Part shown: positions 1 to 64,000 of the stretch, one piece after another
How positions within the stretch are numbered: the first letter of the stretch is position 1
How the letters are laid out: each line of letters begins with the position of its first letter
Source of the DNA: an uncultured Pelagibacteraceae bacterium
GTDB taxonomy: Bacteria; Pseudomonadota; Alphaproteobacteria; Pelagibacterales; Pelagibacteraceae
Direction of reading: 5' to 3'
NCBI GenBank assembly: GCA_902633335.1
Contig: CACPFY010000005.1
Coordinates: 1-64,000, forward strand
Length of the DNA: 64,000 nt
The notes under the pieces: generated by a model
What the model saw: only the letters and a program-made list of their open reading frames with translations
Database searches by the model: none
What the model was told of the DNA's origin: nothing
Position numbers and translations under genes: made by a program

Positions 1-651
1 AATAATTTCAAAAAAATTAATCTTACTAATAAATTTAAATTTTTGAATATATATAGAAAAAAAATTGATAAAACAATTTTTAGCAGCGTGGTTCCTAATG
101 TGTATAAAAATGTAAAAGGATCAATAAAGAAAAAACTAAGAGTAGAGGTCAAAGAGTTAAAGCAATTTAATTTGAAAAAAATATTAAAAATAGAAGTCAA
201 CACGAAACAGGTTGGATCAGATAGGTTAGCCAATGCTATTAGTGTTATAAATAATAAAGATAATTTCATTATTTTAGATTTTGGAACAGCTACAACTTTT
301 GATGTGATATTAAAGAATAAATACAAAGGAGGTATTATTGCACCAGGAGTAAATCTCTCTTTAAAAACTTTAATAGAAAAAGCAAAATTAATCCCTAATA
401 CTAAATTGACAAAAATAAAGAATATTATAGGAAAAAATACTCAAAATGCAGTTAGATCAGGATTTTACTGGGGTTATCAAGGTTTAATTGAAAATATGAT
501 AAACCTTATTGAAAAAAAATATAAAAAAAAATTTAAAATTATATTTACTGGAGGTCTTTCACACTTGTTTAAAGATACTACAAAAAAAAAAGTTAAAGTT
601 GATAGAGACTTGACGATTAAAGGTTTACTTAGATTGGCAGATTTAACATGA
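1..651 (+). CDS. coaX: Type III pantothenate kinase, 5' end cut by window edge
   Basis: CoaX phosphorylates pantothenate in the first step of coenzyme A synthesis. The reading frame is open from base 1, so the real start and the N-terminal phosphate-binding motif lie upstream of the window; the TTG at 43 is internal. Visible family motifs are SVVPN near the beginning, GSDRLANA, DFGTATTFDVI, GGIIAPG and, near the end, FTGGLS, in the order expected for the acetate-kinase/Hsp70-like fold. The gene overlaps rnj by 4 bp (ATGA), so the two are probably translated together. The coaX-rnj pairing is normal for alphaproteobacteria. The protein is unusually lysine-rich, in keeping with the AT-rich genome. 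The identification is firm from the motifs. Confidence 0.93.
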   Translation, partial: NNFKKINLTNKFKFLNIYRKKIDKTIFSSVVPNVYKNVKGSIKKKLRVEVKELKQFNLKKILKIEVNTKQVGSDRLANAISVINNKDNFIILDFGTATTFDVILKNKYKGGIIAPGVNLSLKTLIEKAKLIPNTKLTKIKNIIGKNTQNAVRSGFYWGYQGLIENMINLIEKKYKKKFKIIFTGGLSHLFKDTTKKKVKVDRDLTIKGLLRLADLT

Positions 652-2306
652 AGGAAAAATTATTATTTTGCCCTCTAGGAGGGTCCGGTGAAATCGGTAT
701 GAATATGAATCTTTATGCTTATGGAACTGAAGAAAATCAAAAATGGATAATTGTCGACATGGGAGTTACATTTGCAGATGAAACAGTTCCAGGTGTTGAT
801 CTTATTTACCCAGATGCTGGATTTATAGTAGAAAAAAAAGATGATCTGTTAGGCATAGTTTTAACTCATGCTCACGAAGATCACATTGGTTCTATTTCGC
901 ATATTTGGCCTAAATTAAAGTGTAAAATATATGCTACACCTTTTACTGCAGTTTTAATTCAAGAAAAATTTAAAGAAAAAAAAATTGATATTACAAATTA
1001 TTTAAAAATAGTTGATCTCAACAGTCAGATTAAGCTAGGACCCTTTGAAATTGACTTTGTAACATTAACTCATTCAATTTTAGAACCTAACGGATTAAGT
1101 ATTACAACACCCGAAGGAGTTGTTCTACACACAGGAGATTGGAAAGTTGATCCCAATCCCTTAATAGGAAAAAAAGTCGACGAAAAAAAACTCAGGTCTA
1201 TCGGTGAAAAAGGTGTAATAGCAATGATTTGTGATTCTACTAATGTCTTTAGCCCAGGTAGAGCAGGTTCAGAAAATGACGTTAGAGAAAGTTTACTTAA
1301 AATTATTTCAAATCAAAAAAAGAGAGTTTTAGTAACATCTTTTGCTTCAAACGTAGCTAGAATGGAAACTATTTTTTATATAGCAAAACAAACAAAAAGA
1401 AACATCTCATTAATTGGAAGGTCAATGCATAGAATTTATAAAGCTGCTAGACAATGTGGTTATTTAAAAAATTTAATTGAGCCAGTAGATCCTAGAGATG
1501 CAAGTAAAATATCAAGAGATCGTATAATACTTTTATGCACTGGAAGCCAAGGTGAACCGATGGGCGCTCTTAACAGAATAGCTAACGATGTTCATCCAGA
1601 TGTAAATATTGAAAGTGGAGATACAGTTATTTTTTCATCTAAAATTATTCCAGGAAATGAAAAAAAACTTTACGCTCTTCAAAACTCAATTGTAAAAAAA
1701 GATATTGAAGTTATAACTGAAGAAAATGCATTTGTGCACGTATCGGGCCACGCTAATAGAGAAGATCTAAAAGATATGTATCAATGGGTTAAACCTAAAT
1801 GTGTTATTCCTGTTCATGGCGAACATAGGCATATGAAAGAACACATAAATTTTTCAAAAGAAATGCAAATACCATTTAATTTAAAAGTTGAAAATGGAAA
1901 TATCATCAAAATTTCTAAAGATCAAAAGCCAGAAATTATAGACCAAGCACCTACTGGTAAAGTCTATTTAGATGGTAATGTAGCAGTAAGCCTAGATTCA
2001 TCCTCAATAAAAGAGCGAAAAAATATTTCAGTAAATGGTCTATTAGAAATTACACTAATTATATCTAATAATGGCAAGATGAAAAAACCTGTAGTGTCTT
2101 TTCGAGGTATTCCTGAAGAAGAGGTTAGTGAGACGTTTAAATTTGATCTTGAAGATGAAATTACAAAAACTTGCAAAAGTTTTGCTATAAATAATCATAA
2201 ACAAGAAAAAAATTTAATTGATACTATTAAACAAAATTGTAGAAAAATAATTAAAGAGAAAACTGGCAAAAGACCTTTTACGAATGTAAATATAGCTAGG
2301 ATTTAA
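648..2306 (+). CDS. rnj: Ribonuclease J
   Basis: RNase J is a metallo-beta-lactamase/beta-CASP nuclease with endo- and 5' exonuclease activity in mRNA turnover and rRNA maturation. The protein has 552 residues, the usual length. GGSGEIGMNM lies near residues 11-20 and the zinc-binding HAHEDH motif at residues 74-79, followed by THSI, HTGDWK and CDSTN. The beta-CASP region includes CTGSQGEP and HVSGHA, and HGEHRH near residue 390 is the late metal motif. The C-terminal 100 residues form the RNase J tail domain. ATG at 648 overlaps the coaX stop, and the stop overlaps the next start by one base. In alphaproteobacteria RNase J coexists with RNase E. Confidence 0.95.
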   Translation: MKEKLLFCPLGGSGEIGMNMNLYAYGTEENQKWIIVDMGVTFADETVPGVDLIYPDAGFIVEKKDDLLGIVLTHAHEDHIGSISHIWPKLKCKIYATPFTAVLIQEKFKEKKIDITNYLKIVDLNSQIKLGPFEIDFVTLTHSILEPNGLSITTPEGVVLHTGDWKVDPNPLIGKKVDEKKLRSIGEKGVIAMICDSTNVFSPGRAGSENDVRESLLKIISNQKKRVLVTSFASNVARMETIFYIAKQTKRNISLIGRSMHRIYKAARQCGYLKNLIEPVDPRDASKISRDRIILLCTGSQGEPMGALNRIANDVHPDVNIESGDTVIFSSKIIPGNEKKLYALQNSIVKKDIEVITEENAFVHVSGHANREDLKDMYQWVKPKCVIPVHGEHRHMKEHINFSKEMQIPFNLKVENGNIIKISKDQKPEIIDQAPTGKVYLDGNVAVSLDSSSIKERKNISVNGLLEITLIISNNGKMKKPVVSFRGIPEEEVSETFKFDLEDEITKTCKSFAINNHKQEKNLIDTIKQNCRKIIKEKTGKRPFTNVNIARI

Positions 2307-2560
2307 TGAGTATAACTGGTTCAATTGTAGTGTACGTAATAATTTGGTGGATAATTTTTTTTTCTATTTTACCAATCGGCATTAAACACGGTGAAAAGCC
2401 TTTCAAGAGTAATTTAGAAGGTATAGACCCAGGAGCACCAAAAAATCCAAATATTTTAAAAAAATTTTTATACACAACCCTAATTACTACAGTAATTTTT
2501 GCTGGAATATATTATATAGTTATTAATGACCATTTTAATTTAAGAGAATTTATCAAATAA
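2306..2560 (+). CDS. DUF1467 family small membrane protein
   Basis: This 84-residue protein has two hydrophobic membrane segments, at about residues 5-25 and 53-75. A short polar loop between them contains the conserved-looking stretch GIKHGEKP and PGAPKNPN. The pattern matches the DUF1467 family, which in alphaproteobacteria typically lies between rnj and proS, exactly as here. No function is established for the family. It overlaps rnj and proS by one base each (TAATG junctions), so it should be made together with them. I recognise the family by context and loop motif; the biochemical role is unknown. Confidence 0.8.
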   Translation: MSITGSIVVYVIIWWIIFFSILPIGIKHGEKPFKSNLEGIDPGAPKNPNILKKFLYTTLITTVIFAGIYYIVINDHFNLREFIK

Positions 2561-3873
2561 TGTTTTTATCTAAATTATTTTTACCAATTACAAAAAATCT
2601 TCCAGCTGATGCAAAGATTAAATCACATCAATTGATGTTGAGATCTGGTATGATCAAACAATCATCGGCTGGTATTTATTCTTGGTTACCTTTAGGCTTA
2701 AAGGTAATGAAAAAAATTGAACAAGTTGTAAGAGAGGAGCAAAACAAAATAGGTGCACAAGAGTTACTTATGCCAACTATTCAATCGGCTGATATTTGGA
2801 AAGAAAGTGGCAGGTACAATGACTATGGCGAGGAAATGTTGAGAATAAAAGATAGGCAAGGAAGGGAAATGTTATATGGGCCCACAAATGAGGAGTTAAT
2901 AACAGACATATTTAGATCATCTATTAAGTCCTATAAATCCTTGCCACAAATGCTTTATCACATCCAATGGAAGTTTAGAGATGAGATAAGACCAAGATTT
3001 GGAGTAATGAGATGCAGGGAATTTTTTATGAAGGATGCATATTCTTTTGATCTAGATGACGCAAGCGCTAAATCTTCGTACAATAAAATGTTTTTTTCAT
3101 ATCTAAAAACTTTTAAAAGATTAGGTCTAGAGGCAATTCCAATGGCAGCAGATACGGGACCGATCGGAGGAGATCTATCACATGAATTTATAATTTTAGC
3201 TGAAACTGGAGAAAGCAAAATTTATACAGATAAAAGTATTTTTGAAATAGATTTAAATAATTATAGTTTTAACAATTCATCTTTAGAAAAAATGATTAAA
3301 GATTATTCATCAATTTATGCAGTAACAGATGATAAATTTAAAAAAAATGAATTCGATAAAAAGGTACCAAAACAAAATCAAATGGTTACAAAAGGTATTG
3401 AAGTTGGACATATTTTTTATTTTGGTGATAAATATTCAAAACCATTAAATTGTTTTGTTGATAGTCAGGATGGAAAAAAAAATGCTGTAAAAATGGGATC
3501 TTATGGAATAGGTGTATCAAGATTAGTTGGAGCAATCATTGAGGCAAAGTATAACAATGAGATAATGAAATGGCCAAAATCAGTGGCACCTTTTGAAGTA
3601 GTAATTATTCCAAGTATTAGTAAAAACAATAAAGAAAACCTATCAAAATCAATTAAAATTTATGAGGAACTAAAAAAACAAAATATTGACGTATTGTTAG
3701 ACGATGCTGATGAAAATATGTCTCAAAAATTTAAAAAACATGATTTAATTGGAATTCCTTATCAAATTATTGTTGGATCAAAATCAACAGAGGATAAAAT
3801 AGAATTTAAAGAAGTCAATTCTGAAAGTTCATTTGTCGATTTGAAAGATATTAAATCAAAACTTATAAGCTAA
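2560..3873 (+). CDS. proS: Prolyl-tRNA synthetase, short alphaproteobacterial type
   Basis: ProS charges tRNA-Pro with proline. The 437-residue protein is the compact class II form. The motif 2 region (RPRFGVMRCREFFMKDAYSF) is followed by DTGPIGGDLSHEF, and motif 3 is in GSYGIGVSRLVGAIIE. An anticodon-binding domain fills the last 100 residues. It lacks the roughly 180-residue editing insertion found between motifs 2 and 3 in E. coli ProS; this is normal for alphaproteobacterial enzymes, which rely on separate trans-editing proteins for mischarged Ala-tRNA-Pro. It starts one base into the end of the DUF1467 gene and is followed after one base by the lolC/E gene. Confidence 0.95.
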   Translation: MFLSKLFLPITKNLPADAKIKSHQLMLRSGMIKQSSAGIYSWLPLGLKVMKKIEQVVREEQNKIGAQELLMPTIQSADIWKESGRYNDYGEEMLRIKDRQGREMLYGPTNEELITDIFRSSIKSYKSLPQMLYHIQWKFRDEIRPRFGVMRCREFFMKDAYSFDLDDASAKSSYNKMFFSYLKTFKRLGLEAIPMAADTGPIGGDLSHEFIILAETGESKIYTDKSIFEIDLNNYSFNNSSLEKMIKDYSSIYAVTDDKFKKNEFDKKVPKQNQMVTKGIEVGHIFYFGDKYSKPLNCFVDSQDGKKNAVKMGSYGIGVSRLVGAIIEAKYNNEIMKWPKSVAPFEVVIIPSISKNNKENLSKSIKIYEELKKQNIDVLLDDADENMSQKFKKHDLIGIPYQIIVGSKSTEDKIEFKEVNSESSFVDLKDIKSKLIS

Positions 3874-3874
3874 A

Positions 3875-5104
3875 TTGTTTACTCAAACTGAAAGATTAAT
3901 AGCAGTTAGAAATTTAAGACCAAAAAGGAAACAAGGTTTTCTTAAGATAATATCATTGTTTTCTTTTTTAGGAATAATGTTAGGCGTTGCTATTTTAATA
4001 ATAGTTATGTCTGTTATGAATGGATTTCGATCAGATTTAACAAATAAAATTATTGGTTTGAATCCACATTTAGTCATTCAGCCGTATAATAGCGATGATC
4101 TTAAAGAAATAAAAAAAAAAATAACCCAAAAATATAACGATACACATATAGCGGAGACAATAACCGGAGAAGGTATTATACTTACTAATAATAAAGCTAA
4201 AGGTATACTTATAAAAGGTATTAATGAAAAAGATAAGTCCCAATCTTTTTTGAATAAAGAAATTACAAAAGGAAGTTTAAAGGATTTTTCTGCAGGTAGA
4301 GTGATGATAGGAGGAGAACTTGCTTTTAATCTCAATTTGAAAATAGGAGATAAAATAAATATTGTTTCCTCGTCTTTTATAGAAACTCCATTTGGAAGTA
4401 TACCAAGACAAGAAAATTTTACTATTGCAGGTTTTTTTAACAGTGGTTTTTATGAATTTGATCAAAATCTGATTTATCTTGAACTTAATGATACTAGATC
4501 TATTTTTAACAAGGAAGATGGGAATCTGGATTTAGAAATATTTTTAACAGATCCTTTTTTAGCTGAAAAATATAAAAAAGAAATAGAAAAATTTAATCAA
4601 AATATTTTTATTTCAACATGGTCGGATACAAATAAATCTTTTTTTAATGCTCTCAAGGTTGAGAGAAATGTAATGTTTATAATACTTACCCTAATTATTG
4701 TAGTTGCAGCATTTAATATTATTTCCGGTTTAACAATTTTAATAAAAAATAAAACAAAGGAGATAGCTATTATTAAAACTCTTGGTTTATCTGAGAAATC
4801 AATTATTAAATCTTTTTTTTTAACAGGTTTTACAATAGGGTTTTTAGCTTCTATTACAGGTGTTATATTTGGATTATTATTTTCAACATATATAGATGAA
4901 ATAAGAAATGCTTTATCAATTTTATTTGGAATAAATATTTTTCCATCTGATGTTTATTATTTAGAAAAAATGCCTAGTGAAATTAATATCGTATCCGTAA
5001 GTGTAGTATTTTTTCTTTCTTTAGTAATTACCGCAATAGCGTCTTATTTTCCAGCAAAAATGATTTCTAAAATGAAAACAGGTGATGCTCTTAAATATGA
5101 ATAA
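3875..5104 (+). CDS. lolC: Lipoprotein-releasing ABC transporter permease (LolC/LolE family)
   Basis: This is the inner-membrane permease of the Lol system, which releases mature lipoproteins from the inner membrane for delivery to the outer membrane by LolA. The 409 residues contain four membrane segments, about residues 25-48, 265-290, 310-340 and 372-395. A large periplasmic domain lies between the first two, and the FtsX-like domain is at the C-terminus (NIISGLTILIKNKTKEIAIIKT). The start is TTG at 3875, two bases after proS. Only one LolC/E-type gene is present here, so the transporter is likely a homodimer, as in other bacteria with a single permease gene. It overlaps lolD. Confidence 0.9.
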   Translation: MFTQTERLIAVRNLRPKRKQGFLKIISLFSFLGIMLGVAILIIVMSVMNGFRSDLTNKIIGLNPHLVIQPYNSDDLKEIKKKITQKYNDTHIAETITGEGIILTNNKAKGILIKGINEKDKSQSFLNKEITKGSLKDFSAGRVMIGGELAFNLNLKIGDKINIVSSSFIETPFGSIPRQENFTIAGFFNSGFYEFDQNLIYLELNDTRSIFNKEDGNLDLEIFLTDPFLAEKYKKEIEKFNQNIFISTWSDTNKSFFNALKVERNVMFIILTLIIVVAAFNIISGLTILIKNKTKEIAIIKTLGLSEKSIIKSFFLTGFTIGFLASITGVIFGLLFSTYIDEIRNALSILFGINIFPSDVYYLEKMPSEINIVSVSVVFFLSLVITAIASYFPAKMISKMKTGDALKYE

Positions 5105-5783
5105 AACTATTTTGAATATTAAGAATCTAAAAAAAATTTTTTTGCATCAAAACGGTAAAGTTGAAGTATTAAAAAATTTAAACTTTTCAATTAAGAAAGG
5201 TGATCTTATTGCACTAACAGGCCCCTCAGGCTCAGGTAAATCTACATTACTTCATTTGATTGCCCTTTTAGAAAAACCATCTTCTGGGAAAATATTTTTT
5301 TTAGATAAAAACATAAACGATTTAAATGAAAATGAAATAAACAAGATTAGAAAATTCAATATTTCATTAATTTTTCAAAATAATAATCTCATTTCAGATT
5401 TAAATATTATTGAGAATGTAATGCTTCCACTTCTAATTAGACAAGAAAATTACAAAAAAAGTTATGAAAAATCTAAAAAAATTCTTTCTTTAGTGAACCT
5501 CTCAAAAAGATTGAATTTTTATCCAAGCGATTTATCTGGAGGCGAACAACAAAGAGTTGCAATAGCAAGATCTTTAATAGCAGAAACAGATTTAATTTTG
5601 GCAGATGAACCTACAGGAAATTTAGACTATCAAACATCAAAAGAAATATTTAACTACTTCTTAAAATTAAAAAAAATGAAAAAAACAATTTTATTTGCAA
5701 CTCATAATAGAGAACTTGCTAACAAAGCTGATTATAAGTTGAGTCTTTCTGATGGTAATATTAAAAGAGTGAATGGAAAATAA
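5097..5783 (+). CDS. lolD: Lipoprotein-releasing ABC transporter ATPase
   Basis: LolD is the ATPase partner of the adjacent LolC/E permease. It has Walker A GPSGSGKST, the Q-loop region LIFQNNNLI, signature LSGGEQQRVAIARSL, Walker B LILADEPTGNLD and a switch histidine in ATHNRE. I chose ATG 5097, which overlaps the lolC stop (ATGAATAA). An in-frame GTG at 5082 and ATG at 5085 would add five residues deeper inside lolC, which is less likely. The protein has 228 residues, the usual length. It ends 11 bp inside dnaE, so lolC-lolD-dnaE form one tightly packed transcription unit, an order typical of alphaproteobacteria. Confidence 0.93.
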   Translation: MNKTILNIKNLKKIFLHQNGKVEVLKNLNFSIKKGDLIALTGPSGSGKSTLLHLIALLEKPSSGKIFFLDKNINDLNENEINKIRKFNISLIFQNNNLISDLNIIENVMLPLLIRQENYKKSYEKSKKILSLVNLSKRLNFYPSDLSGGEQQRVAIARSLIAETDLILADEPTGNLDYQTSKEIFNYFLKLKKMKKTILFATHNRELANKADYKLSLSDGNIKRVNGK

Positions 5784-8700
5784 CGATAATTATTTTACTA
5801 ATCTTAAAATTCATTCTCAATATTCTATATGTGAAGGTGCCATTAAAATAGATGAACTAGCCGAATACTGCAAAAATAATAAAATTAAAGCAATAGGTTT
5901 GTGTGATAGTTCGAACTTATGCGGAGCTTTAGAGTTTGCAGAAAAAATAAGCAAAGTAGGCACACAACCAATCATCGGATCACAAATAAATTTTAAAATT
6001 GATAATATAATTGGCAAACTACCTTTATTTGCTAGAACTCGAGAGGGATATAAAAATTTAACAAAATTATCTTCTATGAGTTTTCTTGAAAGTGATGTTA
6101 CATCAGATCCTTACTGCAAGTTGGAAAATTTATATAATAATTCAGAAGGATTGACAGTTCTTTCAGGCACTGTGTATGATTTATTCGGTAAGCTATTTAA
6201 GTTAAATAAATTGAATCTTATTCAAAAATTATTAGAGGATCTAAACAAAAATTTTAAGAATAATTTTTATATTGAAATTCAGAGACATGGTGAGAAAGAT
6301 GAAAAAAATTATGAAGATTTTTTAATATCTTTATCTTCTAAAGTAAAGGCACCACTTATCTCTTCACAAGAAGTTTTTTATATCAAAGAAGAAATGGCAG
6401 AAGCACATGATGCATTGATTTGTGTTGGGGAAAAAACATTTGTAGAGGATAAAAATAGAAAAAAACTTAGAAATAACCATTTTTTAAGAAATTCTGATTA
6501 TTTGAAAGACTTATTTAAAGATATACCTGAAGCTTTAGAAAATAATTATAATTTTGCAAAAAAATTTAGCTTTAAACCGAAACACACAAACCCAATTTTG
6601 CCAAGTCTAAATCTAGGAAAAAATAAGACTGCGGAACAAGAATTATTAACACAAGCTCAGTTAGGTCTTAACAATAGGTTAAAAAATTTCATTTTGCCAA
6701 AGAGTTCTGAGAAGGATCAAAAAAAATTAGAAAAAATATATAAAGATAGACTTAACCATGAAATAAACATTATTAATTCGATGAATTACCCTAGTTATTT
6801 TTTAATTGTTTCTGATTATATAAGATGGGCTAAAAATAATTCAATTCCAGTAGGGCCAGGTAGGGGCTCAGGAGCAGGATCTTTAGTAGCTTATAGCTTG
6901 GATATAACAGATTTAGATCCTATCGAATTTAATTTAATTTTTGAAAGATTTTTAAATCCCGATCGTATCTCAATGCCTGACTTTGACATTGATTTTTGTG
7001 AAGAAAAAAGAGATCAAGTTTTTGAATACCTTAAACAAAAATATGGAAAAGGTGTTGCTCATATAATCACTTTTGGCAAATTAAAAGCCAGAATGGCTTT
7101 GAGAGATATAGGTCGGGTTTTAGGCTTACCCTACGGACATGTTGATAAAATTTGTAAAATGATTCCATTTGATCCCTCTCGTCCATTAACTTTGCAGGAG
7201 TCAATTAATAGAGAACCACGTTTTCAAAATGAGATTAATCAAAGCCCAAAAGTAAAAAAGCTGATTGAACTCTCTCTAAAATTAGAAGGTTTGAACAGAA
7301 ATATGGCCACACATGCAGCTGGAGTTGTAATTGCTGGTAAAGAACTCTCAGATCAAATACCTCTTTACATTGATCATTCTTCAAAACTTCCTTTGCCATC
7401 TACTCAATATGATATGTATTCATCAGAAAATGCTGGTCTTGTGAAATTTGATTTGCTTGGACTAAAAACTCTTACCGTAATTGATAAAACGGTAAAAATG
7501 ATAAATAAAAAAAATATAAATTTAGATATTTCAAAAATAAATCTAAAAGATAAAAAAGTTTTTGAACTTTTATCGACTGGTGAAACAACCGGTTTATTTC
7601 AACTTGAAAGCACTGGGATGAGAGAGGCCATAAAACAAATGAAACCAAATAAATTCGACGATATAATTGCATTGGTCGCTCTATATAGACCAGGTCCTAT
7701 GAGCAACATACCGCTATATAACGATTGTAAAAATGGTCTTAAACAACCTGAATATATTCATCCTAGTATTAAAAGCATATTAGAACCAACCTATGGAATA
7801 ATAATATACCAAGAGCAAGTAATGCAAATAGCACAAACACTAGCTGGTTTTTCTGCTGGAGAAGCAGACATTTTAAGAAGGGCGATGGGTAAAAAGAAAA
7901 GGGCTGAACTAGAAAGACAAAAAGAAAGATTTGTAAACGGAGCAATAAAAAAAGGTATTCAAAAAGATTTAGCAAACTATATTTTTACTAAAATCGAACC
8001 ATTTGCAGAATATGGTTTTAACAAAAGTCATGCTGCAGCTTACGCGTTAATAGCATATCAAACAGCATATTTAAAAACTTATTATAAAGAGGAATTCATT
8101 GCTTCCACAATGTCAACTGAGATGACAAATACAAATAAACTTAGAGAGTTTGTCGATGAATTGAAAAGATTAAAAGTAAAGGTTATTAGACCAGAGATAA
8201 ATGAATGTTTTTCAGATTTTAGAACTACTGAAAATACTATTTTATACGGATTAGGTGCTATTAAAAATGTAGGCAGTGAGGCTATTTCAAATTTGATTAG
8301 AGAAAGAGAAAAAAATGGAAAATTTAGATCACTCATGGATTTTATTAGAAGAGTAAATCCAAAAGACATAAACAAATTGCAATTAGAAGGATTAGTAAAA
8401 TCAGGCGCTTTCGATAATCTAGAAAAAAATAGAAGAGCAATTTTTGAAACAATACCAAAACTTATTCAACTTAATAAAATTTATCACGAAGAAAAAATTA
8501 GTAAACAAAGCAATCTTTTTGACTCGGAAGAAAAGAATAAAATAGAAAAATTAACATTAAATACTAATGAGTCTTGGAGCAATAAAGAATTTTTAAGTGA
8601 AGAATTTAAATCTCTTGGTTTTTATATCTCAGATCACCCTCTAAACAATTATGAAAATATTTTTGCTCAATTAAATATCAAACCTTACAAAGATTTTATA

Positions 8701-9183
8701 ATTGGAAAGAAAAATGATAGTTTAATAGCTGGTACTTTAATGTCCATTCAAGAAAAAAAAAGTTCAAAGGGAACACCATTTGCAATTGCAAAATTTAGTG
8801 ATAACTATGGCGAATATGAACTTTTTATATTTTCTGAATTACTTATTAAAAACAGGGATATTTTAAAAGAAGGAGAATCTTTTGTAATAACTTTATTTAA
8901 AGATATAAGCGGTGATCAAAGAAGAGTAAATGTAAAAAAAATAGTTTCTTTAGATACTTTAATCAATGATAATTATAAAAAAGTAAGCATAGAAATAGAT
9001 GACAAACTAAACTTTAAAGAACTACAAAAACTTTTAGAAAAAAAGGGTGAGACAGAAGTACAATTAGTTTTAAAACAAAAAGATACTAAATTCACAATTA
9101 AACTTGAAAATCCAAGAAAATTTGATTTAAAATTATTTAATGAAGTAAAAAATAGAGAATACGTAAAAAAAATAACTTTTTAA
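5773..9183 (+). CDS. dnaE: DNA polymerase III alpha subunit
   Basis: DnaE is the replicative polymerase catalytic subunit. It has 1136 residues, the typical DnaE1 length. The N-terminal PHP domain begins at LKIHSQYS. The palm domain carries GPGRGSGAGSLVAYSL and the catalytic aspartates in PDFDIDF (D403 and D405), and LVKFDLLGLKTL supplies the third carboxylate. YGFNKSHAAAYALIAYQTAYLK, a DnaE signature, is near residues 750-770. An OB-fold region (GTLMSIQEKKSSKGTPFA) lies at about residues 980-1040. The first ATG (5773) lies inside the last codons of lolD. The gene is followed by the 111-base rpsB promoter and leader region. Confidence 0.96.
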   Translation: MENNDNYFTNLKIHSQYSICEGAIKIDELAEYCKNNKIKAIGLCDSSNLCGALEFAEKISKVGTQPIIGSQINFKIDNIIGKLPLFARTREGYKNLTKLSSMSFLESDVTSDPYCKLENLYNNSEGLTVLSGTVYDLFGKLFKLNKLNLIQKLLEDLNKNFKNNFYIEIQRHGEKDEKNYEDFLISLSSKVKAPLISSQEVFYIKEEMAEAHDALICVGEKTFVEDKNRKKLRNNHFLRNSDYLKDLFKDIPEALENNYNFAKKFSFKPKHTNPILPSLNLGKNKTAEQELLTQAQLGLNNRLKNFILPKSSEKDQKKLEKIYKDRLNHEINIINSMNYPSYFLIVSDYIRWAKNNSIPVGPGRGSGAGSLVAYSLDITDLDPIEFNLIFERFLNPDRISMPDFDIDFCEEKRDQVFEYLKQKYGKGVAHIITFGKLKARMALRDIGRVLGLPYGHVDKICKMIPFDPSRPLTLQESINREPRFQNEINQSPKVKKLIELSLKLEGLNRNMATHAAGVVIAGKELSDQIPLYIDHSSKLPLPSTQYDMYSSENAGLVKFDLLGLKTLTVIDKTVKMINKKNINLDISKINLKDKKVFELLSTGETTGLFQLESTGMREAIKQMKPNKFDDIIALVALYRPGPMSNIPLYNDCKNGLKQPEYIHPSIKSILEPTYGIIIYQEQVMQIAQTLAGFSAGEADILRRAMGKKKRAELERQKERFVNGAIKKGIQKDLANYIFTKIEPFAEYGFNKSHAAAYALIAYQTAYLKTYYKEEFIASTMSTEMTNTNKLREFVDELKRLKVKVIRPEINECFSDFRTTENTILYGLGAIKNVGSEAISNLIREREKNGKFRSLMDFIRRVNPKDINKLQLEGLVKSGAFDNLEKNRRAIFETIPKLIQLNKIYHEEKISKQSNLFDSEEKNKIEKLTLNTNESWSNKEFLSEEFKSLGFYISDHPLNNYENIFAQLNIKPYKDFIIGKKNDSLIAGTLMSIQEKKSSKGTPFAIAKFSDNYGEYELFIFSELLIKNRDILKEGESFVITLFKDISGDQRRVNVKKIVSLDTLINDNYKKVSIEIDDKLNFKELQKLLEKKGETEVQLVLKQKDTKFTIKLENPRKFDLKLFNEVKNREYVKKITF

Positions 9184-9187
9184 ATAC

Positions 9188-9214
9188 TTGCTTTTTAAAC
9201 AAATAGAATATAAT
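9188..9214 (+). promoter_or_regulatory. Candidate sigma70-type promoter of rpsB
   Basis: TTGCTT at 9188-9193 and a perfect TATAAT at 9209-9214 lie between dnaE and rpsB. The spacer is 15 bases, or 16 if the -35 element is read one base earlier, which is shorter than ideal. Transcription would begin near 9221, just before the first strand of the structured leader. The agreement between the predicted start and the start of structure supports the call. It has not been tested. Confidence 0.55.
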
Positions 9215-9228
9215 AAAGCTTAATTTCG

Positions 9229-9294
9229 CACACAACTTTAAGGGTAATTACCCCCCGGTCCAATTGGAGCAGTTGTGGTGGATAAACCGGAAAA
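9229..9294 (+). promoter_or_regulatory. Structured rpsB leader with a possible pseudoknot
   Basis: Base pairing is visible directly. Outer helix 9231-9237 (CACAACT) pairs with 9271-9277 (AGTTGTG). Inside it are two self-complementary hairpins, 9242-9253 (GGGTAATTACCC) and 9259-9268 (TCCAATTGGA). The bases CCGGT at 9255-9259 can pair with ACCGG at 9286-9290, crossing the outer helix, which would make a pseudoknot ending four bases before the rpsB ATG at 9295. Formation would cover the only GG upstream of the start. Autoregulation of rpsB-tsf by ribosomal protein S2 through a structured 5' UTR is established in E. coli, so S2 control is the natural inference here. Confidence 0.7.
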
Positions 9295-10083
9295 ATGAAA
9301 GTACCAGAAGTTAATATAAAACAATTATTAGAAGCGGGTGTTCACCTGGGCCACAAGACTTTAAGGTGGAATCCAAAAATGAAGAATTTTATCTTCGGTG
9401 AAAAAAATTCAATTCATATTATCGACTTAACTCAAACAGTAAACTTTCTAAAATCTGCACTAGTTGAGGTTCACAAATGTATTGCATCTGGGGGAAAGAT
9501 ATTAATTGTATCTACAAAAAAACAAGCTTCGGAACAAGTAAGTACACTGGCTAAAGATACATCACAATATTTTGTCAATTATAGATGGTTAGGTGGTATG
9601 TTAACGAATTGGAACACAATTCAAAATTCAATTAAAAGATTAAAACAACTAGATGATCAACTATCCAAAGACAATATGGGGTTCACAAAAAAAGAAATTA
9701 TTAAATTTGGAAAAGAGCGAGATAAACTTCAAAGATCTTTAGGCGGAATATCAGAGATGAAAAAATTACCAAATCTAATTTTTATAATTGATACAAACAT
9801 AGAGTCTTTAGCAGTTAATGAAGCCAAAAAATTAGGTATACCAATAATAGCAATTTTAGACACCAACTCGGATCCAACAGGTATAGAATTTCCAATTCCA
9901 GGTAATGATGATGCTAGAAGATCAATTAATTTATACTGTGATTTGTTAAAAAATACAATTATGGATGCAGAAAAATTTATTGAGAAAAACGAGGGTGAAG
10001 AAAAAAAAACATCTAAGCAAGACGAAAAAAAAATTAAACCTAAATTAACTAAACCTGAAAAAAAAAATCTTAATAAAAAATAA
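9295..10083 (+). CDS. rpsB: 30S ribosomal protein S2
   Basis: S2 is a late-assembling protein of the small subunit, needed for S1 binding. Family motifs are LLEAGVHLGHKTLRWNPKM at the N-terminus, YRWLGGMLTNWNTI near residues 97-110 and NEAKKLGIPIIAILDTNSDP near residue 180. Of the 262 residues the last 35 are a lysine- and glutamate-rich tail beyond the folded domain. The ATG at 9295 lies directly after the predicted pseudoknot and has no good Shine-Dalgarno sequence, only GGAAAA. It is followed after 17 bases by tsf, the usual partner. Confidence 0.97.
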   Translation: MKVPEVNIKQLLEAGVHLGHKTLRWNPKMKNFIFGEKNSIHIIDLTQTVNFLKSALVEVHKCIASGGKILIVSTKKQASEQVSTLAKDTSQYFVNYRWLGGMLTNWNTIQNSIKRLKQLDDQLSKDNMGFTKKEIIKFGKERDKLQRSLGGISEMKKLPNLIFIIDTNIESLAVNEAKKLGIPIIAILDTNSDPTGIEFPIPGNDDARRSINLYCDLLKNTIMDAEKFIEKNEGEEKKTSKQDEKKIKPKLTKPEKKNLNKK

Positions 10084-10100
10084 TTTTTAACTTTAATTAG

Positions 10101-10958
10101 ATGTCCAATACAGATTTATTAAAAAACATAAAAAAACTTAGAGAATTAACTGGTGTCGGTTTTAAAGATTGTAAAATTGCTATTGAAGAAAATAACGGAG
10201 ATATTGAAAAATCAATAGAGTTTTTGAGAAAAAAAGGGATAGCTAAAGCCTCAAAAAAGATGGAAAGAAACGCATCTGAAGGTCTCGTTCTTGTACACGA
10301 TCAAAATAACGAAGTAGCAGTCGTAGAGATAAATAGCGAGACAGATTTTGTTGCAAAAAATAAAGACTTTTTAGATTTTAGTAAAGAAATTTCAAAAATA
10401 AATTTTAAAGTATCAGGCGATATTGAAAAAATAAAATCATTTAATATGGACAACGGTAAGTCAGTAAATGACAATTTAATTTCAATGATTGCTAAGATTG
10501 GAGAAAAAATTACAATAAGGAGATCTAAGTTTTTTAATAATAAAGGTGGAAAAAATTATTTCTATATTCATTCTGCGGTAGAAAAAGAGGCTGGAAAAAT
10601 TGTTTCAATAGTAAAAATATTAAACAATGATAATAAAGAATTAGGTCAAAAAATTGCTATGCACATCGCTGCATCTAATCCATTAGCAATAGACAAAACA
10701 GGTATTAAAAAAGAAACTATTGATAAAGAACTTGAAATAATTAAAGCTGAATTAATAAACTCTGGCAAAAAAGGAGATATCGCTGATAAAATATCGAAAG
10801 GAAAAATTAATAAATTTATATCAGAGAATACACTTCTTGACCAAATATGGATTATGGATCCCAAAAAAAAAGTTTCTGATATACTCAAAGAAAATAAAAA
10901 AAATGATGATATTAAGATTATTGATTTTATTAGATTTAAAGTAGGCGAAGGAGTTTAA
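10101..10958 (+). CDS. tsf: Elongation factor Ts
   Basis: EF-Ts is the nucleotide exchange factor for EF-Tu. The N-terminal UBA-like segment (KLRELTGVGFKDCKIAIEEN) is followed by GDIEKSIEFLRKKG, and the core exchange motif EINSETDFVAKNKDF is near residues 75-89. The 285-residue length is normal. The stop is directly adjacent to the frr start at 10959. In most alphaproteobacteria pyrH lies between tsf and frr; here it is absent, with no leftover sequence. The EF-Tu gene it serves is at 50538 in this window. Confidence 0.97.
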   Translation: MSNTDLLKNIKKLRELTGVGFKDCKIAIEENNGDIEKSIEFLRKKGIAKASKKMERNASEGLVLVHDQNNEVAVVEINSETDFVAKNKDFLDFSKEISKINFKVSGDIEKIKSFNMDNGKSVNDNLISMIAKIGEKITIRRSKFFNNKGGKNYFYIHSAVEKEAGKIVSIVKILNNDNKELGQKIAMHIAASNPLAIDKTGIKKETIDKELEIIKAELINSGKKGDIADKISKGKINKFISENTLLDQIWIMDPKKKVSDILKENKKNDDIKIIDFIRFKVGEGV

Positions 10959-11519
10959 ATGAGCTCAGAATTCAATGAAAAAAATTATTCTGTTAAAATG
11001 GATAAAACTATACAATCATTTAAAAAAGAAATTTCAACTTTAAGAACTGGAAGAGCTAATCCTTCAATGCTAGATATGATTAAAGTAGATGTATATGGGC
11101 AAATGATGCCAATCAATCAGCTTGGCACTGTTTCAGTTCCAGAAGCTAGATTAATAACAGTTCAAGTTTGGGATAAATCAAATGTTTCGCTAATTGATAG
11201 TGCAATTCAAAAATCTGATTTAGGTGTGAATCCTCAGATTGATGGTCAAATTATAAGAATTAGAATTCCTGATCTAACAGAGGAAAGAAGAAAAGAATTG
11301 ATAAAAATACTTAAAGCTATGACTGAGAAAAGTAAAGTCTCAATAAGAAATATAAGAAGAGAAGCTAATGAAGAATTAAAGAAAAAACTTAAAGAAAAAA
11401 AAATAACTGAAGATGAAAATAAAAACTTTGAAAAAAGCACACAAAAACTTACTGATGATCATATATCAAGTATAGACCAAATTACTTCTGAAAAAGAAAA
11501 AGAAGTTTTACAAATATGA
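10959..11519 (+). CDS. frr: Ribosome recycling factor
   Basis: RRF splits post-termination ribosomes together with EF-G. The 186-residue protein has the family pattern: LRTGRANPSMLDMIKVDVYG at about residues 31-50, LGTVSVPEARLITVQVWD, and the helical arm motif TEERRKELIK near residue 108 in the three-helix bundle. The first ATG follows the tsf stop with no gap, and its stop overlaps the uppS start (ATGA). Such tight spacing suggests one transcript from rpsB onward. Confidence 0.97.
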   Translation: MSSEFNEKNYSVKMDKTIQSFKKEISTLRTGRANPSMLDMIKVDVYGQMMPINQLGTVSVPEARLITVQVWDKSNVSLIDSAIQKSDLGVNPQIDGQIIRIRIPDLTEERRKELIKILKAMTEKSKVSIRNIRREANEELKKKLKEKKITEDENKNFEKSTQKLTDDHISSIDQITSEKEKEVLQI

Positions 11520-12187
11520 ACAAACTTAACCACGTCGCATTCATTATGGATGGGAATGGACGTTGGGGAAATAAAAAAAATAAAAATAGAAATTCAGGAC
11601 ATTTTGCTGGTGTAAAAACAGTAAAAAAGATTGTCGAGGCATCAATAAAATTTAAAATACCGGTAGTCACATTTTATGTTTTTTCAACAGAAAATTGGAA
11701 AAGGCCTAAAACAGAAATAAATTTTTTATTTAATCTTATAAAGTCATATTTTAATTCCGAATTAAAAAATGTGATAAAAAATGGAATTAAAATTGAGATT
11801 ATAGGTGAAAATAGTAAATTACCAAAAAAATTAAAAACAATTCTTAAAGAGACTGTCAATAAAACAAAAAAAAATAAAAAAATCATTGTTAATTTAGCTT
11901 TAAATTATGGTTCAAAAAAAGAATTAATTAATACATTTAAAAAGGTTAAATTCAAAAAAATTACAGAAAAACTCGTGAAAAATAACCTTTATACAAAAGG
12001 TGTTCCAGATCCAGACATTTTAATTAGAACAGGTGGAAAAAAAAGATTAAGTAATTTTATGTTATGGCAATTAGCCTATTCAGAACTTTATTTTTTAGAT
12101 AAGTTGTGGCCTGATTTTACATCTAAAGATTTAAATAAAGTTTTAAAAAATTTTTATAAAATTAAAAGAAATTTTGGGGGAATTTAA
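11516..12187 (+). CDS. uppS: Undecaprenyl diphosphate synthase (cis-prenyltransferase)
   Basis: UppS condenses isopentenyl units onto farnesyl diphosphate to make the C55 carrier for peptidoglycan and surface glycans. Motif MDGNGRWG holds the catalytic aspartate (D12), and FSTENWKRP near residues 58-66 is a second hallmark. The C-terminal substrate motif is PDPDILIRTGGKKRLSNFMLW. The protein has 223 residues, slightly short. It overlaps frr by 4 bp and is followed directly by cdsA. Its product would also serve the surface-sugar genes at 43-49 kb. Confidence 0.96.
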   Translation: MNKLNHVAFIMDGNGRWGNKKNKNRNSGHFAGVKTVKKIVEASIKFKIPVVTFYVFSTENWKRPKTEINFLFNLIKSYFNSELKNVIKNGIKIEIIGENSKLPKKLKTILKETVNKTKKNKKIIVNLALNYGSKKELINTFKKVKFKKITEKLVKNNLYTKGVPDPDILIRTGGKKRLSNFMLWQLAYSELYFLDKLWPDFTSKDLNKVLKNFYKIKRNFGGI

Positions 12188-12847
12188 ATGGATAGAGAAT
12201 TGTATAAAAGGATAAACACAGGGTTATTATTATTATTAATATTAATTTTAATGTTTATGAGTAAAATTATTTATCTTTTTGTATTAATAAGTATTTTTTC
12301 TTTATCATTTGTGGAATTTACCAAATTATCAAAAATATTTTTAAAAAAAAAATACGTATACCAATTTTTGGTTAATGCTGTTTTTGCTTTATATTTATTT
12401 TTGTTTTTATTGATTTGTATATTTGGCCTTAATGATATTCATTTTAAAATTATATTATTTGTCATTTTGTTAATATGTATATCCTCAGATATTGGAGGAA
12501 TTCTTTTTGGAAAAATTTTTAAAGGCCCTAAGCTTACAACTATCAGCCCGAATAAAACTATAGCAGGTTGTATAGGCTCTTTTGCACTATCTATGTTAAC
12601 GAGTTCATTATTATTAAAATATATTTTTAATACAGAATTAATAAATAATATTTTTTTAGGTTTATTTATATCAATGAGTGTACAAGCTGGGGATTTATTT
12701 TTTTCTTACCTCAAAAGGAAATCTTCAATTAAACACACGGGAAATATTTTGCCTGGTCATGGAGGTATTCTAGATAGAATTGATGGCATTTTATTGGGAA
12801 TGCCTGTAGGTTTGTTATACGTTTTAATATTAGTTTTTACAGGATGA
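12188..12847 (+). CDS. cdsA: Phosphatidate cytidylyltransferase, short form
   Basis: CdsA makes CDP-diacylglycerol, the precursor of all bacterial phospholipids. The C-terminal signature is present: SDIGGILFGKIFKGPKL, SPNKTIAGCIGSF and, near the end, GGILDRIDGIL. The protein has 219 residues, compared with about 270-285 in E. coli, and seems to have fewer N-terminal membrane segments. The key motifs are intact, so it should be functional. Spacing to both neighbours is zero or overlapping, in the usual uppS-cdsA-dxr order. Confidence 0.93.
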   Translation: MDRELYKRINTGLLLLLILILMFMSKIIYLFVLISIFSLSFVEFTKLSKIFLKKKYVYQFLVNAVFALYLFLFLLICIFGLNDIHFKIILFVILLICISSDIGGILFGKIFKGPKLTTISPNKTIAGCIGSFALSMLTSSLLLKYIFNTELINNIFLGLFISMSVQAGDLFFSYLKRKSSIKHTGNILPGHGGILDRIDGILLGMPVGLLYVLILVFTG

Positions 12848-14028
12848 AAAAAAAAATATCAATTTATGGGTGCACTGGATCAATTGGAGAAACAACACTT
12901 AAATTAATTGAAAATAAAAAAAAAAAATTCGATTATTATATATTCACTGGTAATAAAAATTATAAAAAAATTAAACATCTTATAAAAAAATATAAACCTA
13001 ATTTTTTCATTATATTTGACGACTTAACATATAAAAAAATTAAAAATGAAAATAACAAAAATAAGGTAAAAATATTAAATTCAAAAGAATATAAAAGTTT
13101 TAAGTTCAAAAAATCTGATATTTCTGTTTTAGCAATTCCAGGAATAGCAGGACTAGAGCCTACATTGAACGCAATCAAAATTAGTAAAAAAATTCTGATC
13201 GCAAATAAGGAGTCCGTAATATGTGGCTGGGACTTGATTAAAAAATTATTAAAAAAACACAAAGTTCAAGTATCTCCAATTGACTCTGAACACTTTTCAA
13301 TTAAAAAGTTAGTGCAGCATATTAAAAAGGACAATATTGAAAAAATTTATCTCACTGCATCAGGAGGTCCTTTTTTAAACTATCCAATAAATAAAATGAA
13401 TAATATAAAACCCTCCCAGGCAGTAAATCATCCTAAGTGGAAAATGGGAAAAAAAATATCAATAGACTCTGCAACTTTAATGAACAAAATTTTTGAAGTT
13501 ATTGAAGCTAATAAATTATTTGCTATAGACTTGAGAAAAATTGAAATATTGATACATCCACAATCCTTAGTTCATGCAATTGTTAAACTTAAAAATGGTC
13601 TTAATATATTTTTATATTTTGAAACAGATATGTCTATACCTATAGGGAATGAAATTTTTGAAAATAAATTTGAGTTTAAAAAAATAAAGAATATAAAGAA
13701 TAAATTTAAAAAAAATGAATATTCTAATAATTTGAATTTTTTTAAGGTAAATAAAATAAAATTTCCAGCTATTAAATTAAAACCTATATTGGACAAATAC
13801 CACTCTTTACCAATTATCTTGAATGCGGCTAATGAAATATTTGTTGATCAATTTTTGAAAAAAAATATGAGTTTTTGCTCAATAATCAATTACATCTTTT
13901 ATCTTTTAAAAGACCCAAAAATGAGAAAATATGCTATAAAAAAACCCACTAATTTTAAAACAATTCTATCTATTGATAGTTGGGCAAGAAAGAGAGCAAT
14001 GACAATTTTGAACGAACGTAGCAAATGA
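12844..14028 (+). CDS. dxr: 1-deoxy-D-xylulose 5-phosphate reductoisomerase
   Basis: DXR makes 2-C-methyl-D-erythritol 4-phosphate in the MEP isoprenoid pathway. The NADPH-binding motif is GCTGSIGETTL at the N-terminus. LIANKESVICGW lies near residue 120, the metal/substrate region DSEHFS near residue 150, and TASGGPF near residue 176. The length of 394 residues is normal. It supplies precursors for UppS upstream and uses the same pathway as IspDF at 37714-38859. Its stop overlaps the bamA start, whereas in most alphaproteobacteria rseP lies between them. Confidence 0.95.
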   Translation: MKKKISIYGCTGSIGETTLKLIENKKKKFDYYIFTGNKNYKKIKHLIKKYKPNFFIIFDDLTYKKIKNENNKNKVKILNSKEYKSFKFKKSDISVLAIPGIAGLEPTLNAIKISKKILIANKESVICGWDLIKKLLKKHKVQVSPIDSEHFSIKKLVQHIKKDNIEKIYLTASGGPFLNYPINKMNNIKPSQAVNHPKWKMGKKISIDSATLMNKIFEVIEANKLFAIDLRKIEILIHPQSLVHAIVKLKNGLNIFLYFETDMSIPIGNEIFENKFEFKKIKNIKNKFKKNEYSNNLNFFKVNKIKFPAIKLKPILDKYHSLPIILNAANEIFVDQFLKKNMSFCSIINYIFYLLKDPKMRKYAIKKPTNFKTILSIDSWARKRAMTILNERSK

Positions 14029-16253
14029 AAAAATTTTTAATTCTTATATATCTACTATTTTTCACGAATTTTCTATCTGCAGAGATAATAAAAAATATTG
14101 ATATCTCTGGAAATGAGAGAGTAAGTGATGAGACAATTAAAGTATATGGAGATTTTTCTATCAATCAAAATATAGATAATTTTAAAATAAATGAGATTAT
14201 AAAAAATCTTTATTCTACAAATTTTTTTGAAGATATAAGTGTTTCAGTATCAAACCAAACTCTGTTTATTAAATTAATTGAATATCCTGTAATTAACGAA
14301 ATCATTATAGTTGGAGAAGATGCCAATAAATATAAGGAAGCTATTAAAAAAAATATTAAGTCTAAAAAAAATGGACCTTTTGTTAAATCACTGATAGCAG
14401 ACGATGAAATAATTATAAAGAAACTTTACTCTTCATTGGGATTTAATTTTTTAGATGTTAAGTCAAAGATAGAAACTTTTCCAAAAAAAAGAGTTAATCT
14501 ATATTTTGAAATAGAAAAGGGTAAAAAAACAAAAATTTCAAAAATAAATTTTAAAGGTGATAGAAAAATAAGAGATAGAAGATTAAGAGATATTATTACT
14601 TCACAAGAGGCGAATTTTTGGAAAGTATTAACAAAAAATATTTATTTAAATCAGTCAAATATTGACTTAGATAAAAGATTGTTAACAAATTATTTCAAAT
14701 CCGTAGGATATTATGATGTAAAAGTATTATCAGAAATAGTTGAACTAAAAGATGACTTTCAAGCCGAAATAACATTTAATATAAATGCAGGTACTAGATA
14801 TAAGATAAGTAAAATTAGTACAAAAGTTGATCCTGTTTTAGATAAAGAATTATTTTTACCTTTAAATAAAGTTTATAAAAATGTAGTTGGAAATTACTAT
14901 TCTCCATTTACTGTTAAAAAATTACTAGACGAATTAGATCTGATTATTGCTAATCAAGATCTTCAATTTATTGAACATAACGTTAATGAGATCTTGAATG
15001 ATAACTCTATTGAGTTAGTTATAAACGTTATCGAAGGTCAAAAAATTATTGTAGAAAAAATAGATATTGTAGGAAATACAATTACAAATGAAACTGTTAT
15101 AAGAAGTGAACTTCTTATAGATGAAGGTGACCCATTTAGTAAAGTGAAAATTGATAAATCTATAGCCCAGTTGAAGAGTAAAAGAATATTTGCTTCTGTT
15201 AAAGAGACTATAAGTGAAGGATCAATGCCAAATTCAAAAAGAATTAAAATAGCTGTTGAGGAAATGCCAACAGGGGAGATAAGTGCAGGGGCTGGTATAG
15301 GTACAGATGGTGGATCATTCTCATTTAGCGTTAAAGAAAATAATTGGTTAGGTAAGGGTGTGATTTTAGCTGCTAGTGCTGATGTAAGTGCAGAATCTTT
15401 AAAAGGCGCTTTATCATTTACAGATCCAAACTTTAACTTTACAGGCAAACAACTATCTTACTACGTAGAAAATATTAAAAATGAAGAGAGTGACTCAGGC
15501 TACGAAAATAGTGTTTTTGGCGCAGGTATAAGTTTGTCATACGAAAAATTTAAAGACATATATTTCTCACCGGGTTTAAGTTTGACTTTTGATGATTTAA
15601 AAACAGATAACTCTGCATCGGATTTACTAAAAAAACAAGCAGGAACCTCTACAGATTTAAAGTTTGATTATGGTCTGACCAGCGATAAAAGAGATAGAAG
15701 ATTTATGCCTACTGATGGATATGTATCAAGATTTTATCAAGAAATTCCCTTGTACTCAGAGCAACCTCATATAAAAAATAGTATTTCCTCAAATCATTAT
15801 AAAGAAGTTAGCGAGGACATTATTGGAGCTTTAAAATTTAGTATAACAGCGATAAATGGAATTGAAGGAGAAGATGTTAAGTTAAGTCAACGATTAAGTT
15901 TACCTTCGAGAAGATTAAGAGGCTTTGAGCAAGGGAAAGTAGGACCGAAAGATGGCGAAGACTATATTGGCGGTAATTATACATCAACTTTAAATTTGGA
16001 AGCAAATTTCCCCAATTTTTTTCCTGAAAAAAGTAATGCAGATATTGGATTATTTTTAGATGCAGGAAATGTTTGGGGTGTCGATTATAATGATACCATA
16101 GATGATTCAAACAAAGTACGATCTTCAGTAGGAATTAACACAAGTTGGTTGTCACCAGCCGGTCCTATGTCATTCATTTTTTCAAAAAATATTACTAAAG
16201 CTACCACAGATGTTACACAATCTTTTAATTTTAGGCTTGGAACAACTTTTTAA
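14025..16253 (+). CDS. bamA: Outer membrane protein assembly factor BamA
   Basis: BamA is the beta-barrel insertase of the outer membrane. A signal peptide occupies about residues 1-19 (hydrophobic core LILIYLLFFTNFL, cleavage near SAE). POTRA repeats follow to about residue 410; recurring openings such as INEIIIVG, ISKINFKGDRKI and VEKIDIVGNTI mark them. The rest is a 16-strand barrel with the lid-lock motif RLRGF near residue 630, and the protein ends in phenylalanine (LGTTF), the usual outer-membrane signal. The 742-residue length is normal. It overlaps dxr by 4 bp and is followed directly by the chaperone gene skp. Confidence 0.96.
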   Translation: MKKFLILIYLLFFTNFLSAEIIKNIDISGNERVSDETIKVYGDFSINQNIDNFKINEIIKNLYSTNFFEDISVSVSNQTLFIKLIEYPVINEIIIVGEDANKYKEAIKKNIKSKKNGPFVKSLIADDEIIIKKLYSSLGFNFLDVKSKIETFPKKRVNLYFEIEKGKKTKISKINFKGDRKIRDRRLRDIITSQEANFWKVLTKNIYLNQSNIDLDKRLLTNYFKSVGYYDVKVLSEIVELKDDFQAEITFNINAGTRYKISKISTKVDPVLDKELFLPLNKVYKNVVGNYYSPFTVKKLLDELDLIIANQDLQFIEHNVNEILNDNSIELVINVIEGQKIIVEKIDIVGNTITNETVIRSELLIDEGDPFSKVKIDKSIAQLKSKRIFASVKETISEGSMPNSKRIKIAVEEMPTGEISAGAGIGTDGGSFSFSVKENNWLGKGVILAASADVSAESLKGALSFTDPNFNFTGKQLSYYVENIKNEESDSGYENSVFGAGISLSYEKFKDIYFSPGLSLTFDDLKTDNSASDLLKKQAGTSTDLKFDYGLTSDKRDRRFMPTDGYVSRFYQEIPLYSEQPHIKNSISSNHYKEVSEDIIGALKFSITAINGIEGEDVKLSQRLSLPSRRLRGFEQGKVGPKDGEDYIGGNYTSTLNLEANFPNFFPEKSNADIGLFLDAGNVWGVDYNDTIDDSNKVRSSVGINTSWLSPAGPMSFIFSKNITKATTDVTQSFNFRLGTTF

Positions 16254-16781
16254 ATGAAAAATTTATTTAAAATATTTTTATTAATATCTATATTTTTTTT
16301 AACAATAGAAAAAAAAGTATTTGCAAGTGATATTTATTTTATAGATTACTCTAAGGTAATGAACCAAAGTATAGCAGGTAAAAAGGCACAAGATTACCTT
16401 AAAAATCTTATGAAAAGTTCTAACAAAAAATTCAATGACAATGCCAAAAAATTAAAGGACGAAGAAAATAAAATTATTGGACAGAAAAATGCCCTTTCAA
16501 AAGAAGAATACAAAAAAAAAGCAGATGCATTAAGAAAAAAAGTATTTGAACTTAACAAAGAAAGAGAAAAATCTATTAGGGAGGTCGCCGCAAAAAGAAA
16601 AAAAGCTGGAGATCAAATGTTAAAAAATCTTAATCCTTTATTAGGCAAGTATATGAAGGAAAATAATATTGCTGTTGTTATTGATAAAAAAAATGTTTTA
16701 ATGGGTGATAAAAAGTTTGAAATTACTTCCCAAATTATTGAAATTTTAAACAAGGAATTTAAATCTATTAATTTAAATTAA
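16254..16781 (+). CDS. skp: Periplasmic chaperone Skp/OmpH family
   Basis: Skp escorts unfolded outer-membrane proteins across the periplasm to BamA. The 175-residue protein starts with a signal peptide (about residues 1-24, ending VFA-SD). The mature part is mostly charged helix, lysine- and glutamate-rich between residues 45 and 120, matching the tentacle helices, and ends with a beta-strand core (IAVVIDKKNVLMG). Placement between bamA and lpxD is standard. The sequence alone is low in complexity, so the call rests on signal, shape and position together. Confidence 0.88.
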   Translation: MKNLFKIFLLISIFFLTIEKKVFASDIYFIDYSKVMNQSIAGKKAQDYLKNLMKSSNKKFNDNAKKLKDEENKIIGQKNALSKEEYKKKADALRKKVFELNKEREKSIREVAAKRKKAGDQMLKNLNPLLGKYMKENNIAVVIDKKNVLMGDKKFEITSQIIEILNKEFKSINLN

Positions 16782-17743
16782 TGTCAAAAAATATTTTTTT
16801 TAAAAGCAATGGACCTTTTAAATTAAATATTTTATTTCCCAATCAATCAAATTCAAAAGTTAATATTAGAAACATCAAAACCTTGGATAAAGCTGAAAAA
16901 ACTGATTTAACATTTTTTGACTCTTTAAATTACAAATATTTGGCTGAAAAAACAAAAGCTAGCGCTTGTATTACCAAAGAAAATTTAAGAAAATACCTCC
17001 CACAATCTTGCGAAGCTCTTTGTGTTAAAAGTGTGTTATTTGAACTTGCAAAAGTAACATCAAAATTCTATCCAAACGCGGATTTAGATTATCCTGATAA
17101 TTCTCTTGAAACAGCAAAAAAATCCAAATTTCCTGGAGTAAAATTTGGTAACAATGTTTTAATTGGAAAAAATGTCAAAATAGGTAAATCAAGTATAATA
17201 GGAAGTAATACAATTATAGAACATAATGTTTTAATAGGTAAAAATTGTACAATTGGTTCACAAGTTATGATTAAAAACTCACTTATTGGCGATAGTGTTG
17301 TTATTCAAGATGGAACAAAAATAGGATTAAAAGGTTTTGGATTTATTCCTTTGAAAGATAAAAATTTTAGAATTCCTCACATTGGAAAGGTTGTTCTTGA
17401 AAATAATGTTGAAATAGGAGCTTCATGCACTATTGATAGAGGATCAATTGGTGATACCGTTATAGGTGAAAATACTTTTTTAGATAATCAAGTACATATG
17501 GCACATAACGTGAAAATAGGAAGAAATTGTATGATAGCTGGTCAGGTTGGATTTGCAGGCAGCTCTACATTAGGAAATAATGTTTCAATAGGTGGTCAAG
17601 CAGGAATTTCAGGACACTTAAAAATTGGAGATAATGTTAAAATTGGTGGAGGTAGTGGCGTAGTAAAAGATATAGCTGATGATACTATTGTTATGGGATA
17701 TCCAGCAGTTCCACTGAAAGAATTTTTAAAAAAAAGAGAATGA
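16781..17743 (+). CDS. lpxD: UDP-3-O-acylglucosamine N-acyltransferase
   Basis: LpxD adds the second acyl chain in lipid A synthesis. An N-terminal uridine-binding domain (about residues 1-100) precedes a left-handed beta-helix built of hexapeptide repeats such as IGKNVK, IGKSSI and IGSNTI. The catalytic histidine is expected in VHMAHNVKIG near residue 240. The C-terminus has GGGSGVVKDI. The protein has 320 residues. The start overlaps the skp stop by one base and the end overlaps fabZ by 4 bp. Confidence 0.95.
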   Translation: MSKNIFFKSNGPFKLNILFPNQSNSKVNIRNIKTLDKAEKTDLTFFDSLNYKYLAEKTKASACITKENLRKYLPQSCEALCVKSVLFELAKVTSKFYPNADLDYPDNSLETAKKSKFPGVKFGNNVLIGKNVKIGKSSIIGSNTIIEHNVLIGKNCTIGSQVMIKNSLIGDSVVIQDGTKIGLKGFGFIPLKDKNFRIPHIGKVVLENNVEIGASCTIDRGSIGDTVIGENTFLDNQVHMAHNVKIGRNCMIAGQVGFAGSSTLGNNVSIGGQAGISGHLKIGDNVKIGGGSGVVKDIADDTIVMGYPAVPLKEFLKKRE

Positions 17744-18195
17744 TAAAAAAAGATTCTATAAATAGAAAAGAGATCGAACAATTACTTCCTCATAGAGCGC
17801 CCATGTTGCTTATAGATAAACTCACCAAAATTGTTCACTTAAAATCTGCTACTGCAATTATGAATGTAAAAAAAGATGGATTTTATGTTCAAGGACATTT
17901 TCCAGGTCAACCAGTAATGCCAGGAGTTTTAATTGTAGAAGCCTTTGGTCAAGCAGCTGCAGCATTGACAGCATGCGGAATAGATCCAAAGGAGTACGAT
18001 AATAAATTAGTTTATTTAATGAGTGTCGAAAAAGCTAAATTTAGAAATCCAGTCTTACCAGATTGCGAACTTCATTTAGAAATAGAAGCAATAAGATCTC
18101 ACGGTAGAGTTTGGAAATATAAAGGAACAGCTAAAGTTGATGGAAAAAGAATGGCAGATGCAGAATGGTCAGCGACTATAGTAGACAGGAAATAA
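17740..18195 (+). CDS. fabZ: 3-hydroxyacyl-[acyl-carrier-protein] dehydratase FabZ
   Basis: FabZ dehydrates 3-hydroxyacyl-ACP in fatty acid elongation and competes with lipid A enzymes for the same substrate, which explains its place between lpxD and lpxA. The hot-dog fold carries LLPHRAPMLLID (catalytic histidine near residue 19) and GHFPGQPVMPGVLIVEAFGQ (catalytic glutamate near residue 68). The 151-residue length is standard. The start overlaps the lpxD stop and lpxA begins after a single base. Confidence 0.96.
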   Translation: MIKKDSINRKEIEQLLPHRAPMLLIDKLTKIVHLKSATAIMNVKKDGFYVQGHFPGQPVMPGVLIVEAFGQAAAALTACGIDPKEYDNKLVYLMSVEKAKFRNPVLPDCELHLEIEAIRSHGRVWKYKGTAKVDGKRMADAEWSATIVDRK

Positions 18196-18196
18196 A

Positions 18197-18979
18197 ATGA
18201 TACATAGTTCGAGTGTTATAGATAAAAAAGCAAACATTGGGAAAAACGTTAAAATAGGTCCCTTTTGTTATATTGGACCCAACGTAGAGCTTCAACAAGA
18301 CGTAGAATTAATTTCTAATGTGCACATAGAAGGAAATACTAAAATAGGCAAAGGTACAAAAATTTTCCCATTTGCAAGTATAGGAACCAATCCACAGGAT
18401 TTAAAGTTTGAAGGAGAAACAAATAGCGTTTCAATCGGTGAGAACAACATTATTAGAGAATATGTAACAATAAATCCAGGCACAAAAGGAGGAGGAGGCA
18501 AAACTCAAATTGGAAACAATTGTCTATTCATGATCTCCTCACACATAGCTCATGATTGTAAAGTTGGTAATAATGTTGTCATAGCTAACAACGTTCCATT
18601 AGGAGGACATGTTACATTGGAAGATTCAGTTGTTATTGGAGGAAATTCAGCAGTACAGCAATTTACAAGAATAGGAAGATTGGCAATGATAGGAGGTATG
18701 ACCGGAGTACTTAAAGATGTTATTCCATTCGGACTATCATTTGGTAACAGAAATTACTTACAGGGTATAAATCTAATTGGACTGAGAAGAAAAAAATATG
18801 AAAACAAAAAAATTTTAGAATTAGATACAGCTTATAAAAAAATCTTTTCTTCTAAGAAACTTCACGAAAATTTAGCTAAAATAAACGGTGAATTTAAGAC
18901 AAATGATTTAGTTAAAGAGGTTATAGATTTTATAGCAAAGGATAAAAAAAGACCTATTTGCACACCATTATCTAAATAA
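18197..18979 (+). CDS. lpxA: UDP-N-acetylglucosamine acyltransferase
   Basis: LpxA performs the first step of lipid A synthesis, transferring a 3-hydroxyacyl chain to UDP-GlcNAc. It begins with IHSSSVIDKKANIGKNVKIGPFCYIG, a run of hexapeptide repeats. The catalytic histidine lies in SSHIAHDCKVGNNV near residue 119, and a C-terminal helical domain (RRKKYENKKI onward) completes the trimer fold. The 260-residue length is typical. Its stop overlaps the lpxI start by one base. Confidence 0.96.
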   Translation: MIHSSSVIDKKANIGKNVKIGPFCYIGPNVELQQDVELISNVHIEGNTKIGKGTKIFPFASIGTNPQDLKFEGETNSVSIGENNIIREYVTINPGTKGGGGKTQIGNNCLFMISSHIAHDCKVGNNVVIANNVPLGGHVTLEDSVVIGGNSAVQQFTRIGRLAMIGGMTGVLKDVIPFGLSFGNRNYLQGINLIGLRRKKYENKKILELDTAYKKIFSSKKLHENLAKINGEFKTNDLVKEVIDFIAKDKKRPICTPLSK

Positions 18980-19773
18980 TGATTGGACTAATATTCGGAG
19001 ATACTGATTTTCCAAAAGAAATACTAAAAAAAATTAAAAGAAAAAAATTAAAATATTTAATTATAGATTTAAGTAAAAAAAGGACATTTAAAAAAGATAA
19101 AAACTCTAAAAAAGTATCTATTGGTCAATTTGGTAAAATTATAAATTTACTTAAAGAAAATAGATGCAAAAAGGTACTCTTTGCAGGAAAAGTAACAAAA
19201 CCCAATTTTTTTAAATTAAGATTAGACTTTAAGGGTGTTTATTACATGCCACGAATTATAAAAAGCTCTAGGATAGGTGATGCAGCTATTTTAAAAGAAA
19301 TAATTGAAATCTTTAAAAGAGAAAAGATTATTACCATAAGCTCTTTGTTTTTTAGTCCAGAGCTAACTTTAAAAAAAGGTATCTATACAAAAATTAAACC
19401 AAACAAAGTTGATAATGCTGATATTAATAAGGCTATTTTAATATTAAATAAATTGAATAAATATAACTTCAGCCAAGGCACAGTAGTCAGAAATAATAAA
19501 CTTATAGCTATTGAAGGAAGAGGAGGTACTCAAAATTTGTTAAAAAGATCAAAAAATAAGAAATTTAAAAATAATGGAGTACTAGTCAAATTTCCCAAAA
19601 AAAAACAAGACTTAAGAGTTGATTTACCAACTATTGGATTGAAAACTTTAAAACAATGTAAGTTAGCAGGCTTAAAAGGTATTGTTGTAAAGAATAAGCA
19701 AAATATTTTTTTAGAGAAAAAAAAATGTATTAATTTTGCAAATAAAAACAAAATGTTTATTTTATCAAAATGA
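18979..19773 (+). CDS. lpxI: UDP-2,3-diacylglucosamine pyrophosphatase LpxI
   Basis: LpxI hydrolyses UDP-2,3-diacylglucosamine to lipid X; it replaces LpxH in alphaproteobacteria. Family landmarks are the N-terminal GLIFGDTDFP, the central VSIGQFGKIINLLKE and VLFAGKVTKPNF, IGDAAILKEI, and the strongly conserved C-terminal block GVLVKFPKKKQDLRVDLPTIG with AGLKGIVV. The 264-residue length is normal. The protein is very lysine-rich compared with homologues. It overlaps the following sugar dehydrogenase gene by 4 bp, whereas lpxB usually comes next. Confidence 0.92.
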   Translation: MIGLIFGDTDFPKEILKKIKRKKLKYLIIDLSKKRTFKKDKNSKKVSIGQFGKIINLLKENRCKKVLFAGKVTKPNFFKLRLDFKGVYYMPRIIKSSRIGDAAILKEIIEIFKREKIITISSLFFSPELTLKKGIYTKIKPNKVDNADINKAILILNKLNKYNFSQGTVVRNNKLIAIEGRGGTQNLLKRSKNKKFKNNGVLVKFPKKKQDLRVDLPTIGLKTLKQCKLAGLKGIVVKNKQNIFLEKKKCINFANKNKMFILSK

Positions 19774-20831
19774 AAAAAACGTTCTTATCACTTTTAATAT
19801 ATTTCACCTTTTCCTACTCATATTCATCAGAAATAAAACTTATCAAAATATTCGATGGATTGAACAAACCATGGAGTTTATCTTTCATTGATGAAACTAA
19901 TATTTTAATTACAGAAAAACCTGGAAATCTTTTACTTGTAAATTTAAAAGATAAAACAAAATCGGTCATTAAACATAATTTATCCGTATTTGAAGATGGA
20001 CAAGGTGGTTTGTTAGATGTTTTATTTTATGATGAATATGTTTATGTTTCATATTCTGAAAATAGAGGTAATTGGCATTCTAGCACGTCTGTTGCAAGAG
20101 GAGTATTCAACAATAAAAACATAAGTTTTAAAAATATTTTTAGAGCTGAACCCCCTATTAATTCTGGATACCATTTTGGTTCACGATTAGTTATAAAAAA
20201 AGACAAACTTTTTATTACAGCAGGGGAAAGAGGCGAAGGAATGATTGCCCAGGATCCTCAAAAGCATCCTGGTAGTATTATTAGAATAAATTTAGATGGG
20301 TCTATCCCAAAAGATAATCCAAAGTTTAAAAATAAAAATAATTGGTTACCTGAAATTTACCAGATAGGTGTAAGAAATCCTCAAGGAATGGCTTTATCAC
20401 CTTTTGATGATAAAATTTATTTAAGTAATCATGGCGCAAAGGGAGGTGACTGGTTTGGTACAGCAAACTATGGTGAAAATTATGGTTGGAAAATATTAGG
20501 ATGGGGTGGGACTAATTATAGTGGAACAAAAATTGGTCCAAAATGGAAGCCAGGATTTACCAAGGCTATAAAATACTGGGTACCATCTATAGCAGCAAGT
20601 GCAATTGCAATTTACAAAGGGGAAGAATTTAAGGAATGGAACGGAGATGCACTTGTTACAGCGTTAAAAGATCAGTCATTAAGAAAAATTAGTTTTAAAG
20701 ACTCATTTGTTGTTGAACAAATAATATTTAAGGGAAATATTGGAAGAATAAGAGATATTAAAATTCATAAAAAAACAGGAGAAATTTACTTAATTTCTGA
20801 TAACGGCAGTATTTGGAGAATGTTTAAATGA
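19770..20831 (+). CDS. PQQ-dependent aldose sugar dehydrogenase-like protein
   Basis: This is a predicted periplasmic six-bladed beta-propeller of the soluble glucose/sorbosone dehydrogenase family, which oxidises sugars with pyrroloquinoline quinone. A signal peptide covers about residues 1-19 (ending SYSSE). Family landmarks are LNKPWSLSFI, GERGEGMIAQDPQKHPGSIIRIN, GVRNPQGMALSPF and NYGENYGWK. The 353-residue length fits the Asd subgroup. It sits between lpxI and lpxB, overlapping both by 4 bp, so it is translated with the lipid A genes. The substrate is unknown, and whether the cell makes or imports PQQ cannot be seen here. Confidence 0.82.
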   Translation: MKKTFLSLLIYFTFSYSYSSEIKLIKIFDGLNKPWSLSFIDETNILITEKPGNLLLVNLKDKTKSVIKHNLSVFEDGQGGLLDVLFYDEYVYVSYSENRGNWHSSTSVARGVFNNKNISFKNIFRAEPPINSGYHFGSRLVIKKDKLFITAGERGEGMIAQDPQKHPGSIIRINLDGSIPKDNPKFKNKNNWLPEIYQIGVRNPQGMALSPFDDKIYLSNHGAKGGDWFGTANYGENYGWKILGWGGTNYSGTKIGPKWKPGFTKAIKYWVPSIAASAIAIYKGEEFKEWNGDALVTALKDQSLRKISFKDSFVVEQIIFKGNIGRIRDIKIHKKTGEIYLISDNGSIWRMFK

Positions 20832-21958
20832 AGAAAATCTTTATTTTAACAGGTGAACCCTCAGGAGATAAATTAGCTGCTAAAGTTATCTCTAAACTAA
20901 AAATTAAAGATCCAAGCATCACCTATCTTTGTTTGGGTGGAGAAGAACTTAAATCTTTAGGAATAAATTCAATCTCAAATCTTAGCGAGGTAACATACTT
21001 AGGTTTTACTCGGGTATTACTTAACTTATTTACAATTAAGAGAAAAATAAATGAAACTTCTCGAAAAATATTAGAGTTTAAACCAGATATTTTGTTTTCA
21101 GTAGACAGTCCAGATTTCACATTACGAGTTGCTGAAAAGGTAAAAAATAATTCACCAAATATAAAAACAATACATTTTGTAGCCCCACAGGTTTGGGTGT
21201 GGAGAGAGGGAAGAGTAAAGAAAATTAAAAAATTTATCGATCATATTTTGCTTTTATTTAAATTTGAAAAAAAATATTGGGAAAAGGAAAATGTAAGTTG
21301 TGAGTTTGTTGGCCATCCACTTTTAGAAAACAACAAGGAAGACAAGATTGAACTTAACCAAGTTATCAAAAAAAATAAAGCAATTATATCTGTTTTTCCA
21401 GGAAGTAGAGATAGCGAAGTTAAAAAACTTACTCCAATATTATTAGACTTTGTTAAACTCATGAATGAAAAGTACGAAGATTTTTTATATGTTTTTCATT
21501 CGACAAAAGCACAAAGATCTAATTTAGAAAATATAATTAATAAAAGCCAAATTAATAATATTGAAATTATTTCTGATGATAAGATTAAAGATCATATACT
21601 AAAAAAATCAATTTTTGCTGTTTCAAAATCTGGCACTATTTCACTTGAAATAAGTAAAAGAAAAATACCTTCAATAATTATTTACAAGATGAATTTTATA
21701 AACTTTTTAATTGTAAAAATGTTAGTAAAAATTAAATATGCGAATATATTAAATATTGCTGCAGGACAGATGATTATTCCTGAATTATTACAATCAAAGT
21801 GTAACCCTAAAGAAATTTATAAATTAGTTTCTAGTTTTTTAGAAGATCAAAATAAAATAAAAAAACAAATTATTAATACTGAAAAAGTTTTAGAAAGCTT
21901 TAGAACCAAAAACCTCCCAACTGATTTAGCTGCGGACTCAATTAGGAAAAGTTTGTAA
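20828..21958 (+). CDS. lpxB: Lipid-A-disaccharide synthase
   Basis: LpxB joins UDP-2,3-diacylglucosamine and lipid X into the lipid A disaccharide. It is a GT19 glycosyltransferase: GEPSGDKLAAKVI at the N-terminus, SVDSPDFTLRVA near residue 93, HFVAPQVWVWREGRV near residue 118, FVGHPLLE near residue 161 and VFPGSRDSEVKKL near residue 193. The 376-residue length is normal. It closes the plus-strand lipid A cluster, and its last 21 bases overlap, tail to tail, the end of the nuclease gene on the other strand. Confidence 0.95.
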   Translation: MKKIFILTGEPSGDKLAAKVISKLKIKDPSITYLCLGGEELKSLGINSISNLSEVTYLGFTRVLLNLFTIKRKINETSRKILEFKPDILFSVDSPDFTLRVAEKVKNNSPNIKTIHFVAPQVWVWREGRVKKIKKFIDHILLLFKFEKKYWEKENVSCEFVGHPLLENNKEDKIELNQVIKKNKAIISVFPGSRDSEVKKLTPILLDFVKLMNEKYEDFLYVFHSTKAQRSNLENIINKSQINNIEIISDDKIKDHILKKSIFAVSKSGTISLEISKRKIPSIIIYKMNFINFLIVKMLVKIKYANILNIAAGQMIIPELLQSKCNPKEIYKLVSSFLEDQNKIKKQIINTEKVLESFRTKNLPTDLAADSIRKSL

Positions 21959-22600
21959 TTTTAAATTACAAAGACTACATTCGTTATTTAAACTTGGGAT
22001 ATCACCTTCTAAAAAATCTATTACGTCAGTTATAAATTTTAAATATAAATCATCATTTCTTTTAATTTCAAAATATTGTGTAGACATCTCAAGTGCTGGT
22101 GTATTTTTTAATATTAAATTTTCTGGCTCAAAACAAAAAATTCCCAGGTTTTTTACTGGATCTAATTTTAAATAGTTTTGATCTGGTTTTTCAAACATAA
22201 TTGCATAACTATTTAATTGTGTCATGTATGTTAATGATTTTTTTTCATTTATGTTTGTTACCTTAAAATCTATTATTGAAAAAAAATCTTTATGATCAAT
22301 ATAAGCGTCGATTTTACCTCTTAATTGAAATGCTCTATCTTTATGGTCATAAAGGACTTCAGATTTATGTAGCTTGGCGTAATCTGTTTTAATTATTCCC
22401 TCAGGCACTTTATTAGAATTCAAAAATTTTGAGGATTTATTGTGATAAAATTTTTTTTGAATTGAATCTATTTTTGAAAATATAGACGGGAAACCAAAAT
22501 TTATTCTTACATCGTTTACCTTTAGATCGTAGTAACATCTTTTGCATCCTGAGTATCCAAATGCAAATTCACTTGGACTAAATAAATATGGGTTCGACAT
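21938..22600 (-). CDS. Small PD-(D/E)XK nuclease with two CxxC motifs
   Basis: This 220-residue protein carries the RecB/Cas4-type nuclease signature: SPSEF followed by C19-x2-C22-YYD near the N-terminus, GKID (D98), the IIDFK motif (D111 and K113), and Q128-x3-Y132. A second CxxC (C208 and C211) is at the C-terminus. The two cysteine pairs could bind an iron-sulfur cluster or zinc, as Cas4 and AddB use cysteines around the same fold. There is no helicase and no cas gene nearby. It directly follows gltX and lexA on the same strand, so it probably belongs to the LexA-controlled transcript, suggesting a repair role. The exact substrate is unknown. Confidence 0.78.
   Translation of the reverse strand: MSNPYLFSPSEFAFGYSGCKRCYYDLKVNDVRINFGFPSIFSKIDSIQKKFYHNKSSKFLNSNKVPEGIIKTDYAKLHKSEVLYDHKDRAFQLRGKIDAYIDHKDFFSIIDFKVTNINEKKSLTYMTQLNSYAIMFEKPDQNYLKLDPVKNLGIFCFEPENLILKNTPALEMSTQYFEIKRNDDLYLKFITDVIDFLEGDIPSLNNECSLCNLKLQTFPN
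21952..21972. other. Hairpin at the lpxB/nuclease convergence
   Basis: TTTGTAATT at 21952-21960 and AATTACAAA at 21964-21972 are perfect inverted repeats with a three-base loop. The hairpin covers the lpxB stop codon and also codes for the last residues of the nuclease. On the minus strand it is followed by CTTTT. A weak two-way termination signal is possible, but the stem is AT-rich. Confidence 0.4.
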
Positions 22601-23991
22601 TAGACTAATTTTTTTAACCTGTTTATTACAGTAGCTTTATCTAAAGATAAAATAATGTCATAAATACCAGGCCCAAATTTTGTACCAACTAAGCCAATTC
22701 TTAATGGTTGTCCAACACCTTTAAAGTTAGTTTTGTGTTTATCGATTAAATTTTTAATAATTGGCTCTAAGCTTGTTTTATTTAAATCTTTTAATGCCTC
22801 AAAGTCTTCTATGAAATTTTTGATAATATCTTTAGATTTTTTATCAATCAAAGATTTATCCTCACTTGATATCTTTAAGTTATCATTAAGTATATAGCCT
22901 GAGTTATTATAGATATCTTCAAGTGTTTTTGCTTTATTTTTTAAAAAATTTAATGACTTTAAGATTATGCTTTCTTTAGATTTATCAATATTTATTTTGA
23001 ATTTATTAGAAAATTCTAACAATTTATCGAACAATTTTTTTTCGTTCATAGATTTTATATAAGTTTCATTCATTGATAAAATTCTAGACATATCTAATTT
23101 AGAGGGTGATTTACCTATCCCCTCAAAATTAAATAACTCTATACTTTCTTTAAGTGAAAAAATTTCTTTATCTTTGTAAGACCAACCTAATCTTAATAAA
23201 TAATTTCTTAAAGCCTCTGGTATGATACCAATTTTAATATAATCATTTATTGTTGAGGCATTATCTCTTTTGGAAAGTTTTTTACCTTTCTCACTATGAA
23301 TTAAAGGTATATGAGCAAATTTAGGAACTTCCCATCCCATTGCATCATAAATTTGTTTTTGCTTAAAAGAATTAATCATGTGATCATCACCTCTTATCAC
23401 ATGAGTAATCTTCATCTCGTGGTCATCTACAGTTGCTGATAGCTGATAGGTAGGAGATTTATCTTTTCTTAATATGATAAAATCTTCAATAGTAGAATTT
23501 GAGATATTTCTTTCTCCTTGAACCAAATCTTTTATAATCGTATTTCCAGATATTTTACTTTTAAATCTTATTACTGGTTTAACATCTTTTGGTATTTTTA
23601 AATCTTTAGCGTCTCTCCATTTTCTATTATATACATATGGTATTCCTTGTTTTTTACATTTTTCTTTTTGTTCATTTATTTCTTCCTCTGAGCAATAACA
23701 TGCGTATGCAAAACCTTTTTTTATAAGATCTTCTGCTACAGTCACATGTTTAGAAATATTTTTTGACTGAATATATTCTTCACCCTCATGTTCAATGCCT
23801 AACCACGCTAATGATGAAATAATTTGTTTTTTAAACTCTTCCTTAGATCTTTCTTTATCAGTATCTTCTATTCTCAAAAAATATTTTCCTTTATTTTTCT
23901 TAGCCAACAACCAATTAAATAAAGCTGTTCTGACACCTCCGATATGAAGTGGACCAGTAGGGGATGGAGCAAACCTACAATTAAAAGACAT
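22600..23991 (-). CDS. gltX: Glutamyl-tRNA synthetase
   Basis: GltX charges tRNA-Glu and, in organisms without GlnRS, also tRNA-Gln. The class I HIGH-type motif is in FAPSPTGPLHIGGVRTALFN at the N-terminus, and the KMSKS-type motif is GKKLSKRDN near residue 240. A cysteine cluster CYC..C lies near residues 97-112. The 463-residue length is normal. It starts 19 bases after lexA and its stop abuts the nuclease start, so these three genes are probably one transcript. Whether GatCAB is needed cannot be judged from this window. Confidence 0.96.
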   Translation of the reverse strand: MSFNCRFAPSPTGPLHIGGVRTALFNWLLAKKNKGKYFLRIEDTDKERSKEEFKKQIISSLAWLGIEHEGEEYIQSKNISKHVTVAEDLIKKGFAYACYCSEEEINEQKEKCKKQGIPYVYNRKWRDAKDLKIPKDVKPVIRFKSKISGNTIIKDLVQGERNISNSTIEDFIILRKDKSPTYQLSATVDDHEMKITHVIRGDDHMINSFKQKQIYDAMGWEVPKFAHIPLIHSEKGKKLSKRDNASTINDYIKIGIIPEALRNYLLRLGWSYKDKEIFSLKESIELFNFEGIGKSPSKLDMSRILSMNETYIKSMNEKKLFDKLLEFSNKFKINIDKSKESIILKSLNFLKNKAKTLEDIYNNSGYILNDNLKISSEDKSLIDKKSKDIIKNFIEDFEALKDLNKTSLEPIIKNLIDKHKTNFKGVGQPLRIGLVGTKFGPGIYDIILSLDKATVINRLKKLV

Positions 23992-24010
23992 TCAGTATTT
24001 TTAGACTATT

Positions 24011-24685
24011 TTAATGAAAGTTTCTATATAAAGAAATTAATCTTCCTTGGATTTTTATTCTATTAGAAGCATATATTTTAGTATCGTAATTTTTGTTAGC
24101 GGCTTCCAAAGCAATTGTGTTACCTTTTTTTCTTATTCTCTTCAGGGTAGCTTCTTGTTCATCAATTAGCACTACAGCAATTTGCCCTGTGTCAGCAGTA
24201 GAAGTTTTTTTTATAATTACTGTGTCGCCATCATTTATTCCAGCTTCAATCATAGAGTCTCCTTTAACTTTTAAACCAAAATATTCGCCATTTTTTTGCA
24301 AATCTTCTGGTAAAGCAACTTTATCAACTTCATGTTGTATAGCTTCTATTGGAGTACCAGCTGCAATACTTCCCAATACAGAAACTTTAGAAGAGTTGCT
24401 TTTAGATTTATCTAAACCACCTTTAATTACGCTTGGTGTGAAAGAATTAAAAATATCATTAGCACTTGCATTTTCTGGGAGCTTAACCACTTCCAAAGCT
24501 CTTGCTTTGTGAGCCAATCTTTTAACAAAGCCCCTTTCTTCTAGAGCACTAATTAATCTGTGAATACCAGATTTCGACTTCAAGTTGAGTGAATTTTTCA
24601 TCTCCTCATAAGATGGTGAAATTCCTGAAGATCTAATTTTTTTATTAATAAATATTAATAAGTTTTTTTGTTTTTTTGTAAGCAT
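24011..24685 (-). CDS. lexA: LexA repressor
   Basis: LexA is the SOS repressor, which self-cleaves when RecA filaments form. I chose the ATG at 24685, giving MLTKKQKNLL, the usual alphaproteobacterial start; an in-frame ATG at 24703 would add six residues and run towards the operator. Counted from 24685, a winged helix occupies residues 1-65, the cleavage site is A109-G110 (SIAAGTP), and the catalytic pair is S144 (GDSM) and K182 (TLKRI). All are present, so it should be an active self-cleaving repressor. The LexA box at 24708-24722 lies just upstream, so it regulates itself. Confidence 0.95.
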   Translation of the reverse strand: MLTKKQKNLLIFINKKIRSSGISPSYEEMKNSLNLKSKSGIHRLISALEERGFVKRLAHKARALEVVKLPENASANDIFNSFTPSVIKGGLDKSKSNSSKVSVLGSIAAGTPIEAIQHEVDKVALPEDLQKNGEYFGLKVKGDSMIEAGINDGDTVIIKKTSTADTGQIAVVLIDEQEATLKRIRKKGNTIALEAANKNYDTKIYASNRIKIQGRLISLYRNFH

Positions 24686-24707
24686 AGAACAAACCTCGTA
24701 CATCTAT

Positions 24708-24722
24708 GTTCTATAAAAGTTC
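24708..24722 (-). promoter_or_regulatory. LexA box (SOS operator) of lexA
   Basis: The sequence GTTC-TATAAAA-GTTC matches exactly the alphaproteobacterial LexA site, a direct repeat GTTC-N7-GTTC (GAAC-N7-GAAC on the coding strand). It ends 23 bases before the chosen lexA start and overlaps the TATAGA-like -10 region, an ideal place for autorepression. It is the only such site I noticed before a gene here, though I did not scan every intergenic base systematically. Confidence 0.88.
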
Positions 24723-24755
24723 TTTTTAAATTACAACTTCAAATAAGCCTTAGAT

Positions 24756-25547
24756 TTATTGAGTTATTTGAATTAATCTTTTCATTAATTCACCAGGTTT
24801 GTCGGATTTAAGAAGTGATTCTCCAATAAGAAAATTTTTAATACCTGTTTTTTCGTAAATGTATTTTGCGTCATTCTCATCCTTAATTCCGCTTTCAGAT
24901 AATAGAGGCCCTTTATGTGCTTTAACAATTTCAAAAATTGAGATCGTATTATTAATAGAAACATCTAAATTTTTCAAATTTCTATTATTTATTCCAATCA
25001 ATGCTTGATCGTATTTTAAAGCTATCTCAGCTTCTTTAAGATCATGCACTTCTACTATAACAGATAAATTATACTTTAAAGCCTCTGAATATATTTCATC
25101 AGCTTGACTACCATTTAAAGCAGCAATAATGATTAATATACAATCACTTCCATAACTTTTGGCTAAAGCTATTTGATAAGGATCGATGAAAAAGTCTTTT
25201 GCAAGAATAGGTATTTTAAATTTTTTTTTTATATCTTGAATATACTCTAATTTACCTAAAAAATACTTTTCTTCCGTTAATACTGAAAGGCAAGTAGCGC
25301 CGTTTTCAACATACATTTTTGCTATCTCCAAATGATTGAAATTATCAATAAGAACGCCGGCGGACGGACTTGCTTTTTTAATCTCAGATATTATGGAAAT
25401 ACCATTATTTTTTTGAATTGCTTCCTTGAAATTAAAAAAATTTTGATTTTTAATATTTTTTTCTAGCGCATCTAAAGACTTATCTTTTTTGATTAATTCT
25501 AAAGATTGTTTTTTATCATTTATAATTTTTTCTAATATATTTTTCAT
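24756..25547 (-). CDS. trpC: Indole-3-glycerol phosphate synthase
   Basis: TrpC closes the indole ring in tryptophan synthesis. TIM-barrel motifs are SEIKKASPSAGVL (catalytic lysine near residue 56), ILAKDFFIDPYQI near residue 112, IGINNRNLKNLDV near residue 182 and LSESGI near residue 212. The 263-residue length is that of a stand-alone TrpC without fused TrpF. It overlaps trpD by 4 bp and is the last of the trpE-G-D-C run; trpF, trpB and trpA are not in the window. Seventy bases separate it from the lexA start. Confidence 0.95.
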   Translation of the reverse strand: MKNILEKIINDKKQSLELIKKDKSLDALEKNIKNQNFFNFKEAIQKNNGISIISEIKKASPSAGVLIDNFNHLEIAKMYVENGATCLSVLTEEKYFLGKLEYIQDIKKKFKIPILAKDFFIDPYQIALAKSYGSDCILIIIAALNGSQADEIYSEALKYNLSVIVEVHDLKEAEIALKYDQALIGINNRNLKNLDVSINNTISIFEIVKAHKGPLLSESGIKDENDAKYIYEKTGIKNFLIGESLLKSDKPGELMKRLIQITQ

Positions 25548-26542
25548 TGGTTAGATTGAATTTTAGTTAAATGTTGAAACACTTTACCTGAATTCAAATG
25601 TTCTGTAGCATTTTTAAAAGATGTTTTAAAATCATTTTCTTTACCAGAAACAATTAAACCCGCAGCAACATTTAAAGCTACAGCTTGAGAAAATTCATTA
25701 TTTTTTCCTTGGTAAATTTCAATAATTTTTTCAGAATTATATTCAGCATTTCTTCCTTTTAAATTTTCTTTGTTAGTAGAATTTAAGCCAAGATTTTTTG
25801 GATCTACTGTAAATTGCGTTATACTGTTACCCTTTAGCTCCACCACATTTGTTTTTTCAAATGGTGAAATTTCATCCATTCCATCATCGCTATGCACGAT
25901 ATATGCATGGACAACACCATTTTCTTTTAAAGCTTCTGCAAATGGTTTCATCCATTTTTTATCAAATACTCCTACAACCTGCCTTTTTACTTGTGCAGGA
26001 CTACTCAAAGGACCGATTAAATTAAAAATTGTTTTTTTTCCCATTTTTTTTCTAGCAGGTCCAACATGTTTCATCGCTGAGTGATAATTCGGAGCAAACA
26101 TAAAAGCAAAATTAAATTTTCTAATACTTTCCTCGGCTTCTTGAGGATTCAAATTAATATTAATTTTTAAAGCCTCAAGCACATCTGCCGATCCACAATT
26201 TGATGAGACAGCCTTATTACCGTGCTTAGCAACTCTTACACCCATACTCGACAAAACTATAGCTGCAGCAGTAGAAATATTAAGTGAGTTCTGACCGTCC
26301 CCACCAGTACCGCATGTATCTATAGTATTTTCATCTGTATTTACTTTGATCGCTTTTTTTCTAAGTATGTAAATACCACCCGCAAGTTCATCTTTTGTTT
26401 CACCTTTCACTAAAAGATTTTCTAATATATCTATTATCGAACTTTCATCATGTTTCCCTTCCATAAGCTCTGAAAAAAGAATTTTACTTTCTTCAAAAGA
26501 AAGGTTTTGACCTTTTTTTAACTTTTCTTTGATATTTGACAT
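25544..26542 (-). CDS. trpD: Anthranilate phosphoribosyltransferase
   Basis: TrpD joins anthranilate to PRPP. The glycine-rich PRPP loop is DTCGTGGDGQNSLNIST near residues 77-93. KHGNKAVSSNCGSADVLEAL lies near residue 107 and FAPNYHSAMKHVGPARKKMG near residue 150. The protein has 332 residues, the normal length. It begins one base after trpG and overlaps trpC by 4 bp. The order trpG-trpD-trpC is standard for alphaproteobacteria. Confidence 0.96.
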   Translation of the reverse strand: MSNIKEKLKKGQNLSFEESKILFSELMEGKHDESSIIDILENLLVKGETKDELAGGIYILRKKAIKVNTDENTIDTCGTGGDGQNSLNISTAAAIVLSSMGVRVAKHGNKAVSSNCGSADVLEALKININLNPQEAEESIRKFNFAFMFAPNYHSAMKHVGPARKKMGKKTIFNLIGPLSSPAQVKRQVVGVFDKKWMKPFAEALKENGVVHAYIVHSDDGMDEISPFEKTNVVELKGNSITQFTVDPKNLGLNSTNKENLKGRNAEYNSEKIIEIYQGKNNEFSQAVALNVAAGLIVSGKENDFKTSFKNATEHLNSGKVFQHLTKIQSNQ

Positions 26543-26543
26543 T

Positions 26544-27110
26544 TTAATTTTTTATAAAATTTTCAATTAATTTCATCCCTACTTTAGTACTAATACTCTC
26601 AGGATGGAATTGAAAGCCATGAATATTATAGAATTTATGCATTAGACCCATAATAGTCTTATTTTTTGTCTCTGCAGTAATTATTAGGTTTTTTGATAGT
26701 CTTTTACGATCAACTACCAAACTATGGTATCTTGTGGCTGCAAAATTATTTTTAATATTTTTAAATAATCCTTTTTTTATATGCTTAATTTTACTTGTTT
26801 TTCCATGCATCAAATTATTTGCACTCACTATCTTTCCACCAAAAGCCTGCCCGATAATTTGATGACCCAGACAAACACCTAAAATTGGAATTTTTTTGTA
26901 AACATCTCTTACGATTTTAAGACAATTTCCAGCTTGATTTGGATTGCCTGGACCTGGCGAAATAACTATTTTTTTATATTTTTTTTTTAAAATAGCTTTA
27001 CTATTTATTTTGTCATTTCTAATTACGTCCACATTTTTATTAAATCTAGAAATATAATGATATAAATTATAAGTAAAACTATCGTAATTATCTATTAATA
27101 AAACTTTCAT
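26544..27110 (-). CDS. trpG: Anthranilate synthase glutamine amidotransferase subunit
   Basis: TrpG releases ammonia from glutamine for TrpE. The class I amidotransferase triad is visible: C80 in GVCLGHQIIG, then histidine and glutamate in FQFHPES near residues 169-173. NYDSFTYNL at the N-terminus and SPGPGNP near residue 51 are also typical. The 188-residue length is normal. It abuts trpE. In some organisms the same subunit also serves aminodeoxychorismate synthase (PabA), which may apply in a small genome. Confidence 0.95.
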   Translation of the reverse strand: MKVLLIDNYDSFTYNLYHYISRFNKNVDVIRNDKINSKAILKKKYKKIVISPGPGNPNQAGNCLKIVRDVYKKIPILGVCLGHQIIGQAFGGKIVSANNLMHGKTSKIKHIKKGLFKNIKNNFAATRYHSLVVDRKRLSKNLIITAETKNKTIMGLMHKFYNIHGFQFHPESISTKVGMKLIENFIKN

Positions 27111-28568
27111 TTAATCAACAGCTCTCATTAATGCTTTCGCTTTATTTACAGTTTCAGTAAATTCTTTTTCTGGTTTGCTATCAGCAACAATACCGGCTCC
27201 GGCTTGTACAAAAAATTTGTTATTTTTAATTAAAGCTGTTCTTAAAGCTATACATGTGTCAAATTCATTATTTGGAGTAAAATATCCAATACCTCCAGCA
27301 TATAAATTTCTTCTGTTTTTTTCTAATTCATCAATTATTTCCATAGCTCTAATTTTTGGTGCTCCACTTACTGTTCCTGCAGGAAAACCAGCTAATAATG
27401 CCTCAAATGAGGAAACTTTTTTATTAAACTTTCCTACAACGTTTGAAACTATGTGCATTACATGAGAATACTTTTCTATTTTGAAACTCTCTGTAACCCT
27501 TACGCTATTAATTTTTGAAACTTTACCAACATCATTTCTACCTAAATCTAATAACATTAAGTGTTCGGCTAACTCTTTTTTATCTTTAATTAAATCATTT
27601 TTAAATTTATTATCTTGTTTTATATTTTTCCCTCTAGGCCTTGTTCCCGCTATTGGTCTAATTGTAATTAAATCATTTCTTAATCTTACTAAAATTTCAG
27701 GACTGCTACCTAAAATTTTAAAGTCCTCAAAGTTAAAATAAAACATAAAGGGAGATGGGTTAGACTCCCTTAAATAGTTATAAATTTCTATGGGTTTTTT
27801 TTCAAATTTTCGTTCAAATCTTTGACTCAATACTACCTGGAAAATATCTCCTTTTTTTATATATGCTTTTGCTTTAATAACTTTATTTTTAAATTGTTTT
27901 TTTGTTATATTCGATTTAATTTTATTTTTATTAATTTTAAAAGTCAGTTTCTTTGGTAAATTAATTTCACCGTAAAAGTTAAGTACTTTAAATTCCTTTT
28001 TTATATTGTCGAATTCTTCAAAATAATTTGAAATTTTAGTATCAGAAAAAACATTACACAAATAAAAAATTTTTTTTTTCAAATTATCATAAATTATTAA
28101 ATTTTTTGGCCTAAGTATTCTAACGTCTGGTATTTTTAGATCATCTTTACAACGATCAGGGATTTTCTCGATATATCTTATAATATCGTAAGAGAAATAA
28201 CCTACTAACATTGAAGACATTGTAGGTATTTTTTTCGGTAAATTAATTTTAAAATTTTTTGTTAAATTATTTATATATTTTAAAGGGTTTACCTTTAAGT
28301 TTTTGATCTTGGAATTATTATAAATTTTGAGATTATTTTTTTTAAAATCCCAAATCTTATCTGGATTATATCCTATGATAGTATATCTGCCCCTATTTTT
28401 TCCCTTTTCAACAGACTCGAATATAAAGCTATTTTTTTTTGACAAAATTAAATTAAATATATTCTCAACCTTTTTATAATTTAAACATCTCTCTTCAACG
28501 AAAAGGATCTGACTCTTTTTTTTTTTATGGTTTTTTTTAAAATTTTCAAAACTAACGTTTATTTTCAT
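27111..28568 (-). CDS. trpE: Anthranilate synthase component I
   Basis: TrpE converts chorismate to anthranilate using ammonia from TrpG. The chorismate-binding domain includes FQVVLSQRFER, PIAGTRPRGK near residue 308, LDLGRNDVGKVS near residue 349, HIVSNVVGKF and GAPKIRAMEIIDELE. The 485-residue length is normal. It directly follows ppiD. No leader peptide or attenuator is visible upstream, because the ppiD stop abuts the trpE start, so classical trp attenuation is unlikely. Confidence 0.95.
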   Translation of the reverse strand: MKINVSFENFKKNHKKKKSQILFVEERCLNYKKVENIFNLILSKKNSFIFESVEKGKNRGRYTIIGYNPDKIWDFKKNNLKIYNNSKIKNLKVNPLKYINNLTKNFKINLPKKIPTMSSMLVGYFSYDIIRYIEKIPDRCKDDLKIPDVRILRPKNLIIYDNLKKKIFYLCNVFSDTKISNYFEEFDNIKKEFKVLNFYGEINLPKKLTFKINKNKIKSNITKKQFKNKVIKAKAYIKKGDIFQVVLSQRFERKFEKKPIEIYNYLRESNPSPFMFYFNFEDFKILGSSPEILVRLRNDLITIRPIAGTRPRGKNIKQDNKFKNDLIKDKKELAEHLMLLDLGRNDVGKVSKINSVRVTESFKIEKYSHVMHIVSNVVGKFNKKVSSFEALLAGFPAGTVSGAPKIRAMEIIDELEKNRRNLYAGGIGYFTPNNEFDTCIALRTALIKNNKFFVQAGAGIVADSKPEKEFTETVNKAKALMRAVD

Positions 28569-29998
28569 TAAAAAGAATTTTTTATACGGTTCAAAGTTTT
28601 ACTATTGATTTCGACATTATACTTTCTGTTTAAGCTTTGGTCATAAACATTGTATATGTTGTTAGCAAGTCTCAATTTTGCTTTTAATTTAAAATTATCA
28701 AAATTTTGATTTTGTTTTTTTATTTTTGGTAATTTCGTATCTTTTGAATAAATTATAAAATTATCTTTTAACATATTGTCTGTTATTAAATTTATTGATT
28801 TATCGTCTGTTTCAAATATTCTTTTTATTACGCCCGGACTAAAAATACTATTTCCCTCTAATTTGGTTAAAGTAACAGACTCTATAGTAAGATTATTTTC
28901 TTTCGCAAAAATATCCATCTGAGATCTTGTAAATTTTTTATTTGTGATATCTTTAGCTAATTCGCTGTTTTTGTTAATTTTATTTTCTATATTAATTTGA
29001 GCCTTAATTGAGTCTCTTACTTCTTTATTGTTTTTATCTTTTTGGATCTGAGAAACTTTTGTCATTTGAACTACATAATATTTTTTTTCCAGGTTTATAA
29101 ACTCCACGATATTTTTATTTTCAATCTTAAAAAAAGTTTTAACAAGATTTGTATCTATTTTAGATTTATTTTCGTGATTAATTAATCCTGTCATACTCTC
29201 ATTTAAATTATAATCTTTTATTATTTGATTAAATTCTACACCATCTAAAATTTTATTTTCAATTTCATTAATCTTATTAAAGAAGATTTCATTATAATTA
29301 TTTTCACCAATTATATTTAGTGGAGACAGTTCAGCATATTTAAAATCTTTTAATGTCTCAGTATAAAAACTTTTATTTTTTTCATAAATTTCTGCAATCT
29401 TTTTTTCAGAGATGGGCTTATCATAGAATTTTTTTAAATTTATAAATTCAATTTTTTTATTTTGATTTTCCATGTTAAATTCGTATTGAACAAGAAAATT
29501 AGGAATTTCAATTCCGCCAGATAAATAACTTAACAATTGCCTTTTTTTTTCTTGTTCTGCCATGTTTGTTTCAAATAAAGGAGCACTCAAACTATTCGAA
29601 ATTAAAAATTTTTCATATTCTGTTCTTGAAAATTTATTATCTTTAAAAAATGTCTTATCGTTAATAATTATTTCTTTTAAAGATTTATCTCCAAGAATAA
29701 CATTTAAATCATCAAGCTCTAAAAGAAGAACTTTTTTACCTATATAATCTGATAAAATTTTTTCAATTAAATCTGTTTTTGACAAATTATTACGTTCCTG
29801 ATCACTTAAATTTAAAACATTTAAATAATTAACAAAATCTCTAGTACTGACTTTTTCCGAGTCAATTTTTGCTACTACATTCTGACTTCCTCCACTAAAA
29901 ACATCGCCCATACCCCAAAATAAAAAAGGCAATATAATTATTCCAACAAGAACTTTGAAAAAGAAGGTCTTTGAATATTTTTTTATTGAATTTAACAT
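28568..29998 (-). CDS. ppiD: Membrane-anchored peptidyl-prolyl isomerase-like chaperone (PpiD/SurA_N)
   Basis: The 476-residue protein has a short N-terminal cytoplasmic tail, one membrane anchor (about residues 15-35, LVGIIILPFLFWGMG), and a SurA-like chaperone region starting VVAKIDSEKVSTRDFVNYLN. This is the PpiD layout for folding proteins at the periplasmic face of the inner membrane. It is shorter than the roughly 620-residue family norm, and I cannot clearly see a parvulin active-site domain, so it may be a chaperone without isomerase activity. It heads the trp operon, and its start lies 64 bases from the divergent tpiA start. Confidence 0.75.
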   Translation of the reverse strand: MLNSIKKYSKTFFFKVLVGIIILPFLFWGMGDVFSGGSQNVVAKIDSEKVSTRDFVNYLNVLNLSDQERNNLSKTDLIEKILSDYIGKKVLLLELDDLNVILGDKSLKEIIINDKTFFKDNKFSRTEYEKFLISNSLSAPLFETNMAEQEKKRQLLSYLSGGIEIPNFLVQYEFNMENQNKKIEFINLKKFYDKPISEKKIAEIYEKNKSFYTETLKDFKYAELSPLNIIGENNYNEIFFNKINEIENKILDGVEFNQIIKDYNLNESMTGLINHENKSKIDTNLVKTFFKIENKNIVEFINLEKKYYVVQMTKVSQIQKDKNNKEVRDSIKAQINIENKINKNSELAKDITNKKFTRSQMDIFAKENNLTIESVTLTKLEGNSIFSPGVIKRIFETDDKSINLITDNMLKDNFIIYSKDTKLPKIKKQNQNFDNFKLKAKLRLANNIYNVYDQSLNRKYNVEINSKTLNRIKNSF

Positions 29999-30013
29999 AT
30001 TAATATTTTAAAT

Positions 30014-30032
30014 AATTAATAAATTATTAATT
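30014..30032. promoter_or_regulatory. Perfect 19-bp palindrome between ppiD and tpiA
   Basis: AATTAATAA, a central A, then TTATTAATT form a perfect inverted repeat with 9-base arms inside the 64-bp divergent promoter region. It could be an operator shared by ppiD-trp and tpiA. It consists only of A and T in a very AT-rich background, so chance is a real alternative. TATAAA at 30051-30056 is a plausible -10 element for tpiA. Confidence 0.3.
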
Positions 30033-30062
30033 CAAAGAGATCAAACTCAATATAAAAATATC

Positions 30063-30806
30063 ATGAAATATTTTATAGGAAATTGGAAAATGTTCGGAAT
30101 TCCAAAGTCTATAAGAATACTCAACAAAATTAATTCATTTTACTCAAAAGACAAAAACCGAAATAAATACAAGGTAATTTTTACTCCCCCTTATACTTTG
30201 ATTGAGTCATACGCAAGATATTTTAAAAGTAAAAAAATTAATATTGGTTCACAAAATTGTTATCAAAAAGATCAATTTTCATCTAATACTGCGGCGATTA
30301 GCTCTTACATGCTTAGGAGTGTTGGAGCAAAGTATACTCTTGTTGGACATTCAGACAACAGAAGCGAGGGAGATAATGATAGTATCCTTAAAAATAAAGT
30401 TTATTTTGCTTTAAAAAATAATTTAAAGGTAATTTTTTGTATTGGTGAAAACAAAACTCATAAAAAAAATAAAAAAACTTTTAGTATCCTTAATAAACAA
30501 TTAACCAAAGTGCTTGAGAGAAAATTTAATAAAAATAATATTATAATTGCTTATGAACCAATTTGGTCAATTGGCACTGGAAAAATACCTTCCTCCCACG
30601 AATTAACAAGAACTATTTCTTATATAAAAAAAACTTTAAAAAATATTTTTAAATCTAAAAGTCCACCGGTGTTGTATGGAGGATCTGTTGATGGAAACAG
30701 TGTAAAATTGTTTAAAAAAATTGAAGAAATTGATGGTTTTCTGATAGGCGGAGCATCTAAATCATCAAAAAAATTTATTGATATAATAAGAAATTACTAT
30801 AGATAA
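30063..30806 (+). CDS. tpiA: Triosephosphate isomerase
   Basis: TpiA interconverts dihydroxyacetone phosphate and glyceraldehyde 3-phosphate. The N-terminal GNWKMFG carries the catalytic lysine, LVGHSDNRSE near residue 95 the catalytic histidine, and YEPIWSIGTGK near residue 164 the catalytic glutamate followed by the flexible loop; GGSVDGNSV closes the phosphate site. In LVGHSDNR the usual SERR is SDNR, a small departure. The protein has 247 residues. The position before secG and pyrG is typical for the group. Confidence 0.95.
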   Translation: MKYFIGNWKMFGIPKSIRILNKINSFYSKDKNRNKYKVIFTPPYTLIESYARYFKSKKINIGSQNCYQKDQFSSNTAAISSYMLRSVGAKYTLVGHSDNRSEGDNDSILKNKVYFALKNNLKVIFCIGENKTHKKNKKTFSILNKQLTKVLERKFNKNNIIIAYEPIWSIGTGKIPSSHELTRTISYIKKTLKNIFKSKSPPVLYGGSVDGNSVKLFKKIEEIDGFLIGGASKSSKKFIDIIRNYYR

Positions 30807-30811
30807 GCATC

Positions 30812-31114
30812 ATGGAAAGCATAATTGTTGTTATAAATATTATACTTGCGATTGTTTTAGTTGTCGTCGTCTTGCTACAAAGATCAGAAGGTGGTGCTTT
30901 GGGACTAGGTGTTTCACAAGATAATTTCACGTCTTCTAGATCGGTTGGTACATTTTTAACAAAATTAACAACAATAATAGCTTCTTTATTTATAATTTGC
31001 AGTATTGTTTTAGTAGCTATCAATAGAGATGAAATTCGTAAAACCCAATCAGTTTTAGAACTAGAGGAAAGCCAAGATACAGGTTTGCCTCAAATACCAG
31101 AGTCTAATAAATAA
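30812..31114 (+). CDS. secG: Preprotein translocase subunit SecG
   Basis: SecG is a small integral subunit of the SecYEG channel. The 100-residue protein has two membrane helices (about residues 4-22 and 51-72) around the conserved motif LLQRSEGGALGLG. The C-terminal 30 residues are acidic and soluble. It starts five bases after tpiA, the usual neighbour. SecE of the same channel is at 51817. A run of eight T follows its stop codon, without a GC-rich stem. Confidence 0.92.
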   Translation: MESIIVVINIILAIVLVVVVLLQRSEGGALGLGVSQDNFTSSRSVGTFLTKLTTIIASLFIICSIVLVAINRDEIRKTQSVLELEESQDTGLPQIPESNK

Positions 31115-31156
31115 AAAACTTTTTTTTTATAAAATTATCGGATATAACATACTTCC

Positions 31157-32779
31157 ATGGCGCGATATATTTTCGTTACTGGCGGCGTGGTCTCATCTTT
31201 AGGAAAAGGACTATCATCAGCTTCATTAGCTTACTTACTACAATCTAGGGGTTATAGAGTAAGAATAAGAAAATTAGATCCCTATCTAAATGTAGATCCG
31301 GGAACAATGAGTCCATTTCAACATGGAGAGGTTTATGTAACAGACGACGGTGCTGAAACTGATTTAGATTTGGGTCATTACGAAAGATTTTCTGGTATAT
31401 CCGCAAAAAGATCTGACAATATTACAACAGGAAAAATTTATAATGATGTTCTTAAAAGAGAGCGTCAGGGTAAATATTTAGGTAAAACTGTTCAAGTTAT
31501 TCCGCATATAACAAACAGAATAAAAGAGTTTATTAAAAATGATGTTTCAAAAGAGGATTTTGTAATTTGTGAAATTGGTGGAACAGTCGGTGATATTGAA
31601 AGTCTTCCATTCTTAGAAGCTATTAGACAGTTTTCTAATGAGATAGGGAGAAAAAATACCTTATTTATACATTTAACTTTAGTCCCATATATGAAGGCTT
31701 CTGATGAAATTAAAACAAAACCAACTCAACATTCTGTTAAAGAATTAAGAAGCATTGGTATACAACCTGATATCATAATCTGCAGATCTGAGAGAACTAT
31801 TCCATTAGATCAAAGAAAGAAAATTTCTTTATTTTGTAATGTGGCCATTGAAGATGTAATAGAAACAGTCGATGTTAAAACCATTTATGAAGCACCAATA
31901 AGTTTTAATAAAGAAAAATTAGATGAGAGAGTTTTAAAATTTTTTAAAATTAAATCAAAAAGCAAAGTAAACTTAAAACCCTGGAAAAAAATTACAAACC
32001 TTGTTTTAAAAACAAAAAATATTGTTCATATTGCAATTATAGGAAAATATGTTGAATTAAAAGATGCTTATAAATCTTTGGATGAAGCCTTAACACATGG
32101 AGGTATTGATAATAATTTAAAAGTTAATTTGATACGAATAGAATCCGACAAACTCAAACCAGATAAAATAAAAAATAAATTAAAAGATGTATCAGGAATT
32201 CTCATACCAGGTGGTTTTGGCAAAAGGGGGACTGAAGGAAAAATAGCAGCCATTAATTTTGCAAGAAAAAATAATATTCCATTTTTAGGCATATGTTTTG
32301 GAATGCAAATGGCAGTAATTGAATTTGCTAGAAACAAGTTAAATATTAAAAACGCAACTTCTAGCGAATTTGGCCCCTCAAAAGCTTCTGTTGTTGGCTT
32401 GATGAGTGAGTGGACAAAAGATGGAAAATTAATGAAAGGTACTGACAAAAATTTGGGCGGGACTATGCGTTTAGGTAGTTATGAAGCTAGACTTAAAAAA
32501 GACACAAAGGTAAGCAAAATATATAATTCTCTAAAAATAAATGAAAGACATCGTCACAGATATGAAGTCAATATTAACTATAAAGAGAAATTTGAGAACA
32601 AAGGTATGATTTTTTCAGGTCTATCTCCAGACAATAAATTGCCAGAAATAGTTGAATTAAATGATCACCCATGGTTCATTGGAGTTCAGTTTCATCCTGA
32701 ATTTAAATCTAGACCTTTAACTCCGCATCCATTATTCTCGTCATTTATAAAGGCAGCAAAAACTTATTCAAGAAAATGA
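31157..32779 (+). CDS. pyrG: CTP synthase
   Basis: PyrG aminates UTP to CTP with glutamine nitrogen. The N-terminal synthase domain has [18 protein letters not shown] (P-loop), [20 protein letters not shown] and [11 protein letters not shown]. The C-terminal amidotransferase has [11 protein letters not shown] with the nucleophilic cysteine near residue 376, and a late histidine in GVQFHPEF. The 540-residue length is normal. A plausible -10 element, TATAAC at 31143-31148, lies in the 42-base gap after secG. It overlaps kdsA by 4 bp. Confidence 0.96.
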
Positions 32780-33597
32780 AAAATCATAAAGTAAAATGCA
32801 ATAATTTTGAAATTGGAAATGATAAACCTTTCACTTTAATAGCCGGCCCATGTCAGCTTGAAAGCGAGACACATGCAATAAAAATTTCTACCGAATTAAA
32901 AAAAATTACAAATGGCTTAGGTATAAATCTTATTTATAAAACATCTTTTGATAAAGCCAATAGAACAAGTCTAAAAGGAAAAAGAGGATTAGGATTAGAT
33001 AAATCTTTATCTATTTTTGACAAACTAAGAAAAGACGTAGGAGTGCCAGTTTTGACTGATGTCCACACTGCTGAACAATGTTCAATTGTAGCAAATCATG
33101 TAGATGTTTTACAAATTCCTGCATTTCTATGTAGACAAACTGATCTGTTAGTAGCTGCAGCAAAAACAGGAAAAATAATTAATGTTAAAAAAGGACAATT
33201 CTTAGCTCCCTGGGATATGGCAAACGTTATAAAAAAAATAGAAGAATCAGGGAATAAAAACATTCTAATAACAGAGAGAGGAGCTAGTTTTGGATATAAT
33301 ACACTTGTTTCGGATATGAGAGCCTTACCAATAATGTCGAAATTTGGTTTTCCAATTATTTTCGATGCTACTCACTCAGTTCAACAACCAGGGGGCATGG
33401 GTGAAAAAAGTGGAGGACAAAGAGAATTTGTTCCTCATCTAGCCCGGGCTGCGATAGCAGTTGGAGTTAGTGCGATATTTATAGAAACTCATGAAGATCC
33501 AGATAACGCTCCTTCAGATGGACCTAATATGGTTCCACTTAATGAATTAAAAGGTTTATTAAAAAAATTAACTGAAATCGATAAATTAGTTAAATAA
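32776..33597 (+). CDS. kdsA: 3-deoxy-8-phosphooctulonate (KDO-8-P) synthase
   Basis: KdsA condenses arabinose 5-phosphate with phosphoenolpyruvate, giving the KDO sugar of lipopolysaccharide. IAGPCQLES is at the N-terminus, [12 protein letters not shown] near residue 55, [12 protein letters not shown] near residue 140, [11 protein letters not shown] near residue 196, and [16 protein letters not shown] near the end. The 273-residue length is normal. Its presence with lpxA, D, I and B implies a real lipid A-KDO core in this organism. It overlaps pyrG by 4 bp; eno follows, and enolase makes its phosphoenolpyruvate substrate. Confidence 0.96.
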
Positions 33598-33598
33598 A

Positions 33599-34810
33599 AT
33601 GTCAAAAATAAAAAGTGTAAAAGGCAGACAAGTCTTTGATAGCAGAGGTAACCCTACAGTTGAGGCTGAGATTATTTTACAAGATGAGACTATTGGTACT
33701 TCAATAGTTCCATCTGGGGCTTCCACAGGTCGTTATGAAGCTCATGAACTTAGAGATAAAAATAATGATTATTTGAATAAAAGTGTTTTTGACGCTGTAA
33801 AAAATATAAATAATAAAATTTCTAAAGCGTTACAAAATAAAGATTCAACAAATCAAAGTGAAATTGATAAAATTTTAATAAGTTTAGATGGTACAGAAAA
33901 CAAGTCAAACCTAGGAGCAAATTCCATTTTAGCAGTATCAATTGCAAATTTAAAAGCTGCCGCAAAATTTTCAAGAAAAGAAATATATGAATATATTAAT
34001 AATGAAAATAAACATTTTTGTATACCTTATCCTTTAATGAATATAATTAATGGAGGTGCTCATGCTAACAACTCACTTGAAATTCAAGAGTTTATGATTA
34101 GACCGGATGGGGCAAAAAATTTTAAAGAATGTATGCAAATGTCCTTCTTGGTTATTCAAAATTTAAAAAAAGATCTAGAAGGTAAAAAAATTTCAACAAG
34201 TGTAGGTGATGAGGGTGGATTTGCTCCATCCCTTGGATCTGATGAGGAGGCTATAGAAGTTATTATAAATTCAATATCCGCATCAGGATTTAAACCAGGT
34301 AAGGATATATCAATCTGTTTAGATGTAGCTGCAAATGAACTTAAGGTTCCCAAAGACGTTCAATATTTTTTAGATCTTGTAAAAAAATACCCAATTAAAT
34401 CTATTGAAGATCCTTTTTCAGAGGATGACTGGGATAATTGGAAAAATTTAACTGAGAAAATAAAAGCTCAAATTGTTGGAGATGATTTATTTGTTACGAA
34501 TAAAAAAAGACTAGAAAAAGGAATAAAAGAAAAATCTGCTAACACTATTCTAATCAAACCAAATCAAATAGGAACCGTAAGTGAAACACTTGAAACAATA
34601 AAACTTGCCAAAGATAACAATTTTAAAACTATAATTTCTCACAGATCTGGCGACTCAGAAGATACTTTCATAGCTGATTTAGCAGTTGGGACTAATTCTT
34701 CTCAAATTAAAACAGGTTCTTTGGCTAGATCAGAGAGGGTTGCTAAATATAATAGGCTTTTAAGAATAGAAGAGAAGCTTGGAAATCAGCCAAAAATGGC
34801 TAAAATTTAA
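33599..34810 (+). CDS. eno: Enolase
   Basis: Enolase interconverts 2-phosphoglycerate and phosphoenolpyruvate and often binds RNase E. Motifs in order: GRQVFDSRGNPTVE, SGASTGRYEAHEL near residue 40, NGGAHANNSLEIQEFM near residue 150, GDEGGFAPSL, SIEDPF (metal site) and SHRSGDSEDTFIADLAVG (metal/catalytic) near residue 348. At 403 residues it is about 20-25 shorter than the E. coli enzyme, but the active-site motifs are all present. It starts one base after kdsA. Confidence 0.96.
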   Translation: MSKIKSVKGRQVFDSRGNPTVEAEIILQDETIGTSIVPSGASTGRYEAHELRDKNNDYLNKSVFDAVKNINNKISKALQNKDSTNQSEIDKILISLDGTENKSNLGANSILAVSIANLKAAAKFSRKEIYEYINNENKHFCIPYPLMNIINGGAHANNSLEIQEFMIRPDGAKNFKECMQMSFLVIQNLKKDLEGKKISTSVGDEGGFAPSLGSDEEAIEVIINSISASGFKPGKDISICLDVAANELKVPKDVQYFLDLVKKYPIKSIEDPFSEDDWDNWKNLTEKIKAQIVGDDLFVTNKKRLEKGIKEKSANTILIKPNQIGTVSETLETIKLAKDNNFKTIISHRSGDSEDTFIADLAVGTNSSQIKTGSLARSERVAKYNRLLRIEEKLGNQPKMAKI

Positions 34811-34812
34811 AT

Positions 34813-35109
34813 ATGAGACTTTTTAACTTTTTAACAAAAAAGAAATTGCTGCTATTAAATATTCTACTGACTTTATATATTGCAACAAATATGATTGGTG
34901 GTGAGAGAGGTTTAGTCTCATATTATGAGAAAGAAAAAAAACAAAAAAATCTTATTGAAAAAAAAAATATATTATCAGAAAAATTAAATGAATTTGAAAA
35001 AAAAAATAAACTTTTATCAACTAACCTGAATCTTGATTACGTAGATACATTATATAGAGAGAAACTAAAGTTTGGAAAAAAAGAAGAAATAATTATTAAA
35101 TTAAAATGA
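34813..35109 (+). CDS. ftsB: FtsB/DivIC-like septum formation protein
   Basis: FtsB is a bitopic protein of the divisome that bridges FtsQ and FtsL. This 98-residue protein has a short N-terminal tail, one membrane segment (about residues 13-30), then a lysine- and glutamate-rich coiled coil (residues 38-70) and a short end with the family-like [21 protein letters not shown]. Placement right after eno is the standard alphaproteobacterial position. It overlaps lipA by 4 bp. Confidence 0.85.
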
Positions 35110-36053
35110 TAGACAGAGACAAAAGACACCCAGAAAAAGTTAACAAACCTTTTAATCCCATTAAAAGAAAACCAGAATGGATCAGGTCGAAGATTGTAGA
35201 CTCTCAGATTTTTTTTCAAACCAAACAAGTTGTTAATCAAAATAATTTAGTAACTGTTTGCCAAGAAGCCAATTGTCCTAATATTACAGAATGTTGGAGT
35301 AAAAAACATGCCACTTTTATGATTATGGGAGATACTTGTACTAGAGCTTGTGCTTTCTGCGACGTGAAAACTGGAAAGCCGAAAGCTCTTGATATTTTTG
35401 AACCTTTAAAAATTGCGAAAGCTGTAAAAAATTTAAATTTAAAACATGTTGTAATTACATCTGTGGATAGGGATGACTTAGAAGACGGTGGATCAGAACA
35501 TTTTTTTAAAGTCGTTGAAGCTACACGAGAAATGAATCCTCAAACATCAATTGAAGTTTTAACTCCAGATTTTTTAAGAAAGGGAGATTCATTTAAAAAA
35601 ATTTTAGAAGCTGATCTTGATGTCTTTAATCACAATATCGAAACTGTTCCGAGGCTATACACTACAGTGAGACCGGGAGCTAGATATTTTGCTTCACTAG
35701 AATTACTTAAAAACGCAAAAAAATTTAACAAAAAAGTTTTTACAAAATCTGGAATTATGGTTGGTCTAGGAGAAAATAAACAAGAGATTATTCAAGTTAT
35801 GGATGATTTAAGATCAGCGGAAGTAGATTTTATAACTATAGGTCAATATTTACAGCCTTCACCGAAACATCACCCTTTGTCTCGATATTATACTCCACAA
35901 GAATTTAAAGAGTTCGAAAGGATAGCAAAGACAAAAGGTTTTTTATTAGTTTCTTCGTCACCTTTAACTAGATCATCATACCATGCTGACGAAGATTTTA
36001 AAAAACTACAAGACACAAGAAATAGACAGCTTGAATGTCATCCGCATCTATAA
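35106..36053 (+). CDS. lipA: Lipoyl synthase
   Basis: LipA is a radical SAM enzyme that inserts two sulfurs into octanoyl groups on lipoyl domains. Both iron-sulfur motifs are present: [12 protein letters not shown] (auxiliary cluster) and CTRACAFC (SAM cluster), near residues 55-82. Also visible are [29 protein letters not shown] and the C-terminal [11 protein letters not shown] with the serine that ligates the auxiliary cluster. The 315-residue length is normal. In most relatives the pyruvate dehydrogenase genes lie between ftsB and lipA; here they are gone. Confidence 0.96.
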
Positions 36054-36478
36054 AAAAAATTATACCCTGTAATAAAAATCAATTAATTAAAATGGTTCTT
36101 GATATTGAAAAATATCCTGAGTTTGTCCCTTGGTGTTTAGATGGCAAAATTCATACAAGAAAAGAGAGCAGTGATTTAGTTGAGATTAAAGCTGATTTAA
36201 AAGTTGGTAAAAGCATAATTAATGAAACTTACACAAGCCTTGTACATTATTATAAAGAAAAAGATAAAATTTTAGTTACAAATATTGAGGGTCCTCTTAC
36301 TCATTTAAAGAATGAGTGGAAATTTAAAGAAATTAATAATTCTACACAACTTGAATTTGATATTGATTTCGAATTAAAAAATAATTTGCTAAATGCAATA
36401 ATGAAAAGATCTTTTAATTTTGGTTTAAACAAAATTGCTGATGCCTTTGAAAAAAGAGCTTTAAAACTATACAAGTAA
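36035..36478 (+). CDS. RatA/Coq10-type START-domain protein
   Basis: This 147-residue protein of the SRPBCC (START-like) superfamily belongs to the Coq10/RatA family. Coq10 binds ubiquinone and helps respiration in mitochondria; E. coli RatA was described as blocking 70S assembly. Typical segments are [12 protein letters not shown] near residue 25, [19 protein letters not shown] and the C-terminal helix [10 protein letters not shown]. It overlaps lipA by 19 bp, the normal alphaproteobacterial order. The ubiquinone-related role is the more likely one for an aerobic marine cell, but this is an inference. Confidence 0.85.
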
Positions 36479-36771
36479 TGTTTGGTACTATATCTCTTAT
36501 AATCATTTTTTTGGTTTTTTGGTGGTATTTAGTAGAGTATATTAAATATTTCAACACAGGAGACCCTAACGAAACAGATACAAATTACTGGAAATTTTCT
36601 TACGATTTTAAACCTAATAAAAAAGAGGATTATAGCCCTGATAAACCAAGAATTCTTAGAAGAAGAAGATTTAGAAACAGATTAGTTTTTTTACTTTATA
36701 TTGACGTGATAGCAATCTTTTTCTTAGTAAATATTTTGGCAGCTCAAATATTAGAGAAAATTATGAGTTAA
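36478..36771 (+). CDS. Small two-helix membrane protein of unknown function
   Basis: I do not recognise this 97-residue protein. It has one hydrophobic segment at each end (about residues 3-20 and 68-90). A central polar stretch contains YWKFSYDFKPNKKEDYSPDKP and a basic run RRRRFRNR just before the second segment, which suggests the loop lies in the cytoplasm. It begins on the last base of the RatA gene and its end overlaps cinA on the other strand by 21 bp. Continuous coupling with lipA-ratA supports that it is real. Confidence 0.65.
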   Translation: MFGTISLIIIFLVFWWYLVEYIKYFNTGDPNETDTNYWKFSYDFKPNKKEDYSPDKPRILRRRRFRNRLVFLLYIDVIAIFFLVNILAAQILEKIMS

Positions 36772-37218
36772 TTCTAAAGCCTTGTTTACTGTTGCTTTTT
36801 GAATGTAATTTCTTCCTCGATTTTTAAAGATATATTTATTCACTTTAACAATCTTGTCTTTCCTAATACCAATATAAACTAACCCAACTGGTTTTTTTTT
36901 AGATCCTCCTTTTGGACCAGCTATACCTGTTACAGAAATACAAACTTTACTTTTACTAATTTTACTTAAATTGTTAACCATAGATAAACAGCATTGAACG
37001 CTGACTGCACCATGATTTTGAATAATTTTTTTAGGTACTTTTAAGATATTTATTTTAGCTTGATTAGAATAAGTAACTAAACCCATTAAAAAGACTTTAG
37101 AGGCACCACTAACGGAAGTAATTGAACTTGAGAGCAGTCCACCAGTACATGACTCAGCTATGGCTAACTTAAGTTTTTTTTTAATAAGAATTGAAACTAT
37201 TTTTTTATTTAAACTCAT
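36751..37218 (-). CDS. CinA C-terminal family protein (nicotinamide-nucleotide amidohydrolase, PncC-like)
   Basis: The 155-residue protein is the stand-alone CinA_C domain, which in E. coli PncC deamidates nicotinamide mononucleotide for NAD recycling. Motifs are LAIAESCTGGLLSSSITSVSGAS at about residues 17-39 (catalytic serine and lysine region), GLVTYSNQAK and SVTGIAGPKGGSKKKPVGLVYIG. It lies downstream of pgpA with a 4-bp overlap. Its end overlaps the unknown membrane gene on the plus strand. Confidence 0.9.
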   Translation of the reverse strand: MSLNKKIVSILIKKKLKLAIAESCTGGLLSSSITSVSGASKVFLMGLVTYSNQAKINILKVPKKIIQNHGAVSVQCCLSMVNNLSKISKSKVCISVTGIAGPKGGSKKKPVGLVYIGIRKDKIVKVNKYIFKNRGRNYIQKATVNKALELTHNFL

Positions 37219-37721
37219 GTGAAAAGGTTTGATTTGATAATCATAAAAACAATTAGGGTTAAAACAACATATAATCCTGCAATAACATCATCAATAATTA
37301 CACCAAAACTATTTTTATAATTTTTATCAAAAATATTGACTGGAAATGGTTTTTTAATATCAAAAAATCTAAACAATACAAAAATATAAATATAAAAGAA
37401 TATTGCTTCCTGGAAGTTTTTTTCTGAACCATGGGCTATCTCAAATAAATAAATTGGAATAGACTGGCCTATAACCTCATCTATAACAACTTCTCTAGGA
37501 TCTTTGTTTTCATTTTCTTTTATATAATCAGCTACAGCGTAAAAAGAATATAAAAAAACCAAAATAAGGAATAATAGAATTACATTATTAGAGAAATTTA
37601 AAATGTGAAATAAACTAAAAAGTAGAACAGTTGTAATTAAAGAAGTAATTGTTCCAGGAGCAAATCTTATTGTTCCTATGCCAAAAAAAGTAACAAATAA
37701 ATAATTAAAAGTTTTAATCAT
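37215..37721 (-). CDS. pgpA: Phosphatidylglycerophosphatase A
   Basis: PgpA dephosphorylates phosphatidylglycerol phosphate, the last step to phosphatidylglycerol. This 168-residue membrane protein has the family motifs TIRFAPGTITSL near residue 19 and VVIDEVIGQSIPI near residue 84, plus a late GVIIDDVIAGLY with the paired aspartates. Four membrane segments are visible. It overlaps ispDF by 8 bp and cinA by 4 bp. Confidence 0.9.
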   Translation of the reverse strand: MIKTFNYLFVTFFGIGTIRFAPGTITSLITTVLLFSLFHILNFSNNVILLFLILVFLYSFYAVADYIKENENKDPREVVIDEVIGQSIPIYLFEIAHGSEKNFQEAIFFYIYIFVLFRFFDIKKPFPVNIFDKNYKNSFGVIIDDVIAGLYVVLTLIVFMIIKSNLFT

Positions 37722-38859
37722 ATTTTACTACTGACGCTATAACTTCACATGCTATAGCTTTTTCTTTTCCGATAATACCTAATTTTTCTGTTGTTTTACC
37801 TTTTATATTAATTTGATTTTTAGAAATCCCACAAAGTTTAGAAATACTTTCTATCATCTTATTTTTATATTTTTTAATTTTTGGAGTTTGAGTAATAATA
37901 TTTATATCTATATTATTTACAAAATAACCCTTCGCTTTTATTTTTTCCATTACTTCTTGTAGTAAAATTGTTGATCTTATATTTTTAAATTTCTTACTTT
38001 TATCAGAAAACATTTGACCAATATCTCCCATTTTACAAGCACCAAGAATTGCATCTGTAATTGAGTGCAATACTGGATCTCCATCTGAATGACCTAATGT
38101 GCCTAAAGGTGATTTAATTTTTAATCCTGCTAAATAAAGTTTTCTTTTAGGAACAAGTCTATGAACATCAAAGCCTATTCCCACACTTTGTTTGGATTTA
38201 TAAATATTCTTTAAATTTTGAAAATCTGATTGATCCGTAATCTTAAAATTGTTTTTTTCTCCCTCAATAAACTTAATGTTATTTAAATCCATATATAAAG
38301 AAATGTCATCATCTCTATATTTAGCAGAATTAGTTTTGTGCAGATAATATATTTCTTTAAGATTAAAGGCTTGCGGAGTTTGGGTAAGAAATAAATTATC
38401 TCTTTTTTTGCCTAAAATATATTCGTTCAAACTAGAATCTATTTTTTGTTTTATTGCATCGTTTATATAAATTTTTGGGATAACAGCTTTAAAGCTTTTC
38501 ATTTTAGAAATTATATTATTTAGTAATTTTAAAGAAAAATTAGGTCTTGCTACATCGTGAATTAAAACTTTTGTGACACCTTTATTTTTAATTAAATATT
38601 TCAAAGCGTTAAAAGCAGATTGCTGTCTATTTTTTCCACCCAAAACCATTTTAATATTTCTTAGTTTTAGCGACTTGACTCTTTTGGAGTCTTTTTTATT
38701 ATAGACAAGAACTATCCTTTTAATTGCTTTAATTTTTCTTGCTTTATCAATATTTATCTCAACTAATGATTTACCAGCTATTTTTTGATATGGTTTGCCT
38801 ATATTAGACCTAAATCTATGGCTATTACCTGCAGCTAGAATGATTAAACAAAAACTCAT
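37714..38859 (-). CDS. ispDF: Bifunctional IspD/IspF enzyme of the MEP pathway
   Basis: One 381-residue protein carries two MEP-pathway enzymes. The first part (residues 1 to about 220) is IspD, MEP cytidylyltransferase, with LAAGNSHRFRSNIGKPYQ and HDVARPNFS. The second part (from about 225) is IspF, which makes the cyclic diphosphate, with GIGFDVHRL, LGHSDGDPVLHSITDAILG and FSDKSKKFKNI. The fusion is known in alphaproteobacteria. Dxr in this window supplies its substrate. The gene heads a minus-strand operon with pgpA and cinA; its start is 40 bp from ntrY. Confidence 0.95.
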   Translation of the reverse strand: MSFCLIILAAGNSHRFRSNIGKPYQKIAGKSLVEINIDKARKIKAIKRIVLVYNKKDSKRVKSLKLRNIKMVLGGKNRQQSAFNALKYLIKNKGVTKVLIHDVARPNFSLKLLNNIISKMKSFKAVIPKIYINDAIKQKIDSSLNEYILGKKRDNLFLTQTPQAFNLKEIYYLHKTNSAKYRDDDISLYMDLNNIKFIEGEKNNFKITDQSDFQNLKNIYKSKQSVGIGFDVHRLVPKRKLYLAGLKIKSPLGTLGHSDGDPVLHSITDAILGACKMGDIGQMFSDKSKKFKNIRSTILLQEVMEKIKAKGYFVNNIDINIITQTPKIKKYKNKMIESISKLCGISKNQINIKGKTTEKLGIIGKEKAIACEVIASVVKYD

Positions 38860-38872
38860 TGTATAAACTTAT

Positions 38873-38888
38873 ATTATATTTATATAAA
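38873..38888. promoter_or_regulatory. Back-to-back candidate promoters of ispDF and ntrY
   Basis: In the 40-base gap a perfect TATAAT reads toward ispDF (38873-38878, as ATTATA on the plus strand), and TATAAA reads toward ntrY (38883-38888). Each lies about 12-15 bases from its start codon, so both mRNAs would have almost no leader. The two promoters would compete for the same space. In such an AT-rich gap a match to -10 elements is weak evidence. Confidence 0.3.
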
Positions 38889-38899
38889 TAATTAACTAT

Positions 38900-40666
38900 A
38901 TGTTTAAGATAATAAAAAATTTTAATTGGATTATTTTATCCTCTTTTACTTGTATTTTTCTCGGAATTTTAACATTTCTAACTTTTATAAACGAGGGTTT
39001 CGTGCCTCTTACTGAGCAAAATATACTAATATTGCTCTCATTAGATATTATTTTATTATTAATTTTTTTTTATTTGATATTTAAAAATTTTTTTCGATTT
39101 TATTCAGCTGGAAAAAAAAATAAATCTGGATCCCAAACTAATATCAAGTATATTTCATTATTTTCAATTTTCACGTTAATTCCATCTTTAATTGTTGCTT
39201 TTTTTTCACTAGTTATTTTCAATTTTGGTTTACAAAAATACTTTGATGACCAAATTACACAAGCAGTCAATAACTCTAATGATGTAGCAAAAAATTACCT
39301 TGAAGAAATAAAAAAAAATATAAAGTCCGACGTAATATTAATGAGCGTTGGATTAAATAGAGCATCAAATTTTTATTATTCAAATCCTAATCAATTTTTA
39401 AGAATAGTAAGCGCTGAAAAAATTCTAAGAAAAGTTGATGATATTTACTTAATCGATAGTGCGGGAAATATTTTGCTTTCTGAAACAGGAGTTACTTCTA
39501 GCGACCTTTCTTTTCCAGGTGAAGAAACCTTTGATGAAGCTTTAACTGGAGTACCTGTTATCGTTCCAGGAAATTTTGAAAACAAAACTTCAGCAATGAT
39601 AAAATTAAATTCTTTTGTTGATACATTTCTTTATATATCTAGAGATATTGATCCTAGTATCTTAAAGTATTTAAACGAAACTGAGAAAGCAGTAGATTTT
39701 TATTATTCTGTTGAGAACAGTCAAACCGGAATTAAACTCACTTTTGCAATTATTTATATTATAGTTGTTACGTTATTATTGTTTTTATCTACCTCAGTGG
39801 CAATTACCTTTGCTAGAAGACTGACGAAACCGATAATTAATTTAATAAGCGCTTCAGAGAGTATAAGTAAAGGTGAGCTTGATGCAAAAGTCCCGGATAT
39901 AGAATCTGATGAAGAATTTAAAAAACTTAATCAGAATTTTAATAATATGATCACTAGGTTGAAGAGACAACAAGATAAACTGCTCGTTACCGAAAGGTAT
40001 GAGGCATGGGAGTCAGTAGCCAGGAAACTTGCACACGAAATTAAAAATCCTTTAACACCAATTCAATTATCTATAGATAGATTAAGAGAAAAATATTCTT
40101 CGAAAATTGGTAAAGATGAATCTCAATTTAATGAGTATTTGCAAACTATTAATAGACAAATAAAAGATATTGAAAAACTTGTTAATGAATTTTCTAATTT
40201 TGCGAGAATGCCTAGACCGATTATTAAAAAAATAGATTTAAATAAAGTGATAAATCGTTCCATAGATTTTTTAAAAGTTTCTCTTAAAAGCCAAGTATTT
40301 TTTAAACAAAATAAAAAATCCAATTTAATCATGGGTGACGAAGATCAGCTTAACAGAGTTTTTATCAACATTATCAAAAATGCAGACGAGTCAATTATAG
40401 AGATTTTAAGTAAAAAGCCTAAATATATGGGAAAAATTGACATAGATATTCTTAAGAATAATGATTATATAGTCACTGTTATAAAAGATAATGGTGAAGG
40501 GATTTCAGATACAAAAAAAGTTATGAAGCCTTATTTTACCACAAAGAAAAAAGGAACAGGGTTAGGTCTTCCGATAGTTAATAAAATTATTAATGAACAT
40601 TCTGGTGAATTAGTTATTAAAAAAGATAATGGAACAAAAATTGAAATTTGGCTACCAAGTATTTAA
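38900..40666 (+). CDS. ntrY: NtrY-type sensor histidine kinase, compact form
   Basis: NtrY is the membrane sensor partner of NtrX, linked in alphaproteobacteria to nitrogen metabolism and redox signals. The 588 residues show membrane segments near residues 10-30, 43-65 and 85-113, an extracytoplasmic domain to about 275, a last membrane segment, a HAMP domain (about 305-360), the HisKA box RKLAHEIKNPLTP with phosphorylated H379, and an ATPase domain (NIIKNADESI, DNGEGI, GTGLGLPIV). HAMP runs straight into HisKA, so the PAS domain of longer NtrY proteins (about 730-770 residues) is missing. No dusB, ntrB or ntrC lies upstream. Confidence 0.9.
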   Translation: MFKIIKNFNWIILSSFTCIFLGILTFLTFINEGFVPLTEQNILILLSLDIILLLIFFYLIFKNFFRFYSAGKKNKSGSQTNIKYISLFSIFTLIPSLIVAFFSLVIFNFGLQKYFDDQITQAVNNSNDVAKNYLEEIKKNIKSDVILMSVGLNRASNFYYSNPNQFLRIVSAEKILRKVDDIYLIDSAGNILLSETGVTSSDLSFPGEETFDEALTGVPVIVPGNFENKTSAMIKLNSFVDTFLYISRDIDPSILKYLNETEKAVDFYYSVENSQTGIKLTFAIIYIIVVTLLLFLSTSVAITFARRLTKPIINLISASESISKGELDAKVPDIESDEEFKKLNQNFNNMITRLKRQQDKLLVTERYEAWESVARKLAHEIKNPLTPIQLSIDRLREKYSSKIGKDESQFNEYLQTINRQIKDIEKLVNEFSNFARMPRPIIKKIDLNKVINRSIDFLKVSLKSQVFFKQNKKSNLIMGDEDQLNRVFINIIKNADESIIEILSKKPKYMGKIDIDILKNNDYIVTVIKDNGEGISDTKKVMKPYFTTKKKGTGLGLPIVNKIINEHSGELVIKKDNGTKIEIWLPSI

Positions 40667-40669
40667 TAT

Positions 40670-42040
40670 ATGAGTAAAGAAGTTCTTGTCATAGACGATA
40701 ATCCAGACATAAGATATTTAATTTGTAACATCTTAAAAGAAAAACATTTTAACGTTAGATCTGCCGCTAATTATGATCAGGCAGTAGTTGAGATAAATAA
40801 AAAGCTACCTGATTTAGCAATAATAGATATTAAACTTGATAGAACAGACAAAGATGGGATTGATTTATTAAAACTCTTAATAAAAAAAAATAGTGCAATA
40901 CCAGTAATAATGATTTCTGGTCATGCTACTGTTCAAGTAGCACTTAATTCTCTTAGACTAGGGGCCTATGAATTTATAGAAAAAGGTGCGACTTTTTCAA
41001 TAGACAAATTATTAAATTATGTAAATAGAGCTTTAGAAACTGCAAATTTAAAAGAAGAAAAAGATATTATAGAAAATAGATTATTTCATTCATTCGAACT
41101 TATAGGTAAAAGTCCATCAATTACAAAAGTAAAGAGAATTATTGAAAAATTATCAAATACTGATAGTAGAGTTTTGATTACTGGACCAACAGGTTCGGGT
41201 AAAGAATTGGTAGCTAGAAAAATTCACAAACTATCTTCAAGAGAAAAAAAACCCTTCATTGTCATCAATGCGGCCTCATTAAGTGAGACAACCTATGAAA
41301 AAGAATTATTTGGACAAGAATTTAGCGACGGGACAGTGTCTTTTGGAGTTCTCGACAGAGCTAATAAAGGAACTTTATTAATTGATGAAGTAACAGAAAT
41401 GCCAATTAAAACTCAGGCAAATATTTTAAGGGTGTTAATAGATCAAAAATATAAAAGAATTGGTGGAAAAAAAGATGTTAATGTTAATATAAGAATAATT
41501 TCTTCATCCTCAAAAAATTTGCAAGAAGAAGTTGAAGCTGGTAAATTTAGAGAAGATTTATATCATAGGTTGAACGTTGTCCCTGTTGAGCTAAGTCCAC
41601 TAATTTCTAGAACTGAAGATATTCCAGAATTAATTAATTACTTTAAAAGAAAAATTTCTGAAATAAACGGAGTTCAAGAAATTAATATAGATACTAAAAA
41701 TGACCAATTATATACATACAACTGGCCTGGAAATGTTAGAGAGTTAAGAAACTTAGTTGAAAGAATTACTATTGTTTCAGCTAATGAGAGCAAAGAAAAT
41801 ATTGAAAAATCAATAAATGATATACTCAATAACAAAAGGCCAATCAAAAATAATTCAGACTTCCAATTAACATTTTCATCTCCATTAAAAGAAGCAAGGG
41901 AAAAATTTGAAAAAGAATATCTAACAATACAATTAAAAAAAAATCATGGAAATATTTCAAAAACTGCTGATTTTATTGGCATGGAGCGTTCTGCATTACA
42001 CCGGAAACTTAAACAACTCGGTATAAAGGGTATTAATTAA
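40670..42040 (+). CDS. ntrX: NtrX-type response regulator lacking the sigma54 GAFTGA loop
   Basis: NtrX is the partner regulator of NtrY. The receiver domain has D9, D10 and phosphorylation site D53 (AIIDIKLD). The AAA+ domain has Walker A GPTGSGKE near residue 172 and GTLLIDEV near residue 240, and a Fis-type helix-turn-helix (GNISKTADFIGMERSALHRKL) is at the C-terminus. Where sigma54 activators carry GAFTGA, between KELFGQEF and GTLLIDEV, this protein has SDGTVSFG. It therefore probably does not activate sigma54 promoters and works as an ordinary DNA-binding regulator. It starts three bases after ntrY. Confidence 0.92.
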   Translation: MSKEVLVIDDNPDIRYLICNILKEKHFNVRSAANYDQAVVEINKKLPDLAIIDIKLDRTDKDGIDLLKLLIKKNSAIPVIMISGHATVQVALNSLRLGAYEFIEKGATFSIDKLLNYVNRALETANLKEEKDIIENRLFHSFELIGKSPSITKVKRIIEKLSNTDSRVLITGPTGSGKELVARKIHKLSSREKKPFIVINAASLSETTYEKELFGQEFSDGTVSFGVLDRANKGTLLIDEVTEMPIKTQANILRVLIDQKYKRIGGKKDVNVNIRIISSSSKNLQEEVEAGKFREDLYHRLNVVPVELSPLISRTEDIPELINYFKRKISEINGVQEINIDTKNDQLYTYNWPGNVRELRNLVERITIVSANESKENIEKSINDILNNKRPIKNNSDFQLTFSSPLKEAREKFEKEYLTIQLKKNHGNISKTADFIGMERSALHRKLKQLGIKGIN

Positions 42041-42043
42041 AAA

Positions 42044-43411
42044 ATGAATATAATTATATGTGGTGCCGGAAAAGTAGGCTTTTCAATAAGTAAACAGCTT
42101 TCTTCACAAGGACATTCAGTAACAGTCATTGATCAATCTTCAGAAGATATTAAAAGAATAAATGATACTCAAGATGCAAAAGGTATTGTGGGAAGAGCTT
42201 CATTGCCGTCAGTATTAGAAAATGCAGGTGCAGAAAATACAGATATGATAATTGCTGTAACAAGAAATGATGAAACTAATATGGTTGTATGTCAATTAGC
42301 TAGCTCCTTGTTTAATATACAAAAAAAAATTGCAAGAATTAGAACAAAAGATTTTTTAGAAGGAAAATGGAATAAACTTTATAACAAATCAAATATTCCA
42401 ATAGATGTTATTATTTCTCCTGAAAAAGAAGTTGCAAAATCATTATTCAGAAGATTAGAGGCACCTGGGGCATTAGACAATGTTCCTTTTGCTGGGAACA
42501 AAGTTAAAATGCTCGAAATCGCAATTGAAAAATCTTGTCCGATTATAAATACTCCGTTAAAAAAATTGACCGAAAAATATCCAAACTTTAGAGCCAACAT
42601 TGTAGGCTTAGAAAGAAAAGAAAAATTTCAATTTCTTAAAAAAGAGGATAAATTAATGGAAGGCGATAACGTTTATGTTGTTGTAAGCAGCGATCAATTA
42701 AATGAAATTCTTAAAGCTTTTGGTCATGAAGAAAAAACATCCAAAAAAATCCTTATTATAGGGGGTGGAAATATTGGTTTTCATTTAGCTAAAATGGTCG
42801 AGGAAAATTTTGAAGGAGCAAGAATAAAGATTATAGAAAAAAATAAAGCTAGAGCTGAGGAAATTGCGGCTGAGCTTTCATCATCAATAGTAATCAATGG
42901 TGACGCACTAGATGAAGAAATATTAAAAGAAGCTAACTTGGAAGAATCTGAAACTGTTCTAGCATTAACAAATGATGATGAGAATAATATTATGGCTTGT
43001 GTGCTTGCTGAAAAAACTGGACAAACTAAGAGAACTATAGCTATTGTAAATAAATCCAATTACAGTTTATTGCAAAGCTCACTAAATATTGATGACTTGG
43101 TTGATCCTAGAATGACTACAGTTTCAAGAATAATGGAGCATGTACATAGAGGAACCATTGCCACCGTATATTCTTTATTAGATGGAGAATATGAATTCGT
43201 GGAAGCCAAAGTTTTAGAAAAGTCTGAACTATTAAATAAAAAAATCAAAGATAGCGATTTACCTGAAAACATTAGGATTGGAGCAATAGTAAGAGGAAAG
43301 CAAGTTATTATACCTAGGGGGGATACTATTTTCGAAAAAGATGACTTAGTAGTATTACTTGCAAGCAAAGACCAATTAGGCGAAATTGAAAATATTTTTA
43401 GTACTATTTAA
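42044..43411 (+). CDS. trkA: Trk potassium transporter NAD-binding subunit TrkA
   Basis: TrkA is the cytoplasmic gating subunit of Trk potassium uptake. Two RCK modules are visible: IIICGAGKVGFSISKQLSSQGHSVTVID at residues 1-30 and ILIIGGGNIGFHLAKMV near residue 235, each a Rossmann fold, each followed by a TrkA_C domain (for example KIKDSDLPENIRIGAIVRG near residue 400). The 455-residue length is normal. The membrane subunit TrkH is not in the window. It follows ntrX after three bases, the conserved ntrYX-trkA order, and overlaps galE tail to tail by 8 bp. Confidence 0.95.
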   Translation: MNIIICGAGKVGFSISKQLSSQGHSVTVIDQSSEDIKRINDTQDAKGIVGRASLPSVLENAGAENTDMIIAVTRNDETNMVVCQLASSLFNIQKKIARIRTKDFLEGKWNKLYNKSNIPIDVIISPEKEVAKSLFRRLEAPGALDNVPFAGNKVKMLEIAIEKSCPIINTPLKKLTEKYPNFRANIVGLERKEKFQFLKKEDKLMEGDNVYVVVSSDQLNEILKAFGHEEKTSKKILIIGGGNIGFHLAKMVEENFEGARIKIIEKNKARAEEIAAELSSSIVINGDALDEEILKEANLEESETVLALTNDDENNIMACVLAEKTGQTKRTIAIVNKSNYSLLQSSLNIDDLVDPRMTTVSRIMEHVHRGTIATVYSLLDGEYEFVEAKVLEKSELLNKKIKDSDLPENIRIGAIVRGKQVIIPRGDTIFEKDDLVVLLASKDQLGEIENIFSTI

Positions 43412-44393
43412 TTTTTTTTTCCCAATCGATCGCAGTCTTAAGAATATATTTAATGTTGTTAAATCTTGGTTTCCAAGAGAAAAAACTATTAAATTTATCA
43501 GTGTTTGCCACAATCATTTTACTATCACCACTTCTTCTTGGACCAAATTTAAATTCAATTTTTTTCTCTAATATTTCATTTAAATTATCTACAACTTCCT
43601 TAACGGAATAACCTTTGCCATAACCACAATTAAATATTTCAGACTCTCCATTTTTAAGTAAATATTCTGTAGTAATTAAATGGATATCAGACAAATCTGA
43701 TACATGAATAAAATCTCGAACTGGTGTTCCATCTTTTGTGTCATAATCATTTCCATTAATTATTAATTCATTTCTTTTTCCCACTGCAACTTCGCAAGCC
43801 CTTTTTATTAGATGGGTTGAAAATTTGGAGATTAAACCACTCCGAAGTTTTTCATCAGCACCAGCAACATTAAAATATCTTAATATAACATATTTGATAT
43901 TTGTTTTTTTAGATTTTTCTATTAAAAATTTTTCTAGGTTAAGCTTAGAAAGTGCATAAGGATTTAGAGGATTTAATGTATCGCTTTCTAAAACTTTTTG
44001 TTTATTAGGATTTCCGTAAACGGATGCAGACGAAGAAAAAATAATCTTATCTATTTTATTTTTAAAACAAACATTAAAAAATTTTTTTGATTTTTCAAAA
44101 TTAAATTCATTATATTTTGTTGGCTCTTTAATTGACTCATCGACTCTTATTAGACCAGCGAAATGTATTACTAAATCAATATTTTTATCGTTTAGTATTT
44201 TTTCTATTTTTTTTTCGTCCGCGATATCACAGATTACTAATTCTGCTTTTATTGGCACTAATTCTTTATTACCAGTAATTAAATTATCTACAACAGTAAC
44301 TTCAAACCCTTTATCTAAAAGTAAATTACATACATTGCTACCTATATATCCAGCACCACCAGTTACTAAAATTTTTTTATTATTTCCATCCAT
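43404..44393 (-). CDS. galE: UDP-glucose 4-epimerase
   Basis: GalE interconverts UDP-glucose and UDP-galactose (or the N-acetyl forms). It is an extended short-chain dehydrogenase: NAD loop GGAGYIGS at residues 12-19, SSSASVYGNP near residue 121, and the catalytic Y146-x3-K150 in NPYALSK. The C-terminal substrate region includes VRDFIHVSDLSDIH and NCGYGKGYSVKEV. The 329-residue length is normal. It overlaps the GT2 gene upstream by 14 bp and supplies sugars for this module. Exact substrate preference is unknown. Confidence 0.93.
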   Translation of the reverse strand: MDGNNKKILVTGGAGYIGSNVCNLLLDKGFEVTVVDNLITGNKELVPIKAELVICDIADEKKIEKILNDKNIDLVIHFAGLIRVDESIKEPTKYNEFNFEKSKKFFNVCFKNKIDKIIFSSSASVYGNPNKQKVLESDTLNPLNPYALSKLNLEKFLIEKSKKTNIKYVILRYFNVAGADEKLRSGLISKFSTHLIKRACEVAVGKRNELIINGNDYDTKDGTPVRDFIHVSDLSDIHLITTEYLLKNGESEIFNCGYGKGYSVKEVVDNLNEILEKKIEFKFGPRRSGDSKMIVANTDKFNSFFSWKPRFNNIKYILKTAIDWEKKIK

Positions 44394-45135
44394 ACTTTTT
44401 GAGAGAGTTAATGCTTATAAAAATTAATGATTTCAAATTAGTTAAAAAATTAAGTTTATTTTGCATTTTGTTTATATTCCATAAACTACAAATGTTCTTT
44501 AATTTATTAGACGATCTATTATTTTTGTTAATCCTATAAAAAACATAAGTATCTTTCACTTTAAATGCTTTTTCTCCTTTTCTAAGTAGATCACATTTAA
44601 ATAAATAGTCTTCTTGTTCAACTTGTTTAAATTTGATGTCGCCTAAAATTTTTCTCGAAATTATTATTGAAGAAGTGCTCATAGAAGAGTGTAGTATAAA
44701 GTTTTTGAAATCTAAAAATAAAGGTAATTTTGAAGTTTTTATATTTTGGATTTTGTCATGAAAGAAAAAATTATAGTCAGTATAAGTAAAGTTATAACCA
44801 TTCTTAAACATATTATTTATTTGTTTTTCCAACTTATCTTTGGGCCAAAAATCATCAGAGTCCATAAAAGCTATAAATTCAGAACTAGATTTTTCAATTC
44901 CTAAGTTTCTACAATATGATGGTCCTTTATTTTCTTTTAAAAAAAATAAATTAATGTTGTCAAAATTTTGATAATTTTGCAAAATTTCCTTAGAATTATC
45001 TTTTGAATTATCATCAACTAAATATATATTCCAACTTTTATAAGTTTGAGATAATATCGACTCTAAGCACTGGTTAAGATATTTGGCTTTATTATAGTTG
45101 GGAATTATTATATCTATAATTGGTTGTTTGACCAT
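44380..45135 (-). CDS. GT2 family glycosyltransferase
   Basis: The 251-residue protein is an inverting GT-A fold glycosyltransferase of family 2: IDIIIPNYNKAKYLNQCLESIL at the start, VDDNSKDNS near residue 41, and the metal-binding DxD-type triplet D92-S93-D94 in FMDSDDFW. It has no membrane segment, so it acts at the cytoplasmic face, probably adding one sugar to a lipid-linked surface glycan. It is the first gene of a two-gene minus-strand unit with galE. The acceptor and sugar cannot be told from the sequence. Confidence 0.88.
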   Translation of the reverse strand: MVKQPIIDIIIPNYNKAKYLNQCLESILSQTYKSWNIYLVDDNSKDNSKEILQNYQNFDNINLFFLKENKGPSYCRNLGIEKSSSEFIAFMDSDDFWPKDKLEKQINNMFKNGYNFTYTDYNFFFHDKIQNIKTSKLPLFLDFKNFILHSSMSTSSIIISRKILGDIKFKQVEQEDYLFKCDLLRKGEKAFKVKDTYVFYRINKNNRSSNKLKNICSLWNINKMQNKLNFLTNLKSLIFISINSLKKYGWK

Positions 45136-45170
45136 AAACGGTTAAAAGTTTATAAAAAGATAATGTATTT

Positions 45171-45452
45171 ATGATGAAGTCAGAAAGCAATTTAAAAATC
45201 TTTTTTATTAAATTAGTTGCTATAACATTTGCATTCATAATAATAATAAATGTTTTTTATAATATATTTCTTGCTGATAAACTTGAAATATTAAATAAAA
45301 TATCAAATCTCGATAAAAGCACTGCTGAAGTTCTTAAAGATAAGATAAGGTCAGAACTTAAAAGCGGTATAGAAAAAGATAAAATCCTATCAGATGAAGA
45401 CGCAGTTTTAATTAAAAAATTCATAGAAAAAATTTCATCTGAATTAAAATAA
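45171..45452 (+). CDS. Small single-pass membrane protein of unknown function
   Basis: This 93-residue protein has one hydrophobic segment (about residues 9-32, KLVAITFAFIIIINVFYNIFL), then a charged helical tail rich in lysine, aspartate and glutamate (residues 37-93). I recognise no family. It begins an operon with the membrane glycosyltransferase that follows nine bases later, so it may help that enzyme, but this rests on position only. The start could be either of two adjacent ATG codons (45171 or 45174). Confidence 0.6.
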   Translation: MMKSESNLKIFFIKLVAITFAFIIIINVFYNIFLADKLEILNKISNLDKSTAEVLKDKIRSELKSGIEKDKILSDEDAVLIKKFIEKISSELK

Positions 45453-45460
45453 AAATTATA

Positions 45461-47017
45461 TTGAAAAAATATTTAACACTTTTACAAAAAAAAGAAGAAA
45501 TAATTAAAATTATATTAATTACCTATACAGTATATTGCGCTTATAACATTGGTATGTCTTGGGATGAAGGGTATCACCAAGAAATAGGAAAAATTAATTT
45601 AAATTATCTTCTTTCTTTTGGTTTAATAAATGAACCTTTTTTATATAAATATAAATATTCTACTTTGTATTGGTCTTTATCAAGTTTCATTAGTCAGATT
45701 TTTCCAAAAAAATATATATTAGAAGTTTTTCATGTAATAAATGCTTTTTTTGGATTAATGATAATTGTCGGCCTATATAAAATAAATAAAATCTTATTTA
45801 ACAAGTCAATTGCTAAAGTGGCGTCCTTATTTCTTTTTTTTATTCCTTTTTTTTTTGGTCACTTAGCTATCAATAACAAAGATATTATTTTGGCATTCGC
45901 ATACGTCTGGATCATTTACTACTTATATAAATATACATACTTTAAATATAAATTTAAAAAAAAATTACTTTTAATTTTCAAAATTTCTCTTCTATCAGCT
46001 TTAGGAACCGGTGTTCAATTATTATTTTTGGGATCTTTAATTCCTATTGTGATTATTTTTTTAACCATAATATTATTCAATAAAGTCAAAAGTTTAAAAA
46101 TCATCTTAACTGATTTTATCTTATTTTTTTTATTTTTTTATTTTGTATTAGTTTTATTTTGGGTTGACACTCATAGCAATATAATACTTATGCCGATTGA
46201 GCTTTTTATTAAATCGTTTTCAATTGAAGTAGGCTGGCCTTTCAATTTATTAAATGGTGTTTATTTTAATACAAATGAGGTACCTAACTATTATCTTTTG
46301 ATAAATTATTTTTATAAACTTCCTGAGTTTATTATTTTTTTATACATAATTACTGTTCCTATAATATATTTTAATAGAAGATATTTAAAAAAAAATTTTA
46401 AAAATTTCAAAACGTTAATTATTCTTATTCTTACGTTATTGATTTACCCAAGTTTAATAGTGATCTTTATTCCTTATCCAATTTACGATGGTGTTAGACA
46501 TTTTTTATGGAGCGCGCCATATTTAGTTATTATTCCGTCTATAACAACATATCTTATATTTTCGAATAAGGGTTATATTTATAATACTACTAAAATTACT
46601 TTATCGATTTTATTTTTATTTCATATTTTTAATTTTTTAACCATTACTCCTTACCACTATACATTTCTTAATTATTTTTCAGGTCCTAAGGAATTGAGAT
46701 ATCAAAAATTTGAAAATGACTATTGGTCTACTAGTTTAAAGGAATTAATAATGAATTCTAATTTGAATGAGGAGAAGATAAATTTCTTCTCTTGCGGTGT
46801 CAATTCTGGAATAGTAAAAATTTATATGAAACAGAAATATAAAAGGTCTGAATTAACAAAAAAGGAAGAAGCTTCCTATGTTATAATGACAAATAGAACA
46901 TTGTATTCGGATAAAAAACAAAGTATTTCAAATTGTTATGATGAGTATGACTTAGAAAATGTTGCAGAAGTTAAAAGGAATGGTTTAGTTCTATCTGCTA
47001 TAAAAAAAATAAAATAG
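45461..47017 (+). CDS. GT-C type membrane glycosyltransferase (PMT/ArnT-like)
   Basis: The 518-residue protein has about ten or more membrane segments and the hallmark acidic pair D35-E36 (GMSWDEGYH) in the first extracytoplasmic loop, as in the GT39/ArnT families, which use polyprenyl-phosphate sugars. HLAINNKDI near residue 140 resembles a further conserved loop. The start is TTG at 45461. The next gene encodes a DPM1-like GT2, which typically makes the lipid-linked donor, so the two form a logical donor-transferase pair. Target (lipid A, glycan or protein) is unknown. Confidence 0.75.
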   Translation: MKKYLTLLQKKEEIIKIILITYTVYCAYNIGMSWDEGYHQEIGKINLNYLLSFGLINEPFLYKYKYSTLYWSLSSFISQIFPKKYILEVFHVINAFFGLMIIVGLYKINKILFNKSIAKVASLFLFFIPFFFGHLAINNKDIILAFAYVWIIYYLYKYTYFKYKFKKKLLLIFKISLLSALGTGVQLLFLGSLIPIVIIFLTIILFNKVKSLKIILTDFILFFLFFYFVLVLFWVDTHSNIILMPIELFIKSFSIEVGWPFNLLNGVYFNTNEVPNYYLLINYFYKLPEFIIFLYIITVPIIYFNRRYLKKNFKNFKTLIILILTLLIYPSLIVIFIPYPIYDGVRHFLWSAPYLVIIPSITTYLIFSNKGYIYNTTKITLSILFLFHIFNFLTITPYHYTFLNYFSGPKELRYQKFENDYWSTSLKELIMNSNLNEEKINFFSCGVNSGIVKIYMKQKYKRSELTKKEEASYVIMTNRTLYSDKKQSISNCYDEYDLENVAEVKRNGLVLSAIKKIK

Positions 47018-47032
47018 TGAAAATAAATTAAA

Positions 47033-47746
47033 ATGAAAAATAAAATTTCAATAATATTATGTTCTTACAATGAGGTAAAATACATTGAAAATACAATTAA
47101 TCAGCTTGAAAAACACATACCTAATCTTGAACTAGTAATTGTGGATGACTCTTCTAATGATGGGACTATAGAATTATTAAAAAAACTTAATGTTAACAAT
47201 AGGTTTAAATTAATATTTAGAAAGAAAAGCAAAGGTTTGGCATCAGCTTTCTCAAGGGGTTTAATAGAAACAACAGGTGAATATATTGGCTGGATTGACA
47301 CTAACATGGGTGAAGTTGCAATTAAATTTACTGATATGATAAATGAATTAAATAATAATTCTGACCTAGTAATTCTATCAAGATATGTAGCAGAAGGGGG
47401 AGACGAAAGGATACTTTTAAGATCTTTAGGTAGCAAAATTTTTAATACATTTTGTAGGATATTATTTAGAATACCAATAAAAGACTTAACTAGTTCTATT
47501 TTTTTAATGAAACGGAATATTTTAGATGAAATAACTTTTTTATGTTACGGTCATGGAGAGTTTTTTTTAGAATTCTTATATAATACACATAAAAAAGGTT
47601 TTAAAATTAAAGAAATTCCTTATGTGCAGAAAAAAGATGAAAATGATAAAGATAGCAAATCTGCACCAAATTTAGTAAAGTTTTTTTTTCATGGTATAAT
47701 GTATGTTTTAAGAGCATTTGTAACAATTTTTCGTAGAAAAAACTAA
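47033..47746 (+). CDS. GT2 polyprenyl-phosphate sugar synthase-like (DPM1-like)
   Basis: The 237-residue GT-A enzyme resembles dolichol-phosphate mannose synthase: ISIILCSYNEVKYIENTI at the N-terminus, VIVDDSSNDGT near residue 36, KGLASAFSRGLIETTGEYIGWID near residue 67. At the metal site the usual DAD triplet is D89-T90-N91, a departure that may change metal binding or sugar choice. The C-terminus ends in a hydrophobic stretch (FFFHGIMYVLRAFVTIF) that could attach it to the membrane. It probably supplies the GT-C enzyme upstream. Confidence 0.8.
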   Translation: MKNKISIILCSYNEVKYIENTINQLEKHIPNLELVIVDDSSNDGTIELLKKLNVNNRFKLIFRKKSKGLASAFSRGLIETTGEYIGWIDTNMGEVAIKFTDMINELNNNSDLVILSRYVAEGGDERILLRSLGSKIFNTFCRILFRIPIKDLTSSIFLMKRNILDEITFLCYGHGEFFLEFLYNTHKKGFKIKEIPYVQKKDENDKDSKSAPNLVKFFFHGIMYVLRAFVTIFRRKN

Positions 47747-47749
47747 ATT

Positions 47750-48184
47750 ATGATTGAAAAAATTATACATAAAAAAAAAATGTTAGCACTTATCGTAAGA
47801 GGTAAGTACAGAGGCAAAAAAGGAATTCACTTTTTTACCCCCGAGAGTGCCACTCAACAATTTGGCTACATGAAACATAATAGAAAACATATTATAAAAC
47901 CACATTTACACCAGAAACGCTTAACAAAAATTTTATCAACTACCGAAGTGATTTTAGTTATGAAAGGCGTGTTAAGAGTTGACTTTTACAATCAAAAAAA
48001 AAGATATCTTTATAGCAAAATTTTAAAAAAAGATGACATTATCATGTTAGTACATGGAGGTCATGGATTTAAAGTTTTAAAAAATGTTGAAATGTTAGAA
48101 ATTAAACAAGGTCCCTACAGCGTTTCTAAAGACAAAGTAAAATTTGAAAATATTGATGAAAACAATATCAAAATCAAAAAGTAA
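47750..48184 (+). CDS. Small cupin-like protein in the sugar module
   Basis: The 144-residue protein appears to be a single cupin barrel: KPHLHQK near residue 57 gives an H-x-H metal motif, and VMKGVLRVDFYN and KKDDIIMLVHGGHGFKVL match the cupin strands with a late histidine. Similar small cupins accompany nucleotide-sugar aminotransferase genes, where some act as 3-oxo-sugar isomerases, but I do not see the FdtA/QdtA signature, so that function is not claimed. It overlaps the following aminotransferase gene by 29 bp. Confidence 0.65.
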   Translation: MIEKIIHKKKMLALIVRGKYRGKKGIHFFTPESATQQFGYMKHNRKHIIKPHLHQKRLTKILSTTEVILVMKGVLRVDFYNQKKRYLYSKILKKDDIIMLVHGGHGFKVLKNVEMLEIKQGPYSVSKDKVKFENIDENNIKIKK

Positions 48185-49298
48185 ATTTATTCCAGTAAAC
48201 ACACCAAAGATTTACAAAGATGAAAAGAAATATGTTAATAAGTGTCTAACTACAGGTTGGATTTCATCTGAGGGTAAATATGTAAAAGAATTTGAAAAAA
48301 GATTTTCAAAATACATTAATAAGAGATACGGAGTTGCTGTATCAAGCGGTACGGCTGCTCTTGAAATAGCTATGAAGTCTTTGAATTTAAAAAAAAAAAG
48401 TGAAGTTATTATCCCAAATTTTTCAATAATTTCTACTGCACTTTGTGTTGTTAAATTAGGTTTAAAACCTGTTTTAGTGGATGTTGATCCTAAAACGTGG
48501 AATATGAATCCAAAAGAAATAATTAAAAAGATTAACAGAAATACTAAAGCTATAATAATTACACATATTTACGGCTTTCCAGTTGAAATGAGAGAAGTTC
48601 TAGCTGTTGCAAGAAAAAGAAAAATTAAAATTATCGAAGATACCGCAGAAATGATAGGACAAACTTATAATAAAAAAAAATGTGGAAGTTTTGGAGATTT
48701 AAGCACTTTTAGTTTTTATGCGAATAAACATATTACTACTGGGGAGGGTGGAATGATTTTGACCAATGATAAAAAACTTTATTCCAAATGTATATCTTTA
48801 AGAAATTTATGTTTTGGTTCTAAAAATAGATTTGATCATGATGACATTGGCTGGAATTATAGAATGACAAATTTACAGGCTGCGATGGGATGCGGTCAAT
48901 TGAACAATATCTCAAAAATTTTAAAAAGAAAAAGAGAAATTGGAAAACGATACATTTCAATTTTAAAAAAATGCAAAAAAATTACAATTCAACCATATAA
49001 AAATAAATATGCGACTAATATATTTTGGGTATTTGGAATTTTATTAAAAAATAATAAAACAATCTCTAGAAATAAAGTTGTCCTTCAATTAAAAAAAAGA
49101 AATATTCAAACTAGAAATTTCTTTTATCCAATGTATAAACAAAAAATTTTAAAAAAACTAAAAATTTTTAAAAAAAATCAAAAATTTCAAGTGTCTGATG
49201 ATTTATCGACGAATGGATTTTATCTACCATCTGGTTTAGGCTTAACGAATTCAGAAATTGACTATGTAGGTAAAACCCTCTTAAAAATACTTCAATAA
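48156..49298 (+). CDS. DegT/DnrJ/EryC1/StrS family sugar aminotransferase
   Basis: This PLP-dependent aminotransferase of 380 residues acts on keto nucleotide sugars. The catalytic lysine is K191 in SFYANKHITTGEGGM, which closely resembles the perosamine synthase subgroup. SSGTAALEIAM near residue 63, IIPNFSIISTA near residue 85 and EDTAEMIGQ near residue 161 complete the PLP pocket. I chose ATG 48156; an in-frame TTG at 48144 would extend it by four residues. It is the last gene of the sugar module, and its stop is three bases from tRNA-Thr on the other strand. The sugar substrate is not proven. Confidence 0.88.
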   Translation: MKTISKSKSKFIPVNTPKIYKDEKKYVNKCLTTGWISSEGKYVKEFEKRFSKYINKRYGVAVSSGTAALEIAMKSLNLKKKSEVIIPNFSIISTALCVVKLGLKPVLVDVDPKTWNMNPKEIIKKINRNTKAIIITHIYGFPVEMREVLAVARKRKIKIIEDTAEMIGQTYNKKKCGSFGDLSTFSFYANKHITTGEGGMILTNDKKLYSKCISLRNLCFGSKNRFDHDDIGWNYRMTNLQAAMGCGQLNNISKILKRKREIGKRYISILKKCKKITIQPYKNKYATNIFWVFGILLKNNKTISRNKVVLQLKKRNIQTRNFFYPMYKQKILKKLKIFKKNQKFQVSDDLSTNGFYLPSGLGLTNSEIDYVGKTLLKILQ

Positions 49299-49301
49299 AA
49301 A

Positions 49302-49377
49302 TGGTGCCCTCACACGGACTCGAACCGCGAACCTATTGATTACAAATCAATTGCTCTACCAATTGAGCTATGAGGGC
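49302..49377 (-). tRNA. tRNA-Thr (anticodon TGT)
   Basis: On the minus strand a complete cloverleaf runs from GCCCTCA (7-bp acceptor with TGAGGGC) through a D arm (GCTCAATTGGTAGAGC), anticodon loop TTTGTAA with anticodon TGT, and a T arm with GGTTCGAGTCC. The discriminator base is A and CCA is encoded. It is 76 nt. TGT reads ACA and, by wobble, other threonine codons. It sits between degT and rlmB, both within 40 bases. Confidence 0.97.
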
Positions 49378-49390
49378 TTAGTAATGACAT

Positions 49391-49419
49391 TAAATATACT
49401 AAAAAAGAAATACAATCAA
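49391..49419 (-). promoter_or_regulatory. Promoter of tRNA-Thr
   Basis: Reading on the minus strand, TTGATT (49414-49419) and TATTTA (49391-49396) are separated by exactly 17 bases, the best sigma70-like spacing. Transcription would start about seven bases downstream, near 49384, just before the mature 5' end at 49377. The -35 element lies in the last bases of rlmB, so the promoter is embedded in a gene. Confidence 0.6.
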
Positions 49420-50171
49420 TTTTTTTTATTATTAATAACTTTATTAATATGGTGACATACTATAGCTACTGAGTTAGCTATATTTAAACTTTCCATTTTT
49501 TTACTAATATTTATTTTAAATATAAAGTCAGAATTAGTTACTGTATTTTTGTTCAATCCAAAACCTTCTGAACCAAATAATAACACGTTTTTTCCTATCC
49601 ACTGGTTTTCTGTAAAATCTTTTTTTGACTTTGAGTCGAACGCACTAACCCAGAATCCTTGTGTTTTTAAAAATCTTAGAGTTGTATTTATATTTGATAC
49701 TTTAAAAATATGTAAATGCTCCATTCCACCGCTTGCACTTTTAAATAATAATTTACTTTTAAAAGGAAAAGACCTCTCTTTAACAATTAAGCCGTCTAAA
49801 TCAAAACTAATTGCGCATCTAATAATCGAACCGATATTTCTTGGGTCAGTTACTTCTTCTAAGGCTAAAAAATTAAGATTTTTTTTATTATTATTTTTTA
49901 AAAAATCTTTCATATTTACCTCATCAAAATTTTCTATTTCAGCCACAATGTTTTGGTGAGAAATATCTTCTTTCCCGCACAAATTATCTATTTCCTTTTT
50001 AGATTTATAAAAAACATGAACTTTTTTGAGTAAATTCACATCTTGATTATCCCTATTTAGCTTTTTTAGAGCATCTTCCGTAATAAATAAACGGTGTACT
50101 TTTCTTAGGGGGTTTTTTAACGCTTCGGTCACTGCGTGCCTTCCAACTATTAAAAAAGTCGACTTTTTCAT
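49416..50171 (-). CDS. rlmB: 23S rRNA 2'-O-ribose methyltransferase RlmB (SpoU/TrmH family)
   Basis: RlmB methylates G2251 of 23S rRNA. An N-terminal substrate-binding domain starts LIVGRHAVTEALKNP. The SPOUT methyltransferase motifs are LALEEVTDPRNIGSIIRCA near residue 100, LLFGSEGFGLNKNT near residue 203 and INISKKMESLNIANSVAI near the end, forming the trefoil knot. I chose the ATG at 50171 (MKKSTFLIVG, 251 residues); an upstream in-frame ATG at 50204 would add 11 residues without family similarity. The gene divides tRNA-Thr from the tRNA-Tyr/Gly/tuf run. Confidence 0.92.
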   Translation of the reverse strand: MKKSTFLIVGRHAVTEALKNPLRKVHRLFITEDALKKLNRDNQDVNLLKKVHVFYKSKKEIDNLCGKEDISHQNIVAEIENFDEVNMKDFLKNNNKKNLNFLALEEVTDPRNIGSIIRCAISFDLDGLIVKERSFPFKSKLLFKSASGGMEHLHIFKVSNINTTLRFLKTQGFWVSAFDSKSKKDFTENQWIGKNVLLFGSEGFGLNKNTVTNSDFIFKINISKKMESLNIANSVAIVCHHINKVINNKKN

Positions 50172-50305
50172 AAAAATATAAGTTTTTTTCCAAATAATTA
50201 GCATATTTTAAAGCAAAATGATTTATTGCATTTATTGTACAAATGCTTATAAAACCCTTGTTGTTGAATGCTTTTTAAGTTAGTGGGTATCCCTAAAGAA
50301 AATTT

Positions 50306-50391
50306 GGAGGGGTACCAAAGCGGTCAAATGGGGCGGGCTGTAAACCCGTTGACTTCGGTCTTCGAAAGTTCGAATCTTTCCCCCTCCACCA
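50306..50391 (+). tRNA. tRNA-Tyr (anticodon GTA)
   Basis: This is an 86-nt class II tRNA. The acceptor stem GGAGGGG pairs with CCCCTCC, the anticodon loop CTGTAAA holds GTA, a long variable arm is present, as expected for bacterial tRNA-Tyr, and the T arm contains GTTCGAATC. CCA is encoded. It begins a run tRNA-Tyr, tRNA-Gly, tuf, tRNA-Trp in one direction. The roughly 100 bases upstream contain an imperfect TTGTTG/TATCCC promoter-like pair only. Confidence 0.97.
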
Positions 50392-50437
50392 TACTTAAAA
50401 TCGTTTGATAATTAAGAGCGTGATAAGTTTGGATTTT

Positions 50438-50511
50438 GCGGGTGTAGTTCAATGGTAGAACGCTAGCCTTCCAAGCTGGATGTAAGGGTTCGATTCCCTT
50501 TACCCGCTCCA
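50438..50511 (+). tRNA. tRNA-Gly (anticodon TCC)
   Basis: A 74-nt cloverleaf: acceptor GCGGGTG with TACCCGC (one G-T pair), D arm with TTCAATGGTAGAA, anticodon loop CTTCCAA with TCC, T arm GGGTTCGATTCCC and encoded CCA. TCC reads GGA and GGG codons. It lies 46 bases after tRNA-Tyr and 26 bases before tuf, and is probably cut from the same transcript. Confidence 0.97.
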
Positions 50512-50537
50512 AAAAAAAATTAAAAAAGGAAAAAAAA

Positions 50538-51728
50538 ATGTCGAAGGAAAAGTTTAATAGAAGTAAACCGCATTGTAACATAGGAACAATCGGACACGTA
50601 GATCACGGTAAAACAACACTAACTGCTGCTATTACAAAAGTACTTGCAGAAGCAGGGGGAGCAAAATTTGTAGCTTATGATCAAATCGATAAAGCTCCTG
50701 AAGAAAAAGAAAGAGGTATTACTATATCTACAGCACACGTAGAATATGAAACTGCAAAAAGACACTACGCACACGTTGATTGTCCAGGACATGCTGACTA
50801 CGTAAAAAATATGATCACTGGTGCAGCTCAAATGGATGGAGCTATTTTAGTTGTTAATGCAGCAGATGGTCCAATGCCACAAACTAGAGAACACATTCTA
50901 TTAGCTCGTCAAGTTGGAGTTCCTGCTATTGTAGTTTTTCTAAATAAAATAGATACTGTTAAAGACAAAGAGTTAATCGACCTAGTTGAGGAAGAAATAA
51001 GAGAACTATTAACCTCTTACAAATTTCCAGGCGACAAAATTCCAATTATAAAAGGTTCAGCGTTAAATGCAGTCGAAGGAAAAGACGAAGCGACAGGTAA
51101 AAATGCGATTATGGAATTAATGAAAGCAGTTGATGAAACAATTCCACAGCCCGATAGACCAAAAGATAAACCTTTTTTAATGCCGGTAGAAGATGTTTTC
51201 TCTATTTCAGGAAGAGGAACAGTAGTTACTGGAAGAGTTGAACAAGGGGTAATTAAAGTCGGTGAAGAAATTGAAATAATAGGAATAACAGATACTAAAA
51301 AATCAGTTTGTACTGGCGTAGAAATGTTTAGAAAACTTTTGGATAGCGGTGAAGCAGGTGATAACATTGGTGCATTGTTAAGAGGTGTTGAGAGAGATGA
51401 TGTGCAGAGAGGACAAGTTCTTGCTAAACCAGGTTCTGTTACACCACATACCGAGTTTGAATGCCAAGCATACATTCTTAAAAAAGAAGAGGGTGGAAGA
51501 CATACTCCTTTTTTCACTAAATACAGACCTCAGTTTTATTTTAGAACAACTGATGTAACTGGAGAAGTAACTCTTCCATCAGGCACAGAAATGGTAATGC
51601 CTGGGGATGACGGAAAATTTAGTGTAAAATTAATTACTCCGATTGCTATGAGCCAAAACTTAAATTTTGCCATTAGAGAAGGTGGAAAAACAGTAGGAGC
51701 TGGCGTAGTAACAAAGATAATTAAATAG
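50538..51728 (+). CDS. tuf: Elongation factor Tu
   Basis: EF-Tu delivers aminoacyl-tRNA to the ribosome. The 396 residues include the G1 loop GHVDHGKTT, the switch I region [13 protein letters not shown]3 [12 protein letters not shown] with catalytic histidine, G4 NKID, and the domain II and III signatures [13 protein letters not shown] and [13 protein letters not shown] good Shine-Dalgarno (AAGGA) lies about eight bases before the ATG, unlike most genes here, fitting strong expression. The stop codon TAG (51726-51728) shares its last two bases with the mature 5' end of tRNA-Trp. Confidence 0.98.
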
Positions 51729-51802
51729 GAGCGTAGCTCAATTGGTAGAGCGCCGGTCTCCAAAACCGGAGGCTGTGGGTTCGAGTCCCTCCGCTCCTGC
51801 CA
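51727..51802 (+). tRNA. tRNA-Trp (anticodon CCA), starting inside the tuf stop codon
   Basis: A 76-nt cloverleaf: acceptor AGGAGCG pairs fully with CGCTCCT, D arm GCTCAATTGGTAGAGC, anticodon loop CTCCAAA with CCA, T arm GGGTTCGAGTCCC, discriminator G and encoded CCA. The A-T pair at 1-72 is intact, so position 1 is 51727, the second base of the tuf TAG stop. The tuf-tRNA-Trp-secE order is common, but this overlap is unusually tight. Confidence 0.97.
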
Positions 51803-51816
51803 ATTAAATTAGTATT

Positions 51817-52008
51817 ATGAGAAATCCTTTAAAATTTTTACAGGAAGTAAAACAGGAGGCTTTTAGAATTTCTTGGCCTACGAAAAAAGATACTATGACT
51901 GGTGCGTTAATGGTATTTGGACTAGCCTCGATTGCGGCGATTTTCTTTTTGCTTTTAGACCAAATATTAAGATTTTTATTAAATATAGTACTTAACTTAA
52001 GCTTTTAA
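51817..52008 (+). CDS. secE: Preprotein translocase subunit SecE
   Basis: SecE is the clamp subunit of the SecYEG channel. The 63-residue protein has the single-helix form found outside the enteric bacteria: an amphipathic segment with FLQEVKQEAFRISWPTKKDT (the conserved SWP region), then one membrane helix (about residues 29-58). It lies between tRNA-Trp and nusG, the standard order, with no gap before nusG. Confidence 0.95.
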   Translation: MRNPLKFLQEVKQEAFRISWPTKKDTMTGALMVFGLASIAAIFFLLLDQILRFLLNIVLNLSF

Positions 52009-52533
52009 ATGAATTGGTACATTGTACAAGCATACTCCGGTTTTGAAAAAAAAGTCGTTGAAAGCATTAAAGAGGAGCTTAAAAGACATAAACTAGAAGG
52101 TAGTTTAGATCAACTCCTAATTCCAACTCATCAAGTAACTGAGGTAAAAAAAGGAAAGAGAACAAAAAAAGAAAAAAAATATTTTCCTGGATATGTTTTA
52201 ATAAAAATTGAACTCACAAAACAGATTTATCATTTAATTAAAAATTTACAAAAAGTTAGTGGCTTTTTAGGATCATCAGATAAACCAACACCAATATCTG
52301 ATAATGAAATTAAAAGAATTTTAGGTCAGGTATCAGAAAGTGCAATCAACCAAAAATCTGGTATAAGCTTTGAAATTGGAGAAAAAGTCAAAGTTTGTGA
52401 CGGACCATTCGCTTCTTTTACTGGTTTGATTGAACAAATTGATGAAGAAAAGTCTAGACTAAAGGTATCAGTTTCGATATTTGGTAGGGCTACTCCGGTA
52501 GATTTAGAATTTAACCAGGTAGAAAAGAATTAG
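52009..52533 (+). CDS. nusG: Transcription termination/antitermination factor NusG
   Basis: NusG binds RNA polymerase and links transcription to Rho or to the ribosome. The 174-residue protein has the NGN domain ([18 protein letters not shown] at the start, [11 protein letters not shown] near residue 58) and a C-terminal KOW domain ([22 protein letters not shown]) near residue 123. The start directly follows secE, and rplK begins two bases after its stop. Length and order are typical. Confidence 0.97.
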
Positions 52534-52535
52534 TT

Positions 52536-52961
52536 ATGGCAAAAGAAATAACAGGATATGTGAAGCTACAAATTAAAGGTGGACAGGCAAATCCAGCTCC
52601 GCCAGTTGGTCCCGCTCTTGGACAAAGGGGTATAAATATAATGGAATTTTGTAAAGCCTTTAACGAGAAAACAAAATCTTTCATGGGCAAACCAGTACCA
52701 GTCGTAATTACGGTTTATAAAGATAAAAAATTTGACTTTGTAATTAAATCTCCTCCAGCATCACATTTTATTAGAGAAGCTGCCAAGTTAAAAAGTGGAT
52801 CAAAAGAACCTGGTAGAGTTGTAGCAGGATCAATAACCATGAAACAAGCTGAAGCAATAGCTAAAGAAAAAATGAAAGATTTAAATGCCTTTGATTTGAA
52901 AGAAGCTACGAAAATTATTTGTGGCTCAGCTAGATCAATGGGTATAGAGGTAAAAGAATGA
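52536..52961 (+). CDS. rplK: 50S ribosomal protein L11
   Basis: L11 forms part of the GTPase-associated centre and supports stringent factor activation. [26 protein letters not shown] at the N-terminus is diagnostic, and the C-terminal RNA-binding domain ends with [13 protein letters not shown]. The 141-residue length is normal. It overlaps rplA by 4 bp. The usual L1-based autoregulation of the L11-L1 operon would act here, but with only two bases before the gene no separate leader structure is visible. Confidence 0.98.
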
Positions 52962-53644
52962 AAAAAAAATCAAAAAGATTTAAATTATTAGAAAAGAAAA
53001 AAATTAAAGAAAGACTATCATTAGACAAATCTATAGATTTAATTAAAGAAACATGCACTTCAAAAATGGAAGAGTCTATCGATTTATCAATTAGAATAAA
53101 CACAAAACAATCAAAAGGTGGAGATTTTAACTTAAGAACAGTGGTAAAATTACCCCATCCAAATGGAAAAAAATTTAAAATTGCTGTTTTATGTGAGCAA
53201 GAAAAAGTAGAAGAAGCAAAAAAGATTGGTGCAGATATAGCCGGTTCTCAGGAATTGTTAGATCAAATTTCAAGCGGTAAATTGAATTTTGATAAATTAA
53301 TTTGCACACCTGGAATGATGAGCAAAATTGGGAAACTAGGAAAAATTCTTGGACCAAAAGGACTAATGCCAAATCCGAAACTAGGTACTGTTTCTAATGA
53401 TCTCAAGAAATCAATAACAGATCTTAAAACAGGTTTAGTAGAAATTAAAAATGACAAAGATGGTAATTTGGCTTTATCTATTGGAAGAAAAAAATTTTCA
53501 AAAGAAAAATTACAAGAAAATTATAATTTTTTTGTTGATTTTTTAAAAAAAGAAAAGCCTGAGAATATAAAAGGAGAGTTTATAAAAAATATCTTTTTAA
53601 CATCAACAATGGGAATATCTTGTAAAATAGGGAGCAAAAACTAG
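52958..53644 (+). CDS. rplA: 50S ribosomal protein L1
   Basis: L1 forms the mobile stalk that moves E-site tRNA and represses its own operon. Family signatures are [14 protein letters not shown] near residue 57 and the central [20 protein letters not shown] near residue 117. The 228-residue length is normal. It overlaps rplK by 4 bp, and rplJ follows after two bases with no sign of a separate rplJ leader, although many bacteria have one. Confidence 0.97.
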
Positions 53645-53646
53645 TT

Positions 53647-54159
53647 ATGATGAGTAAAGAAAATAAAAAAAGCTATATTGAAGAAATGAAAAAAAATTTT
53701 TCTTCAAATAATTCTGTTATGATTGCTCAGTATCAAGGTTTAAATGTTAAAGAACTTGATGAATTAAGAAAACAATTAAGAGAAAAAGGTATACTTTTTA
53801 AAATAACAAAAAACAGGATTACAAAAATTGCAATAAAAGAAACTCCTGTAAAAGATCTAGAAAAATATTTTTCTGGTCCCACAGCTGCAGCTCTTTCATC
53901 TGATCCAATAACTACGGCAAAAATTCTTACAAAATTTGCAAAATCTCATGAAAAATTAAAAATAATAGCTGGCTTTATGGATGGTAAGGTTTTAGATCAA
54001 AAAGAGGTGGCTATTATCGCCACATTACCTTCTTTAGAGGAAGCAAGGGCTAAAATTGTAGGTATTTTGTCATCACCTGCTCAAAAATTAGTAAGTATTT
54101 TACTTGCACCTGGCTCAAAAATTGCTAATTTAGCGCGCGCAAAGGCTTTAAAAAAATAA
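53647..54159 (+). CDS. rplJ: 50S ribosomal protein L10
   Basis: L10 anchors L7/L12 dimers to the ribosome. The N-terminal globular domain (SVMIAQYQGLNVKELDELRKQLRE, then FKITKNRITKIAI) is followed by a C-terminal helix (LVSILLAPGSKIANLARAKA) that binds L7/L12. The protein has 170 residues. Two neighbouring ATG codons (53647 and 53650) are equally plausible starts. In many bacteria the rplJ leader binds L10-L7/L12 for autoregulation; here only two bases separate it from rplA, so any such site would have to lie within rplA. Confidence 0.95.
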   Translation: MMSKENKKSYIEEMKKNFSSNNSVMIAQYQGLNVKELDELRKQLREKGILFKITKNRITKIAIKETPVKDLEKYFSGPTAAALSSDPITTAKILTKFAKSHEKLKIIAGFMDGKVLDQKEVAIIATLPSLEEARAKIVGILSSPAQKLVSILLAPGSKIANLARAKALKK

Positions 54160-54174
54160 TTACAAGGATCACTA

Positions 54175-54543
54175 ATGTCAGACTTAAACAAAATTATAGA
54201 AGATTTATCAAAATTAACTGTTGTAGAGGCAGCAGAACTTTCAAAACAATTAGAGGAAAAATGGGGTGTAACTGCAGCAGCTCCTGTTGCAGCAGCAGCA
54301 GCACCGGGTGCAGCACCAGCGGGTGAAGAAAAATCAGAATTTTCACTTTTTTTAGCAGCCGCGGGAGATAAAAAAATTAATGTTATTAAAGAAGTTAGAG
54401 CCATAACAGGTTTAGGTTTAAAAGAGGCAAAAGATTTAGTTGAAGGAGCTCCAAAAGAAATTAAAGCAGGTGTTCCTAAAAAAGAAGCCGACGAATTTAA
54501 GAAAAAACTTGAAGCTGCCGGCGCTAAAGTAGAATTAAAGTAA
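54175..54543 (+). CDS. rplL: 50S ribosomal protein L7/L12
   Basis: L7/L12 forms the flexible stalk that recruits translation factors. The N-terminal dimerisation domain (residues 1-33) is followed by an alanine- and proline-rich hinge (about residues 40-55, [19 protein letters not shown]) and the conserved C-terminal domain with [20 protein letters not shown]. The 122-residue length is standard. ACAAGGATCACTAATG gives a moderate Shine-Dalgarno (AAGGA). A 9-bp hairpin follows in the gap to rpoB. Confidence 0.98.
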
Positions 54544-54562
54544 ATTAAAATTTAAGACTAGA

Positions 54563-54588
54563 TTATTACGAGGTTGATTTCGTAATAA
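54563..54588 (+). promoter_or_regulatory. Hairpin in the rplL-rpoB gap
   Basis: TTATTACGA (54563-54571) pairs perfectly with TCGTAATAA (54580-54588) around an eight-base loop, GGTTGATT. It lies 11 bases before the rpoB ATG and is not followed by a T tract, so it does not look like a classical terminator. In E. coli the rplL-rpoB gap holds an attenuator and an RNase III site; an analogous processing or attenuation element is a fair inference. Confidence 0.55.
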
Positions 54589-54598
54589 AAATTAATTA

Positions 54599-57500
54599 AT
54601 GGAATTATCTTTTACTCAAAAAAAAAGTATTAGAAAAAGTTTTGGTAAACTTAAAGAAGGTTTATCAATCCCAAACTTAATAGAAGTTCAAAAAAATTCA
54701 TATCAAGAATTTTTATCCTCTAAAGCTCTTAACGAACAAATGGATATCCTTTCAAAAGGTATCGACAAAGTCTTCAAAAGTATTTTTCCTATTGATGATA
54801 ACTCGGATAAATCTACTCTTGAATACATTTCATACAAATTAGAAAAACCTAAGTTTGATGTTCTTGAGTGCAAGCAAAGAAGCTTGACGTATTCTGCATC
54901 TTTAAAAGCCAATCTTAGATTGGTAGTTTATGACATTGATACAGAAAATAATACAAAACAAATTTTATCTGCCAAAGAACAAGAAGTTTTTATTGGGGAA
55001 TTGCCCTTAATGACTCCTAGCGGTACTTTTGTTGTAAACGGCGTAGAGAGAGTAGTAGTCAATCAAATGCATAGAAGTCCTGGTGTTTTTTTTGATCACG
55101 ATAAAGGAAAAACCCATTCAAGTGGTAAATTATTGTTTAATTGCAGAATAATTCCAGGTAGAGGATCGTGGTTAGATTTTGAATTTGATCCAAAAGATAT
55201 TCTATATTTTAGAATTGATAGAAAAAAAAAGCTTCCAATAACAACAATATTATTTGCATTAGATTTATCAAAGGAAAAAATTATCAAAAGTTTTTATACA
55301 ACAAATAAATATAGTTTCGATGAGAAAAATAATAAATGGATTACAAATTTTGATGTTGATAAATTTAAAAGACCAGTGAAGTTAGGTTTTGATTTAGTTG
55401 ACGCAAAAACTAATAAAAAAATCTTATCAAAAGGTGAAAAATTAAATATTGTAATTGCAAGGAAACTTGAAGAAAAGGGTTTAAAAGAAATATTCATTAC
55501 TAATGAAGAGTTAATTAGTAAATATACCGCGAAAGATATTGTAGACAAAAATAATAATTTGATACTCTCATCAGGATCAGACTTAAACAATGAAGTGATC
55601 GAAAAAATTAGAAATGAAGAGTTAAAAATTTTAGAGCTAGTTAATATTGATCCTATTAACAAAGGACCATATTTACTTGAAACATTAAAAATTGACAAAA
55701 ATTCAAATAAAGCCGAAGCCCTTAATGATATTTACAAAGTATTAAGACCAGGCGAAGCTCCGACAATTGAAATTGCTGAAGATGTTTTTAAAAACTTATA
55801 TTTTAATAAAGATAGATACGATCTATCTGAGGTAGGAAGGGTTAAATTAAACTCAAAACTAAATTTAAAAAGAGACGCTAAAGATAGCACTTTAAATTCA
55901 GAAGATATAATCGCAATTATTAAATTTATGCTCGATTTAAGAGATGGAAAAGGCGAAGTTGATGATATCGATCATTTAGGTAATAGAAGAGTGAGATCAG
56001 TTGGTGAACTCGTTGAAAATCAATTTAGAATTGGCCTTTTAAGGATGGAAAGAACTGTTAAAGAAAAAATGTCCACTTTTTTAGAAATTGAGTCCGCGAT
56101 GCCTCAAGATTTAATTAACGCTAAACCTATAACAACCTCTTTAAAAGATTTTTTCGCAACTTCTCAGTTATCTCAATTTATGGATCAAACTAATCCACTA
56201 TCAGAGATTACCCATAAAAGACGGGTTTCAGCGTTAGGACCTGGAGGTCTGACAAGAGAAAGAGCTGGGTTTGAAGTTAGAGATGTTCATCCTACCCATT
56301 ATGGAAGAATATGCCCAATCGAAACTCCTGAAGGTCCAAACATAGGATTGATTAACAGTCTAGCAACATACTGTAGAGTAAATAAATTTGGTTATATTGA
56401 AAGTCCTTATAAAAAAGTTATTAAAGGTAAGGTGACTAATGAAATTAAATACCTTTCAGCTATTGAAGAGGAGAAGTTTACAATCGCTCAAGCTAATTCA
56501 GTTTTAGATAAAAATGGATCTTTCGAAGAAGAGTTAGTTGCTTGTAGAAAAAATTTAAATTTTCAATTATCAAATAAAGATAATATAGACTACATTGACG
56601 TATCTCCAAAACAACTAGTCTCAGTAGCAGCAGCTTTAATTCCTTTTCTTGAAAATGATGATGCTAACCGCGCACTAATGGGTTCAAATATGATGAGGCA
56701 AGCAGTACCCTTATTAAAACCAGAGTCACCTTTAGTTGGAACAGGCATAGAATCCGATGTTGCTTTAGATTCTGGTGTAACAATTGTTGCAAAAAGAAGC
56801 GGTGTAGTAGACAAAATTGATGGAAAAAGAATTGTTGTTAAAGCAACTGAAGTTAAAGATCTATCACAGTCTGCTGTTGACATATATAATCTTTCTAAAT
56901 TTAAAAGATCTAATCAGAATACATGTATAAATCAAAAACCTTTAGTTAAAGTTGGTGATGAAATTAAAAAAGGAGATATAATCGCAGACGGTCCTGCAAC
57001 TAAACTTGGTGAATTAGCTTTGGGAAAAAATGTAACAGTAGCATTTATGCCATGGCAAGGTTACAACTTTGAAGACTCTATTTTAATATCAGAAAGGTGT
57101 GTAACTGACGATGTCTTTACCTCAATTCATATAGAAGAATATGAGTCTATGGCTCGTGATACAAAGTTAGGAGCTGAGGAGATAACAAGAGATATTCCAA
57201 ATGTTAGTGAGGAAAGTTTAAGAAATTTAGATGAGTCCGGAATAGTTTATGTTGGTGCTGAAGTAAAACCAAGTGATATATTAGTAGGAAAAGTTACCCC
57301 TAAGAGCGAAACTTCATCTAGTCCGGAGGAAAAACTTTTAAGATCCATTTTTGGAGAAAAAGCTACAGATGTAAGAGACTCCTCTTTGAAGCTCCCTTCT
57401 GGAAGCGCAGGTGTTGTTATTGATGTTAGAGTTTTCAATAGACATGGTATTGAAAAAGACGAAAGATCCATAGCAATAGAAAGATCAGAAATTGAATTAG

Positions 57501-58690
57501 TTCAAGAGGATAGAAAAGTTGAAGAAGAAATTTTAAACAGGAATATAAAATCCAGAGCTACAGATTTATTAAAAAACCAGTCTATTGACAAAAGCTATAA
57601 AGAGCTAAAAGCCGGCTTAACATTGAATGAGAATGATCTACAAAATTTAGGCCTTAAAGATTTATGGAAAATTTCATTCAAAGACGAAAAAATTAGTGAA
57701 AACATTTTAAAACTTAAAAACCAATATGAAAATGCTTTAGAAGACATTAATTTACGGTTTGACGACAAAGTTAATAAGATACAGCAAGGTGATGATTTAT
57801 TACCAACGGTTATGAAAGTAGTAAAAGTTTTCGTAGCAGTAAAAAGAAGACTAATGCCAGGTGATAAAATGGCAGGAAGGCATGGCAATAAAGGAGTTGT
57901 TAGTAAAATAGTTCCTGTTGAAGACATGCCATATATGGAAAATGGAAAACCTGTAGATATAGTTTTAAATCCTCTTGGAGTGCCAAGTAGAATGAATGTG
58001 GGCCAAATACTTGAAACGCATCTTGGATGGTCTTGTTCTGAATTAGGCGATCAAATTAAATCTCATTTAAAAAACTTCGAAAATGAGTTTGAAGCGCTTA
58101 AAAATAAGTTAAAAGAAATATATGGAAAAGAATATTATGATAACGTTATATCCAAATTATCAAAAAAAGAAATATTTGAATTAGTGCAAAATATTTCTAG
58201 TGGTATACCGATTGGCACACCTGTCTTCGACGGCGCATCGACTAAAGATATTACAAAGATGTTAGACCTAGCTAAACTTCCATCTAGCGGACAAACTAAT
58301 TTATGGGATGGAAGAACTGGAGAGCAATTTGATAGGCCTGTAACAGTTGGGACTATTTATATGTTAAAATTAAATCATTTAGTCGAAGATAAAATTCATG
58401 CGAGATCAACAGGACCTTATAGCTTAGTAACACAACAACCCTTAGGAGGAAAAGCTCAATTAGGTGGACAAAGATTTGGGGAAATGGAAGTTTGGGCTTT
58501 AGAAGCCTACGGGGCCTCATATTCTCTTCAAGAAATATTAACAGTCAAATCAGATGATGTAGCTGGACGAACCAAAGTATATGAAACTATCGTCAAAGGA
58601 AATAATAATTTTGAATCTGGAGTACCAGAGTCTTTCAATGTATTGATAAAAGAAATTAGAGCTTTAGGACTTAATATCGAACTAAATTAA
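54599..58690 (+). CDS. rpoB: RNA polymerase beta subunit
   Basis: This is the catalytic beta subunit, 1363 residues, close to the usual length. The rifampicin pocket (around residue 523) reads [20 protein letters not shown], with the wild-type-like glutamine, aspartate and histidine at contact positions, suggesting a rifampicin-sensitive enzyme. [25 protein letters not shown] and, near the end, [18 protein letters not shown] are also present. It follows rplL after 55 bases that hold a hairpin, and abuts rpoC with a one-base gap. Confidence 0.98.
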
Positions 58691-58691
58691 A

Positions 58692-61600
58692 ATGGAAAAA
58701 AATATAACTAAAAATTTTGATAATAAAAATCTTGCATCAGAGAATAATTTTGGAAGTATAAAAATTACTTTAGCTAGCCCTGATAAAATCAAATCTTGGT
58801 CATTTGGTGAAATAAAAAAACCTGAGACTATAAACTATAGAACTTTTAGACCAGAAAAAGACGGTCTATTTTGCTCAAGAATATTTGGTCCTGTAAAAGA
58901 CTATGAGTGTCTTTGTGGAAAGTATAAAAGAATGAAGTTTAGAGGAATAATTTGTGAGAAGTGTGGTGTAGAAGTCACTAAATCAAATGTTAGACGTGAA
59001 AGAATGGGGCACATTGATTTAGCATGTCCTGTGGCTCATATTTGGTTCTTAAAATCACTTCCAAGCAGAATTTCGCTAGCTATCGATATGAAATTAAAAG
59101 AAGTTGAAAAGGTTCTTTATTTTGAGAGCTTTATAGTCATTGAACCAGGTTTAACAAAACTTAAAAAAGGACAACTTTTAAATGAAGAAGAACTCATAAA
59201 ATCCCAAGATGAATTTGGAGAGGATGCTTTTACTGCTGGCATAGGAGCTGAAGCAGTAAGAGAAATACTTATCAATCTTGATCTCCAGTCCGAACAAAAA
59301 AAGCTTAGAGAGTCATTAAAAGAAGTTAAATCAAAAGTAACCGAAGAAAGAACGATAAAAAGATTAAAATTAATAGAGTCTTTTATTAATTCTGGAAATA
59401 AACCGGAATGGATGATTTTGACCACTGTCCCAGTTATTCCACCAGAACTTAGACCATTAGTTCCTTTAGATGGTGGAAGATTTGCTACCTCAGATCTTAA
59501 TGATTTGTATAGAAGGGTAATTAATAGAAATAATAGACTTAAGAGACTTCTAGATCTTAAAGCTCCAGATATAATAGTAAGAAACGAAAAAAGAATGCTT
59601 CAAGAGTCTGTCGACGCCCTGTTTGATAACGGAAGAAGAGGTAGAGTTATCACTGGAACAGGAAAAAGACCTCTAAAATCTTTAGCTGAGATGCTTAAAG
59701 GTAAACAAGGAAGGTTTAGACAAAATTTACTTGGAAAAAGAGTAGATTATTCCGGAAGATCGGTAATAGTTGTAGGTCCGGAACTTAAATTACATCAATG
59801 CGGACTTCCTAAAAAAATGGCTTTAGAGCTTTTTAAACCTTTCTTGTATGCAAGGTTAGATAAATTGGGTTTAGCCACTACTATTAAGCAAGCTAAAAGA
59901 TTGGTGGAAAAGGAAAAAAGTGAGGTTTGGGATGCGCTAGAATACATTATAAGGGAACATCCTGTTATATTAAATAGAGCACCAACTCTACACAGATTGG
60001 GCGTTCAAGCATTTGAAGCAAAGTTAATAGAGGGAAATGCTATTGAACTTCACCCATTAGTATGTGCAGCATTTAATGCAGATTTTGACGGAGATCAAAT
60101 GGCAGTTCATATACCTTTAAGTCTTGAAGCGCAACTAGAGGCTAGAGTGTTAATGATGTCCACAAATAATATATTAAGCCCTTCAAACGGTAAACCTATT
60201 ATTGTTCCCAGCCAAGACATTGTGTTAGGAATTTATTATTTATCACAATCTTCAAAATCTGATAAGCCCAAAGGAATATTTTCGAATATTGATGAAATTG
60301 AACAAGCTTTAGAAAATAAGTCTATAAGTCTTCACACTAAGATTATATCAATATTTGAAACAGTTGATCAAAATAATAAAGTTATAAAACAAAAATACTC
60401 TAGTACAGCAGGAAGGTTTTTATTAGCTAACTTGTTACCAAAAAATTCAAATATAAAATTCACTTTGGTTGATAAACTACTAACAAAAAAAAATGTTTCA
60501 GAGGTAATAGATACAATATTTAGATATTGCGGACAAAAAGAAACTGTTATTTTTTGCGATAAAATTAAAACATTAGGTTTTAAGCATGCATTTAAGGCTG
60601 GAATTTCTTTTGGTAAAGATGATCTAATTATACCTAAGACAAAAGAAAATTTGATAAATGACACAAAGAAAAAAATTGAAGAATATGAAAAACAATATTC
60701 AGATGGATTAATTACTAGAGGTGAAAAATATAATAAAGTCGTAGACATATGGTCTAAATGTACAGATACGGTGGCTAATGAAATGATGAGGGAAATTTCA
60801 TCAGCAGAAAAAGTTTACGAAAATGACAGGATAGAGACTAATTCTGTATATATGATGGCTGACTCTGGCGCTAGAGGCTCACAAGCACAAATGAAGCAAC
60901 TTGCTGGAATGAGAGGTCTTATTGCTAAACCTTCAGGAGAAATTATAGAAACACCCATTATATCAAATTTCAAAGAAGGTCTGTCAGTTCTAGAATATTT
61001 TAATTCTACTCACGGAGCAAGAAAAGGACTAGCTGATACTGCATTGAAAACAGCAAACTCCGGATATTTAACTAGAAGACTTTGCGATGTAGCTCAAGAC
61101 ATTCAAATAACTTCTGCAGAATGTGATATTAAAAAAAGATCCTCAATTAATATTTCTGAAATAATTGAAGGTGGAAATATCTTGGTTAGCCTATCTGAAA
61201 GAGTTTTAGGAAGAGTTATAGCTGAGAATATTAAACACCCTATAAGTGGTGAAGTTTTAATCAACAAAGGAAACCTCATTGATGAATCAGATTGTGAAAA
61301 AATAGATGCAGCCGGAGTAAAATCTGTCCAAGTATATTCCGTTATTACTTGTGCATCACAAAAAGGAGTATGCGCAACGTGTTATGGAAGAGATTTATCA
61401 AGAGGAAAACTTGTAAGTATAGGTGAAGCAATAGGTATGATAGCCGCTCAATCAATTGGAGAGCCAGGAACTCAATTAACAATGAGAACTTTCCACGTGG
61501 GTGGAACAGCACAAATTAAAGAAGAGTCTCAAATTGTCTCTCAAACAAAAGGTAAATTAAAGATTATTAACAAAAATTTAATTGAAGACTCTAAGAAAAA

Positions 61601-62864
61601 TATAATAGTTATGGGAAGAAACACGCAACTAAGTATAGAGGACGATAACAAAAGGCAATTAGCCATATATAAAGTAAATTATGGTTCTAAACTATTTTTC
61701 AAAGACGGAGATACAATAGACAAAGGAAAAAAAATTGCTGAGTGGGATCCTTATACATTACCAGTAATTGCTGAAACCTCAGGTAATGTTAATTATATGG
61801 ATTTAGTTGAAGGTACATCTATTACAGAAACTTTAGACGATGCCACAGGTATATCGTCCAAATCAGTTACTGATTGGAAGTCAGTTAGCAAAAATTCTGA
61901 ACTAAAACCTAGACTTACATTGAGAAGTGACAAGGGTGAAATCATAAAAAAAGCTGATGGTAATGAAGCGAGATATTATTTAGTACCTGATACAATTCTT
62001 TCAGTAAAAGACGGTCAAAAAGTTTCAGCTGGTGATGTATTAGCTAGATTACCCAAAGAAACTTCAAAAACAAAAGATATAACTGGAGGTTTACCAAGAG
62101 TAGCAGAATTATTCGAAGCCAGAAGACCAAAAGATAGTGCTATAATAGCTGAAAATGACGGAGTAATTGAATTTGGAAAAGAAGTAAGAGGTAAACAAAA
62201 AATTTCTATTGTTTCCTCTAAAGGCGAAACATCTAATTATTTAATCCCTAAAGGAAAGCATGTAAATTTTAATCAAGGAGAAAAAATAAAAAAAGGGGAA
62301 TATCTATTAGATGGAAGTCCCGCCCCACATGACATTCTTAGAATATTAGGTGTAGAAAAATTAACAGAATATTTTGTAAGTGAAGTTCAAGAGGTATATA
62401 GACTACAAGGGGTTGTTATTAACGATAAACACATTGAAACCATAGTTAGACAAATGCTTAAAAAAGTTGAAGTAAAAGACCCAGGTGACTCTGAACTTTT
62501 ATTAGGTGAAATTATTGATTTAATTGATATAAAAAATATTAATGAAAAATTATCAAATAGTAAGAAAAAAATAGTTTCATTTGAGAGAGTTCTACTTGGT
62601 ATTACAAAAGCTTCTTTACAAACAAACTCATTTATTTCTGCGGCTTCCTTCCAAGAAACTACTAGAGTATTAACCGACGCCTCAATTAAAGGTAAGGTCG
62701 ATAACTTAGAAGGTCTCAAGGAGAATGTTATTGTTGGTAGATTAGTTCCAGCAGGCACAGGCTTAACAAAAATGGGCTGGGACAAAGAGGCACAAAAAGA
62801 AGATAAGCTAAGATTAGAGGAATTAAAAAAAGAAGAGCAAGAAAGTGCTCCTGCAACCGAATAA
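58692..62864 (+). CDS. rpoC: RNA polymerase beta' subunit
   Basis: This is the beta' subunit, 1390 residues. The N-terminal zinc site is C-L-C-G-K and C-E-K-C-G near residues 75-93. The catalytic magnesium motif is [12 protein letters not shown] near residue 460. The bridge helix and trigger loop region has [18 protein letters not shown] and [21 protein letters not shown], and the second zinc site ends with [11 protein letters not shown] near residue 900. The C-terminus ends with an acidic tail ([10 protein letters not shown]). It is followed by the 162-base rpsL promoter and leader region. Confidence 0.98.
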
Positions 62865-62900
62865 TCCTTAATTTTTAACTAATAAAATAGCCAAAAAACG

Positions 62901-62928
62901 TTGACTTTTCTAGCTTCGATGCTAGTTT
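62901..62928 (+). promoter_or_regulatory. Candidate promoter of the rpsL-rpsG-fusA operon
   Basis: TTGACT (62901-62906) is one base from the -35 consensus. TAGTTT (62923-62928) after 16 bases is a weak -10 element. Transcription would start near 62935, about 92 bases before the rpsL ATG and just ahead of the structured leader, which supports the call. A 5-bp inverted repeat (62910-62914 with 62921-62925) lies in the spacer and could bind a regulator or be chance. Confidence 0.5.
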
Positions 62929-62943
62929 AGCGCAATTTTGAAA

Positions 62944-63002
62944 GTTAGAAGTAAGGTTGGATTTAGCCTTAAACACTAACCAAGACCTCAAAGAGGCTAT
63001 CC
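62944..63002 (+). promoter_or_regulatory. Structured rpsL leader with two alternative folds
   Basis: Fold A: 62944-62948 (GTTAG) pairs with 62976-62980 (CTAAC), enclosing hairpin 62952-62959/62964-62971 (TAAGG with CCTTA plus three inner pairs), followed by hairpin 62986-62989/62993-62996 (CCTC-AAA-GAGG). Fold B: GGAT (62959-62962) pairs with ATCC (62999-63002), and AGCC (62965-62968) pairs with GGCT (62995-62998), with two unpaired bases between. Fold B breaks both hairpins of fold A. An AAAGAGG tract within this region is 30 bases from the ATG. Regulation by a ribosomal protein of the operon is an inference. Confidence 0.55.
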
Positions 63003-63026
63003 TTTCTTTTACTTCAAAATAAAATT

Positions 63027-63398
63027 ATGCCGACTATTAACCAGTTGATTAAAAAAGGAAGAGTTAAACCTTTAATGAGAAATAAGGTTCCTGCTTTACA
63101 AAAACAACCTTTAAAGAGAGGTGTTTGTGTAAAAGTATATACAACAACTCCAAAGAAGCCTAATTCGGCATTAAGGAAAGTTGCAAGAGTTAGACTGTCT
63201 AATGGATTTGAGGTTACAGCTTATATACCTGGTGAAGGACATAATTTACAGGAGCACTCTGTAGTGATGATAAGAGGTGGAAGAGTAAAAGATTTACCTG
63301 GAGTACGATATCATATCCTAAGAGGTAATCTTGATACACAAGGTGTGGCGAATAGAAAGAAAAGACGTTCACTATACGGAACTAAAAAACCTAAATAA
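63027..63398 (+). CDS. rpsL: 30S ribosomal protein S12
   Basis: S12 sits at the decoding centre. It starts with [33 protein letters not shown] holds the lysine region where streptomycin-resistance changes occur (wild-type lysines here). [17 protein letters not shown] carries the aspartate that is methylthiolated in many bacteria. The 123-residue length is standard. No Shine-Dalgarno sequence lies in the 20 bases before the ATG, so initiation may depend on the leader fold. rpsG follows after four bases. Confidence 0.98.
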
Positions 63399-63402
63399 AA
63401 CA

Positions 63403-63873
63403 ATGTCCAGAAAAAGAAAAGCCCCTATAAGAAAAATATACCCTGATCCAAAATATAGATCTGTGGTGGTTTCAAAATTCATTAATTCTATAATGTATGA
63501 TGGAAAAAGATCAACAGCAGAAAAAATCTTATACGATGCTTTAGACAAAATTAAACAAAAAGGCAATGAAGATCCAATCAAAGTATTTAACAATGCAATT
63601 AGCAATGTTAAACCAAACTTAGAAGTTCGATCAAGAAGAGTTGGAGGTGCTACTTACCAAGTGCCAGTAGAAGTAAAACCTAATAGAGGTCAAGCTTTAG
63701 CTTTAAGATGGCTTATAGATGCCACGAGAAAAAGAAAAAACAAAACTATGTCCGAAAAACTTTATTTTGAAATATTAGATGCATCTCAAAATAAAGGTTC
63801 AGCAATAAAAAAAAGAGAAGATACTCATAAAATGGCTGAGTCAAATAAGGCTTTCGCACACTTTAGGTGGTAG
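63403..63873 (+). CDS. rpsG: 30S ribosomal protein S7
   Basis: S7 nucleates assembly of the 30S head and is the autoregulatory repressor of the str operon in E. coli. The correct start is the ATG at 63403 ([18 protein letters not shown]); an earlier in-frame ATG at 63331 is inside rpsL and adds unrelated residues. Family signatures are [21 protein letters not shown] near residue 26 and [17 protein letters not shown] near residue 76. The 156-residue length is standard. fusA begins three bases after the TAG stop. Confidence 0.98.
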
Positions 63874-63876
63874 TTT

Positions 63877-64000
63877 ATGGCAAAAAAATATTCATTAGAT
63901 AAATATCGTAACATAGGTATCATGGCTCATATCGATGCCGGTAAAACAACTACTACCGAGAGAATTTTATACTATACTGGTAAAAGTCATAAAATTGGTG
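63877..64000 (+). CDS. fusA: Elongation factor G, 3' end cut by window edge
   Basis: The first 41 codons of EF-G are present, beginning [16 protein letters not shown] and including the P-loop [15 protein letters not shown] followed by [10 protein letters not shown]. This is the canonical EF-G start and differs clearly from EF-Tu. The position after rpsL-rpsG is the str operon order. The remainder lies beyond the window. EF-G works with the ribosome recycling factor at 10959. Confidence 0.96.

Follow-up and report, generated by a model that had tools for sequence, protein, structure and literature searches.

A conserved leader upstream of rpsL in Pelagibacteraceae, probably a ribosomal-protein leader related to RF01823 with an alternative fold at the genus level

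The closest described relative of the leader analyzed here is the rpsL motif RF01823 (Rfam name rspL) of Candidatus Pelagibacter ubique HTCC1062, where it lies between rpoC and rpsL (PMC2704228). The published motif was reported from Pelagibacter and metagenomes only, and its structure does not contain the helix that we call H1 below (PMC2704228). In one of the family genomes compared here, rpsL occupies minus-strand positions 1073820-1074188 and abuts the intergenic region 1074189-1074359 given for HTCC1062 in that description. Two other systems concern the same operon or the same gene: in E. coli the ribosomal protein S7 represses the str operon from a site between rpsL and rpsG (PMC10931766), and the rpsL leaders of other genera, among them rpsL_ricks (RF01774), have been predicted to be transcription attenuators (PMC2965389).

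Our analysis began from a stretch of 64,000 nucleotides, called the window throughout, from an uncultured bacterium of the same family as HTCC1062, the Pelagibacteraceae. In the window, rpoC (58692-62864) ends upstream of the leader, rpsL (63027-63398, + strand), which encodes ribosomal protein S12 and has close homologues in most relatives searched, is the first gene behind it, and rpsG (63403-63873) follows four bases 3' of rpsL. A promoter for rpsL is predicted from a -35 element, TTGACT (62901-62906, + strand), and a -10 element, TAGTTT (62923-62928, + strand); this type, TTGACN-N16-TAGTTT, is kept with its N16 spacing in 80 of 81 same-genus leaders. The G+C-rich discriminator AGCGCA (62929-62934) lies directly 3' of the -10 element, and the transcript is predicted from these elements to begin at about 62934, one base 5' of the first strand of helix P1, so that the entire leader would be the structured element. 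An earlier reading of the window from its letters alone, here the sequence-only reading, had proposed a regulatory leader and had named a transcription start downstream of 62980 as contrary to it; the promoter kept in 80 of the 81 leaders predicts the upstream start instead. The same reading saw no Shine-Dalgarno sequence close to the rpsL ATG and took this as making control of initiation by structure plausible. We likewise found none upstream of the ATG, but the argument carries little weight, because, of the 56 open reading frames of at least 120 aa in the window, only 9 are preceded by an SD-like 4-mer, and initiation without a Shine-Dalgarno sequence looks usual in this genome. Nearly all genus members have such a G+C-rich discriminator (ACGGCA or AGCGCA) in their rpsL promoter, an expected feature of ppGpp-sensitive promoters. 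A CTAGC/GCTAG hairpin over the promoter was set aside, as it is not kept in relatives.

When the leader was compared with Rfam at relaxed thresholds, RF01823 was the sole sensible match. It aligns over its full length to 62927-63023 on the + strand with 26.5 bits (E 0.018), below the gathering score of 37, and three same-genus genomes also have a match below the cut-off immediately 5' of rpsL. Judged by this alignment and by position, the leader is a diverged homologue of RF01823 and not a member by curated score, a relation that the sequence-only reading had missed. The two elements share their site between rpoC and rpsL, a helix P1 whose strands lie at the two ends of the leader, a hairpin that corresponds to P2 of RF01823 (H2 here) and, in an alignment across genera that includes HTCC1062, a conserved AAC at J2-3. 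They differ in several respects. Here a helix H1 is formed, which the Rfam structure does not have; the P3 stem and its conserved loop are absent, the linker varying in length and sequence and its candidate third stems being 51-66% paired across the genus; P1 abuts the ATG, whereas it lies farther upstream in Pelagibacter; and H2 competes with the linker, a competition that is not seen in Pelagibacter. The outer part of the bulged P1, which in RF01823 closes a three-stem junction, is 98% paired in the genus, while its inner part conflicts with H1 and, weakly supported (z -0.59), was rejected as a structure of the genus. Most Pelagibacter leaders have one mismatch in H1, which may explain why H1 is absent from the published structure. 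The linkers of Pelagibacter leaders (L237-L256) carry a nearly invariant AAUAAC-CUGUCA-GUUAUU hairpin, simpler than the third stem of RF01823.

The structure common to these leaders, which we call the core, consists of H1 and H2. In the window, on the + strand, the H1 strands GUUAG (62944-62948) and CUAAC (62976-62980) are paired in 100% of the 81 genus leaders, and they enclose H2, whose strands UAAGGUUG (A1, 62952-62959) and UAGCCUUA (A2, 62964-62971) are 98% paired in the genus and covary across the family. Between A2 and the second strand of H1 lies the internal-loop strand AACA (62972-62975, + strand), of which AAC is near-invariant family-wide. Outside the core, P1 joins AUUUUGAA (62935-62942, + strand) to UUCAAAAU (63013-63020, + strand), which stops six bases 5' of the rpsL ATG; 98% of its cells are paired in the 81 leaders and it is mostly invariant. 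The fold with this core, which we call fold one, is the minimum-energy fold of the window leader at -19.7 kcal/mol. The whole leader is barely more stable than its shuffles (z -1.65, 12 of 200 shuffles), and folding energy alone is therefore insufficient as proof.

Comparison of 12 family genera and the sister family yielded a constant layout for the core: the 5-bp H1 leads into a short 5' strand whose last base is G, an H2 that opens with a U-A pair comes next, and then AAC, which at most two bases separate from the 3' strand of H1. H1 occurs between genera as GUUAG/CUAAC, GUUAA/UUAAC, GUUAU/AUAAC, GGUAG/CUACC, AGUAG/CUACU and others, with compensatory changes. Over 75 cores the pairing of H1 and H2 reaches 84%, and double-change cells number 132, compared with 39 in shuffled alignments (0 of 500 as high) and with a count far lower in slid controls. 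The covariation analysis of related rpsL leaders that the sequence-only reading had recommended thus gave strong compensatory change between genera for H1 and H2, and its helix enclosing a hairpin (62944-62948/62976-62980 around 62952-62959/62964-62971) proved to be the conserved core. That reading had also staked its proposal on at least one of its folds being conserved in close relatives, and fold one is kept family-wide.

The core was found in all 12 sampled family genera and was also seen in the sister family. A core model, which was built from family members and so demonstrates presence rather than an independent discovery, matches 84 of 87 good genomes of the family and is found in 12 of 14 genera; the window genome has a single good site (E 5e-10; next 1.2), and in a class-wide sample the model matches only family members. 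The listed same-genus genomes without a match are those in which rpsL was not found or was cut. SAR11 bacteria rank with the most abundant marine cells and, to our knowledge, few of their regulators have been described; the comparison extends the core of the published motif to 12 of 14 family genera and the sister family, and revises its structure by adding H1.

Two folds had been drawn for the window by the sequence-only reading as mutually exclusive, the second being an 8-bp helix (62959-62962 and 62965-62968 with 62995-63002, + strand) that destroys both the H1-enclosed hairpin and the separate CCTC/GAGG hairpin of the first (CCUC 62986-62989 with GAGG 62993-62996, + strand). Pairing and energy folding confirmed that both folds are possible in the window: the 8-bp helix has eight Watson-Crick pairs, and a fold forced to contain it reaches -17.5 kcal/mol against -19.7 kcal/mol for fold one, so the two are close in energy. 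Neither helix is conserved, however. All eight pairs of the helix are present in one of 81 genus members, the window itself, and not in close relatives, its GGAT/ATCC half is 41% paired across the 81 genus leaders, and the four pairs of the hairpin are complete in 5 of 81. The sequence-only reading was therefore right about the kind of element and wrong about two of its three helices; mutual exclusion survives in the form of a different alternative that uses the same segments and finds support genus-wide.

This alternative involves the variable linker (62981-63012, + strand in the window), in which B1 (AGGCU) and B2 (UCCUUU) can pair with both strands of H2. Across the genus B1 (GGYU) is complementary to the 3' strand of H2 (78% paired) and B2 (CCUUA) to its 5' strand (89%). 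With H1 and H2 excluded from forming, the best folds averaged -17.3 kcal/mol over 97 genus leaders, compared with -12.9 kcal/mol when the linkers were replaced by dinucleotide shuffles with P1 kept; the mean z was -1.73, p was below 0.1 in 61% of the leaders, and the means of 31 clades differ from zero (p 3e-13). The resulting fold is one long hairpin with a stability near that of fold one, in which the linker is paired to A1 in 94 of 97 leaders and to A2 in 80 of 97. The shuffles leave shared ancestry in place, and the conserved B2 may reflect a single ancient coincidence or be retained for another reason. A rather unlikely alternative is that only the core and P1 are functional, as would be the case in Pelagibacter, and that the alternative pairing is a by-product of a linker that resembles the H2 strands in an A+T-rich RNA. 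It would account for RNAalifold returning only H1 and H2 on the 81 genus leaders, for the missing linker signal in Pelagibacter (z -0.06; sister family +0.8) and for the lack of excess stability in the window, whose own alternative fold is no better than with shuffled linkers (p 0.31, z -0.64), and in its nearest relatives, where the fold is likewise weak. It does not account for an alternative fold that is excessively stable in most genus members, nor for the negative z values of each of the ten further genera of the family, Pelagibacter apart, to which the test was applied (-0.4 to -3.5). Leaders given the linker of a different clade lose an average of 1.1 kcal/mol (p 0.027 by t-test, 0.050 by Wilcoxon), which favours each leader's own linker, and leaders L072 and L108 present a compensatory case in which GUGAGG in A1 faces CUCAC in the linker. 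A tree-aware test gave a site-specific p of 0.005 at the columns of the alternative fold (33-83) and weaker values at others; in the tree-aware covariation test of all pairs inside the genus no pair was significant after correction. Coevolution in the alternative fold is thus modest, and the evidence that a second fold exists in the genus is good but not conclusive. A third linker stem (AAGG-loop-CCUU), 66% paired and without covariation, was rejected. In a subclade of the genus (L060, L109-L112) the linker contains an extra hairpin, CCUUG/CAAGG or UCUGAUA/UAUCAGA, that apparently covaries.

Folds that exclude each other would also fit a transcription attenuator with an antiterminator, as predicted upstream of rpsL elsewhere in bacteria. 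The likeness extends to the gene, since those leaders precede rpsL and have proposed alternative structures (PMC2965389), and in the sister family a T run follows the core hairpin. In the window leader, however, the terminator is missing: no intrinsic terminator was found on the + strand between the promoter and rpsL, no terminator-like site exists on that strand in 62600-63400, and a U-run follows neither fold. The Pelagibacter element itself fails the terminator criteria of PMC2965389 according to that paper. The absence of a U-run terminator on the + strand leaves attenuation unsupported and makes control of translation the better reading; we regard an attenuator here as very improbable. 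Where the sequence-only reading offered a regulatory switch or an attenuator, the structured leader with competing folds is supported and the attenuator is not. RF01774 gave no match to the window leader at E up to 10. Attenuation by a leader peptide was also rejected, as the leader has no ATG, and a TTG frame at 62957-63022 (found by eye) was set aside because the stretch varies in length among relatives; so was mimicry of rRNA, given that the window assembly has no 16S gene and the HTCC1062 copy shows only a partial match.

Control of translation by a ribosomal protein invites comparison with the S7 site of the E. coli str operon (PMC10931766). The operon content is the same, S7 is encoded by the next gene, and we propose that here, too, a ribosomal protein controls the operon. 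The E. coli site, however, has another structure and another place, between rpsL and rpsG, where only four bases (63398 to 63403) exist here, as the sequence-only reading had correctly noted in separating the leader from that site; and the published motif is without resemblance to S7, S8 or L4 sites (PMC2704228). We therefore give repression of the E. coli type almost no credence.

The 5' UTR of this ribosomal-protein operon contains a conserved, covarying structure, as is general for ribosomal-protein leaders, and the leader is most likely an autogenous one that acts on translation. Taken as a whole, it is probably a conserved ribosomal-protein leader, a diverged homologue of the published motif with a revised family-wide core and with an alternative fold at the level of the genus. 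The RNA would fold from its first base, the core (H1, the asymmetric AAC internal loop and H2) forming first during transcription and serving as a putative binding site for a ribosomal protein encoded in the operon, while P1 would join the very first bases of the mRNA to bases ending six nucleotides before the ATG. Unless the core is bound, the linker would displace H2 by pairing both of its strands, giving a long hairpin continuous with P1. We consider it reasonably probable that binding of the protein to the core sets the balance between the two folds and thereby rpsL translation. The ligand is likely S12, S7 or another protein of the operon, a proposal drawn by analogy from the general behaviour of ribosomal-protein leaders (PMC2704228, PMC10931766); we infer the binding itself, which protein binds, and which of the two states is the active one. 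For the start region (-15 to +13) the opening cost, as a genus mean, is 3.0 kcal/mol in fold one and 6.5 kcal/mol in fold two, and fold two is therefore the more closed state. By these energies the state with ligand on the core would be the more open of the two, opposite to the usual repression by surplus protein. It is possible, though we advance it only tentatively, that the rpsL leader acts as a true bistable switch in a Pelagibacteraceae genus that is the sister of Pelagibacter, and probably in several more. The protein-binding core, shared family-wide, would then be displaced by a fast-evolving linker carrying copies of both its stem strands, P1 would connect the mRNA 5' end with the start-codon region, and the second state would have been lost or never present in Pelagibacter.

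Two further observations concern neighbouring sequence and the sister family. In the stretch before rpoB (50306-54600 in the window) Rfam matches at gathering scores are to tRNAs only, with none to an L10 or L1 leader. In the sister family (leaders L114-L121) the core hairpin is followed directly by 4-6 T (e.g. CGCTACTTTTT), it resembles a small terminator about 40 nt past the predicted start, and the rpsL genes have a GGAG-type ribosome site; from its sequence, the core may act there by transcription attenuation.
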